Positions 1 through 48,189 of a DNA stretch of 48,189 nucleotides are shown one piece after another. Position 1 is the stretch's first letter. Every line of letters starts with the position of its first letter. The stretch is from Kofleriaceae bacterium (GTDB lineage Bacteria; Myxococcota_A; Polyangia; Haliangiales; Haliangiaceae), in assembly GCA_022842285.1 (NCBI GenBank), contig JALHPV010000016.1, forward strand, positions 1 through 48,189, in the 5' to 3' direction. The position numbers were made by a program, and so were the translations under genes. Under the pieces are notes generated by a model. It searched no databases. It saw nothing but the letters and a program-made list of their open reading frames with translations, and was not told where the DNA came from.

Positions 1-283
1 GCGGGGCACGAACGTGCGGCGCGAACGTGCGGCGCGAACGTGCGGCGCGAAGCGCCCCGAAAACCTCTTCTGACCTTGGCGGCTTGGCGGCTTGGCGGTG
101 AAAGATCCGGGGCGCGAACGTGCGGCGCGAATGTGCGGCGCGAAGCGCCCCGAAAACCTCTTCTGACCTTGGCGGCTTGGCGGCTTGGCGGTGAAAGATC
201 TGGGGCACGAACGCGGGGCGCGAACATGCGGCGCGAACATGCGGCGCGAACGTGCGGCGCGAACGTGCGGCACGAACGCGCAG
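1..283. repeat. Tandem repeat block of 13-bp and 93-bp units
   Basis: A 13-bp unit (acgtgcggcgcga) is repeated head to tail several times near positions 13-50 and in degenerate form near 205-280. A larger block recurs with a 93-bp period: the stretch beginning cgaagcgcccc occurs at 48 and again at 141, each copy holding a triplet of cttggcgg and ending in a gaacg-type unit. The array begins at the window edge, so its true length is unknown. It ends one base before the stop of the metalloprotease gene at 284. Open frames across it are only by-products of the low-complexity sequence. It is intergenic and no function can be assigned. Confidence 0.85.
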
Positions 284-1909
284 CTAGTACGCGCTGCCGT
301 CGGTGCGGCGGCCCGGCGAGGCGGGCGCCGACGAGAGCGTCTTGTGCAGGACGAGCTCCGACGCGGCGTCGAGGCTCGTCGCGCGGGTCAGGCTCTGGTC
401 GCGATTGCCGGCGCTGCCGTACGCGGCGCTCGCGAGGACCGTGCCGCTGGCGTCGCGGAGCGTGACGGAGTCACCGGTGTTGTTGAGGCGCAGGGCCCCG
501 ACGCGGACATGGACGCCGGCGCCGAGGTCGGGCGCCGTGCCACCGCTGAACACGACGAGGACTTCGCCGGGACCGATGACCGTGCCCGCGGGGAGCGTGA
601 CGCGCACGCCGGTGTCATCGGCGACCGTGCCGCCGGAGAGATCGACCGCACCGCTGCCGATGTTCACGAGCTCGACGAACTCGTCGGCAGTGGAGCTGAC
701 CGTGCCGTCGCCGTTGGCGTCGAAGGTGCCTGGATCGGCGAGGATCTCCTCCAGGACCATCTCGCCCGCGGCCATGCCGCCGCCGCTGGTGTAGGTGACG
801 ACGAGGTCGACGGTCGCGGCCGCGTAGCCATGGACCATGACGTGGGCCGTGCTGGCGGTGGCGGGAACGTCGAGCGTGCAGGTCTCCGTGCTCGTCTGAT
901 CGAGGTACGGCCGACAGTCGAAGAGCTCGAGGGTGGGCGCGTCACCGAACCGGACATAGAGGTCGGCGTCGCCCGTGCCCGTGAGCTGGGCGCGGAACAG
1001 CGTGCCCGGCTTCACCGAGAGCGGGGCGACGGCGCGGATCTCGTCCTTGGCGACCGAGAACGACTCGCGATACTCGCCATCGGGCGCAGGCGGATCGACC
1101 GGGTCCTGGCCCGGCAGCCCGTAGAGGACGGCCGCGCCCGCGGCATCGGACTCGGTGAACGAGAGTGCCGGGTTCGTGCCGTTGCAGTGCGGGTAGTGCA
1201 TCACCGAGGCGGAGTCGTACGCGGTGAGCGGACGCCAGTCGGTGTCCTCGAAGCACGCGCCCGCTTCCGGACGCGTATGCTCGTGGCGGAAGCCCAGGGT
1301 GTGACCGAGCTCGTGCGCCATGATGTTCGAGAGCGCCCAGTCGGACTGAGCAAACGAGCTCGTATCGACGAGGACGTTGCGCGCATCGCGCGGCTCGCCC
1401 GGGAAGAACGCGCGGGCGAGGTACGGCTGTCCGACGACCGGACGAATGTCGAAGAGCACCGCCTCGTTGGTCTCGTTGCAGTTGGCGTCCTCGGCCGTCA
1501 GGTGGATGAAGTCGAGGTTCGCGAACGTCTCCCAACCCTGATCCGTGGCCTTCGTCATCGCGTCGACGACGGCGGCCTTGTCGGAGCCGAACGCATCGCT
1601 CACGCAGTACGTGAGCGCGCGCTTGGTGACCCGATCCCACTTTGCATCGACGCCGCCCGGGCTGTGCACGATGAGCGCGCCGTCCGCGTACAGACCCTCC
1701 CACACCTCGTAGAGCGCTCGCTGGTCGACGATGCCCGTGTCGCCGTTGATGATGTACTTGCCCCCGCTCCATGGCTCCCTGTAGGTGGCGGCCTCGAACT
1801 CCTCGAACGACGGCGCCTCCGTGGTGGAGGTGCGCGGTGTGTCGGCACACGCCGGCACGAGAGCGAGCGGCACGCCGAGCACCAGGACTGCTGAAATCGT
1901 CTTCCCCAT
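284..1909 (-). CDS. Astacin-type zinc metalloprotease lipoprotein with PPC and lamin-tail domains
   Basis: A 541-residue exported protease. The N-terminus is a lipoprotein signal with Cys21 after LVPA. The metzincin zinc motif HELGHTLGFRHEH lies at 199-211, with zinc ligands expected at His199, His203 and His209, and SVMHYP (Met237) is the Met-turn. The HEH after the third ligand and the MHY turn are typical of astacins (M12A). Residues about 285-375 look like a bacterial pre-peptidase C-terminal (PPC) beta domain, and about 384-490 like a lamin-tail domain (EEILADPG..., DEFVELVN). A peptidase acting outside the cytoplasm on an unknown protein is expected. It stands alone, with repeats beyond its stop and a possible operator upstream. 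Family is clear; substrate is not. Confidence 0.9.
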   Translation of the reverse strand: MGKTISAVLVLGVPLALVPACADTPRTSTTEAPSFEEFEAATYREPWSGGKYIINGDTGIVDQRALYEVWEGLYADGALIVHSPGGVDAKWDRVTKRALTYCVSDAFGSDKAAVVDAMTKATDQGWETFANLDFIHLTAEDANCNETNEAVLFDIRPVVGQPYLARAFFPGEPRDARNVLVDTSSFAQSDWALSNIMAHELGHTLGFRHEHTRPEAGACFEDTDWRPLTAYDSASVMHYPHCNGTNPALSFTESDAAGAAVLYGLPGQDPVDPPAPDGEYRESFSVAKDEIRAVAPLSVKPGTLFRAQLTGTGDADLYVRFGDAPTLELFDCRPYLDQTSTETCTLDVPATASTAHVMVHGYAAATVDLVVTYTSGGGMAAGEMVLEEILADPGTFDANGDGTVSSTADEFVELVNIGSGAVDLSGGTVADDTGVRVTLPAGTVIGPGEVLVVFSGGTAPDLGAGVHVRVGALRLNNTGDSVTLRDASGTVLASAAYGSAGNRDQSLTRATSLDAASELVLHKTLSSAPASPGRRTDGSAY

Positions 1910-1943
1910 GAGCGAGGCGCGGCTGCAACGCGAAGACCACTCA

Positions 1944-1980
1944 GAATCCGCCTCGCTGAATCCGCTTCGTTCCCGGATTC
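1944..1980. promoter_or_regulatory. Three GAATCCG half-sites upstream of the metalloprotease
   Basis: GAATCCG occurs at 1944-1950 and 1958-1964, 14 bp apart, and its reverse complement CGGATTC at 1974-1980. The last two form an inverted repeat with 7-bp arms and a 9-nt spacer. The group lies 35-71 nt upstream of the start of the minus-strand metalloprotease (1909), a position fitting an operator or promoter element. It could instead act on the divergent kinase gene at 2191. No known regulator is recognised. Confidence 0.4.
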
Positions 1981-2190
1981 ACTAACCAGAATGAGGAGTT
2001 GTCAGAGGTAATCAAACCACTGCTTCATCACACAGTTGCGCTGGTGCAGCCCTGGGGAATTCGGGGCACCGATCGGCCGTGACCGAGCGATCGCGCACGG
2101 CTCCGAGCGGCCGTCAACCATCGGTCACAACGAGAACGCGCGAACACAGGCCGACAGGTTCCGCCCGGATCGCGCCACCACTCCGGTAGG

Positions 2191-4605
<2,415 letters not shown>

Positions 4606-4631
4606 CTAAGCTAGTCCGCCGATCGTTCAGG

Positions 4632-5669
4632 TCACCACCACGTATCCCAGTCCTCGGCGATTCCTACGAGGTTGTCGATGTCGTGAATCTGCCCCGACGC
4701 CGTACGGACCTGGCCCGAGAAGCGTCCCACGACGTGACGTAGCTCATGCCGCAGCAGGGGGACGTCGAGGGACTGCGCGACCTGCGCGACCGGCTGCATC
4801 GCGAGCTCGATCGGATCGGCCGAGACGGCCCAGGACGCGTCACGAGGTTCGATGATGACGTTCTCGATCGCATCGCGCTTGCCGTCGATCCACAGGGCAT
4901 TCTCGGAGACGAGCGCATCCGGCGTCGGATCGACGAGGTTCAGGCCGATCCGGGCGCCCCGACGCGTGGTGCCGGCGAGCGCGATCCACCTCCAGACCGC
5001 GTGCCGCTGCGCGTACATCTTCGTGAAGTCCATCGCGCCGAACGACCGTCCCGGCACGAAGTCGACGCGACGATCATCGAGGAGGACGCGGCCCGTGACC
5101 TGAAACCCGGCGTACTTGTGCGTGTAGTTGTAGCGACCGTCGGGAATCGGGATGCACAGGGCGAGGTGCTGGTCGGCGGCGTCGCTGGTGAACGCGAGCT
5201 CGGCGTCGAGCCGACCACCCGCCTTCGTACGGGCCTGGATGCTGGCCGTGAAGCCCGTGCCAGCCTCGAGGCTGTCGATCTGGATCGAGAGTCCCTGGGC
5301 GGCGATGCGGTGCGTGCCGCGCGCGCTCGACGGCGCGACCGTCACCCCGACGGACAGCGGCGTGATGACGAACTTCTCGTGCACCTTGCCGCTGGGCAGC
5401 TCGGCGGCGTACACGAAGCCGTTGCCCGCGAAGCCCGCGGTGCCGACGACGAACGCCACGAAGAGGTCGTCGGTGACCGCCGTCATGTACTGCCAGCTCT
5501 TCAGCCGGAAGCGCTGCCGGTACATCCGCTCCACGAACGAGAGCCCGGGATAGTCCCCGGCGCGTTCGAGGGCGTGCGCGATCCTGGCGTCCTCCAGGTT
5601 CGGGTCGAGCAGCGGCCGGTCCCAGGCCCCGATCCGCGGCTTGCCATCGGCGCCGACGAGCTCGCCCAT
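4632..5669 (-). CDS. DUF2804 family protein
   Basis: A 345-residue protein recognised as DUF2804 from its overall pattern, including GRSFGAMDFTKMYAQRHAVWRW near 208-228 and the NGFVYAAELPSGK segment near 83-95. It has no signal peptide or membrane helix. The family has no established reaction that I can name; a beta-rich fold acting on a lipid or other small molecule is only a guess. Its ATG (5669) overlaps the TGA of the phosphofructokinase gene by one base (TGATG), implying translational coupling. The open frame continues upstream inside the phosphofructokinase gene but that part has no protein-like character, so 5669 is the chosen start. It is the last gene of a three-gene minus-strand unit and converges on the hybrid kinase with a 26-nt gap. 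Confidence 0.8.
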   Translation of the reverse strand: MGELVGADGKPRIGAWDRPLLDPNLEDARIAHALERAGDYPGLSFVERMYRQRFRLKSWQYMTAVTDDLFVAFVVGTAGFAGNGFVYAAELPSGKVHEKFVITPLSVGVTVAPSSARGTHRIAAQGLSIQIDSLEAGTGFTASIQARTKAGGRLDAELAFTSDAADQHLALCIPIPDGRYNYTHKYAGFQVTGRVLLDDRRVDFVPGRSFGAMDFTKMYAQRHAVWRWIALAGTTRRGARIGLNLVDPTPDALVSENALWIDGKRDAIENVIIEPRDASWAVSADPIELAMQPVAQVAQSLDVPLLRHELRHVVGRFSGQVRTASGQIHDIDNLVGIAEDWDTWW

Positions 5670-6757
5670 CAGGCGCCCAGCTCGATACCGATGCCGCGCG
5701 CGGTGCGTACGAGCTCGCCTCCGGGATCGACGAGCTTCAGCTTTTTCACGGCCTTCTCGATCGGCTTCGCGACCACCTTGCCGCTCTCGATCGCGGCGAC
5801 GTGTCCGAACTTGCCCTCGGCGATCAGCTCGACTGCCTTCACGCCGAAGCGGGTCGCGAGCTCGCGATCGAAGGCGCAGGGCGAGCCCCCCCGCTGGATG
5901 TGTCCCAGCACGGTGGTGCGCACCTCGTAGTCGGTCTTCTGCGAGATGTAGTCGGCCAGCCACTGCCCCGCTCCGCCGAGCTTCTCCTGCTTCGTCGGAT
6001 CGGCCGCGGTCACGACCGAGAGCTTGCCGCCCTTGGGCTTCGCGCCCTCCGAGACGACGACGATGGAGTAGCTGACGCCGCGTCCATGACGCTTGTGGAA
6101 CGCGGCGATGACGCGCTCGGGGTCGTAGTCGATCTCGGGAATCAGCGCGACGTGAGCGCCCCCCGCGAGAGCGGACGTGAGCGCGAGCCAGCCCGCGTAC
6201 CGCCCCATCACCTCGACGACCATGATGCGCTCGTGGCTCTCGGCCGTCGTGTGAAGTCGATCGAGGGCTTCGGTCACGATCTCGACCGACGTCTGGAACC
6301 CGACGGTGTACTCCGTCGCCTCGAGATCATTGTCGATGGTCTTCGGCACCCCCACGATGCGGGCGGCACCGCGGCCGATGAACTTCTGCGCGAACGACAT
6401 CGTGCCGTCACCGCCGACGACGATGAGGCCATGGAGGTCGAGCTTCGCGAGGTGCTCGAGGCAGCGCGCCGACACGTCGTGAATCTCGACGCGGTTGTCG
6501 GGGAGCTTCACCGGGTACGCGAAGGGGTTGGCGCGGTTGCTCGACCCGAGCATCGTGCCGCCGCGCGAAAGCACGTGCTGGACCGTGTGCGAGTGCAGGT
6601 CGACGTAGTCCTGCTCGTACAGGCCCTCGAAGCCGTTGCGGATACCCACCACCTCCCAGCCGTGCGAGTGGCGGGCGTGCAGCGTGGCCGCGCGAATGAC
6701 GCCGTTCAGGCCGGGGCAATCACCGCCGCCGGTCAGGATCCCGATGCGTGTGCTCAC
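5669..6757 (-). CDS. pfkA: 6-phosphofructokinase
   Basis: 362 residues of the PfkA family, which phosphorylates fructose 6-phosphate to fructose 1,6-bisphosphate in glycolysis. Visible motifs are the nucleotide loop LTGGGDCPGLN (9-18), GGDGT (115-119), the catalytic PKTIDND (138-144, base Asp142) and MGR (184-186). Phosphoryl-donor choice is known to depend on two positions: here Gly118 (E. coli Gly104) favours ATP, while Lys139 (E. coli Gly124) is the PPi-type residue. This Gly/Lys combination is known from group III ATP enzymes such as trypanosomal PFK, so ATP is the likelier donor. The start is GTG, with GGAGG unusually close in front of it. It lies 8 nt after the SET-domain gene and overlaps the DUF2804 gene. 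Confidence 0.95.
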   Translation of the reverse strand: MSTRIGILTGGGDCPGLNGVIRAATLHARHSHGWEVVGIRNGFEGLYEQDYVDLHSHTVQHVLSRGGTMLGSSNRANPFAYPVKLPDNRVEIHDVSARCLEHLAKLDLHGLIVVGGDGTMSFAQKFIGRGAARIVGVPKTIDNDLEATEYTVGFQTSVEIVTEALDRLHTTAESHERIMVVEVMGRYAGWLALTSALAGGAHVALIPEIDYDPERVIAAFHKRHGRGVSYSIVVVSEGAKPKGGKLSVVTAADPTKQEKLGGAGQWLADYISQKTDYEVRTTVLGHIQRGGSPCAFDRELATRFGVKAVELIAEGKFGHVAAIESGKVVAKPIEKAVKKLKLVDPGGELVRTARGIGIELGA

Positions 6758-6765
6758 GCCTCCGA

Positions 6766-7239
6766 CTATCGCAGCTTCGCGCGCAGCTCGGGCGTCAGCA
6801 GCGCGAGGTTTTCCGGAGCGTCGTCGACGATCAGGCCCCTACAGCTCGCCGCGCCACACGCGCACGGCTCGGCGACCTCGGCCGCGAACGCGTAGTCGTA
6901 GGTGATCTCCTCACCAACGGGGATGTCCCGGAGGGCCACCCACCACGCGTCCACGCGCTGCTTCTCCTTGTTCCACTTTGCCAGCACGTCGGTGTTCGGA
7001 TCGCAGGAGTGATTGAACCAGCGCGTCTGGCAGACGAGGTCCCAGAAGACGGTGTCGCCCAGCGTCGGCTCCTCGGGATCGAGGATGAGCGCGTACGTGT
7101 CGTCGAAGTCGTCGTCCTCCCTGTAGAGGACGCCGTCGCCGTAACACAGGATGTCGCCCTTCACGAAGGGCTTCGTCGTCACGCCACCGTACCCATGAAT
7201 GTTGGAGGCGACGATCCGGATCCCATCGAGCAACGGCAT
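6766..7239 (-). CDS. SET-domain protein (putative lysine methyltransferase)
   Basis: A 157-residue protein that is essentially a bare SET domain. The catalytic-core signatures are NHSCDPN (76-82) and EEITYDY (110-116), where the last Tyr is the expected catalytic tyrosine. They are followed by a post-SET-like CACGAASCRG (Cys126, Cys128, Cys133), which in eukaryotic SET enzymes binds zinc together with a core cysteine (probably Cys79 here). The family transfers methyl groups from SAM to protein lysines; the bacterial target is unknown. It is the first gene of the unit SET-pfkA-DUF2804, 8 nt ahead of pfkA, and is divergent from asd with 63 nt between starts. No Shine-Dalgarno is obvious. Family confident, substrate unknown. 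Confidence 0.88.
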   Translation of the reverse strand: MPLLDGIRIVASNIHGYGGVTTKPFVKGDILCYGDGVLYREDDDFDDTYALILDPEEPTLGDTVFWDLVCQTRWFNHSCDPNTDVLAKWNKEKQRVDAWWVALRDIPVGEEITYDYAFAAEVAEPCACGAASCRGLIVDDAPENLALLTPELRAKLR

Positions 7240-7302
7240 GGAAGGCGCACATCATCTCCATCGGCATCGCGTCCGCAAGTCGATCTGCTACGTTCCCGAG
7301 CC

Positions 7303-8391
7303 ATGACCACGCAGCGACTCAAGGTCGGTGTCGTCGGCGCGACCGGCATGGTCGGCCAGCGCTTCGTTCAACTCCTCGCCGATCACCCCTGGTTCGAGGT
7401 GGTGAGTGTGGCGGCAAGTCCCAGCTCCGCGGGTAAGGCGTATTCAGATGCCGTGGCCGGCCGCTGGACGCTGGCCCAGCCTGTTCCCGCCTCCGTCGGC
7501 AACCTGATCGTCGCCGACGCCGCCGACGTGGCCAAGGTCTCGGCGGGGGTCGACGCCATCTTCTGCGCGGTCGACCTCGACAAGGCGGCCACGGCCAAGC
7601 TCGAGGAGGACTACGCGCGGGCCGAGACGCCGGTCATCTCGAACAACAGCGCGCACCGCTGGACGCCCGACGTCCCGATGGTCATCCCCGAGATCAACAG
7701 CGACCACAACGGCGTCATCGAGGCGCAGCGGAAGCGGCTGGGCACCACCCGCGGCTTCATCGCGGTGAAGCCGAACTGCTCGATCCAGAGCTACGTGCCC
7801 GCCATCCACCCGCTGAAGGCGTTCGGACCGAAGCAGATCGCCGTCACCACCTACCAGGCAATCTCCGGCGCCGGGAAGACGTTCCAGTCGTGGCCCGAGA
7901 TGGTCGACAACGTCATCCCCTTCATCAAGGGTGAAGAAGAGAAGAGCGAGCAGGAGCCGCTCAAGATCTGGGGTTCGCTCGAGGGCGGCCAGATCGTGAA
8001 GGCGGCCGCGCCCGTCATCACGGCGCAGTGTCTTCGCGTCCCTGTCTCCGATGGCCACATGGCCGCGGTGTTCGTGAAGTTCGACCGGGCTCCGTCGAAG
8101 GAGCAGATCCTGTCGGCCTGGGCGGAGTTCCGCGGCAAGCCCCAGACCCTGGGTCTGCCCAGCGCGCCCACCCCGTTCCTCCACTACTTCGAAGAGGAGA
8201 ACCGGCCTCAGACCAAGCTCGACCGGGACGCGGGGAGCGGCCAGGCGGTCTCGATCGGGCGGCTCCGGACCGATGCGATCTTCGACTGGCGGTTCGTGGC
8301 GCTGTCGCACAACACCGTCCGAGGTGCGGCCGGCGGGGCGGTTCTGACGGCCGAGCTGCTCAAGGCCGAGGGCTACCTGAGCCGGAAATAG
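7303..8391 (+). CDS. asd: Aspartate-semialdehyde dehydrogenase
   Basis: A 362-residue NADP-dependent enzyme reducing aspartyl phosphate to aspartate semialdehyde, the branch point to lysine, methionine, threonine and diaminopimelate. Evidence: the Rossmann loop GATGMVGQRF (12-21), the nucleophile in KPNCS (Cys159), QAISGAGK (185-192) and the catalytic-histidine segment RVPVSDGHMAAVF. NCS followed by IQ, and the overall pattern, resemble the archaeal/fungal-type branch more than the E. coli type. The start at 7303 precedes MTTQRLKVGVVG; a longer upstream frame has no matching character. The other first-step gene, lysC, is in this window but about 35 kb away. Its neighbour is the divergent SET-pfkA operon. 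Confidence 0.95.
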   Translation: MTTQRLKVGVVGATGMVGQRFVQLLADHPWFEVVSVAASPSSAGKAYSDAVAGRWTLAQPVPASVGNLIVADAADVAKVSAGVDAIFCAVDLDKAATAKLEEDYARAETPVISNNSAHRWTPDVPMVIPEINSDHNGVIEAQRKRLGTTRGFIAVKPNCSIQSYVPAIHPLKAFGPKQIAVTTYQAISGAGKTFQSWPEMVDNVIPFIKGEEEKSEQEPLKIWGSLEGGQIVKAAAPVITAQCLRVPVSDGHMAAVFVKFDRAPSKEQILSAWAEFRGKPQTLGLPSAPTPFLHYFEEENRPQTKLDRDAGSGQAVSIGRLRTDAIFDWRFVALSHNTVRGAAGGAVLTAELLKAEGYLSRK

Positions 8392-8541
8392 CCCGATTCG
8401 CGGGGTAATTCTGGGGGTGTCGGGAAGCCTGCCAGAATGTAGGCTGCGCTACCGAGCCTGGGCGCACATACCTGATCTAACGTGGTTCTTCACATTTCTT
8501 GGCTTGCGGTTCTGGCGCTTCCTGGGAGACCGTACCGTCTC

Positions 8542-10650
8542 ATGGCTAAAACCAGTGACCCTGAACGGCGGCGTGGGCGGATGGGGACGCCGACCCGTGG
8601 GTCGCTGCCTATCCCGCGGACGGCTACCGCGACGCTACCCGAGCCGCCGGCCAAGGTCGCCCGGGGCACCCGTGACCTGAGGCCCGTTCCAAAGAGCCGC
8701 CCCCTCGCGGTCGAGGACGACGACGACAAGCTCGTGGTCGACCTGGCGGACGAGGCCTCGCCCCTCGCCCTCCGGGATGACGAACCCGACCGCTACGAGA
8801 TCAGCGAGGACCACGACGAGCAGTCCGACTCGGCGGTGGATGCCCGCATGCTCTCGCTGGCCCGCCGCCGGTTCGGGATCGACAACTTCCGCCCCGGCCA
8901 GGCACTCGCCATTCGCAACGTGCTGGCTGGCATCGACACGCTCGCCATCATGCCCACCGGCGCGGGCAAGTCGCTGTGCTACCAGCTCCCCGCGCTGGAG
9001 CTCGACGGGGTCACCCTCGTGGTCTCGCCGCTCATCGCGCTCATGAAGGACCAGCACGACAAGCTCGAGCAACTCGAGATGGACGTGCTCCGCCTCGACT
9101 CCACCCTGTCGCCGCGCGACGAGCAGGCCGCCCTCGCCCGCCTCTCGGAGAACCGCCCGTGCATCGCTTACGTGACCCCCGAGCGCCTCGGCGAGCCGCG
9201 GTTCCGCGAGCGCCTGGCGGCGGTACGCGTCGCGCTCTTCGTCGTCGACGAGGCGCACTGCATCTCGCAGTGGGGGCACGACTTCCGCCCCGCGTACCTC
9301 GGCCTCGGGGAAGCGGTGCGCGCCCTCGGAAAGCCGCCCGTGCTTGCCCTGACGGCGACCGCGCCGCCCAAGGTCAAGGACGACATCCTCGCGCAGCTCG
9401 GCCTGACGGACTCGAACCCGTCGGTGATCGACATCGGTCTCGATCGTCCGAACCTCCGCTACCACGTCATCAAGGCGTCGTCGGAGCGCAAGAAGCAGGC
9501 GCTCTTGCTCCGCCTCATCGAGAAGCAGGCGGGCTGCGGCATCATCTACGCCGCGACGGTGAAGACGGTGGATGCCCTCGCCGACTTCCTGCACTCCCAG
9601 GGCGTCGACTGTGGGCGCTACCACGGTCGCATGCGCGCCAAGGATCGCGAGCGCGTCCAGACCGCCTTCATGGAGCGCAGCGAACCGCGCCTCATGGTCG
9701 CCACCAATGCGTTTGGCCTCGGCGTCGACAAGCAGGACCTCCGCTTCGTCGTGCACTACAACTTCCCCGGCTCGCTCGAGAGCTACTACCAGGAAGCCGG
9801 GCGGGCCGGACGTGACGGCGCCCCGGCCGAATGCGTGCTGCTCTACCAGCCCGAGGACAAGCGCATCCAGAGCTTCTTCCTCGGCGGTCGCTACCCGACG
9901 CCCGAGCAGACGCGCGCCGTCGCCGAGGCCCTCGTGCACGTGACGGAGGGCCGGGTCGCCTCGAGCCCCGATGCCGGAGAGCATCCCGACGACGAGCCGT
10001 TCGTCGGCGTGAAGGAGATCGCCGAGCGTGCCGACACGCCCGCCAAGAAGGCGCGCGTCGTCCTCTCGTTCCTGAAGGAGGTCGGCTTCGCGGCCGAAGC
10101 GCCGGGCGCACGGTTCGCGCCGCTCGCCAGCGATCCGCCGAGCATCGAGGACCTCGCCCGCGCCGCCAGTCGCTACGAACAGAAACGGGCGCAGGATCGC
10201 GCGCGCCTCGCCTCGATGCTGCGGTACTCGCAGAGCCATCTCTGCCGGACGCGCTTGCTCGTCACGTACTTCGGCTACCTCGACGCCCCGCCGTGCGGGA
10301 ACTGCGACAACTGCGTGAAGGCCGGCGTCTCGCGCACGACCACGCCCGTTCGCGACGAGGCGGCCGCGCAGACCCTCGCCGCACGCAAGAACACCGACTC
10401 CACCACGCGGCGCGCCCTTCTCGAAGAAGCGTTGCGCCGCAATCGCGGCGCGGGACGAGGGCGGGCGCTCAAGATCGAGCGCGTGAAGCGCCCGGTCTTC
10501 GGCCCTCTCGAGAAGGGCGATATCGTCCGTCACGCGACGTGGGGCGAGGGAGAAGTCGTGCGCGTCGTTGGCGACAGCGTCTACACGTTCTTCCCCGTCC
10601 ACGGCGAGAAGCTGCTGAAGACGTCGTTCCTCGAGAAGATCGAGAACTAG
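8542..10650 (+). CDS. recQ: RecQ-family ATP-dependent DNA helicase
   Basis: 702 residues from the ATG at 8542. A disordered, acidic N-terminal extension of about 100 residues precedes a standard RecQ core: FRPGQ (116-120), Walker A PTGAGKS (138-144), DEAHC (236-240), ISQWGHDFRP, LTATAPP, the motif V-VI region NAFGLGVDKQDLR and QEAGRAGRDG, then a RecQ-Ct zinc module with CGNCDNC. No HRDC domain is seen. Instead the last 45 residues (GDIVRHATWGEGEVVRV...) resemble the small Tudor-like tail found at the C-terminus of UvrD/PcrA helicases. RecQ unwinds DNA 3'-5' in recombination and fork repair. A GTG at 8482 would add 20 residues without a better ribosome site. Convergent with the phytochrome gene, 82 nt apart. 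Confidence 0.93.
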   Translation: MAKTSDPERRRGRMGTPTRGSLPIPRTATATLPEPPAKVARGTRDLRPVPKSRPLAVEDDDDKLVVDLADEASPLALRDDEPDRYEISEDHDEQSDSAVDARMLSLARRRFGIDNFRPGQALAIRNVLAGIDTLAIMPTGAGKSLCYQLPALELDGVTLVVSPLIALMKDQHDKLEQLEMDVLRLDSTLSPRDEQAALARLSENRPCIAYVTPERLGEPRFRERLAAVRVALFVVDEAHCISQWGHDFRPAYLGLGEAVRALGKPPVLALTATAPPKVKDDILAQLGLTDSNPSVIDIGLDRPNLRYHVIKASSERKKQALLLRLIEKQAGCGIIYAATVKTVDALADFLHSQGVDCGRYHGRMRAKDRERVQTAFMERSEPRLMVATNAFGLGVDKQDLRFVVHYNFPGSLESYYQEAGRAGRDGAPAECVLLYQPEDKRIQSFFLGGRYPTPEQTRAVAEALVHVTEGRVASSPDAGEHPDDEPFVGVKEIAERADTPAKKARVVLSFLKEVGFAAEAPGARFAPLASDPPSIEDLARAASRYEQKRAQDRARLASMLRYSQSHLCRTRLLVTYFGYLDAPPCGNCDNCVKAGVSRTTTPVRDEAAAQTLAARKNTDSTTRRALLEEALRRNRGAGRGRALKIERVKRPVFGPLEKGDIVRHATWGEGEVVRVVGDSVYTFFPVHGEKLLKTSFLEKIEN

Positions 10651-10732
10651 CTCCAGTCGGAACTAGCTCAGAACAGCGGCCGACCTGGAAGCGCAGCGGC
10701 GTCCCCGGCGCCACGCTGGAGGTCGCCGTCTC

Positions 10733-13408
10733 TCACGGCCGCTTGTAGCCCAGGCGCCCCGAGAGGCTCGCGACGACGGCGACGAGCTCCTCGGCGTCGA
10801 CCGGCTTCGGCACGTGCGCGTTGAAGCCAGCCTGCAGGGCCGATGTGCGATCGAGAGACCGACTGTAGGCCGTGAGAGCGACCGCGGGTGTGCGGCCCCC
10901 CTCCTCGGGCGGCCGGCGCCGTAGCTCCCGGAGCAGCTGGAGCCCGTCCATCTCTGGCATCCCGATATCGGAGATGATGACGTCGAACTTCGCGTCGCGC
11001 AGCAGGACGAGCGCCTCCTCGGCGGACGTGCACGACGTCACGAACGCGCCATCGCGCTGCAGGACGGTGCCCACCAGCTCGCGAGCGTCAGGCTCGTCGT
11101 CGACGACCAGGCACCGCACGGTCGCGAGCATCGAGCCCGCCGCCTGGCTGCCGACCACCGCTTGCTCGGGCTTCACCGACGACAGCGGGAGCCGCACGCT
11201 GAACGTCGCCCCCTTGCCTTCCCCCGCACTGTGGACGCGAATCGAGCCGCCGTGCAGCTCGGTGATGCGGCGCGCGAGGGCGAGCCCGATGCCGAGGCCA
11301 CGGCTGCGGCGATTCATGCCCGTGTCCCCCTGCCGGAACATGTCGAAGACAAGGGGCAAGAGCTCGGCCCGGATGCCCTGCCCCGTGTCGGTGACGGCGA
11401 GCTCGACGTCGGACTCGACCCGCACGAGCGTGACGGTGATCGAGTGGCCCTTCGGCGTGAACTTGATCGCGTTCGACAGGAGGTTGGCGACGACCTGGCG
11501 CAGGCGGGTCGCATCCCCCAGCACCGGCGTCGCCGACGAGTCGAGCACGCGCTTGATGCGGAGTTGTTTGGCCCCGGCCGCGACCACGAAGCCATCGAGC
11601 ACGCTCTCCACCAGCGCCGGCAGGTCGACACCATCGAGGGACAGGGCCAGCTTGCCACTCACCATGCGCGATACATCGAGCAGGTCGTCGACGAGGTCGG
11701 TGAGCGTCTTCGCGTTGCGACCGATGACCTCGAGGCCCTTCTCGAGCTGCGGCAACGGCACCTTGCCGCCGTTCAGGAGCTGGTGGTAGCCCATGATGGC
11801 GTTCAGGGGGCTGCGGAGCTCGTGACTCACGACCGCGAGGAAGTCATCCTTCGCCCGGTCGGCATCGAGCAAGCGCTCGTTGATCGCGTGGAGCTCGGCG
11901 GCGCGCAGGCGGATGCCTCCGAGGAGCACGCGGCGGAGGTTCGACGCGGCCGCCACGTGCCACGGCTGCCACGGCAGCGCCTTGCCTCGCACCGTCTCGC
12001 GCCAGAGCTGGAATGACCCACGCGGCGAGAGGCGCGGCGGCGCATCGCCAGCCTGCGAGACGATGACCTTCCGCGGATCCCCCGCCCAGTCGACCGTCAT
12101 CTCCGTCGACGGACGGAACCACAGGATGTACTCGCCGAGCGTCTGGGAGATGGTGACGGCGAGTAGCCCCGGATGCTCGGCAGTGAGCGACGGAAGGTCA
12201 TCCGACGGCCCATCGACCGCGACCACATCGCGCGACAGCGCCTTCAGGTCGCGTGCGATCGCCTTCAGCGTCTCGGCCGGGGGCGTGACGCCGATCGGGT
12301 ACGTGCCCTCCGCGAGCACCACGGCCGCGCCCTCCGCATCGACGAGCTTCAAGAGGTCGTCGACCAGGAGGCCCACCTGGAGCTTCGGCGTCGTCGCGAC
12401 ATTCGAGATCAACGCCGTCTCGTGCACCTTGATCTTCGCCTCGCGCTCGCCGGCCGCTGCCGTCTCGAGCACGCGCAACTGCCAGGCAACGGCCTGCGCG
12501 AGGAACTCGATCGTGTCGCGAACGCGGCGTCCGACGATCCAGGGTCCGCTGTAGTGGTGACATGCAACGAGACCGGCGAGTACACCGTCGATCACCAGCG
12601 AGACCGACATGGAGGCCGTCACGCCCATGTTGGTCAGGTACTCGATGTGAATCGGCGAGACGCTGCGGAGCTGTGCGAACGAGAGATCCAGCGACTGCTT
12701 CGTCTCGGGGTCGAACGCGGGCACGAGCGGCGATGGCCGGTACGCCACATCGCTGATGAAGCGGAGCAGGTTGATCGTGTAGAGACGCCGCGCCTGCGCG
12801 GGGATGTCCGACGCTGGATAGTGCAGCCCGAGGAACGGCTCGAGGTCCTCGCGCTTGTTCTCGGCGACGACCTCACCGTTCCAGTCCGCGTCGAAGCGGT
12901 AGACCATCACGCGGTCGAACCCGGACAGCTCGCGCACCTGCTCCGCGGCCAGGCGCGAGAGCGAGTCGACATCGCGAGCGGATTGCAGGCGCACCACCGC
13001 CGCGCGTAACCGATGGTCGAACGCGGGCTGGGCGGTCGCGTCCCCCGCACGGGCCTCGAGCTCGAGGATGACGGGCCCCGTGACGGAGCGGTGCACGACG
13101 GCATCGTAGGAGCGCCCCTGCCGGGTCATGACCGCGATCGGATTCACCTCGCGCGCGGTCTCGGGACCGCGCATCGCTGCCCCGATGGCGACGGCAGACG
13201 GGGGATCGAACAACGCGAGGACAGGCGTCCCGAGCAACGCATCGACCGCTCCGACGTACTCGGCGGCGTTGACGCTGATCTGCGTGATGAGAAGTTCGTC
13301 GCCGCGACACGCGACGAGCGCACCGTGGGGCTGGATCGAGCCAGGAATGTGGATCGGTTCGGTCGCGCAGTTATCGAGCGTGACCCGCGGATGGCCTGGC
13401 GTGCTCAT
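10733..13408 (-). CDS. bphP: Bacteriophytochrome hybrid histidine kinase
   Basis: 891 residues from the ATG at 13408, which follows AGAGG at suitable spacing. Order: PAS-like N-terminus with the biliverdin-attaching Cys14 in DNCATEPIHIPGSIQPHG, GAF with PASDIPAQAR (Asp201) and the conserved His254 in SPIHIEY, PHY with the tongue features WFRP and PRGSFQLWRE, HisKA with His529 in SHELRSP, HATPase, and a receiver (DIGMPEMDG). It is a soluble red/far-red photoreceptor whose light state should control autophosphorylation, with phosphotransfer possible to its own receiver. No heme oxygenase gene (bphO) for making biliverdin is in this window. It sits 108 nt after an unknown gene in the same direction, so its co-transcription is uncertain. 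Confidence 0.95.
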   Translation of the reverse strand: MSTPGHPRVTLDNCATEPIHIPGSIQPHGALVACRGDELLITQISVNAAEYVGAVDALLGTPVLALFDPPSAVAIGAAMRGPETAREVNPIAVMTRQGRSYDAVVHRSVTGPVILELEARAGDATAQPAFDHRLRAAVVRLQSARDVDSLSRLAAEQVRELSGFDRVMVYRFDADWNGEVVAENKREDLEPFLGLHYPASDIPAQARRLYTINLLRFISDVAYRPSPLVPAFDPETKQSLDLSFAQLRSVSPIHIEYLTNMGVTASMSVSLVIDGVLAGLVACHHYSGPWIVGRRVRDTIEFLAQAVAWQLRVLETAAAGEREAKIKVHETALISNVATTPKLQVGLLVDDLLKLVDAEGAAVVLAEGTYPIGVTPPAETLKAIARDLKALSRDVVAVDGPSDDLPSLTAEHPGLLAVTISQTLGEYILWFRPSTEMTVDWAGDPRKVIVSQAGDAPPRLSPRGSFQLWRETVRGKALPWQPWHVAAASNLRRVLLGGIRLRAAELHAINERLLDADRAKDDFLAVVSHELRSPLNAIMGYHQLLNGGKVPLPQLEKGLEVIGRNAKTLTDLVDDLLDVSRMVSGKLALSLDGVDLPALVESVLDGFVVAAGAKQLRIKRVLDSSATPVLGDATRLRQVVANLLSNAIKFTPKGHSITVTLVRVESDVELAVTDTGQGIRAELLPLVFDMFRQGDTGMNRRSRGLGIGLALARRITELHGGSIRVHSAGEGKGATFSVRLPLSSVKPEQAVVGSQAAGSMLATVRCLVVDDEPDARELVGTVLQRDGAFVTSCTSAEEALVLLRDAKFDVIISDIGMPEMDGLQLLRELRRRPPEEGGRTPAVALTAYSRSLDRTSALQAGFNAHVPKPVDAEELVAVVASLSGRLGYKRP

Positions 13409-13516
13409 GTGCCTCTGCGAATGTGCCAAACATCCGCCGTACTGCCCACGGATCTCCAGAGTCCTTTCGACAGCGCGCAGACGCACACGTGCGGAAACGC
13501 GTGGTAGGCCGTCGGC

Positions 13517-14188
13517 CTAGAGCAGAGCTTCGATCGTCGCCCGCAGGCGCGCGTGCGATAGCGGCTGCGTGAGCACGGTCGGGACCCGCAGGACGAGCTT
13601 CTGCTTGCCGTCCTCGAAGTAGACCTCGAGGCCGGTCGCGCCGCCGAGCTCGATGGCCATGACGGGCGCGAGCGCCTCCTTGCCCATCACATCGCCCGCC
13701 ACCGCGGTCAGCACGTCGGTCACGAGCGGCAACGCGAGACCGAGCGCGCGGCGCGCGTCGTCGTTCGCATCGGTCGCGAGCGTGATGAGCAGGGGCCGCC
13801 CCAGCGCACCCGCCAGCGCGTCGTTGCGTGCCACGAGCTGGCGCGAGAGCTCGAGCCGGCTCGGCACGGGGGCATCGGCCGTCGGCGCATGCACGAGCAC
13901 GCTCGCGTCACTGACCGTGACCGCCGCGATCTGATCCACGCGCACGTACGCCACGGATGGGTTCCGCGGCGGGCCCGCCGTGTGAAGCAGCGCGATGTGG
14001 CCGCCGCGCTCCTCCTCGACCCGCACGATCCGACCTCGGAGCGCCTGCCCGCTGGCGAGGAACACCTCGACCTCGGGACGTGCGCGCTCCAGCTTGGCCA
14101 GCGCGGCGCCGATCCGGGCCAGCTCCTCGAGCAGCCCGCGCGGCGAGGCCGCCGTCAGCTTCTCGAGCGTGTCGTCGGGACGGGCCAA
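13517..14188 (-). CDS. Conserved-looking hypothetical protein
   Basis: 223 residues, soluble, not recognised. Residues about 38-95 (VEVFLASGQALRGRIVRVEE...) have the alternating pattern of a small beta barrel of the Sm-like type, and the rest is mixed alpha/beta; this is a fold impression only. The start is TTG directly after the TAG of the 135-residue gene (TAGTTG, no gap), so translation is probably coupled. Codon use matches the neighbours. Stop at 13517, 108 nt before the phytochrome start. Its position behind rlmB and pyrF does not identify a job. Confidence 0.75.
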   Translation of the reverse strand: MARPDDTLEKLTAASPRGLLEELARIGAALAKLERARPEVEVFLASGQALRGRIVRVEEERGGHIALLHTAGPPRNPSVAYVRVDQIAAVTVSDASVLVHAPTADAPVPSRLELSRQLVARNDALAGALGRPLLITLATDANDDARRALGLALPLVTDVLTAVAGDVMGKEALAPVMAIELGGATGLEVYFEDGKQKLVLRVPTVLTQPLSHARLRATIEALL

Positions 14189-14596
14189 CTACAGGGCCCG
14201 CTCGACGATCTCGATGATGTGCTTCGTGCGGTCGTTCGTGTCACCGACGTTCGACAGCTCGTGGTCGATGGTGAGCGTCCCGTCGGCGAAGCTGATCGCG
14301 CTGTGCGGCGAGTACGCACCCTTGGCGTTGCGCACCTCGATCTTCTTCACGCCCGCCTTCAAGGCGTCCTTGCCCATGTCGTCGCGGCCGATCGATCGGA
14401 AGGCCTCGATGACCGGCTTGAAGTACAGCTCCGGCCACGCCTCGGCGTAGTTGTGGCTCTGGCCTTCGACGGCGATCTGGTCCCAGCTCACGTCGATCGG
14501 GACCGGAAAGCCGGCGGCCTTGTGAATGTCGTCCTGGAGCTTGGCGAAGCTCTTGTCTTGAAACTCCTTGACGGCGCGGCGCTCAGCAAGACCCAT
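14189..14596 (-). CDS. Hypothetical protein
   Basis: 135 residues, soluble, not recognised. Features are an acidic-basic N-terminal helix (AVKEFQDKSFAKLQDDIHKAAG), a tryptophan-containing middle (VSWDQIAVEG, NYAEAWPELYFKPV) and a strand-rich C-terminal half. The ATG at 14596 is chosen because GGAGG lies 8 nt in front of it; the open frame upstream belongs to the antisense of rlmB. It is 31 nt after rlmB and abuts the next gene, so the two unknown proteins are probably made together. Confidence 0.78.
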   Translation of the reverse strand: MGLAERRAVKEFQDKSFAKLQDDIHKAAGFPVPIDVSWDQIAVEGQSHNYAEAWPELYFKPVIEAFRSIGRDDMGKDALKAGVKKIEVRNAKGAYSPHSAISFADGTLTIDHELSNVGDTNDRTKHIIEIVERAL

Positions 14597-14627
14597 GAAA
14601 TAGCCTCCGCGGAGAACTACGCCTGCC

Positions 14628-15392
14628 CTAGCCGACTTGTTCCCGCTGGCGGCTGATCTCGTAGAGCGCGAGTGAGGCCGCCACCGACACGTTGAACGAG
14701 CCGACCTCCGCCCGGGCCATGGGGATGACGGCGTGGAAATCACAGTGTTTCGCGACGAGGGGCCGGATGCCCGAGCCCTCGGCTCCGAGCACGAGGCACA
14801 GCGGGAGGGTCCCGTCGATCGAGCCGATCGGCTGCGCCTGCGAGCTCGCATGGATCGCGACGCGCCAGAGGTTCTGCTCTCGCAGCTCCTCGAGGGCCCG
14901 GGTCAGGTTGCCGACCTGGGCGATGGGCAGGAGCTCGCTCGCCCCGGCCGAGGTCTTGGCGACCAGTGGCGACACACCCGCGGCGCGATGCTCCGGGATG
15001 AGCACGCCATGGGCCCCGAGCAAGTACGCCGAGCGAATGATGGCGCCGAGGTTGCGTGGATCCTCGACTCCGTCGAGCGCGACGAGCAGCGGCTTGCCCG
15101 TGGCCGCGCCGAGCATCGTATCGAGGTCCGAATACTCGAACGCGCCGAGCCAGGCGACGACCCCCTGGTGCAGGGCTCCATCCGACGCCTTGTCGAGCTG
15201 CGGGCGATCGCGGTCCTCGACGCGAATGCCGGCGGCGCGCGCCGCGCCGACGATGCCCGCGACGGCATCGGACGTCGACCGGTCCGCTCGCCGGGGATCG
15301 CACCACACCGCCTTCACCGCCTTCGGCTTACGCGCGATGAGCTCGCGGACGGGCCCCGCACCGAAGATGACGCGCTCGCCGGGCGCGCTCAT
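14628..15392 (-). CDS. rlmB: RlmB/TrmH-family rRNA 2'-O-methyltransferase
   Basis: A 254-residue SPOUT methyltransferase. An N-terminal substrate-binding domain (about 1-95, beginning VIFGAGPVRELI) is followed by the knotted SAM domain with LDGVEDPRNLGAIIRSA (Asn114, Arg120), LVLGAEGSGI and the C-terminal GSFNVSVAASLALYE. This domain pair is that of RlmB, which in E. coli methylates G2251 of 23S rRNA at the ribose; the target here is inferred. Its ATG overlaps the TGA of pyrF by four bases (ATGA), a coupled pair. Confidence 0.9.
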   Translation of the reverse strand: MSAPGERVIFGAGPVRELIARKPKAVKAVWCDPRRADRSTSDAVAGIVGAARAAGIRVEDRDRPQLDKASDGALHQGVVAWLGAFEYSDLDTMLGAATGKPLLVALDGVEDPRNLGAIIRSAYLLGAHGVLIPEHRAAGVSPLVAKTSAGASELLPIAQVGNLTRALEELREQNLWRVAIHASSQAQPIGSIDGTLPLCLVLGAEGSGIRPLVAKHCDFHAVIPMARAEVGSFNVSVAASLALYEISRQREQVG

Positions 15393-16078
15393 GACAGCTC
15401 CGCCACGACGGCGCGGGCGGCCGCGCTGGGATCCGCGGCATCACGGAGTGGACGGCCGACCACGACGAGGTCCGCCCCCGCCGCACGGGCCTCGCGCGGC
15501 GTCATCACGCGCTTCTGATCGCCGGCCTGCGAATCGGCGGGGCGAATCCCCGGCGTGACGATCAAGAAGTTCGGACCGACGGCCTCGCGGATGAGCCGGA
15601 TCTCCTTCGGCGAGGCGACCACGCCCGCGCAGCCCGCACGCTGCGCCAGCTGCGCCAGCTTCACGACCGCGTCCTCGACAGACCCGCCGAAGCCGACGTC
15701 GACCAGGTCCTGGGCATCCATCGACGTCAGGATCGTCACCGCAAGGACCCGGGTCGCCCCTGCCCCCTTCACGGCCGCTTCCATCATCGCGCGCCCCCCG
15801 GAGGCGTGGATCGTGAGGAGGCCAGCGCCGAGCGTCGCCACGCGCGCGGCGGCCCGGCCGACCGTCTCGGGGATGTCATGGAGCTTGAGATCCAGCATGA
15901 CCCGGTGCCCCCGCCCGACGATGTCGCTGACGATTCCAGGGCCCTCGGCGCAGAACAGCTCGAGGCCGAGCTTCAGCCAGCTCGGGACCCCACCGAGCCT
16001 GGCGATCAGGGCGTCCGCTTCTGCGCGCGCCGGTGTGTCGATGGCGGCGATGAGCCGATTCCCCGCGTCGAATGTCAC
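15389..16078 (-). CDS. pyrF: Orotidine 5'-phosphate decarboxylase
   Basis: A 229-residue PyrF that converts OMP to UMP, the last step of de novo pyrimidine synthesis. The catalytic signature is DLKLHDIPETV with Asp63, Lys65 and Asp68, and the supporting Asp14 (AIDTP) and Lys36 (WLKLGLE) are present. The C-terminal phosphate loop reads VTPGIRP ... VVVGRPL. The length fits bacterial type I enzymes. The start is GTG at 16078. It follows the LpoA/LivJ-like lipoprotein by 13 nt and overlaps rlmB by 4 nt, so the three are likely one transcript. Confidence 0.95.
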   Translation of the reverse strand: MTFDAGNRLIAAIDTPARAEADALIARLGGVPSWLKLGLELFCAEGPGIVSDIVGRGHRVMLDLKLHDIPETVGRAAARVATLGAGLLTIHASGGRAMMEAAVKGAGATRVLAVTILTSMDAQDLVDVGFGGSVEDAVVKLAQLAQRAGCAGVVASPKEIRLIREAVGPNFLIVTPGIRPADSQAGDQKRVMTPREARAAGADLVVVGRPLRDAADPSAAARAVVAELS

Positions 16079-16091
16079 GGGGGCGAGCCTA

Positions 16092-17954
16092 TCAGGGGAG
16101 CGTGCGAATGGCGTAGGCGCCGTTGTCCTCGGTGACGGTGTAGATCACGCCGCGATCGGTGCGGACGTGCCGCTCGCTGTCGAATCTGATGAGCCCGGTG
16201 ACGCCCGTCAGCTCCCCGCTGGCGAGCTTCTTCGCGAGGGCCGCGCGCCCTCCCGTGCCGGCGGCGGCGATGAGCTGCGCGGCGTCGAAGGCGTAGGCCT
16301 CGATCGCGCCCGGCGCACGACCGAACGTGGCAATGAACCGCTCGAGGAACACCTTCTGGGTGGCGCTCTTGTCGTCGGGGTAGTAGCCGGGCGCGAACAG
16401 CGCACCGTGCGAGTGCCGCCCGGCGGCCGCGATGTACGAGCCCGTGATGCCCTCCGCCGTCGAGAGGAGCACGATCGGGCGGCCGGCCGAGACCTTCTTC
16501 GTGCCCACGGGTGCGGGCACCTTGCCGGCCGCCATGAGCGCGGGGGCGATGAGCTCGAGGCGATCCGCTTGTTCGGGGACGAACACGCCCTGCCAGCTGC
16601 CGTCGAGCTTCCCGGCGAAGCTCGCGAACGACTTCGAGTCCGCGGGATAGGTGACCTTGGTGACGATGGAGCCACCGGCCTTGCTGACCTCATCGGCGAA
16701 CGCCGCGGAGACCGCCTTGCCGTAGCCGCTCTCCGGCGACAGCATCGCGAACGTCGTGACGCCCTTGTCGATGGCGGTCCGCGCGAGGGCCCGTGCGCGG
16801 GCTTCGGACGAGTGGACGACGTGAAACGTGTACGTGCCGCCGGTGCGGTCCTCGGCGCGCGTCGACATCGACAGGAGCGGCACGCCGAGGCTCTCTGCGC
16901 GCGCGCTGGCCGCGTCGACCGCGGCGCCATCGATCGGACCGACGATCGCGATCACGCTCGCCTTCGTCAGTTCCTCGACGGCGAGGGTCGCCGCGTCCGC
17001 ATCACCGGCGGCCCGCACCTCCACGGCCACCACGCCCTTGCCATCGCCCACCCCGGCCGCAGCACCGAGGCCGGCGACGGCGGCTTCGGCCACGCGGTTC
17101 TGCTTGCCGCCGAGCGGCATCACCGCGCCGACGAGGCCCGCTTCTCCCTCGCCAACCGCGCTCACGGAGCCCGACGTCGACACCGACCGGGGGAGGCCGA
17201 CGGCCACGCGCGCCGGCCCGGCGACGTCGCGCATCTGCTTGGCCTCGTCGGTCGCGCCCGCGACATCGGCGAGCAAGGCGAGGCGCGTGGCGACGGCGGC
17301 CATGGCCGGGCCCTGCCGGTTCGGGAGCTGATCGAACACGCGGCGCAGCGCCTCGCGATCCGCGCGAGCGACGACCTCTTCACACCGTGCGACGATGACG
17401 GCCTGCTCGGTCGCGGACACCCGCGCGTAGAGCTGGTCGAAGAGCCCGAGCGACTGGAGCGGCTGGTCACCCGCGGTGGCCGTCGCGAAGGCCGCCGCCG
17501 CGAGGTACTCGGTCTTCTCGGCCTCGTTCTCGATCGCGGACTGGCCACGCGCGAGGAGCGGCAGCGCGCCCGCCGCATCGCCGAGGTAGTTCTTCGTGAT
17601 ACCGAGGAAGAGCTCGGCTCGTGTCGTCAGGCCCGCATCGACGTTGGCCGCGATGGCCCCTTCGAGGGAGGCCTTCGCGGCGGTGAACTTGCGGTCGCGG
17701 ATCGCGGCGATGCCGGCGTAGAGGTTCGCCCACGGGACAATGGGATCCTCGGGGAAGTCGCGGACGATCTTCTGGAACGCCTCCGGCCCGCCACCGTCCT
17801 GGAGGAAGCGCGTGCGCGCCTCGTTGAAGCGAGTCCGCGCCGAGACGTCGCCGTTCTGAGGGACCTCCGGCACGAGGGTTCGCCGCGTAGGCCGCGGACA
17901 CCCGGCAAGCGACACGAGCAGGGCGATCGCGGCAATGAAGTACCTCGGTGACAC
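16092..17954 (-). CDS. LpoA/LivJ-like lipoprotein: helical repeats plus periplasmic-binding fold
   Basis: 620 residues from a GTG at 17954. The lipoprotein signal has Cys19 in LVSLAGC. Residues about 35-250 are alanine-rich helical repeats of TPR type, and about 290-620 form a type I periplasmic-binding domain of the LivJ/Peripla_BP_6 kind (VIAIVGPIDG, LLSMSTRAED, FAMLSPESGYGKAVSAAF, APGYYPDD, AYDA-like AYAFDAAQLI). This two-part architecture on a lipid anchor is that of LpoA, the outer-membrane activator of peptidoglycan synthase PBP1a in gammaproteobacteria. A similar role is possible but inferred; an amino-acid-binding protein is the alternative, yet no ABC transporter genes are adjacent. 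It leads the pyrF-rlmB unit and is divergent from the TPR-zincin gene. Confidence 0.85.
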   Translation of the reverse strand: MSPRYFIAAIALLVSLAGCPRPTRRTLVPEVPQNGDVSARTRFNEARTRFLQDGGGPEAFQKIVRDFPEDPIVPWANLYAGIAAIRDRKFTAAKASLEGAIAANVDAGLTTRAELFLGITKNYLGDAAGALPLLARGQSAIENEAEKTEYLAAAAFATATAGDQPLQSLGLFDQLYARVSATEQAVIVARCEEVVARADREALRRVFDQLPNRQGPAMAAVATRLALLADVAGATDEAKQMRDVAGPARVAVGLPRSVSTSGSVSAVGEGEAGLVGAVMPLGGKQNRVAEAAVAGLGAAAGVGDGKGVVAVEVRAAGDADAATLAVEELTKASVIAIVGPIDGAAVDAASARAESLGVPLLSMSTRAEDRTGGTYTFHVVHSSEARARALARTAIDKGVTTFAMLSPESGYGKAVSAAFADEVSKAGGSIVTKVTYPADSKSFASFAGKLDGSWQGVFVPEQADRLELIAPALMAAGKVPAPVGTKKVSAGRPIVLLSTAEGITGSYIAAAGRHSHGALFAPGYYPDDKSATQKVFLERFIATFGRAPGAIEAYAFDAAQLIAAAGTGGRAALAKKLASGELTGVTGLIRFDSERHVRTDRGVIYTVTEDNGAYAIRTLP

Positions 17955-18004
17955 GTTGTGACCATAGCGACGCGGGCGAGTGCCTGCAAATCGGAGTACA
18001 TACA

Positions 18005-19024
18005 GTGCCGATGTCACGAGTCGATCGTCTGCTTGCCGACGTGGAGCGCGGCTTCGAGGCCCTCGAGGAGGGCGACCTGGAAGCGGCCGCGGCGGTCGTC
18101 GAGCGGTGCCGCCGGATCGATCGCAAGCACCCGGACGTGCTCATGCTCTCGGCCGCCGTGGCCGATGCGCAGGGCGACACCGAGGACGCCATCGCGCAGT
18201 ACCAGGCCCTGTCCCACGCCCGTCCCGACGATCCGATGCCCCGCATCTGCATCGCCCGGCTCCAGCTCCACGCCAACGCCGACCCCGATACCGCCCTCGA
18301 TGTCGTCGGCGCGGCCTTCGAGTTCATCGATGAAGAGGACGACCTGATCGAGGCCGTCTACGTGAAGACCGAGGCGCTGCTCGCACGGGGCGAGCCCAAG
18401 GCCGCACGCGACGCCCTCGCCGAGCTGTCCTCGTCGGTCATCGACGATGGGCGCCTCGCCCTCGACCTCGCCGAGCTCGCGATCGAAGCCGAGGATCCGG
18501 CGGGGGCGAAGCGCTGGATCGAGGCCGCCAAGCGCGAGCCCGAGCTCGAGGCCGATTCGCTCTATGTCCTCGGCCGCGTCCACGAGGCCGCCGGCGATCG
18601 TGCGGCGATGATCGCCGCCTGGCAGCAGGTCCGCACGCTCGACAGCAACGCCGCGCCCGGCGAGGTCCACATCACCGAGGACGAGCTCGAGAAGATCGCC
18701 GCCGAGACCATCGCCGCGCTGCCGCCGAAGGTCCGCGAGCACCTCGAGCGCGTGCCGATCATGATCGACGATCTGCCGTCCGCCGAGCTCATCGCCGACG
18801 GCATCGACCCGCGCCTGCTGGGCCTCTTCCAGGGCACCCCGATGCCGGAGGACGGCGCCCTCGCCCCCTCGGTCACGAACATCCTCTTGTTCCAGAAGAA
18901 CCTCGAGCGCGCGTGCGTCGACGAGGACCACCTCGCCGAGGAGATTCGCGTCACCGTCCTCCACGAGACGGCGCACTACTTCGGGCTCGACGAGGATGAC
19001 CTCGAAGCGCTCGGCCTCGACTGA
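18005..19024 (+). CDS. TPR protein with C-terminal zincin metallopeptidase-like domain
   Basis: About 339 residues. Numbering from the ATG at 18011, residues 1-210 are acidic, alanine-rich TPR-like helices. The C-terminal 115 residues match the small zincin family (PF06262 type), ending in VTVLHETAHYFGLDEDDLEALG with HETAH at 318-322. In that family the motif binds zinc, but peptidase activity and substrates are little known. There is no signal peptide, so it should be cytoplasmic. GTG at 18005 has GGAG 8 nt upstream, whereas the ATG at 18011 is 14 nt from it, so the GTG is preferred. Its start lies about 50 nt from the divergent LpoA-like gene, and GNAT follows after 2 nt. Confidence 0.85.
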   Translation: MPMSRVDRLLADVERGFEALEEGDLEAAAAVVERCRRIDRKHPDVLMLSAAVADAQGDTEDAIAQYQALSHARPDDPMPRICIARLQLHANADPDTALDVVGAAFEFIDEEDDLIEAVYVKTEALLARGEPKAARDALAELSSSVIDDGRLALDLAELAIEAEDPAGAKRWIEAAKREPELEADSLYVLGRVHEAAGDRAAMIAAWQQVRTLDSNAAPGEVHITEDELEKIAAETIAALPPKVREHLERVPIMIDDLPSAELIADGIDPRLLGLFQGTPMPEDGALAPSVTNILLFQKNLERACVDEDHLAEEIRVTVLHETAHYFGLDEDDLEALGLD

Positions 19025-19026
19025 AC

Positions 19027-19500
19027 ATGGTCGGCGTTCGTCAGATCGGTGCGGACGACTGGCGCGTGTTCAAGGCTCTACGACTCGCCGCGCTGGCAGA
19101 GGCACCCGTGGCGTTCGGATCCCGCCTGGCCGAGTGGGAACACGCCGAGGAAGCTCGCTGGCGCGGCCGACTGGAGTCCGTCGCTCTGAACCTCGTCGCC
19201 TCGCTCGATGGTCTCGAAGTCGGCTTGGCCTCTGGTTCGTCCCTGAACGACGACACGATCGAGCTCATCTCGATGTGGGTACGTCCCGTGGCGCGCGGCC
19301 GAGGGGTGGGTGAAGCGCTCGTCACCGAGGTCCGATCCTGGGCCCGCGCCCGGGGCGTCGGCCGGCTGACGCTCGACGTGGTTGCGGACAATGGCCCCGC
19401 ACGAGCTCTTTACCGACGCATGGGGTTCGTGGACGTCGGAGCGCCGCGACCACGCGACGGCGACCTCGTGCTGGAACAAGCGATGGCACTCGCGTGGTGA
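19027..19500 (+). CDS. GNAT-family N-acetyltransferase
   Basis: 157 residues with the GNAT fold. The acetyl-CoA pyrophosphate loop is R90-G-R-G-V-G95 after the strand ISMWVRP, and the C-terminal LTLDVVADNGPARALYRRMGF is the usual motif B region. It transfers an acetyl group to an amine; the substrate cannot be told from sequence. It starts 2 nt after the TPR-zincin gene, so the two form one transcript, and it converges on dnaE with 31 nt between. Confidence 0.9.
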   Translation: MVGVRQIGADDWRVFKALRLAALAEAPVAFGSRLAEWEHAEEARWRGRLESVALNLVASLDGLEVGLASGSSLNDDTIELISMWVRPVARGRGVGEALVTEVRSWARARGVGRLTLDVVADNGPARALYRRMGFVDVGAPRPRDGDLVLEQAMALAW

Positions 19501-19502
19501 CG

Positions 19503-19531
19503 ACCGAGGTGGAACCGGCTCGCGCCACCGG

Positions 19532-19532
<1 letters not shown>
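19503..19532. terminator. Candidate hairpin between convergent GNAT and dnaE genes
   Basis: ACCGAGGTGG (19503-19512) can pair with CCACCGGT (19525-19532), giving an 8-bp stem with a 2-nt bulge and a 12-nt loop exactly between two convergent stop codons. There is no T tract on either side, so it would be a weak or non-canonical bidirectional terminator. Confidence 0.35.
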
Positions 19533-23050
<3,518 letters not shown>

Positions 23051-23087
23051 GGAAAGAACGTCCGTCCCGGACTACGTTTTCTAGCCC

Positions 23088-23477
23088 ATGCGTCCGACAC
23101 TCCCGAGCCCTCGGGTTGCGATTTTCGCCGTCGCGATCCTCGCCGGCTGTGCGCATCGGGATCCCGTCCCCACCGGGCCACCTCCGCCGGCGCTCCCGGC
23201 GAACGACGTGCCGGCCCTCGGCACGATGGATGCCGAGTGCGAGGGCCTCGTGAAGGCCCTGGAGGCCTATCGCACCTGCCCGAACCTCGAGGACCTGGAC
23301 GTGCAGGACCTGGACGCCTGGATCGAGCGCGCCCAGCGGGACTTTGCCGCCTCGCGCAAGGCCAACCCGGAGCCGAACGCCCAGGGAGCGATTGCCGAGG
23401 CCTGCCACAAGGCGACAGATTCGGTGAGCGCGGCCCACGAGCGCTGTGCCGCGGGACCGAGGCCCAAGGTTGACTAA
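23088..23477 (+). CDS. Small lipoprotein of unknown function
   Basis: 129 residues with a lipoprotein signal (IFAVAILAGC, Cys21) and a proline-rich linker. The mature domain is short and helical, with four cysteines (in AECEGL, RTCPNL, EACHKA and ERCAAG) that could form two disulfides. It is not recognised. It is divergent from dnaE and overlaps the flippase start by 8 nt, so it is probably co-expressed with the flippase. Confidence 0.8.
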   Translation: MRPTLPSPRVAIFAVAILAGCAHRDPVPTGPPPPALPANDVPALGTMDAECEGLVKALEAYRTCPNLEDLDVQDLDAWIERAQRDFAASRKANPEPNAQGAIAEACHKATDSVSAAHERCAAGPRPKVD

Positions 23478-24990
23478 GCAGGACGCGCAGGACGCCGAGG
23501 AGGACAAGGCCGCCGCCGCCCGGCTCCAGACGTCCATCAACCGGGGCGTCGCCTGGATCGCCGCGTCCCAGGTCATCGTCGCCGTCGCCGACATCATCGC
23601 CGTGCTCCTCGTCGTGGCCCTGATGAATCAGGAGAACTACGGCATCATGATGGCCGGCATCGGCTTCTACGCCGTGCTCGACGTGACCGCCGACTTCGGG
23701 GTCACCAGCGCGATCATCCAGCGCGACGACCACAACGAGGACCGGATCTCGACGGTCTTCTGGTTCAACGTCCTCGTCTCCGCGGGGATGTTCGGGGCGC
23801 TGTGCATCATCGCGCCGATCTACGGCGCGAGCACCGGCTATCCCATCGTCGGGTGGCTGCTCATCGCGTACTCCGCGAAGCTGCTGCTGCAGAACGTCTA
23901 CGCGATTCCGTACGCGCTCCTGCGCAAGGACCTGCGCTTCGCCACCGTCGCGAAGATCCGCACCAGCGCGTATGTCGTCGAGTCGATCCTGCGCGTCGTG
24001 TTCGCGGCCACCGGCTTCGGCGTGTGGTGCTACACGCTCGCCGCGATCGCCCGCACCATCACCTTCGGCGTGCTGATCCAGCTCGCACGACCGTTCCTCC
24101 CCCGCCTCGTCTTCAAGTTCCGCGAGGTGCTGCCGTACGTGAAGTTCGGCATGCGCAGCGCGTCGAGCCAGATCCTCTACTACACGTACACGAACATCGA
24201 TTATCAGGTCGTCCTCTACTTCTTCGGACCGCAGGCGAACGCCATCTACTCGTTCGCCTACTGGATCGTCCTCGAGGCAGTGAAGACGATCGCGAACGTC
24301 GTCATCGATGTGGCGTTCCCGACCTTCGCGCGCCTGCGCAGCGACCCCGAGGCCCTGAAGACCCAGTTCATTCGCCTCACGCGCCTCAACATGATGGCGG
24401 TGCTCCCGTTCGTGCTCCTCATCATGCTGTGCGTGCCGGATCTGCTCGCGATGTTCGGCCGGTCGCTCAGCGTGGACAAGGGCTGGACCGCCCACGACCT
24501 CGAGCTGTGCGCGAACGCAGCCCGGCTGCTCGCACTCGTCGGCCTGCTCCGGGCGCTCGGCTTCCTCGGCCCGCCGCTCCTCGACGGCACGGGCCAGCCC
24601 CAGCTGACCCTCCGCTACATGGCCGCGGCGTCGATCCTCGTCCCCCTCGCCTTCGTGATCGCGGCCGCCGTGCTCGGCGATCGCTTCGGCCTGATCTCGG
24701 TCGCGATCGGCTGGGCTGTCGGTTACCCGATCGCCTTCGTCGTCCTCATGTACCTCGTCGTGCGCTCGATCCACCTCGAGGTCCCGCGCTACCTCCGCGC
24801 CGCCGGCGGCATCCTCGCGTGTGCCGCGGCCGGCCTCGTCGTCGGCGGCATCGTGTCGTACGCGATCGGCCACGTCGGTCATCTCGTCGACCTCATCGCC
24901 TCGGGGGGGAGCGCCCTCGTCACGATGTTCCTCCTCCTGGCCTACTGGCAGGACGTCCACCCCAGGTCGATGCTCGCATCGCTCAAGTAG
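23470..24990 (+). CDS. Wzx-like polysaccharide flippase
   Basis: 506 residues from TTG at 23470, chosen because GAGG lies about 7 nt before it and it overlaps the upstream lipoprotein by 8 nt; a longer frame to 23446 would overlap more. A charged cytoplasmic N-terminus is followed by about a dozen or more hydrophobic helices, starting GVAWIAASQVIVAVADIIAV. The pattern (DFGVTSAIIQRDD, ISTVFWFNVLVS, RKDLRFATVAKIR) is that of the MOP-superfamily oligosaccharide flippases that move undecaprenyl-linked repeat units across the inner membrane. No wzy or glycosyltransferase is adjacent; the nearest polysaccharide genes are at 30-33 kb. Confidence 0.88.
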   Translation: MTKQDAQDAEEDKAAAARLQTSINRGVAWIAASQVIVAVADIIAVLLVVALMNQENYGIMMAGIGFYAVLDVTADFGVTSAIIQRDDHNEDRISTVFWFNVLVSAGMFGALCIIAPIYGASTGYPIVGWLLIAYSAKLLLQNVYAIPYALLRKDLRFATVAKIRTSAYVVESILRVVFAATGFGVWCYTLAAIARTITFGVLIQLARPFLPRLVFKFREVLPYVKFGMRSASSQILYYTYTNIDYQVVLYFFGPQANAIYSFAYWIVLEAVKTIANVVIDVAFPTFARLRSDPEALKTQFIRLTRLNMMAVLPFVLLIMLCVPDLLAMFGRSLSVDKGWTAHDLELCANAARLLALVGLLRALGFLGPPLLDGTGQPQLTLRYMAAASILVPLAFVIAAAVLGDRFGLISVAIGWAVGYPIAFVVLMYLVVRSIHLEVPRYLRAAGGILACAAAGLVVGGIVSYAIGHVGHLVDLIASGGSALVTMFLLLAYWQDVHPRSMLASLK

Positions 24991-25132
24991 CCCGCGGCAT
25001 CTCATGGCCATGCTCGGGCGTACCGATCGAGCCGGGGCACGTGGTCGCCATCGTGGTGAAGGCCGCCGGCCTCTCGGCAGACCGTTGGCCCGGCGCGTCC
25101 AGCAGCGCTTCGGTCCGCTCTCGAAGGCCTCG

Positions 25133-25246
25133 ATGCTCGCGGCAACCCTCGTTCTGCTCCTCGCGGCGGGGTGCTACGATCCGAGCACGGCGACCGGTCC
25201 CGGGGGCGAGGGCCCGCCAGCCCCGTGCGCCGAGCTGTCTCCATGA
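25133..25246 (+). CDS. Possible micro-lipoprotein
   Basis: A 37-residue frame with a textbook lipoprotein signal: MLAATLVLLLAAGC with Cys14, followed by only 24 residues rich in Pro and Gly. GAAGG lies 5 nt before the ATG. Its stop TGA overlaps by ATGA with an alternative ATG (25243) of the next gene. Small lysis-protein-like or anchor lipoproteins of this size exist, but the frame could also be chance or a remnant of a longer lipoprotein. Confidence 0.45.
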   Translation: MLAATLVLLLAAGCYDPSTATGPGGEGPPAPCAELSP

Positions 25247-25299
25247 CGAATCTGCGGCCGCCATCCACCCAAATCGGTGCGGTCGCTCCATCGATCGAC

Positions 25300-26172
25300 A
25301 TGAACCGCATCGGCTTCGGCCTCATCCTCTGTGTTGCCTTGCTGGGCATCGGCGGCCCCGCGCACGCCGACCTGGATGACGGCGCCAGAAATCTCGGGAG
25401 AACCGAGCGCTTCGCGCTCGACTACGCCCCCACCCAGACCTGCATCGACGCGGCCCGCTTCGCGGACGAGGTCTCGGCGAGGTTGGGGTACGTGCCGTGG
25501 GACGACCGCGCGGTCGCCACGGTGCATGTGCGCGTCGATCGAAGCGGCGAGGGGTTCGTCGGATCGCTGACCGGACCGGATGGAGGCTCGAGACAGCTGC
25601 GCGGGGCGTCGTGCACGGAAGTGACGTCGCTGCTCGCGGTCGCAGTGGCAAGTCTCCTCGATCCTGCTCCCCCGCGCCCGCGGCCCGCGGGGCCAACCGA
25701 GCGCGAGTCCGAGGCCGACCTCGTCGAGATCAACATCGGGTCGAACGACGGCGTCCGGTACGACGTTTCGGTCTTGGTCGGTGGCGGCACCGGCCGGAGC
25801 CTCGAGGGCGTCCACCTCGTCGGGACTTCGTTCTACGAACCGCTGTGCACGAGCCCGTGTACGGTTCGGGTGCCACGAGGTCGCCGCTACTTCTCGCTCG
25901 TCGACCCGGACCGGCGTGCCGAAGGGCACGGCTACGTCGTGCTCGATACAGCCGCCAACCTGATGATCCATCGGGAGAGTCGTGCGACCACACGTCGGCT
26001 CGCCTTCGTGAGCGGCCTGCTGGTCACCGCGGGTGGCATCGCCGGGGGCTGGCTCCTGGACGATCCTGCCGTCAGGATCACGTCACTGACCGTCGGCCTG
26101 GGAGTGGGGCTGGGGCTCCTGGGTGGCTCGTTGTACGCAGACGACCGCTTGGCCATGACGCGAGCACCATGA
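25300..26172 (+). CDS. Exported membrane protein with PEGA-like domain
   Basis: 290 residues from ATG 25300, which gives a normal signal peptide (MNRIGFGLILCVALLGIGG, cleaved near AHA-D). An ATG at 25243 in ATGA overlap with the micro-lipoprotein would add 19 residues. The mature part has an N-terminal alpha/beta domain (EVSARLGYVPWDD, GASCTEVTSLLAVAVASLLD), a PEGA-like segment (LCTSPCTVRVPRGRRYF), and two C-terminal membrane helices (AFVSGLLVTAGGIAGGWLL and LTVGLGVGLGLLGGSLY). The function is unknown. It precedes the sigma-factor fusion by 48 nt on the same strand, suggesting that it senses or anchors something for that system. Confidence 0.8.
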   Translation: MNRIGFGLILCVALLGIGGPAHADLDDGARNLGRTERFALDYAPTQTCIDAARFADEVSARLGYVPWDDRAVATVHVRVDRSGEGFVGSLTGPDGGSRQLRGASCTEVTSLLAVAVASLLDPAPPRPRPAGPTERESEADLVEINIGSNDGVRYDVSVLVGGGTGRSLEGVHLVGTSFYEPLCTSPCTVRVPRGRRYFSLVDPDRRAEGHGYVVLDTAANLMIHRESRATTRRLAFVSGLLVTAGGIAGGWLLDDPAVRITSLTVGLGVGLGLLGGSLYADDRLAMTRAP

Positions 26173-26220
26173 GCGGGCAAGCGTGATCTCCCGCCGAAGC
26201 TCCGGGCGCTCGGGGATCGG

Positions 26221-27417
26221 GTGATCGATCGGGCCGACCTCGAGAGCGCCGCCGCGGCCGCCTGTCGCGTGGGCCTCCGCGCGGGCCTGCGCGATCCCGA
26301 CGCTCGCGACCTGGCCCAGGAGGCCCTCGTGCGCGCGCTGACCTCGGCTCCCCCTCCACCGGGCGTGGCCTTGCCGGCGTGGGTTTACGGGATCGCGCGC
26401 AACCTGGCCCGTGATCATGCCAAGTCAGCGCAGCGTCGCGAGGTGCCGATGGCTACGCCGCCCGAAGCGTCGGCAACGCCGGCACCGCGAACCGAGGCCG
26501 ACGTGGTCGACGTGTTGGCGGTTCATCGCGCGCTCGACGAGCTCGCCGTCGAGTTGCGGGAGGTCGTCACGCTTCACGAGCTCGAAGAGCGGACCCTGCG
26601 CGAGACCGCCGAGATCCTCGAGATCCCCTTCGACACGGCGAAGGACCGGCTCCGTCGTGCGCGCGCACACCTCCGCGTGTCGCTCGGAGAGCCCGATCGC
26701 GCGCTGGCGCACGAACGTACGGACACGCGGCGACGGGCGGCGGCGGGCGCGGCGGCGATCACCGCTGCACTCGCGGGTTTGCTCGCGGTCCCCGCGCCCG
26801 TCGAGGCCGCCCCACACGTCGGCGCCCTCGCGGCGCCCTCGCGTCGGTCGACCCTTGCGTGGACCGCCGGGGCTGCGCTCCTGGTCACGGTCGGGTTCGG
26901 CCTCGGCCGCGCGACGGCGCCGGCAACGGTACCGCGGGTCATCCCCATGATCGCAGCTGTACCGGAGGCAGCCCCCCGCGGGCTCGGCACAGCAATCCTG
27001 GCGCCTACCGCCACGTCCACCTCCACCGAGGTGCGGGTCGCACGACCGGATCGCGCGCCGTCGCGGCCCGCCGTACCGACGCCGACAGCTGCCGTGGCGC
27101 CGTCGGAACCTCCACGTGCCTTGCCGCGCGACGAGGTCCTCCTGCTCGATCGAGCGAGGACCGCGGTGGCGCGCGGGCTCTTCCACGAGGCTGTCGTGAC
27201 CCTGATGTCCCACGCACGCACGTATGCGGATGGCGAGCTGGCCGAGGAGCGCGACGTCCTCCTCATCGAGGCGTACCTCGGAGGTGGCGAGCTTGACCTG
27301 GCGCGCCGGCGCCTCGCTCGCTACTGGGTCGACCACCCGCACGGCAGCCTCGGGGCCCGGGCCCGCGCATTGAGCGACCTTGCCAAGCACCCTGATGAAG
27401 CCGGCCTCACCAAGTAA
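26221..27417 (+). CDS. ECF-type sigma factor fused to membrane segments and a C-terminal repeat domain
   Basis: 398 residues from GTG 26221. Residues about 10-75 are sigma region 2 (RDPDARDLAQEALVRAL, WVYGIARNLARDHAKS), and about 95-155 are region 4 with the helix-turn-helix (TLRETAEILEIPFDTAKDRL). Unlike a normal ECF factor it then has two hydrophobic stretches (about 172-192 and 210-230), a long Pro/Ala/Thr-rich linker and a C-terminal helical domain (about 300-390) resembling the C-terminal TPR-type repeats of sigma-factor partner proteins. This suggests a self-tethered or self-regulated sigma factor; whether the tail ends up inside or outside depends on how many segments span the membrane. 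No separate anti-sigma gene is adjacent. Confidence 0.85.
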   Translation: MIDRADLESAAAAACRVGLRAGLRDPDARDLAQEALVRALTSAPPPPGVALPAWVYGIARNLARDHAKSAQRREVPMATPPEASATPAPRTEADVVDVLAVHRALDELAVELREVVTLHELEERTLRETAEILEIPFDTAKDRLRRARAHLRVSLGEPDRALAHERTDTRRRAAAGAAAITAALAGLLAVPAPVEAAPHVGALAAPSRRSTLAWTAGAALLVTVGFGLGRATAPATVPRVIPMIAAVPEAAPRGLGTAILAPTATSTSTEVRVARPDRAPSRPAVPTPTAAVAPSEPPRALPRDEVLLLDRARTAVARGLFHEAVVTLMSHARTYADGELAEERDVLLIEAYLGGGELDLARRRLARYWVDHPHGSLGARARALSDLAKHPDEAGLTK

Positions 27418-27455
27418 GTTCGATCCGTTCCCGCGAATCCCTCGTACGTCCCGGG

Positions 27456-27992
27456 ATGAGAACTACCCTCTTCGTGGGCGCCCTCGCGCTCTTGGCCATT
27501 GGTTGTGGAAGCGATGATGAGGAGTACGAGCCGACCGGCACCGGGCCGGCCGCGCGCGTCTTCTGCGACTCGAGCGGCAAGAACGCGTTCGACACCTACG
27601 GCACGAACGGCTTCGTGGCGGTGAACGAGGAGATCTTCGAGCTCACCACTGCGGAGCTGACAGCGAATGGCGACGCGAATCTCGGCAGCTCCTTCTCGGG
27701 CGTCGCAGACTTCGCTCGCTTCAAGGGCCGGCTCGCGGCCTTCCTCGTCTTCGTGTACGGCGGGCCCGACACCATCACGTACACCGACGGCGTGAGCTAT
27801 ACGGCGACCGACCAGGACATGACCGCTGCCCACACCGGCATGGGCATCACGAGCGCGCAGTACGACTACTTCGTCACGAACATCATCGTGCCGGCGCTCA
27901 CCACGAGCGGCGTGACGGCGGACGATGTCTCGAGCTGCTTCGCGCCCCCGGTCACCGACGCGACCTTCAAGGCGTCGATCGTGGGCAAGTAA
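27456..27992 (+). CDS. Lipoprotein-anchored truncated haemoglobin (group I-like)
   Basis: 178 residues. The signal ends at Cys17 (LALLAIGC), followed by an acidic stretch. Residues about 44-178 follow the 2-on-2 globin pattern: YGTNGFVAVNEEIFELT for helices A/B, FSGVADFARFKGRLAAFLVFVYGGP for the B-C/E helices, DMTAAHTGMGITSAQYDYFV with proximal His126, and a helix G/H region. Cys37 and Cys161 could form a disulfide outside the cytoplasm. Truncated haemoglobins bind O2, CO or NO and some detoxify NO; an exported lipid-anchored form would act in the periplasm or outer membrane. The stop overlaps the next ATG by one base (TAATG). Confidence 0.85.
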   Translation: MRTTLFVGALALLAIGCGSDDEEYEPTGTGPAARVFCDSSGKNAFDTYGTNGFVAVNEEIFELTTAELTANGDANLGSSFSGVADFARFKGRLAAFLVFVYGGPDTITYTDGVSYTATDQDMTAAHTGMGITSAQYDYFVTNIIVPALTTSGVTADDVSSCFAPPVTDATFKASIVGK

Positions 27993-28684
27993 TGCGCGCG
28001 GTCCTGGGCTTCGCGGCCGGCCTCTTCGTCGCGTTCATGGTCGCCGTTCACGACCCACGCCTGATGGGCATGCTGGGCGTGACGGCCCAGGCCGATCCGG
28101 CTGGCGGCGGCGACGGCTGTCCGTTCGGTTACGACCAGCCGCCGGAGGCGCGCAGCGCCCCGTCGATGACCGCCATGGCCCAGGCGATCGTGGCCCGCAC
28201 GCGTACGGCGATGCTCGCGAGTGTCCCCGAGCGTCCGGCCCTCGGCTTTGCGCTTGGCGAGACCACCCGCACCGAGATCTTGACCTGGGCCGCGCGCCAC
28301 GCCGTGACGTGCGACGAGCTCCGCGACGGCTCGAGCCTCGAGTGCAGCAACGTTCCAGTCGGCGCCCTCACCGTTGATCCCGCGCAGCTCAGCTCGGCGA
28401 GTGCGTGGTTCGAGTTCTCCGGCGACAAGCTCGTCCGCGTGAAGACCCTCCGCCGCTCGGACCTCTCCGTGCAGGTCGAAGGCGCCTTCGAGCGGACGCG
28501 CAACGCGATCACCGCGCGAGCAGGGGCGCCGACCGCCACGAGCGGTCAGCCCGCGCTCCTCGCCCGCGGCGCCCTGCGGCAGAGCAGCGCGGAGTTCGCG
28601 TATCGCAACTACGTGGCGAGCGTGCGGGCGACGAACCTCGGCCGCGACGGCTTCGCCCTGACCGAGAGCTACGCGGCCCGCTGA
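27992..28684 (+). CDS. Exported protein of unknown function, coupled to the truncated haemoglobin
   Basis: 230 residues. The N-terminus (VLGFAAGLFVAFMVAV) is a signal peptide or single anchor. The mature part has a glycine-rich CPFGYDQPPEAR segment, then a domain with helices (ALGFALGETTRTEILTWAA) and strands (ASAWFEFSGDKLVRVKTL, SVQVEGAFERT). Three cysteines remain in the exported part. It is not recognised. The 1-nt overlap with the globin gene implies joint production, so a partner role is likely but inferred. Confidence 0.75.
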   Translation: MRAVLGFAAGLFVAFMVAVHDPRLMGMLGVTAQADPAGGGDGCPFGYDQPPEARSAPSMTAMAQAIVARTRTAMLASVPERPALGFALGETTRTEILTWAARHAVTCDELRDGSSLECSNVPVGALTVDPAQLSSASAWFEFSGDKLVRVKTLRRSDLSVQVEGAFERTRNAITARAGAPTATSGQPALLARGALRQSSAEFAYRNYVASVRATNLGRDGFALTESYAAR

Positions 28685-28705
28685 TCGCTCCCACTTGACA
28701 GCTCG

Positions 28706-28719
28706 TCCGTTATAACGGA
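28706..28719. promoter_or_regulatory. Perfect 14-bp palindrome (operator candidate)
   Basis: TCCGTTATAACGGA reads the same on both strands and its AT-rich centre stands out in this GC-rich sequence. It lies 11-24 nt upstream of the RBBP9-type hydrolase ATG (28730) and 22 nt after the stop of the previous gene. This is a typical size and place for a dimeric repressor site (TetR, ArsR, HxlR or MarR type), but no regulator gene is adjacent. Confidence 0.55.
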
Positions 28720-28729
28720 TGGTCTGCCA

Positions 28730-29281
28730 ATGACGTATCTCCTCCTCCCTGGCTGGGGCGGCTCCGGCCCCGAGCACTGGCAGACCCGCTGGGAGACCGA
28801 GCTTCCGGACTCCCGCCGTATCGAGGTGAACGACTGGTTCCGCCCGACGCACGAGGACTGGATCGGTGCGATCGAGCGCGCCGTCGCCGCCTCGCCGGCG
28901 CCACCGGTCGTGATCGCGCACTCGCTCGGCTGCATCGCACTCGCGCACTGGGCCGACGTGACGCGCGGTCGGCTCGCGGGGGCCTTGCTGGTGGCCCCGC
29001 CCGACGTGGAGCTGCCCCCATCCACGCAGCGCGCGAGCCTGCACGTCTTCGCACCCGTACCGCGCGGGCCACTGCCCTTCCCGACGCACGTCGTCGCGTC
29101 GGACGACGATCCGTATGCCTCGGTCGCCACGTCGCGCGCGCTGGCCGCCGCCTGGGGCAGCGAGCTCACGGTGCTCCGGCGAGCGGGTCACATCAACGCC
29201 GCCTCGGGCCTCGGCAGCTGGCAGACCGGCCGCAACATCCTGCAGCGCCTCGTCGAGACCCGGGTCGCGGTGGCCGCCTGA
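28730..29281 (+). CDS. RBBP9/YdeN-type alpha/beta hydrolase
   Basis: 183 residues of the RBBP9 (YdeN) family of small serine hydrolases. The opening LLPGWGGSGPEHWQTRWE is characteristic. The nucleophile is Ser65 in the elbow HSLGC, the acid lies in ASDDDPY (Asp126 or 127) and His154 is in GHINAASG. No signal peptide, so cytoplasmic; substrates of the family are poorly known. The palindrome just upstream suggests its own regulated promoter. It converges on the next gene with a single base between stops. Confidence 0.93.
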   Translation: MTYLLLPGWGGSGPEHWQTRWETELPDSRRIEVNDWFRPTHEDWIGAIERAVAASPAPPVVIAHSLGCIALAHWADVTRGRLAGALLVAPPDVELPPSTQRASLHVFAPVPRGPLPFPTHVVASDDDPYASVATSRALAAAWGSELTVLRRAGHINAASGLGSWQTGRNILQRLVETRVAVAA

Positions 29282-29282
29282 C

Positions 29283-30071
29283 CTACTTCGCGTCCGGACA
29301 GTTGGTGAACAGCCGGTAGAGCACGCGCGCGGCCTGCTCCCGCTCTCCGCGCCTCTCGAGATACGTCACGTACCCGCTGGCCGCCGCCTCGTCGCAGGGC
29401 CGGGCCGCGTGGTCCTCCGCGAAGATGGCGGCGAGGTCCTGATCGGGCTGCTTGGCCCCCTCGTGCGCCATCACGTCCGGGGGCGGCGTCTCGGCATGTC
29501 GATCAGACATCACGAGCAGCCGCACGCCGGTCACGAGCACGAGCGTGGCAACGAGGCCCGCCACGACCTTCGCGAGTGACTTCCAGCGCGCCGTGTGCAG
29601 CGATCCGGCGTTGGCCATCATCTCGCGGTCGGCGTGCTCGAGCTGCGCCCAGTCGACGTCGGGACGTGCCGACTTGAGCGCGGCGCACGCGGCAACAGCG
29701 CGCCGGATCATGCGGCTATCCCACGTCACCGACTTGACCGTGATCGTGCCGAGCGAACCAAACAGGAGACCGAGGTAGTCGAAGTGCTGACTCGCCTCGA
29801 TGCTCGTGGTCGCCAGGTTCGCGCCGTCCTGCAGCGCGCGGATCTCGTCGTACTCGGCCACCCCGGGCGCCTCGGCCGGCAGCGTCGCGCGCGCCGCGTC
29901 GAGATGTCGCCAGACCTCGGGTGCGATCTCCTGCGCCTCGCCGATCCGGAGGGACAGCTCGTCGAGCTCGGCCTCGGACCTGACCTGTGTGCTCTTCTCC
30001 GCCCGGACAATCGCCGCGAGCCGCTCGATGAGGGCGCCGGCCACGCCGATCGACTGGATGGCTGGCTCCAC
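29283..30071 (-). CDS. Single-pass membrane protein, unknown
   Basis: 262 residues. An N-terminal helical cytoplasmic domain of about 165 residues (coiled, acidic; VTWDSRMIRRAVAACAALKSA) is followed by one membrane helix (about 168-187, VVAGLVATLVLVTGVRLLVM) and a short C-terminal domain with a helix-hairpin character (YVTYLERRGEREQAARVLYRLF) and two cysteines. It is not recognised. It lies 40 nt downstream of the glycosyltransferase gene in the same direction and could be the last gene of that operon. Confidence 0.8.
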   Translation of the reverse strand: MEPAIQSIGVAGALIERLAAIVRAEKSTQVRSEAELDELSLRIGEAQEIAPEVWRHLDAARATLPAEAPGVAEYDEIRALQDGANLATTSIEASQHFDYLGLLFGSLGTITVKSVTWDSRMIRRAVAACAALKSARPDVDWAQLEHADREMMANAGSLHTARWKSLAKVVAGLVATLVLVTGVRLLVMSDRHAETPPPDVMAHEGAKQPDQDLAAIFAEDHAARPCDEAAASGYVTYLERRGEREQAARVLYRLFTNCPDAK

Positions 30072-30111
30072 CGGGATTGCTACGCCCGACTGGCCGGATT
30101 TGTTCCGCCGC

Positions 30112-31161
30112 TCAGGTCGCCGGAACGGGATTGCCCGCGGGCGCCGCGATATCGCGGGGCGTGTGCCGCGGCGCGAGCTTGGGACCGCGCTCGATCGGCG
30201 CGCCGGTGATCCGGCCCTTCGCCCACGGGATCGCCCAGTACCACCAGAGGAATGGGAACGCGACGGTGAAGGCCGACAGGGCGACGATCTTCTTCCCGGT
30301 CTTGCCTTTGTACTTCCAGGACTCGCCGTCGTAGACGCGCTCGCAGATGTGAAACCAGAGCAGCGCCATGTACGCGGGGTAGAGCGCGAGGAAGCGGGCC
30401 TTGTGATAGTGGCCGGGCACGTTGTGGAGATAGGCGAAGAGGCGGCGGCCGAAGTTCACCGATGACATCGCGCGCTTGTCGAGGCCACCCTCGATATCGA
30501 GGCGACGGAGGATCCACGCCTCGGGATCGAACACCATGTACTCGTCGGGGCGCTTGCCCGCCTGGATGCGGTAGCAGAGCGAGTTCTCGTCCTCGATCGT
30601 CGTGCACGTGTCCCACATGCCGAAGCGCTCGAGCACCGTGCGGCGGATGGCGGAGTTCGTGCCGTGGATGTTGAGGATCTTCTCGCTGCGGATGTCGACC
30701 TGCGTGTAGCAGCGCTGCCAGTAGAGCCACGAGTACGACAGGACGTTCTTCCGCGCGCGCTCCATGTTGCTGTACGGATCGCCGGTCTGGCCCTCGACGA
30801 CGTGCCGCCCGGTGACGGCGAGGCAGCGCGGATCCTCGAAGTTCTTCATGAACGCCGACAGCCATCCGGGGTGTCCGGGGATGTCGTCGTCGTCGAGCAT
30901 GATGATGATGTCGCCCGTCGCGATCTTGCACGCCTCGTTGCGCGAGCCCGGGCCCCCGAGGGGAGGCCGCTTCGCCACGACGACGCGCGGATCCGAGGCG
31001 GCGAGGCGCGCGAGGCGCGCTTGCTCGTCCGGCGTGACCTTCGTCGACTGCTCGATGACGAGCACCTCCATATCCGCGTAGTCCTGCGTCAGGCACGCCT
31101 CGAGGGCGTCGCACGCCGCGGCCACGCGGTTGTACGAGCGGAGAACGACCGTCGCCTTCAT
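30112..31161 (-). CDS. Family 2 glycosyltransferase
   Basis: 349 residues from ATG 31161. GT-A fold: TVVLRSYNR at the N-terminus, a metal-binding run DDDD (90-93) in IIIMLDDDDIPGHPGW, and the acceptor-side motif EDENSLCYRI. The C-terminal part has a hydrophobic segment (near 290-310, AFTVAFPFLWWYWAIPW) that likely attaches it to the inner membrane. It should add a sugar to a lipid-linked polysaccharide; donor and acceptor are unknown. The start overlaps the methyltransferase stop by 4 nt (ATGA), and ugd upstream offers UDP-glucuronate as a possible donor. Confidence 0.9.
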   Translation of the reverse strand: MKATVVLRSYNRVAAACDALEACLTQDYADMEVLVIEQSTKVTPDEQARLARLAASDPRVVVAKRPPLGGPGSRNEACKIATGDIIIMLDDDDIPGHPGWLSAFMKNFEDPRCLAVTGRHVVEGQTGDPYSNMERARKNVLSYSWLYWQRCYTQVDIRSEKILNIHGTNSAIRRTVLERFGMWDTCTTIEDENSLCYRIQAGKRPDEYMVFDPEAWILRRLDIEGGLDKRAMSSVNFGRRLFAYLHNVPGHYHKARFLALYPAYMALLWFHICERVYDGESWKYKGKTGKKIVALSAFTVAFPFLWWYWAIPWAKGRITGAPIERGPKLAPRHTPRDIAAPAGNPVPAT

Positions 31162-31739
31162 GACTTCGGGCGGAAGATGAGCGCGTTCTGCGGCAGCCAG
31201 TAGCAGATGGAGATCGCCGCCAGCTTGTCGATGAACTGGCCGGTCTTCGCGAGATCGAGCTCCCAGCCGTGCGCGTCGAGCTTGCGGAGCCAGTAGGACG
31301 TGGGCTGACAGTTGATGTGCCCGACGCCCGGCTGCTTCGGAATCGCGGCCGCGAGGTAGATCCACTTCGTCGCCGCGGTGGTGAGGAACTTCACCGCGTC
31401 GTCGGCGCGCTCGGCGGGGATGTGCTCCACGACCTCGACACACGAGACGAGATCGAAGCGACCCGGCACCGGCATATCGACGAAGCTGCCGTACGCGATC
31501 TTGCCGACGAGCGACGGTGCGACGAAGCGCTCCGATTCCCGACTGTACTCGATGCCCTGCACGGTCTTGCCATGCGCCTCGTGCAGCGGCTGCATCAGGA
31601 AGCCTTGCCCGCACCCGACGTCGAGCTGCGTGGCGAAGTCGACCGTCTCGACCAGCGCCCGGGCGAGCACGAGGTAGTCGGGGCGGTACTTCTCGCGCGA
31701 CGAGTAGTCGCGGCGAGAGAAGAGCTTCAATTTAGGCAC
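31158..31739 (-). CDS. SAM-dependent methyltransferase
   Basis: 193 residues from GTG 31739. SAM-binding motif I is LDVGCGQG (39-46), followed by VQGIEYS and the acidic motif FDLVSCVEVVEHIP, the pattern of class I small-molecule methyltransferases. The longer open frame upstream runs inside ugd in another frame and is not coding. It overlaps the ugd stop by 8 nt and the glycosyltransferase start by 4 nt, so it probably methylates a sugar or glycan in the same pathway. Confidence 0.88.
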   Translation of the reverse strand: MPKLKLFSRRDYSSREKYRPDYLVLARALVETVDFATQLDVGCGQGFLMQPLHEAHGKTVQGIEYSRESERFVAPSLVGKIAYGSFVDMPVPGRFDLVSCVEVVEHIPAERADDAVKFLTTAATKWIYLAAAIPKQPGVGHINCQPTSYWLRKLDAHGWELDLAKTGQFIDKLAAISICYWLPQNALIFRPKS

Positions 31740-33036
31740 GACCGATACCGTGATAGGTGAAGCCCGCCGCGCGCGCCTCCTCGGGATCCCAGACGTTGCG
31801 GCCGTCGAACAGGACGGGGGTGCGGACGAGCTTCTTGAGCTTCGCGAAGTCCGGGTGCCGCAGTTCGTGCCACTCGGTGATGAGCACGACGGCATCCGCG
31901 CCTTCGGCCGCGGCGTACGCGTTGGGAGCGTAGGTGATGACGTCGCCGATCTGCGCCTTGATGTTCTCGGCTGCGATCGGGTCGTAGCCGGCGATGGTCG
32001 CGCCCGCCTGCTTGAGGTGCGCGATGATCTCGATGGCCGGAGCCTCGCGGATGTCATCGGTCTCGGGCTTGAACGCGAGGCCCCAGATCGCGACGCGCTT
32101 GCCGGCCGCGCTGCCACCGAGCGCGGCGACGATGCGCTGCGCGGTGTGCACCTTCTGCTTCTCGTTCGCCTCGACGACCGCCTCCACCACGCCCTGCACC
32201 ACCCCCGCCGACCGGCCCATGTCGCGGAGCGCGCGCAGGTCCTTCGGGAAGCACGAGCCACCGAAGCCGACGCCCGGGAACAGGAACTTCGGCCCGATGC
32301 GCGGGTCCGAGCCGATGCCCTTGCGGACCTTCTCGATATCGCAGCCGAGCTTCTCGGCGAGGCGCGACAGCTCGTTCATGAACGAGATGCGCGTGGCGAG
32401 CATCGCGTTGGCCGCGTACTTCGTCAGCTCGGCCGAGCGGAGGTCCATCACGTGCGTGCGATCGCCGGTGCGCATCACGCCGCGGTAGGCCTCGCGGAGC
32501 CGCTCGATCGCGCGGGGATCGTCGGAGCCGAGGACCACGCGGTCCGGCTTCAGGAAGTCGTTGACGGCATCGCCTTCCTTGAGGAACTCGGGGTTGCTCG
32601 CGACCGCGAACGGCTGCTTCGTGTGCTCGGCGACGATCGACTTCACGAGGTCGCCGGTGCCGACGGGCACGGTGCTCTTGGTGACGATGACGGTGAAGTT
32701 CGGGCCGAGGCCCTTCGCGACCTGCTGGGCGGCCGCACGCAGGTACGAGAGATCGGCGGAGCCATCCGCGGCCGACGGCGTACCGACGGCGAGGAAGACG
32801 AGCGCCGCGTCCTTCACGGCGGCCAAGGTGTCGGTGGTGAAGGAGAGCCGGCCCTGGGCGACGTTGCGCTTCACGAGCTCCGGCAGGCCGGGCTCGAAGA
32901 ACGGAACCTCGCCGCCCTTGAGCTTCTCGACGCGCACCGGGTCGATGTCGACGCAGGTGACGGTGTTGCCGAAGTCCGAGAAGCCGGCGCCCGTGACGAG
33001 GCCGACGTACCCGGTGCCGATGACCGCGATGTGCAT
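31732..33036 (-). CDS. ugd: UDP-glucose 6-dehydrogenase
   Basis: 434 residues. It oxidises UDP-glucose to UDP-glucuronate with two NAD+, feeding surface polysaccharides. Motifs: N-terminal Rossmann GTGYVG (7-12), NPEFLKEG (148-155), Lys206 and Asn210 in ELTKYAANAML, and the thioester nucleophile Cys262 in GFGGSCFPKD (Asp266 nearby). The C-terminal domain has AFKPETDDIREAP. All catalytic residues seen in the family are present. It is the first of three overlapping polysaccharide genes and lies 93 nt after the potassium-channel stop. Confidence 0.96.
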   Translation of the reverse strand: MHIAVIGTGYVGLVTGAGFSDFGNTVTCVDIDPVRVEKLKGGEVPFFEPGLPELVKRNVAQGRLSFTTDTLAAVKDAALVFLAVGTPSAADGSADLSYLRAAAQQVAKGLGPNFTVIVTKSTVPVGTGDLVKSIVAEHTKQPFAVASNPEFLKEGDAVNDFLKPDRVVLGSDDPRAIERLREAYRGVMRTGDRTHVMDLRSAELTKYAANAMLATRISFMNELSRLAEKLGCDIEKVRKGIGSDPRIGPKFLFPGVGFGGSCFPKDLRALRDMGRSAGVVQGVVEAVVEANEKQKVHTAQRIVAALGGSAAGKRVAIWGLAFKPETDDIREAPAIEIIAHLKQAGATIAGYDPIAAENIKAQIGDVITYAPNAYAAAEGADAVVLITEWHELRHPDFAKLKKLVRTPVLFDGRNVWDPEEARAAGFTYHGIGRA

Positions 33037-33102
33037 GCGGGGGGTCGTTTAACACGACTCTCGCCGCAGGCGCGCTCCTGAAGCGGACCTCGCCCAAGGT
33101 TG

Positions 33103-33117
33103 CCGGCCGAGGGCCGG
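33103..33117 (-). terminator. Hairpin after the potassium-channel gene
   Basis: CCGGCC-GAG-GGCCGG is a perfect 6-bp stem with a 3-nt loop, 12 nt past the channel stop at 33130 in its direction of transcription. No T tract follows, so it is at best a weak intrinsic terminator separating the channel from ugd. Confidence 0.4.
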
Positions 33118-33129
33118 ACCGGCGGATAA

Positions 33130-34158
33130 CTAGGCCATTTCCTTGCGCATCCGGGCTACCTGTTCGGCGGATCCCAGGACGACCAGGGTCGCGCCGCCGG
33201 GGAGCTTCTCCTCGGGGCCCGGATTGTAGAGCCAGGGGGCGCCGTCACTGGTGCGGGCCGCGATCACGGACATTCCGAACCGCTCGCGCACGCGGGCGTC
33301 GCGCAGCGTGCCACCGGCATCGGCCGCGTCCTTGCCGATGGTGACCTCCTCGATGCGATACGCCGCGCGCTGGTCGCGCAGCATGGTGTCGAGGAACGAC
33401 ACGACGGCGGGGCGGACCATCTCCGAGACCATGCGCATGCCGCCAATGGCGTTCGGCGAGACCACGGCATCCGCGCCCGACTTGCGGATCTTCTCGACGT
33501 GCTGGTTCTCGGCGCAGCGAGCGATGATGCGCATCGTGGGCCACTGCTGCCGCGCCGACACGACCAGGTAGAGGTTGTCCTTGTCACTCGAGAGCGCGGC
33601 GACGAGGCCGCGGGCGGCAGCCGGATTCGCCTGGGCCATCACGTCGTCGTCGGTGGCGTCACCGGGCAGGTACGCGTAGTCGGCCTTCGGATGCTTGTCG
33701 GCGATCTCCTTCAGCTCGTGCTCGTTCATGTCGATGGCGACGACCGCGTTGCCCGTTTTCAGGAGCTCCTCGATCACGTTGCGCCCCGTCGATCCCGCGC
33801 CACAGACGATGATGTGGTCCTTCATCCGCTTCATCCGTTTCTTGAGTCGGTTCTGGAAGAGAACGTCCTTGAGCTCACCCTCGACCACGAACGCCGTGAT
33901 CATCGATGCGAAGAACACGATGCTGCCCGTGCCGAAGATCAAGAGCAGCATCGTGAAGCCACGCGCGTACGGCGTGACATCCATCCCCGGCAGCGTCTCG
34001 CCGTAGCCGACGGTCGTGACGGTGATGACCGTCATGTAGATGCATTCGCGGAAGGCCCACTTGCCGTCGCCGATGAGGTAGTAGCCCGCCGAGCCTCCGA
34101 AGACGACGGCGATCAGGACGATGAACCCTGTCAGCAGCCTCCGCGTGATCGACGGCAT
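33130..34158 (-). CDS. RCK-domain potassium channel (MthK/Kch-like)
   Basis: 342 residues from ATG 34158 (a GTG at 34185 would add 9). Two transmembrane helices (about 7-28 and 66-92) flank a pore loop with the selectivity filter TVGYG (49-53). A cytosolic regulator of K+ conductance follows: a TrkA-N Rossmann domain with CGAGSTGR near 119-126 and a TrkA-C-like tail (about 255-340). The subunits would assemble as tetramers in the inner membrane and gate K+ flow by nucleotide or ion binding. It is divergent from the aldehyde dehydrogenase gene, with about 53 nt between the starts. Confidence 0.93.
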   Translation of the reverse strand: MPSITRRLLTGFIVLIAVVFGGSAGYYLIGDGKWAFRECIYMTVITVTTVGYGETLPGMDVTPYARGFTMLLLIFGTGSIVFFASMITAFVVEGELKDVLFQNRLKKRMKRMKDHIIVCGAGSTGRNVIEELLKTGNAVVAIDMNEHELKEIADKHPKADYAYLPGDATDDDVMAQANPAAARGLVAALSSDKDNLYLVVSARQQWPTMRIIARCAENQHVEKIRKSGADAVVSPNAIGGMRMVSEMVRPAVVSFLDTMLRDQRAAYRIEEVTIGKDAADAGGTLRDARVRERFGMSVIAARTSDGAPWLYNPGPEEKLPGGATLVVLGSAEQVARMRKEMA

Positions 34159-34211
34159 TCCCGCGTCTGACGATACACCTGGCACCCCGGGCTTGGGGTA
34201 AACAGCCGCCT

Positions 34212-35742
<1,531 letters not shown>

Positions 35743-35750
<8 letters not shown>

Positions 35751-36411
35751 GTCCGTCGAGAAGACACTGGCGGTCTCCGGCGCGGCCTCGAGCAACGCCG
35801 CGCGTCAGGGCGTCATGAAGATCGCCAACCCGACCGCCATGCAGCGCGTGGTCGCGTGGCTGACCGGGTATGGCAACACCAACTGGTCGCGGGTCGTGAT
35901 GGAGCGCTCGCAGCGCGAGCTCCTCGCGTCGATCAACCCGGCGCAGCGTCGGGTGCTGGAGATCAGCGGCCAGAACTGGCGCGAGTACGGCTTCGCGTCC
36001 TACACGACCGCGAAGTACCCCGAGTTCGACATCTGCGCGTCGACCCATGACGGCGACTTCGATCTGGTGATCGCCGACCAGGTCTGGGAGCACCTCTTGT
36101 GGCCCTACAAGGCCACGCGCAACGTCCACGCGATGCTGCCCGTCGGCGGTCACTTCATGGTGTCGGTGCCGTTCCTGGTCCGCGTCCACGGCTATCCGAT
36201 CGACTGCTCGCGCTGGACCGAGCTCGGCCTCAAGCACCTGCTCGCCGAGTGCGGCTTCGACCTCGATCACATCCAGACCGGCTCCTGGGGCAACCGCGCG
36301 TCGGTGAAGGCATCGTTCCGTTCGTGGCGGTCCTACGTCCCGTGGCTCCACTCGCTGAAGAACGAGCGTGACTTCCCCCAGGTGGTCTGGGCGCTGGCCA
36401 CCAAGACCTGA
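35743..36411 (+). CDS. Methyltransferase-like protein with atypical SAM motif
   Basis: 222 residues from TTG 35743, which overlaps the dehydrogenase gene by 8 nt; an ATG at 35815 is an alternative (198 residues). The fold pattern is class I methyltransferase (FDLVIADQVWEHLLWPYKATRNVHAMLPVGGHFMVSVPFL), but motif I reads LEISGQNW instead of a GxGxG loop. Similar LEISG variants occur in proteins linked to glycan genes, as far as I recall. Whether it binds SAM is open. No signal peptide. Confidence 0.8.
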
Positions 36412-36434
36412 CCTCGCGCCAGGCCCGACAGACA

Positions 36435-36448
36435 GGCGTCGGAACGCC
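36435..36448 (+). terminator. Short hairpin after the methyltransferase-like gene
   Basis: GGCGT-CGGA-ACGCC forms a 5-bp stem with a 4-nt loop 23 nt past the stop at 36411. The stem is short and no T run follows, so the assignment is weak. Confidence 0.25.
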
Positions 36449-36519
36449 CTACAGGCAAACCCGTGCCGTTTGCGTCTGGGCACCGTCCAGCGCCTCTGGT
36501 GGCAGGCACGGTCCAAGCA

Positions 36520-36759
36520 ATGAGCGCCGGCATGCACATGGTCTGGATGCTGGCAGTGGGAATGGCGACTGGCGCGCTGGCGAAGCGCATGAAGCCAGCG
36601 GCTGATCCGGGGAACGTGGGCATCTCGATGGCGGTCGGCGGCGCCGGCGCGGTCCTGGCGGGCATGCTCGCCCCGGGTCTCCTGCCCTCCATCGTCGGGG
36701 CGCAGGTCCTGCTCGCCGTCTACCGGTTCGCCGCCGGCCCGCGCGACGCGCTGGCCTGA
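36520..36759 (+). CDS. GlsB/YeaQ/YmgE-family small membrane protein
   Basis: 79 residues from ATG 36520 (a longer frame to 36463 has no signal-like sequence). Three hydrophobic stretches with the glycine pattern of the transglycosylase-associated family: GMATGALAKRMKP, GISMAVGGAGAVLAGMLAP, and a C-terminal LLAVYRF. These small inner-membrane proteins are common in bacteria and often stress-linked; their activity is unknown. Stands alone, converging on the cysteine-rich lipoprotein with 19 nt between. Confidence 0.8.
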   Translation: MSAGMHMVWMLAVGMATGALAKRMKPAADPGNVGISMAVGGAGAVLAGMLAPGLLPSIVGAQVLLAVYRFAAGPRDALA

Positions 36760-36778
36760 GGGCGGATCTGTCGGGTCG

Positions 36779-37822
36779 CTACGGGATGCGGACGCCGCAG
36801 TTCAGGTACGTGGCGTTCAGCTCGCCCCAGAACGATGCCGTCACGAGCTGGAACGGCTCGCCGAAGTTGGCGCGCGAGTAGACCGGAAGACCACTCGGAT
36901 CGAGCAGGTCGCCGATCGAGCACTCGCTGCAGCCGCCCGACGTGATGTCGTCCTCGTTGGGGATCGTGAAGTCGGGGTTCACGAGCTCGCAGTGATCCTG
37001 GCCGTGACCGGCTGTATCCGTCAGCTCGTAGTACGTGCCCTCGCGATCCGCGGCGCCATACAGGCGGTAGCCGTCGACGCACTCGATCGCCCCGATCCAG
37101 AGCTCGTACCGCGCGTCGAACTTCACGTAGCTCGGGCCAAAGCACGAGGCCACTCCCTCGGGGCGGAAGTCCTGCGGTTGCCAGCGCGCGTCGGGATCCT
37201 CCGCGTCGCCGCCGAGGCACTCACCGAGGTGCTGCGTGACCTCGTAGCCACGCTGCGTGTCGCAGTCGGATTGCACACTGCCATCGGCCCCGAGGATCCA
37301 CTCGGACGCGTCGTAGCAGCCATGGAACGTCGAGACCGGGTTCTCCGTGATCTGCTCCGCAAACGCCAGAAGGCCCGGCGTATCGCAGCCGCCGGTGTCG
37401 GAGGGGAAGTAGTAGCCGCACGCGACCGCGTACTCGCCTTGCTCGATCGTGTTGATCGTGACCGTGGCGCCTTCGATCTCGTTCACGGTCTGCGTGTGAT
37501 AGCCGACCAGGTGCACGCTCTCGATGACCACGTCCGGGCCGGCCTCCACGGTCCAGCTCGTCGGCTCGTACGATGACAGCACCAGACGATGCCGCCCCGG
37601 CCGCTGGATCGAGACCCGCCCTTCGCCCGTCGGGTGGTTGCCAGCCGAGTGATCCCCGCGCGTCTGATACACGCCGATGACATTCGTCTCGACCTCACAG
37701 TTGCCCTCGATCGGCGGCGAATCGTCATCGGGCGACAGGGCCGCCGAGCCTTCCTCGCTCTGCACGAGCGAGCATCCGGCCAGGGCGAATCCGATCAGGG
37801 CAAACGGGAGGGTTGGTTTCAT
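36779..37822 (-). CDS. Cysteine-rich lipoprotein, unknown
   Basis: 347 residues. A lipoprotein signal with Cys17 in FALAGC, then an acidic linker (PDDDSPP) and a beta-rich exported domain with about a dozen further cysteines, likely disulfide-bonded, including the GCSEC pair near the C-terminus. Many Tyr, Gly and Asp residues suggest a surface protein. No known family is recognised. It is divergent from the NtrC-type activator with 305 nt between them. Confidence 0.8.
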   Translation of the reverse strand: MKPTLPFALIGFALAGCSLVQSEEGSAALSPDDDSPPIEGNCEVETNVIGVYQTRGDHSAGNHPTGEGRVSIQRPGRHRLVLSSYEPTSWTVEAGPDVVIESVHLVGYHTQTVNEIEGATVTINTIEQGEYAVACGYYFPSDTGGCDTPGLLAFAEQITENPVSTFHGCYDASEWILGADGSVQSDCDTQRGYEVTQHLGECLGGDAEDPDARWQPQDFRPEGVASCFGPSYVKFDARYELWIGAIECVDGYRLYGAADREGTYYELTDTAGHGQDHCELVNPDFTIPNEDDITSGGCSECSIGDLLDPSGLPVYSRANFGEPFQLVTASFWGELNATYLNCGVRIP

Positions 37823-38127
37823 CGGGGATGCGCCTATCGCAAGGCCTGTTCCACGGTGATCTCGCGGGGCGTTCGAGCATCGACGAGGGCTTGGCCGCGG
37901 CGACTCGTAACCCTGGCGACTCGTCCGAGGGGGAGAGTTCCCGATGACAGCGCTGTAACGGACGACTTGCTACAGCGATGTAAGCGGGGCGCTCGGCGTG
38001 CGCATGCGCGCACCGCGAACCGAGCGAGCGCGCGCGGTCACTCGCCCACAGAGCCCGTGGGGAGGGGACACGTGCGGAGACGACATGGCGCGCCCCTTGT
38101 AGTGTGGCCCAGAGCCACGGAGGCCCC
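37823..38127. other. Divergent intergenic region
   Basis: 305 nt between the cysteine-rich lipoprotein (minus) and the NtrC-type activator (plus) with no gene-like frame. It holds the paired ACAGCG sites described separately and GGAGG at 38119-38123, the ribosome site of the activator. No sigma-54 type -24/-12 element was found by eye. Confidence 0.7.
37947..37981. promoter_or_regulatory. Two ACAGCGnTGTAA sites, 25 bp apart
   Basis: ACAGCGCTGT (37947-37956) is a perfect 10-bp palindrome followed by AA. A second copy, ACAGCGATGT followed by AA, lies at 37972-37981 with one mismatch. The 25-bp spacing, about two and a half helical turns, and the position 150-180 nt upstream of the activator and 125-160 nt upstream of the lipoprotein start fit a pair of regulator-binding sites, possibly for the neighbouring NtrC-type protein itself. 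Confidence 0.45.
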
Positions 38128-39507
38128 ATGCCAAACGTACTGCTCGTAGATGACGACGAAGACACCCGGACCCTCATGCTCGAGTCGCTGAAGCGGCGCG
38201 GCGTCTCGGTCGCCACGGTGGCCTCCGGCCAGGAGTGCCTGGACTACGTCCGCGACCACGAGGTCGACGTCGTCATCACCGATCTCCAGATGCCGGGTCT
38301 CTCGGGCGTCGAGCTCTGTGCGCAGCTCCGCGAGCGCCACCCGAATATTCTCGCGCTCCTGCTCACGGGGCTCGGCACCTACGACAGCGCGATCGAGGCG
38401 GTGCGCTCCGGCGCCTACGACTACCTGACGAAGCCGATCAAGACCGACGCTCTCATCGTCGCGCTCGAGCGGGCCTTCGAGCATCAGTCGGTCGCCCGCG
38501 AGGTGAAGCGCCTCCGGCAGGCCGTCGATGTCGCGACGCCGATCCCGTCCCTGGTGGGGACGAGTGCGGTCATCCGCGACATGAGTACGCTGATCCGCCG
38601 GGTCGCGGACACGGATGCGACCGTCCTCATCACCGGGGAGAGCGGCACGGGCAAGGAGCTCGTCGCCCGCGCACTGCACGACCTGTCGCCGACGCGCCGC
38701 TCCGAACCCTTCGTCGCGATCAACTGCGGCGCGATGCCGCCGAACCTCCTGGAGAGCGAGCTCTTCGGCCACGTCCGCGGCGCATTCACCGACGCGAAGA
38801 CATCGCGCTCCGGCCTGTTCCTCCAGGCGCAGGGCGGGACCATCTTCCTCGACGAGATCGGGGAGATGCCCCTCGACATGCAGGTCAAGCTGCTGCGCGT
38901 CCTGCAACAGCGCACGGTGCGTCCCGTTGGCGGCGACGACGAGGTGCCGTTCCAGGCCCGGGTCATCACGGCGACGAATCGCGACCTCGAGACCGAGGTC
39001 GACGAGCAACGGTTCCGAGAAGACCTCTTCTATCGCATCAATGTCGTCGCGATCACGGTGCCACCCCTGCGCGCCCGCGGCGGCGACGTGGTGACCCTGG
39101 CGCAGCACCTCGTGCAGAAGATCGCGACGCGCAGCAACAAGCGCGCGCCGGCGATCAGCCCCGACGCCGCACGCAAGCTCATCGCGTACGAGTGGCCGGG
39201 CAATGTCCGCGAGCTCGAGAACTCGATCGAGCGCGCGATGGCCCTCTGCGGTGCGGGGGAGATCCTGCCCGAGCACCTCCCGACGAAGATCATCAACTAC
39301 CAGCCCGAGCGCATCGAGCTGACGACGGCCCTGGCGACGGAGATGATCACGCTCGACGAGATGGAGCGCCGCTACGTCCGTCAGGTCCTGGCCAGCGTCC
39401 GCGGTAACAAGACCCACGCCGCCCGCGTCCTCGGCATCGATCGCCGCTCGCTCTACCGCCGCCTCGAGACGCCCGCGGCCACGCCGCCCGCCATGCCTAC
39501 GACCTGA
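38128..39507 (+). CDS. NtrC-type sigma-54-dependent response regulator
   Basis: 459 residues from ATG 38128, preceded by GGAGG. Receiver domain (Asp8-10 acid pocket, phospho-Asp52 in VITDLQMPG, Lys102), an AAA+ domain with Walker A GESGTGKE (170-177) and Walker B GTIFLDEIG (237-245), and a C-terminal Fis-type helix-turn-helix (GNKTHAARVLGIDRRSLYRRL). It activates sigma-54 RNA polymerase when phosphorylated. The sigma-54-contacting loop reads GAFTDA (218-223) instead of GAFTGA, a natural variant that may alter contact with sigma-54. No sensor kinase is adjacent, so it is an orphan regulator. Confidence 0.95.
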   Translation: MPNVLLVDDDEDTRTLMLESLKRRGVSVATVASGQECLDYVRDHEVDVVITDLQMPGLSGVELCAQLRERHPNILALLLTGLGTYDSAIEAVRSGAYDYLTKPIKTDALIVALERAFEHQSVAREVKRLRQAVDVATPIPSLVGTSAVIRDMSTLIRRVADTDATVLITGESGTGKELVARALHDLSPTRRSEPFVAINCGAMPPNLLESELFGHVRGAFTDAKTSRSGLFLQAQGGTIFLDEIGEMPLDMQVKLLRVLQQRTVRPVGGDDEVPFQARVITATNRDLETEVDEQRFREDLFYRINVVAITVPPLRARGGDVVTLAQHLVQKIATRSNKRAPAISPDAARKLIAYEWPGNVRELENSIERAMALCGAGEILPEHLPTKIINYQPERIELTTALATEMITLDEMERRYVRQVLASVRGNKTHAARVLGIDRRSLYRRLETPAATPPAMPTT

Positions 39508-39537
39508 ACCCTTCCGTCCGAGTGTTAGGCTCGAGCT

Positions 39538-40062
39538 GTGAGCTTCGAGCATGTCGGCGTCGACGACGTGGCATACATGTTCCAGCTCGTGTTCGATCCG
39601 GCCACGCGCTTCGAGCCGCTCGATCTGATCTGGATCGGGCCCGCATCCGTGCGAGATGAGGCCGGAGCGTCCAGTCGACTCCTCGAAGCCAGTGGCGTGC
39701 ACGACGCCCCGCTAGGGCAACGAGCCATCCTCTACTGGCTGGTGCTCCGGAGCGAGACGAACCGGAACGGCATCGATGGCTTCGTCTGGAATGCATGGCT
39801 GCACCTGGAGAAGATCCTGGATGTGTTCTCGGCGATTGGCGCGAGGGCCGCTGTGGCCGAGCTGATCGAGCTCGCCGCCGCATGCGGTCCGAGCGAGGAC
39901 GCCCCCGATCCCGTGTCGGGCTTCCTGCGCTTCCGCGCGACCGTCGATGGCCCGTTCGTCGCCGCGGCCGACTGCATCACCGACGTGGAAATTGCCTTGC
40001 GAGCGCTCGCGGCGGAGCGACCAGACGCGTTCGTCGATCCGCGAGTCGATCCGCCAGCGTGA
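39538..40062 (+). CDS. Small protein, possibly DUF4375/DMP19-like
   Basis: 174 residues from GTG 39538, 30 nt after the activator. It is acidic and helical. The stretch SETNRNGIDGFVWNAWLHLEKILDVFSAIGARAAVAELIELAA resembles the NGG-containing core of the DUF4375 (DMP19) family, which has been proposed to mimic DNA, but the match is loose. No signal peptide. Codon use is like its neighbours, so it looks real. Possibly co-transcribed with the NtrC-type activator. Confidence 0.6.
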   Translation: MSFEHVGVDDVAYMFQLVFDPATRFEPLDLIWIGPASVRDEAGASSRLLEASGVHDAPLGQRAILYWLVLRSETNRNGIDGFVWNAWLHLEKILDVFSAIGARAAVAELIELAAACGPSEDAPDPVSGFLRFRATVDGPFVAAADCITDVEIALRALAAERPDAFVDPRVDPPA

Positions 40063-40100
40063 AGCGCCCCACGAGTCTGGCGGCTTCGCATGCTCGGCGC

Positions 40101-40136
40101 GCCGCGGCCTACGACAACTTCGAAGGGGGCCGCGGC
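40101..40136 (+). terminator. Strong GC hairpin after the DUF4375-like gene
   Basis: GCCGCGGCC (40101-40109) pairs with GGCCGCGGC (40128-40136): nine perfect base pairs, loop 18 nt, 39 nt after the stop at 40062. No T tract, so rho-dependent or non-canonical termination is more likely. Each arm is also nearly self-complementary, which weakens the case. Confidence 0.35.
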
Positions 40137-40346
40137 CCGCGGCGAAGGGGTTGTCCGAAGATCGGACGTACCCGCATGCGTGAGCGCAGGCCGCTCGCTG
40201 CTGCGGCTCTCGGACTACGAGCTCACCGAGCTGTGCTCGTCTGGCTCCTCCACCATCGGCAACTTCCAGCCGCCAGATCCTGTCAGGACCGTCGACGATT
40301 TCGCGCCGCGCACGACATGCGCAGCGTCGTGCGCGCGACGTGATGA

Positions 40347-40377
40347 GACTGACAAGTCGCTTCGCGGGATGTCAGTC
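40347..40377. promoter_or_regulatory. 8-bp inverted repeat upstream of the endopeptidase
   Basis: GACTGACA (40347-40354) and TGTCAGTC (40370-40377) are exact reverse complements with a 15-nt spacer. The centre is about 113 nt upstream of the start at 40475. It may be an operator or an RNA stem-loop in the leader; the sequence does not decide between them. Confidence 0.4.
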
Positions 40378-40474
40378 ACCAGGCCGCGCGACGGCTGACC
40401 ACCGCGAGCATGAAGAAGCACGCGGGGTTGGCGCGCCGTGCGCCATGGAGCGGTCGTTGCACAACGCGACGCGC

Positions 40475-41455
40475 ATGCGAAGCGTCACCCGTCCGCTCCT
40501 GCTCGTCCTGCTCGCCGCGTGTGTGGGGGAAGCGCCTCCTGACATCGACGATCCCGAGTGGGAGGACGAGTCGGAGGTCGAGGGGATCGGGAACGACGAG
40601 GCCGCGTTGAACGCGGACATGTCCGCGGGCTTCACCATCGGCGCGAAGCTACGCGTGTGCGGGGCCGACGGCTTGAACCAACGCGCCGGCGCCGGCGCCG
40701 AGTTCGCCGTGCAGGCCATCATCCCCGAGGATGCCGAGGTGATCGGCCTCGAGCGGATCGACAAGTGGGTGAAGAACGACTGGAACGGCACGATCGGGTG
40801 GTCGAGCAACAACTACCTGTGCGCGGTCGGCGCGCCGGCCGTGGGCACGCCGGGCACTCCCCCGACGACGTCCGGGTCCGAGTCGGTCAACCGCCCGAGC
40901 GCCGGATCGCTGCGGAACGCGGTGCGCATCGGAGAGCATCCGGGCTACGTCGTGGCGGACACCGGCCGCGCCGCCACCTACGGCACCGCCGAGACGATGT
41001 ACTGGCTCGGCGCGGCCTTCGATCACATGCTCGCCGAACAGCCGACGGCGCAACGCCCGCAGGTCCGAGACATCAGCGTGCAAGCCGGCGGTCGCCCGGC
41101 CGGTGCGTGGCCGCACTCGAGCCACCACAGCGGTCGCGACGTCGATATTACCTACCCCACCGCGAGCTGCGATCCGACGACGGGCTGTCGGCTCGTGAAC
41201 GTGTCACCGACGACGATCGATGCGACCGCGACCTGGCTCTTGCTGGAGACGTGGCTCACCAGCAAGGTCGCGCACCGGATCTTCATCGACAGCTCGCTGT
41301 ATCCCGTGCTGAGGACGGCCGCCCGCGCGCGCGGCTACACGAACGCGCAGCTCGCGCAGTGGTTCGGCCCCGTGATCATGCACGTCTCGAATCACCTGAA
41401 CCACCTGCACGTCCGCTTCCGCTGCCCGGCGGACGACCGCTCCTGCCGCCCTTAG
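40475..41455 (+). CDS. Lipoprotein with SH3 domain and MepA-like murein endopeptidase domain
   Basis: 326 residues from ATG 40475. Lipoprotein signal with Cys16 (LVLLAAC), an acidic linker, a bacterial SH3 domain (about 55-117, GLNQRAGAGAEF, GTIGWSSNNYLC) and a C-terminal domain (about 140-320) with the LAS/M74-type motifs SHHSGRDVDITYP (zinc residues expected at His217 and Asp224) and NHLNHLHVRFRC (His312). M74 enzymes cleave the D-Ala-meso-diaminopimelate crosslinks of peptidoglycan independently of penicillin. A cell-wall remodelling role is likely. It stands alone and converges on the lysC operon. Confidence 0.88.
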   Translation: MRSVTRPLLLVLLAACVGEAPPDIDDPEWEDESEVEGIGNDEAALNADMSAGFTIGAKLRVCGADGLNQRAGAGAEFAVQAIIPEDAEVIGLERIDKWVKNDWNGTIGWSSNNYLCAVGAPAVGTPGTPPTTSGSESVNRPSAGSLRNAVRIGEHPGYVVADTGRAATYGTAETMYWLGAAFDHMLAEQPTAQRPQVRDISVQAGGRPAGAWPHSSHHSGRDVDITYPTASCDPTTGCRLVNVSPTTIDATATWLLLETWLTSKVAHRIFIDSSLYPVLRTAARARGYTNAQLAQWFGPVIMHVSNHLNHLHVRFRCPADDRSCRP

Positions 41456-41480
41456 TCAGGCAACCGAGCGGCAATTGCCC

Positions 41481-42248
41481 TCAGGGGAGGGTTGGCGGGC
41501 GGCGACGGATCGATGCGGGGGCGCCCGGATCGGGCTCGAGCATGGGGAGCAGATTGGACAGCTCGCGCGCCACCTGGCGACAGCGATGGCGAACGAAGTC
41601 CGTGGCGTATGGATCGGCGAGCAGCACGACGAGCGAGGCGTCGTACCAGAAGCTCATCGCGTACGCGTCGGGATCGATGACCTCGCCGTGCGAGCTCCCC
41701 GGAGCGTGCGTGGCGAGGGCGCGGCGCGAGAGAAAGGGCCACCGGGTGCCCTCGAGCTCGTCGGGTTCGCGCGCCGCGGCCACGAGCTGCGTCCCGCGAA
41801 TACAGAACGCATTGGTCGCGCGGTCGATGCTCGCGAGCGCCTGCAGAAAGTGCACGATGCGCTCGGTGATCCGGTCCCGCGTGATCGGGGCGGATGCCGA
41901 GGTGCCCGACGTGACCGCCACCTCGGGGAGGCGCATCACGTCCCAGCGGCGCCGGATGCTGCGGAGCTGCCGCGTGACCCGATCGAAGGCGGCCTCGAGA
42001 TCGACGATGGGGCCGGTGGACTCGTTGCCGCCATCGCCAGAAGCGGCCATATCCGCCGGCTCCTTGGGCGTGCGCGTGGGGAGCTCGACGCGCAAGAACT
42101 CGCCGCCACCGAGTGCGAGCGTCCGCGCCGGGACGCCGGTGCGGATCGATTCGTCGTCGGAGACGATACGCGCCGACAGCGCATGGGTCTCGTCCACGAG
42201 CTGCTTCAGCGCCTCGCGGACCTCGTCGGCAATCTCTCGCTCGCTCAC
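41481..42248 (-). CDS. Unknown protein, possible Roadblock/LC7-like domain
   Basis: 255 residues from GTG 42248, whose GTGA overlaps the TGA of the preceding gene. An N-terminal helix is followed by a variable Gly/Asp-rich linker and a C-terminal domain (about 120-240) with FCIRGTQLVAAAREPDELEGTRW, a long loop and AMSFWYDASLVVLLADPYATDFVRHRC. The alternating strand-helix pattern resembles Roadblock/LC7 domains, which in myxobacteria act on Ras-like GTPases such as MglA. This is a weak fold impression. Last gene of the cutA-lysC unit. Confidence 0.7.
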   Translation of the reverse strand: MSEREIADEVREALKQLVDETHALSARIVSDDESIRTGVPARTLALGGGEFLRVELPTRTPKEPADMAASGDGGNESTGPIVDLEAAFDRVTRQLRSIRRRWDVMRLPEVAVTSGTSASAPITRDRITERIVHFLQALASIDRATNAFCIRGTQLVAAAREPDELEGTRWPFLSRRALATHAPGSSHGEVIDPDAYAMSFWYDASLVVLLADPYATDFVRHRCRQVARELSNLLPMLEPDPGAPASIRRRPPTLP

Positions 42249-42919
42249 GGCAGCACCGTGGTGACGATCGACGTCGTGGGCTGCGGGAAGAACAGGTAGT
42301 TCGCGATCGACGGCACGAGCGAGCCCAGGCCGTACGTGGCGGGCCAGCTGCCGGCGTGGAAGTTGTTCGGCGCGTGCGCGATCTCGCCGAAGTCGACGTG
42401 CAGCAAGTTGTAGACGGGCAGGATCCCGACGAGCTTCTGCATGCGCGAGAGCAGTGGCGCGTCGTACACGCCGGCCCGCGGCGCCTCGCGGATCACGCCG
42501 TTCTCGACCTCGATGGCGACCTGCTGCACGGCGGCCAGGTGCGCGCGCTGGCTGACCACCACGCGCAAGTAGAGCTCGCTGATCCGCTCGCTCTTGGCCC
42601 ACTCCTCGGGGACGGGCACACCGTGATCGCGGACCTGCACGATGCACGGCGTGCGGCCCATGCAGAGCACATAGATGAAGTCGCAGGGCTCGCTGTCATC
42701 GCCCTCGCGGACGAACGTCGCGCCGTTCAGCGCGGTGGCGAGCTCGTCGGCGAGCGCGTACAGCTCGTCGGTGGGCAGGCCCGACGGCCCGGTCTCGATC
42801 GGCTCCCCCCACGTGCGCGACGGGTAGAGGCGCTCGAGCGTCGACTCGACCTCCTCCATCATCGAGCCCTTGCGATGATCGCAGCCCGACTTCCCTTTGC
42901 AGTTCGTGCACCCGCCCAT
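42245..42919 (-). CDS. Unknown protein with N-terminal Cys cluster
   Basis: 224 residues. The N-terminus GCTNCKGKSGCDHRKG has Cys4, Cys7, Cys13 and His15, spaced like a metal- or iron-sulfur-binding site, and there is no signal peptide. The middle has several strands (CDFIYVLCMGRTPCIVQV, LYLRVVVSQRAHLAAVQQVAIEV), and a hydrophobic C-terminus (NYLFFPQPTTSIVTTVLP) ends the protein. No known family is recognised. It begins 9 nt after lysC and is coupled by a 4-nt overlap to the next gene, so the pair is almost certainly made together. Confidence 0.78.
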   Translation of the reverse strand: MGGCTNCKGKSGCDHRKGSMMEEVESTLERLYPSRTWGEPIETGPSGLPTDELYALADELATALNGATFVREGDDSEPCDFIYVLCMGRTPCIVQVRDHGVPVPEEWAKSERISELYLRVVVSQRAHLAAVQQVAIEVENGVIREAPRAGVYDAPLLSRMQKLVGILPVYNLLHVDFGEIAHAPNNFHAGSWPATYGLGSLVPSIANYLFFPQPTTSIVTTVLP

Positions 42920-42928
42920 GGTGATCGC

Positions 42929-44173
42929 TCAGAGGCCGGTACGCTCGCTGGGCGGCAGGGACAGGCCGAAGCCATCGTGGAGGGCGCGCACCGCCAGCTC
43001 GGCGTACTTGCGCGCGATGACGCACGAGATCTTGATCTCGCTCGTCGAGATGAGCTGGATGTTGATGTTCTCGTTCGCGAGGAGCTGGAACATCGTCTTC
43101 GCGACGCCGGCGTGCGAGCGCATGCCGACACCGACGACGGAGACCTTTGCGATCTCGTCGTCGGACTGGATGCGCTCGCCGTTCTTCCCGACGAGGTCGG
43201 GGACAGACGCCTTCAGGATGTCGACGGCGCGCTTCCGGTCACCGCGCGGGACCGTGAACGTGAGATCCGTGGTGCCGTCGTAGGCCTGGTTCTGCACGAT
43301 CATGTCGACGGAGATGTTCTGCTCCGCGAGCGGCGCGAACAGCTTACCGGCGACGCCCGACGTGTCCGGCAGGTCCTCGCAGATGATCTTTGACTCGTCC
43401 TTGGCAACGGTGACGCCGGCGACGACGACTTTCTCCATGTCAGTCTCCTCGGGAACGACCCAGGTGCCCTGGGCATCGGAAAAGCTCGAGCGGACGTGAA
43501 TCGGAACGCCGTGGCGCATCCCCATCTCGACCGAGCGAATCTGCAGAACCTTGGCGCCAAGCGACGCGAGCTCGAGCATCTCCTCGTAGCTGATGCGATC
43601 GATCTTGCGGGCGTTCGGGACGTCGCGCGGATCCGTCGTGTAGACGCCGTCGACGTCCGTGTAGATCTCGCAGACGTCGGCCTTGAGCGCGGCCGCGATC
43701 GCGACGCCGGTGGTGTCAGAGCCACCGCGCCCGAGGGTGGTGATGTTGCCGCTCTCGTCGACGCCCTGGAAGCCGGCGATGACCGCGATCTCGCCGGCGG
43801 CGAGCGCGTCCCGGATGGGCTGGCCATCGATCGAGACGATGCGGGCGCGCGCGAACGAGCTGTCCGTCACGATCTTGCACTGGTGCCCGAGGAAGGACCG
43901 CGCTTTGCCGCCGGCCTTGCGGATGGCGAGGGCGACGAGGCCGACCGACACCTGCTCGCCAGTCGACACGATGACGTCGACCTCGCGGTCGTTGGGATCG
44001 TCATGGAGCTGACGCGTCAGGTCGAGCAGGCGATTGGTCTCGCCCGACATGGCCGAAACGACGACCGCGACCTGATGCCCCTGACGCGCCGTGGCGAGGC
44101 AGCGCTCGGCCACCTTCTGCATGCGCTCGATCGAGCCGACGGAGGTCCCGCCGTACTTCTGGACTACTAGCAC
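42929..44173 (-). CDS. lysC: Aspartate kinase
   Basis: 414 residues from GTG 44173. It phosphorylates aspartate, the first step to lysine, methionine and threonine. Motifs: KYGGTSVG at the N-terminus, [22 protein letters not shown] in the catalytic region, and [12 protein letters not shown]. Two C-terminal ACT domains (from about 265) suggest feedback control by end-product amino acids. The size and lack of a fused homoserine dehydrogenase fit a monofunctional LysC. It follows cutA by 10 nt. Confidence 0.96.
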
Positions 44174-44183
44174 GGCGCCGAAA

Positions 44184-44507
44184 CTACACTTGTTCGCCGA
44201 CCCACGCGAGGTAGGACGCAGCCCCTGCGGCCACGTCCAGCGCGAGGATCTCGGGCACTTCGTACGGGTGCAGAGCCCGGAGGCGTTCGGCCAGCGCGTC
44301 GTAGCGATCGGCCGTGGTCTTGATGAGCGCGAGGACCTCGGGCTCGTCGTGGACCGTGCCCTGCCAGCGGTAGATGGACCGGATGGCGGGGAGAACATTC
44401 ACGCACGCGCAGAGTCGTTCCTCGACGAGCGTGCGGGCGATGGAGGCGGCGACGTCGGAACTCGGAAGCGTCGAGAGGACGATCCGGACGTCAGCGGCCG
44501 TGGTCAT
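44184..44507 (-). CDS. cutA: CutA1 divalent-cation tolerance protein
   Basis: 107 residues matching the CutA1 family ([45 protein letters not shown]). CutA1 trimers have been linked to copper or divalent-cation tolerance in E. coli, although the direct role remains unclear. The ATG follows the CGDGxC lipoprotein stop by 3 nt and lysC by 10 nt downstream, so it is inside an operon-like run. Confidence 0.93.
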
Positions 44508-44510
44508 GGC

Positions 44511-45098
44511 CTACGGGCAGTCGGACGCGCAGATATCAGCGTCCTCGTCGGCATCGCAGGTGCCGTCGGGCGCGCCGCCGGTGCAACCGATGTCGCCGAG
44601 GCCACCACCACCGCCGCCACCGAGGATGCACTCCTGGCACGACGTCTCGTCGAGGCCCGGGGGGCACGCGCCGAGCCCGAGGAGGCACGGCAGGCACTCG
44701 TTCGGGTCGGCCGGACAGCTGCCCGATCCACCCGAGCAGTCACCCGGGCACGAGCCCGGGGTCTCACCCGCCGCCGTGTTACAGGTCCCGTCACCGCAGA
44801 CGGCGCTCGGCGTGCAATCGCTCGGGCACGACGCCTGGGTCTCACCCCCGCCACACGTGCCGTCACCGCAGGTCGCCGCCGCGCCGCAGTCGGCCGAGCA
44901 GCTCGCGAGCTCCGACGACGCACAGGTGCCGTCGCCGCAGACGGGGAGCGGCGTCGAGTCGTCGCTCTGGCTGTCGTCGGTGTTGTCGTCGGTCGTCTGA
45001 CCGTCGTCATCATCGTCCGTCGGAGCGCCGTCCCCCCACGCGCAGGCCGAAACCATCCCGAGCGCGCACGCGAATGCCACAGCCAGTGTGTTCCTCAT
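44511..45098 (-). CDS. Lipoprotein with CGDGxC disulfide repeats
   Basis: 195 residues. A lipoprotein signal with Cys19 (MVSAC), then an Asp/Thr-rich linker, then three complete repeats of the form CGDGTC(x)nC(x)nDC (near 54-72, 82-96 and 105-125). A degenerate fourth copy near the C-terminus ends in DGTCDADEDADICASDCP. A glycine run (GGGGGGG) lies before it. Such repeats are frequent in myxobacterial surface proteins; each likely folds around disulfides and perhaps Ca2+. The role is unknown. It lies 80 nt past recG. Confidence 0.85.
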   Translation of the reverse strand: MRNTLAVAFACALGMVSACAWGDGAPTDDDDDGQTTDDNTDDSQSDDSTPLPVCGDGTCASSELASCSADCGAAATCGDGTCGGGETQASCPSDCTPSAVCGDGTCNTAAGETPGSCPGDCSGGSGSCPADPNECLPCLLGLGACPPGLDETSCQECILGGGGGGGLGDIGCTGGAPDGTCDADEDADICASDCP

Positions 45099-45178
45099 CG
45101 CGGCGCATCGTACTGAAGACGAATCGGCGATCAACCGGAAACGTCGCGCTGTCGTGATTTCTGCGTCACCTGGCGCGA

Positions 45179-47467
45179 TCAACCCGCTTCGGCGCCATAC
45201 ACATGACGTGCAACTCGGCGCGCAATCGCCCTGCGCAACGGGGCGTGCTCGGGGGCCGTCAGCTCGGGATCCTCGTCGAGGATTCGCTCCGCATGCCCCC
45301 GCGCTTCGAGGAGCAGGGCGGTGTGGGCGGCGAGGTCGCCGAACCGCAGCCGCGGAATGCCCGCCTGGCGGGGGCCAAGCAGCTCGCCCGGTCCGCGGAT
45401 CAACAGGTCCTCCTCCGCGATCCGGAATCCATCGGTGGTCTGCTCGATGATCGAGAGTCGCGACTCTGCATCGTCGCCGAGGCCGCCCTGGCTGAGGAGG
45501 ATGCACTGGCCGGGACGAGCGCCGCGCCCGACGCGCCCGCGCAGCTGATGCAGCTGGGCGAGCCCGAAGCGATCGGCGTCGTAGATGACGATGAGCGTCG
45601 CTTCGGGGACATCGACGCCGACCTCGATCACGGTGGTCGCGACGAGGACGTCGAGCTCGCCGGCCTTGAAGGCGCGCATCGTGCGGTCGCGTTCCTCGTT
45701 GTCGAGGCGCGCGTGGAGGAGACCGACGCGGACGGCGGGGAGCGCTTTCTGATAGCCGCGCGCGGTGTCGGTCGCGTTGGTGAGCACGCGCCCATTCATC
45801 GCCCCCGCGTCCTCGGTCGCCTCGACCTTCGGGCACACGATGTACACGCGCTCACCGGCCGCGACGCGCTCGGCGACGAGCTTCAGGGCCCCGCTGTGCC
45901 CCTTCGCGCCCGTCGCGTGCTTGGTGGTGATGGGCGTGCGGCCTGGCGGCAGCTCGTCGAGGATGCTGGTGTCGAGATCACCGTAGGCGGTCAACGCGAG
46001 CGTGCGCGGGATGGGGGTCGCCGTCATGACGAGGAGGTGCGGGGCGCCCTGCCCGTCTCCCTTGTCGCGGAGGCGGGCGCGCTGGGCGACGCCGAAGCGG
46101 TGCTGCTCGTCGATGATGACGAGTCCGAGCGCGTGGAAGCCGACGCCCTCGGCGAGGAGCGCGTGCGTGCCGACGAGGACGTCGATCTGACCGCCGGCGA
46201 GGAGCGAGAGCAGAGAGGCGCGAATGCCCTTGGGCGTCGAAGCGGTGAGGAGCTCGATGCGGAGGCCCGTCCAGCGCTTCCACGTCTCGAAGTGCTGTTC
46301 CGCCAGCAGCTCGGTCGGGGCCATCACCGCGGTCTGGCGACCGGCGCGGGAGACTTGCAAGGCCGCCGCGAACGCCACGGCCGTCTTGCCCGAGCCGACA
46401 TCGCCCTGGAGCAGCCGGTTCATCGGCGTGGTCTGCGCGAGGTCGCCGCCGACCTCCGCGACGGCGCGATGCTGGGCCTTCGTCAGCTTGAACGGGATGG
46501 TCCGGGCGAGCTCGTCGAAGAAGCCCGGCTTCATCGGGCACGCGACGGCGACGTCGCTGCGTCGCTCGCGGCGGCGCATGGCCACGGACACCCCGAGGGA
46601 GAACAGCTCGCCGAACGCCAACCGGCGCTGCCACACACTCGTCCCGGCGTTGAGGGACTCGAGGACCTCCGGCGCGACGTCGCCGGGCGGCGCGTGCAGC
46701 ATCGCGAGGGTCGCGGGGAGACTGGGGAGCTGCGCGGCCTGTTCGATGTGTGCGGGTACGCCGTCCTCGGCGGATGCCCCGACGCGCGCGTTCGCCGCCG
46801 CGCAGGCCGAGCGAAGGCGTGCGGCCGGAACGCCGGGCACGTCGGGATAGCGCGGGATGACCTGCGGGACATCCTTCGCGCTGCCCTCGATCGAACCGCG
46901 CCGCCCTTCGGCGCCGCTACTCTCGAGCGTGGGCTCGCTCGTGATTCCGAGCACGTCGGGATTCGCCAACTCGGGGTGTCCGCCGCGGCGCTTCATCACG
47001 CCCGAGAGCACGACGCGGCTCCCCGGTGGCATCCGCTTCTCGATGCCGGCCCACACGTTGAACCAGCGCACGACAACGCCGCCTTCGATCCGGACTTCGG
47101 CCCAGCGGCGCCCGCGGGCGAAGATCATGCGCGCGGAGATGACCGCCCCGATGAACGTGACGCGATCGCCGTCGGCGACGTCGTCGAGGCTGGTCGAGGC
47201 GCGAGCGCCGCGTACGTCGTCGTAGCGGCGCGGCAAAACCCACAACAAGTCTTCGACGGTGACGAGGTTCTTCTCGGCGAGCGCTTCGGCGAAGGCGGGG
47301 CCGATGCCGGGCAGCGAGTGTGTCGGCGCGGCCATCGGATCGAGGTTCTCGTCGAGGGCAGGCTTGGGCTTCGCGGCGCGCTTCTTCTTGGGGGCCAGCG
47401 ATGGATCGCGCAGCGCGAGTCGTTGCTGCCGAGCAGCTTCGATCGCCTTGGCGACGTCGGGGTCCAC
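45179..47467 (-). CDS. recG: ATP-dependent DNA helicase RecG
   Basis: 762 residues. RecG reverses stalled replication forks and branch-migrates Holliday junctions. An N-terminal wedge/OB region (about 50-180, beginning LPGIGPAFAEALAEKNLVTVEDLLWVLPRRYDD) precedes the helicase core with Walker A GDVGSGKT (355-362), MAPTELLAEQH, IIDEQHRFGV, MTATPIPRTL, VIEVGVDVPEA and QLRGRVGRG. A lysine-rich N-terminal extension of about 45 residues precedes the first domain. The start is ATG 47467; upstream is non-coding. Confidence 0.96.
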   Translation of the reverse strand: MDPDVAKAIEAARQQRLALRDPSLAPKKKRAAKPKPALDENLDPMAAPTHSLPGIGPAFAEALAEKNLVTVEDLLWVLPRRYDDVRGARASTSLDDVADGDRVTFIGAVISARMIFARGRRWAEVRIEGGVVVRWFNVWAGIEKRMPPGSRVVLSGVMKRRGGHPELANPDVLGITSEPTLESSGAEGRRGSIEGSAKDVPQVIPRYPDVPGVPAARLRSACAAANARVGASAEDGVPAHIEQAAQLPSLPATLAMLHAPPGDVAPEVLESLNAGTSVWQRRLAFGELFSLGVSVAMRRRERRSDVAVACPMKPGFFDELARTIPFKLTKAQHRAVAEVGGDLAQTTPMNRLLQGDVGSGKTAVAFAAALQVSRAGRQTAVMAPTELLAEQHFETWKRWTGLRIELLTASTPKGIRASLLSLLAGGQIDVLVGTHALLAEGVGFHALGLVIIDEQHRFGVAQRARLRDKGDGQGAPHLLVMTATPIPRTLALTAYGDLDTSILDELPPGRTPITTKHATGAKGHSGALKLVAERVAAGERVYIVCPKVEATEDAGAMNGRVLTNATDTARGYQKALPAVRVGLLHARLDNEERDRTMRAFKAGELDVLVATTVIEVGVDVPEATLIVIYDADRFGLAQLHQLRGRVGRGARPGQCILLSQGGLGDDAESRLSIIEQTTDGFRIAEEDLLIRGPGELLGPRQAGIPRLRFGDLAAHTALLLEARGHAERILDEDPELTAPEHAPLRRAIARRVARHVYGAEAG

Positions 47468-47840
47468 CCGGCGACGCTAGCAGCAAGCGGCGTCATCGAC
47501 GGTGGTTGTTCGTTGAAGTCGACGGGAGAGATCTCAGCGCTGCTGAGTGGCGCCTCTCGTCGGTGGGGGCCGCGTGCGGAACGGCGGGGGCGCGGTTCTC
47601 GTCGGGACAGCAGGGGCGCCGCGCACGCCGCTGTGCGCAGGCCCACGGGCCGAGCGCCGGTGGATCGGCGCCCGCGTGTCGCGTCGCCGCCCGCACGTGC
47701 TTCGCGCCGAGCCTGCGCGCGTCAAGCATAGAGCGCTCGTCACGGGGCCCGCGCAGCGGCCCGCTGCGGACGCTCCCCCGCCGCCCCTCCTCCGGGCCAG
47801 GTGCCTGGGGGCTGGAGAAGAGTCGCCGGTCACCGCGCCC
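47468..47840. other. Intergenic region, no gene seen
   Basis: 373 nt between recG and the repeat array. Frames on both strands are present but have no domain-like sequence or coding bias. Presumably holds the recG promoter, which could not be identified by eye. Confidence 0.55.
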
Positions 47841-48189
47841 CTTCGTCACTCTTCGTCCCTTGGGGGACGTGGCCCGCCTTCGTCACCCCGCCGCCGTCGT
47901 CACCCGCACCGCCCTCGTCACCGCGACACCCTCGTCACCCGCGAAGCCCTCGTCACCCCCGCCGCCGTCGTCACCCGCAAAGCCCTCGTCACCCGCGAAG
48001 CCCTCGTCACCCGCGAAGCCCTCGTCACCCCGCCGCCGTCGTCACCCGCACGAACGTCGCTCCTCGTCCCCTGGGGGACGTGCCCGCCCTCGTCACCCGC
48101 ACGAACCTCGTCGCTCCTCGTCCCCTGGGGGACGTGCCCGCCCTCGTCACCCCCGCCGCCCTCGTCACCCGCGTCACCCCCGCCGCCCT
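47841..48189. repeat. 18-bp/54-bp tandem repeat array at the window edge
   Basis: The 18-bp unit ccctcgtcacccgcgaag and close variants begin at 47929, 47947, 47965, 47983 and 48001 in phase. A longer unit containing cctcgtcccctgggggacg occurs at 48057-48098 and again at 48111-48152, a 54-bp period (three 18-bp units), with an imperfect earlier copy from 47841. In one plus-strand frame the units read PSSPAK; in one minus-strand frame GDEGFA. Single-base changes shift the frame, for example near 48030, so it is probably not coding. The array runs off the window end. Confidence 0.85.

Follow-up and report, generated by a model that had tools for sequence, protein, structure and literature searches.

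A lipoprotein truncated haemoglobin and its partner from a new protein family: a candidate two-protein haem module of the bacterial envelope

Why would a bacterium anchor a truncated haemoglobin outside the cytoplasm, and why would the gene for it overlap a gene for another exported protein that belongs to no recognised family? The truncated globins that have been studied best are cytoplasmic proteins, and, to our knowledge, the partners of these proteins are mostly unknown. The two genes that raise these questions lie in a stretch of 48,189 nucleotides that was analysed as a whole (the window), which lies on contig C16 of a 550-contig, 7.9 Mb genome. A preliminary description of the window had reported two overlapping open reading frames of 178 and 230 amino acids, and their positions and one-base overlap are as it described. 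The stop codon of the globin gene (TAA, 27990-27992) and the start codon of the partner gene (ATG, from 27992) together form TAATG, with one base common to both.

27456 to 27992, forward strand: lipoprotein truncated haemoglobin, 178 amino acids plus stop (open reading frame; Bac_globin; family profile against HbN)
27992 to 28684, forward strand: the partner, a predicted exported protein with a membrane anchor, from a new family; 230 amino acids plus stop (open reading frame; kept beside the globin)

Calling the 178-residue protein a globin is not trivial, because its score as a single sequence is below the Pfam cut-off: it scores 17.8 bits (E = 0.004) against Bac_globin, for which the cut-off is 21 bits. 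As a single sequence, it also matches HbN from Mycobacterium tuberculosis weakly (E = 7e-4), and a search with this one sequence against contigs from one genome per species found just one relative, from "Deltaproteobacteria bacterium MGR_bin195" (a name that NCBI places under Myxococcota). A profile built from an alignment of 13 relatives of the window globin (A1) matches HbN with E = 1e-9 and other group 1 chains with E = 3e-9 to 5e-8. Judging by this profile, the window globin is a member of the group 1 truncated haemoglobin family, if a distant one, with its globin domain at residues 51-157, so the family named in the preliminary description stands. An AlphaFold2 model of the window globin is mostly helical (pLDDT 54, from a two-row alignment). 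Foldseek with this model returned nothing under E = 1, and given the model's low confidence, the absence of a globin match is not evidence.

27456 to 27506, forward strand: predicted lipoprotein signal peptide MRTTLFVGALALLAIG, with lipobox Cys17 (codon 27504-27506; from the sequence, the lipobox pattern, and relatives)
27564 to 27566, forward strand: Cys37, N-terminal half of a predicted disulfide with Cys161 (A1; co-conserved columns)
27936 to 27938, forward strand: Cys161 in a CFAPP motif, C-terminal half of the predicted disulfide with Cys37 (invariant in A1)

By its signals, the window globin is a predicted exported lipoprotein. Its N-terminus (MRTTLFVGALALLAIGC) has a basic n-region, then a hydrophobic core, and then LAIGC, which ends in Cys17 and matches a PROSITE-like lipobox pattern. 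Cys17, which had already been proposed as the lipobox cysteine, is almost invariant in the A1 relatives. Among globins that are linked to the partner, 49 of 61 frames match the strict lipobox pattern, and several others look like lipoproteins by eye. Cys37 and Cys161, the two cysteines that had been singled out before, are present and co-conserved. Across subtypes, the cysteine pairs of the mature domain come in three arrangements: in the N-terminal extension and CFAPP (as in the window), in helix E and CRDM, or in helix E and GGPC. These look like differing solutions to one need, as an oxidising compartment would select.

The suggestion that exported truncated globins are exceptional turned out to be too strong. 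The same genome encodes five other Pfam globins, of which three are predicted lipoproteins (on contigs C339, C143, and C22). The first two (L189:3399-3989 and L190:2223-2702, respectively) are lipoprotein truncated globins with the helix-E and GGPC cysteine pair, and neither has a partner gene in its vicinity. Many lipoprotein globins of this subtype lack a partner, and they recur across the class, so the partner is not required by exported globins generally. The third (L192:1629-2993, on C22) is a lipoprotein truncated globin that is fused to a long C-terminal part. This part matches copper-binding proteins (E = 0.02) and a carboxypeptidase-regulatory-like family (E = 0.001), both below threshold, and may serve in cis as an electron-transfer partner. 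As a type, lipoprotein truncated globins are thus common in this group, and what is new is the family of the partner and its obligate pairing with the globin. In the open-licence literature, no bacterial globin lipoprotein turned up that has a partner like this one, which is a weak kind of absence.

The preliminary description had said that it would be refuted if the partner were not conserved beside the globin in relatives, but it is conserved there. With a profile of the partner, 53 of the 317 genomes of the window's class were found to encode it. Among the loci whose contig leaves room for a neighbour (n = 53), an exported-type globin gene adjoins the partner gene in every one. The globin gene lies upstream on the same strand in 51 of these loci (median gap 3 bp; 40 gaps of at most 30 bp); the exceptions are L122, where the globin gene is downstream, and L130, where the two genes are convergent. 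Four full-length partners were found outside the class (L193-L196), each with an adjoining globin. Because these genomes encode thousands of genes and very few globins, a random neighbourhood is ruled out. We also rejected a chance overlap of reading frames, given how consistently and how closely the two genes sit side by side.

Does the pair belong to a larger gene cluster? In the relatives' loci, the flanks include genes for phospholipase D, peptidases, L,D-transpeptidase, HlyD, a kinase, a Rieske protein, a sigma factor, and others, and no third gene is common to them. Similarly, no gene of NO metabolism is consistently near the pair in those flanks. Because the immediate flanking genes vary by locus, we take the unit to be two genes. 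In the window, the gene just upstream (26221-27417, co-directional) encodes a sigma factor of the ECF type, extended at its C-terminus by a long extra part that holds a hydrophobic segment. A sigma factor gene also precedes the pair in L111, and it is not a general neighbour. At another locus (L048:1525-5985), the genes downstream of the pair encode fvmX7 and bpMoxR domains of a described ternary system family.

28049 to 28051, forward strand: partner His20, where the N-terminal hydrophobic segment ends on its outer side (at least 90% conserved in 47 partners)
28118 to 28123, forward strand: partner Cys43-Pro44, a juxtamembrane motif (invariant in 47 partners)
28310 to 28345, forward strand: partner Cys107 to Cys118, a cysteine pair of the alpha/beta domain, predicted disulfide (invariant in 47 partners)

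The partner has a basic start, a single hydrophobic segment, and a C-terminal domain. We read the hydrophobic segment as an uncleaved anchor because the residue that precedes His20 is often Leu (by eye). The preliminary description had called the partner coupled, exported, and unrecognised, and our searches bear out the last of these: the 47 partners have no recurring match to any Pfam or NCBIfam family, and no PDB chain matches the partner profile. From these comparisons, the partner appears to be a new protein family that is defined by its linkage to the globin. The AlphaFold2 model of the partner has a pLDDT of 47 overall and about 75-84 over residues 84-159 (from a two-row alignment). In this low-confidence model, residues 84-159 or so form an alpha-beta domain with a weak likeness to BLIP, OsmE, and BamE (Z of 4-6, mixed with unrelated rows).

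The partner tree indicates that the two proteins are inherited together. The globins that are found with a partner are of the CFAPP and CRDM subtypes, and if this subtype is used as a label on the partner tree, it changes 2 times, versus a mean of 16.4 times for shuffled labels (0 of 500 shuffles were as low). The label for the main host family changes 11 times. So the branches of this tree follow the subtype of the globin, not the host family.

There is also a divergent form of the partner, which is a lipoprotein that lacks the segment with His20 and Cys43-Pro44. By eye, it has equivalents of Cys107 and Cys118. This form occurs beside exported globins elsewhere in the phylum. It adjoins tandem-domain globin lipoproteins in 10 loci, one of which (L057) is from the window's own family, and in several of them the partner gene comes first. 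In 7 of 17 divergent-partner loci (L197, L201, L202, L203, L208, L209, and L212), there is no globin in the stretch that was read, which was roughly 4 kb on each side in most. Two loci (L199:97-2142 and L204:2600-4039) encode an exported lipoprotein in which three truncated-globin domains follow each other in tandem, with the divergent partner adjoining. Because adjacency is kept despite a changed gene order, we favour a working link over a merely frozen order. Vertical synteny alone was considered and rejected, as the order is reversed in other families and the partner tree follows the globin rather than the host. Overall, we are confident that a dedicated two-protein haem module of the envelope exists.

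27636 to 27638, forward strand: Phe61 at B10 (Tyr33 in HbN), apolar distal residue (HbN alignment)
27732 to 27734, forward strand: Leu93 at E11 (Gln58 in HbN), apolar distal residue (HbN alignment)
27831 to 27833, forward strand: proximal His126 (F8), invariant in 78 of 78 domains and in the A1 relatives

What might this module bind? We aligned the 78 globin domains that adjoin partner genes with HbN. The proximal histidine, His126 as first proposed, has no exceptions; the Tyr of the Y-G motif (YTG) is present in all 78 domains, and the CD1 Phe (Phe80 in the window globin) is present in 77. On the distal side, B10 is V, L, I, F, T, or M and is never Tyr; E11 is L, F, or M and is never Gln; and all but one of the 78 domains have an apolar residue at E7. 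By this alignment, the distal haem pocket is apolar throughout the partner-linked globins. The window globin does not have Tyr B10 with a polar partner at E7 or E11, which is a usual, if not strictly defining, trait of group 1. In HbN, the Tyr B10/Gln E11 pair stabilises bound O2. If a haem pocket offers no hydrogen-bond donor, O2 is disfavoured as a ligand and NO and CO are preferred, as in cytochrome c' and the H-NOX proteins. Because the distal pocket is apolar, we infer, by analogy with cytochrome c' and H-NOX, that NO and CO are the preferred ligands, and a role as a gas binder or scavenger would fit such a pocket.

Our best reading, which we hold tentatively, is an envelope haem protein that binds NO or CO, together with a dedicated membrane-tethered subunit for docking or assembly. 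The first gene would encode a lipid-anchored haem protein of the outer compartment, of the group 1 truncated-globin type. His126 would hold the haem, and the purely apolar pocket above it would disfavour O2 and prefer NO or CO, as in cytochrome c'. The globin would most likely bind, buffer, or remove NO (or CO) at the envelope. Through coupled translation, the second gene would yield a membrane-tethered protein whose disulfide-bearing alpha/beta domain may bind the globin and dock, assemble, or reduce it at the membrane. Points against this reading are the low confidence of both models, the seven divergent-partner loci in which no globin was seen, the many lipoprotein globins that have no partner, and the lack of a regular NO-metabolism neighbour. 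With a little more reserve, we propose that this is an envelope haem system that is widespread in the phylum: NO/CO-selective lipoprotein globins, each with a dedicated partner, membrane-anchored or lipidated, that docks, loads, or reduces the globin, and with the two kept together through changes of subtype, gene order, and host lineage.

The rivals to this reading are, in descending order, haem loading, a redox enzyme, and a sensor. The partner could be a membrane-tethered haem donor or chaperone that loads the apo-globin via His20 and Cys43-Pro44, or the pair could be a haem-scavenging relay with the globin as the carrier. These residues are almost invariant and lie close to the membrane segment on its outer side, haem must be supplied to any b-type haem protein of the envelope, and an apolar pocket with only a proximal His would suit the holding of haem. 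However, the divergent partners that accompany tandem globins do not have the segment with these residues, many exported globins occur with no partner, and no TonB receptor or haem transporter is common to the flanks of the relatives' loci. We consider this explanation unlikely, if the most plausible of the rivals.

Alternatively, the globin could be an envelope enzyme that reduces O2 or NO or is an NO dioxygenase, with the partner as a docking or electron-transfer adaptor. In cable bacteria, periplasmic multihaem cytochromes are fused to truncated haemoglobin domains and have been proposed to be oxygen reductases (PMC11976967), and the weak copper-protein match in L192 (under the cut-off) points the same way. 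On the other hand, the 47 partners lack a cofactor motif, CXXCH, or a metal-site family when compared to Pfam and NCBIfam, and the globin lacks the O2-stabilising residues of HbN. This makes an enzyme rather doubtful, more so than haem delivery.

The preliminary description had suggested a gas sensor or scavenger. The sensor, in which the partner would relay the binding of a ligand by the globin, is the weaker half of that suggestion, because an output domain on the cytoplasmic side is absent from both proteins. On that side, the partner carries no more than a short basic tail, and those partners that are lipoproteins do not cross the membrane at all. An arrangement of two proteins and a pocket of a kind that selects NO would suit a sensor, and so would the ECF-type sigma factor gene in the window and the one in L111, but sigma factor genes are not recurring neighbours, and we think that a sensor is improbable. 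Finally, a globin fold that was reused without haem, in a structural or protein-binding unit, is very improbable: the window protein alone is under the Pfam cut-off and some members are very divergent, but the conservation of the F8 His, the YTG Tyr, and the CD1 Phe is hard to explain without haem.

If the pair is an NO- or CO-binding haem protein with a dedicated subunit, as we prefer, then it bears on the ways in which bacteria that are predators or live in soil may deal with NO or CO at the cell surface. A phylum-wide exported branch with an obligate, unnamed partner also offers a direct handle on how b-type haem globins are assembled and used outside the cytoplasm. And the linkage to the globin defines a new protein domain family.

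How does this system compare to those already described? The window globin resembles the group 1 truncated haemoglobins (i.e., HbN and the cyanoglobin GlbN) in its profile, its proximal His, its CD1 Phe, its GGP and Y-G motifs, and the length of its core. Unlike them, it is an exported lipoprotein with paired cysteines, an apolar B10/E7/E11 pocket, and an obligate partner gene. Cytochrome c' is a periplasmic haem protein that binds NO and CO through a covalent c-type haem. It is similar only in how it works, as a haem protein of the envelope whose distal face is apolar; its fold is unrelated, its haem is covalently attached, and it is not of the same family. For the partner, the alpha-beta domains of BLIP, BamE, and OsmE share a weak structural resemblance (to a low-confidence model) and no sequence match. 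The nearest published exported truncated globins that we found are the fusions from cable bacteria (PMC11976967), which also place a truncated globin domain in the envelope. In contrast to those fusions, the system described here has no multihaem domain; its globin lipoprotein, with a single domain or domains in tandem, is accompanied by a separate partner from a new family.
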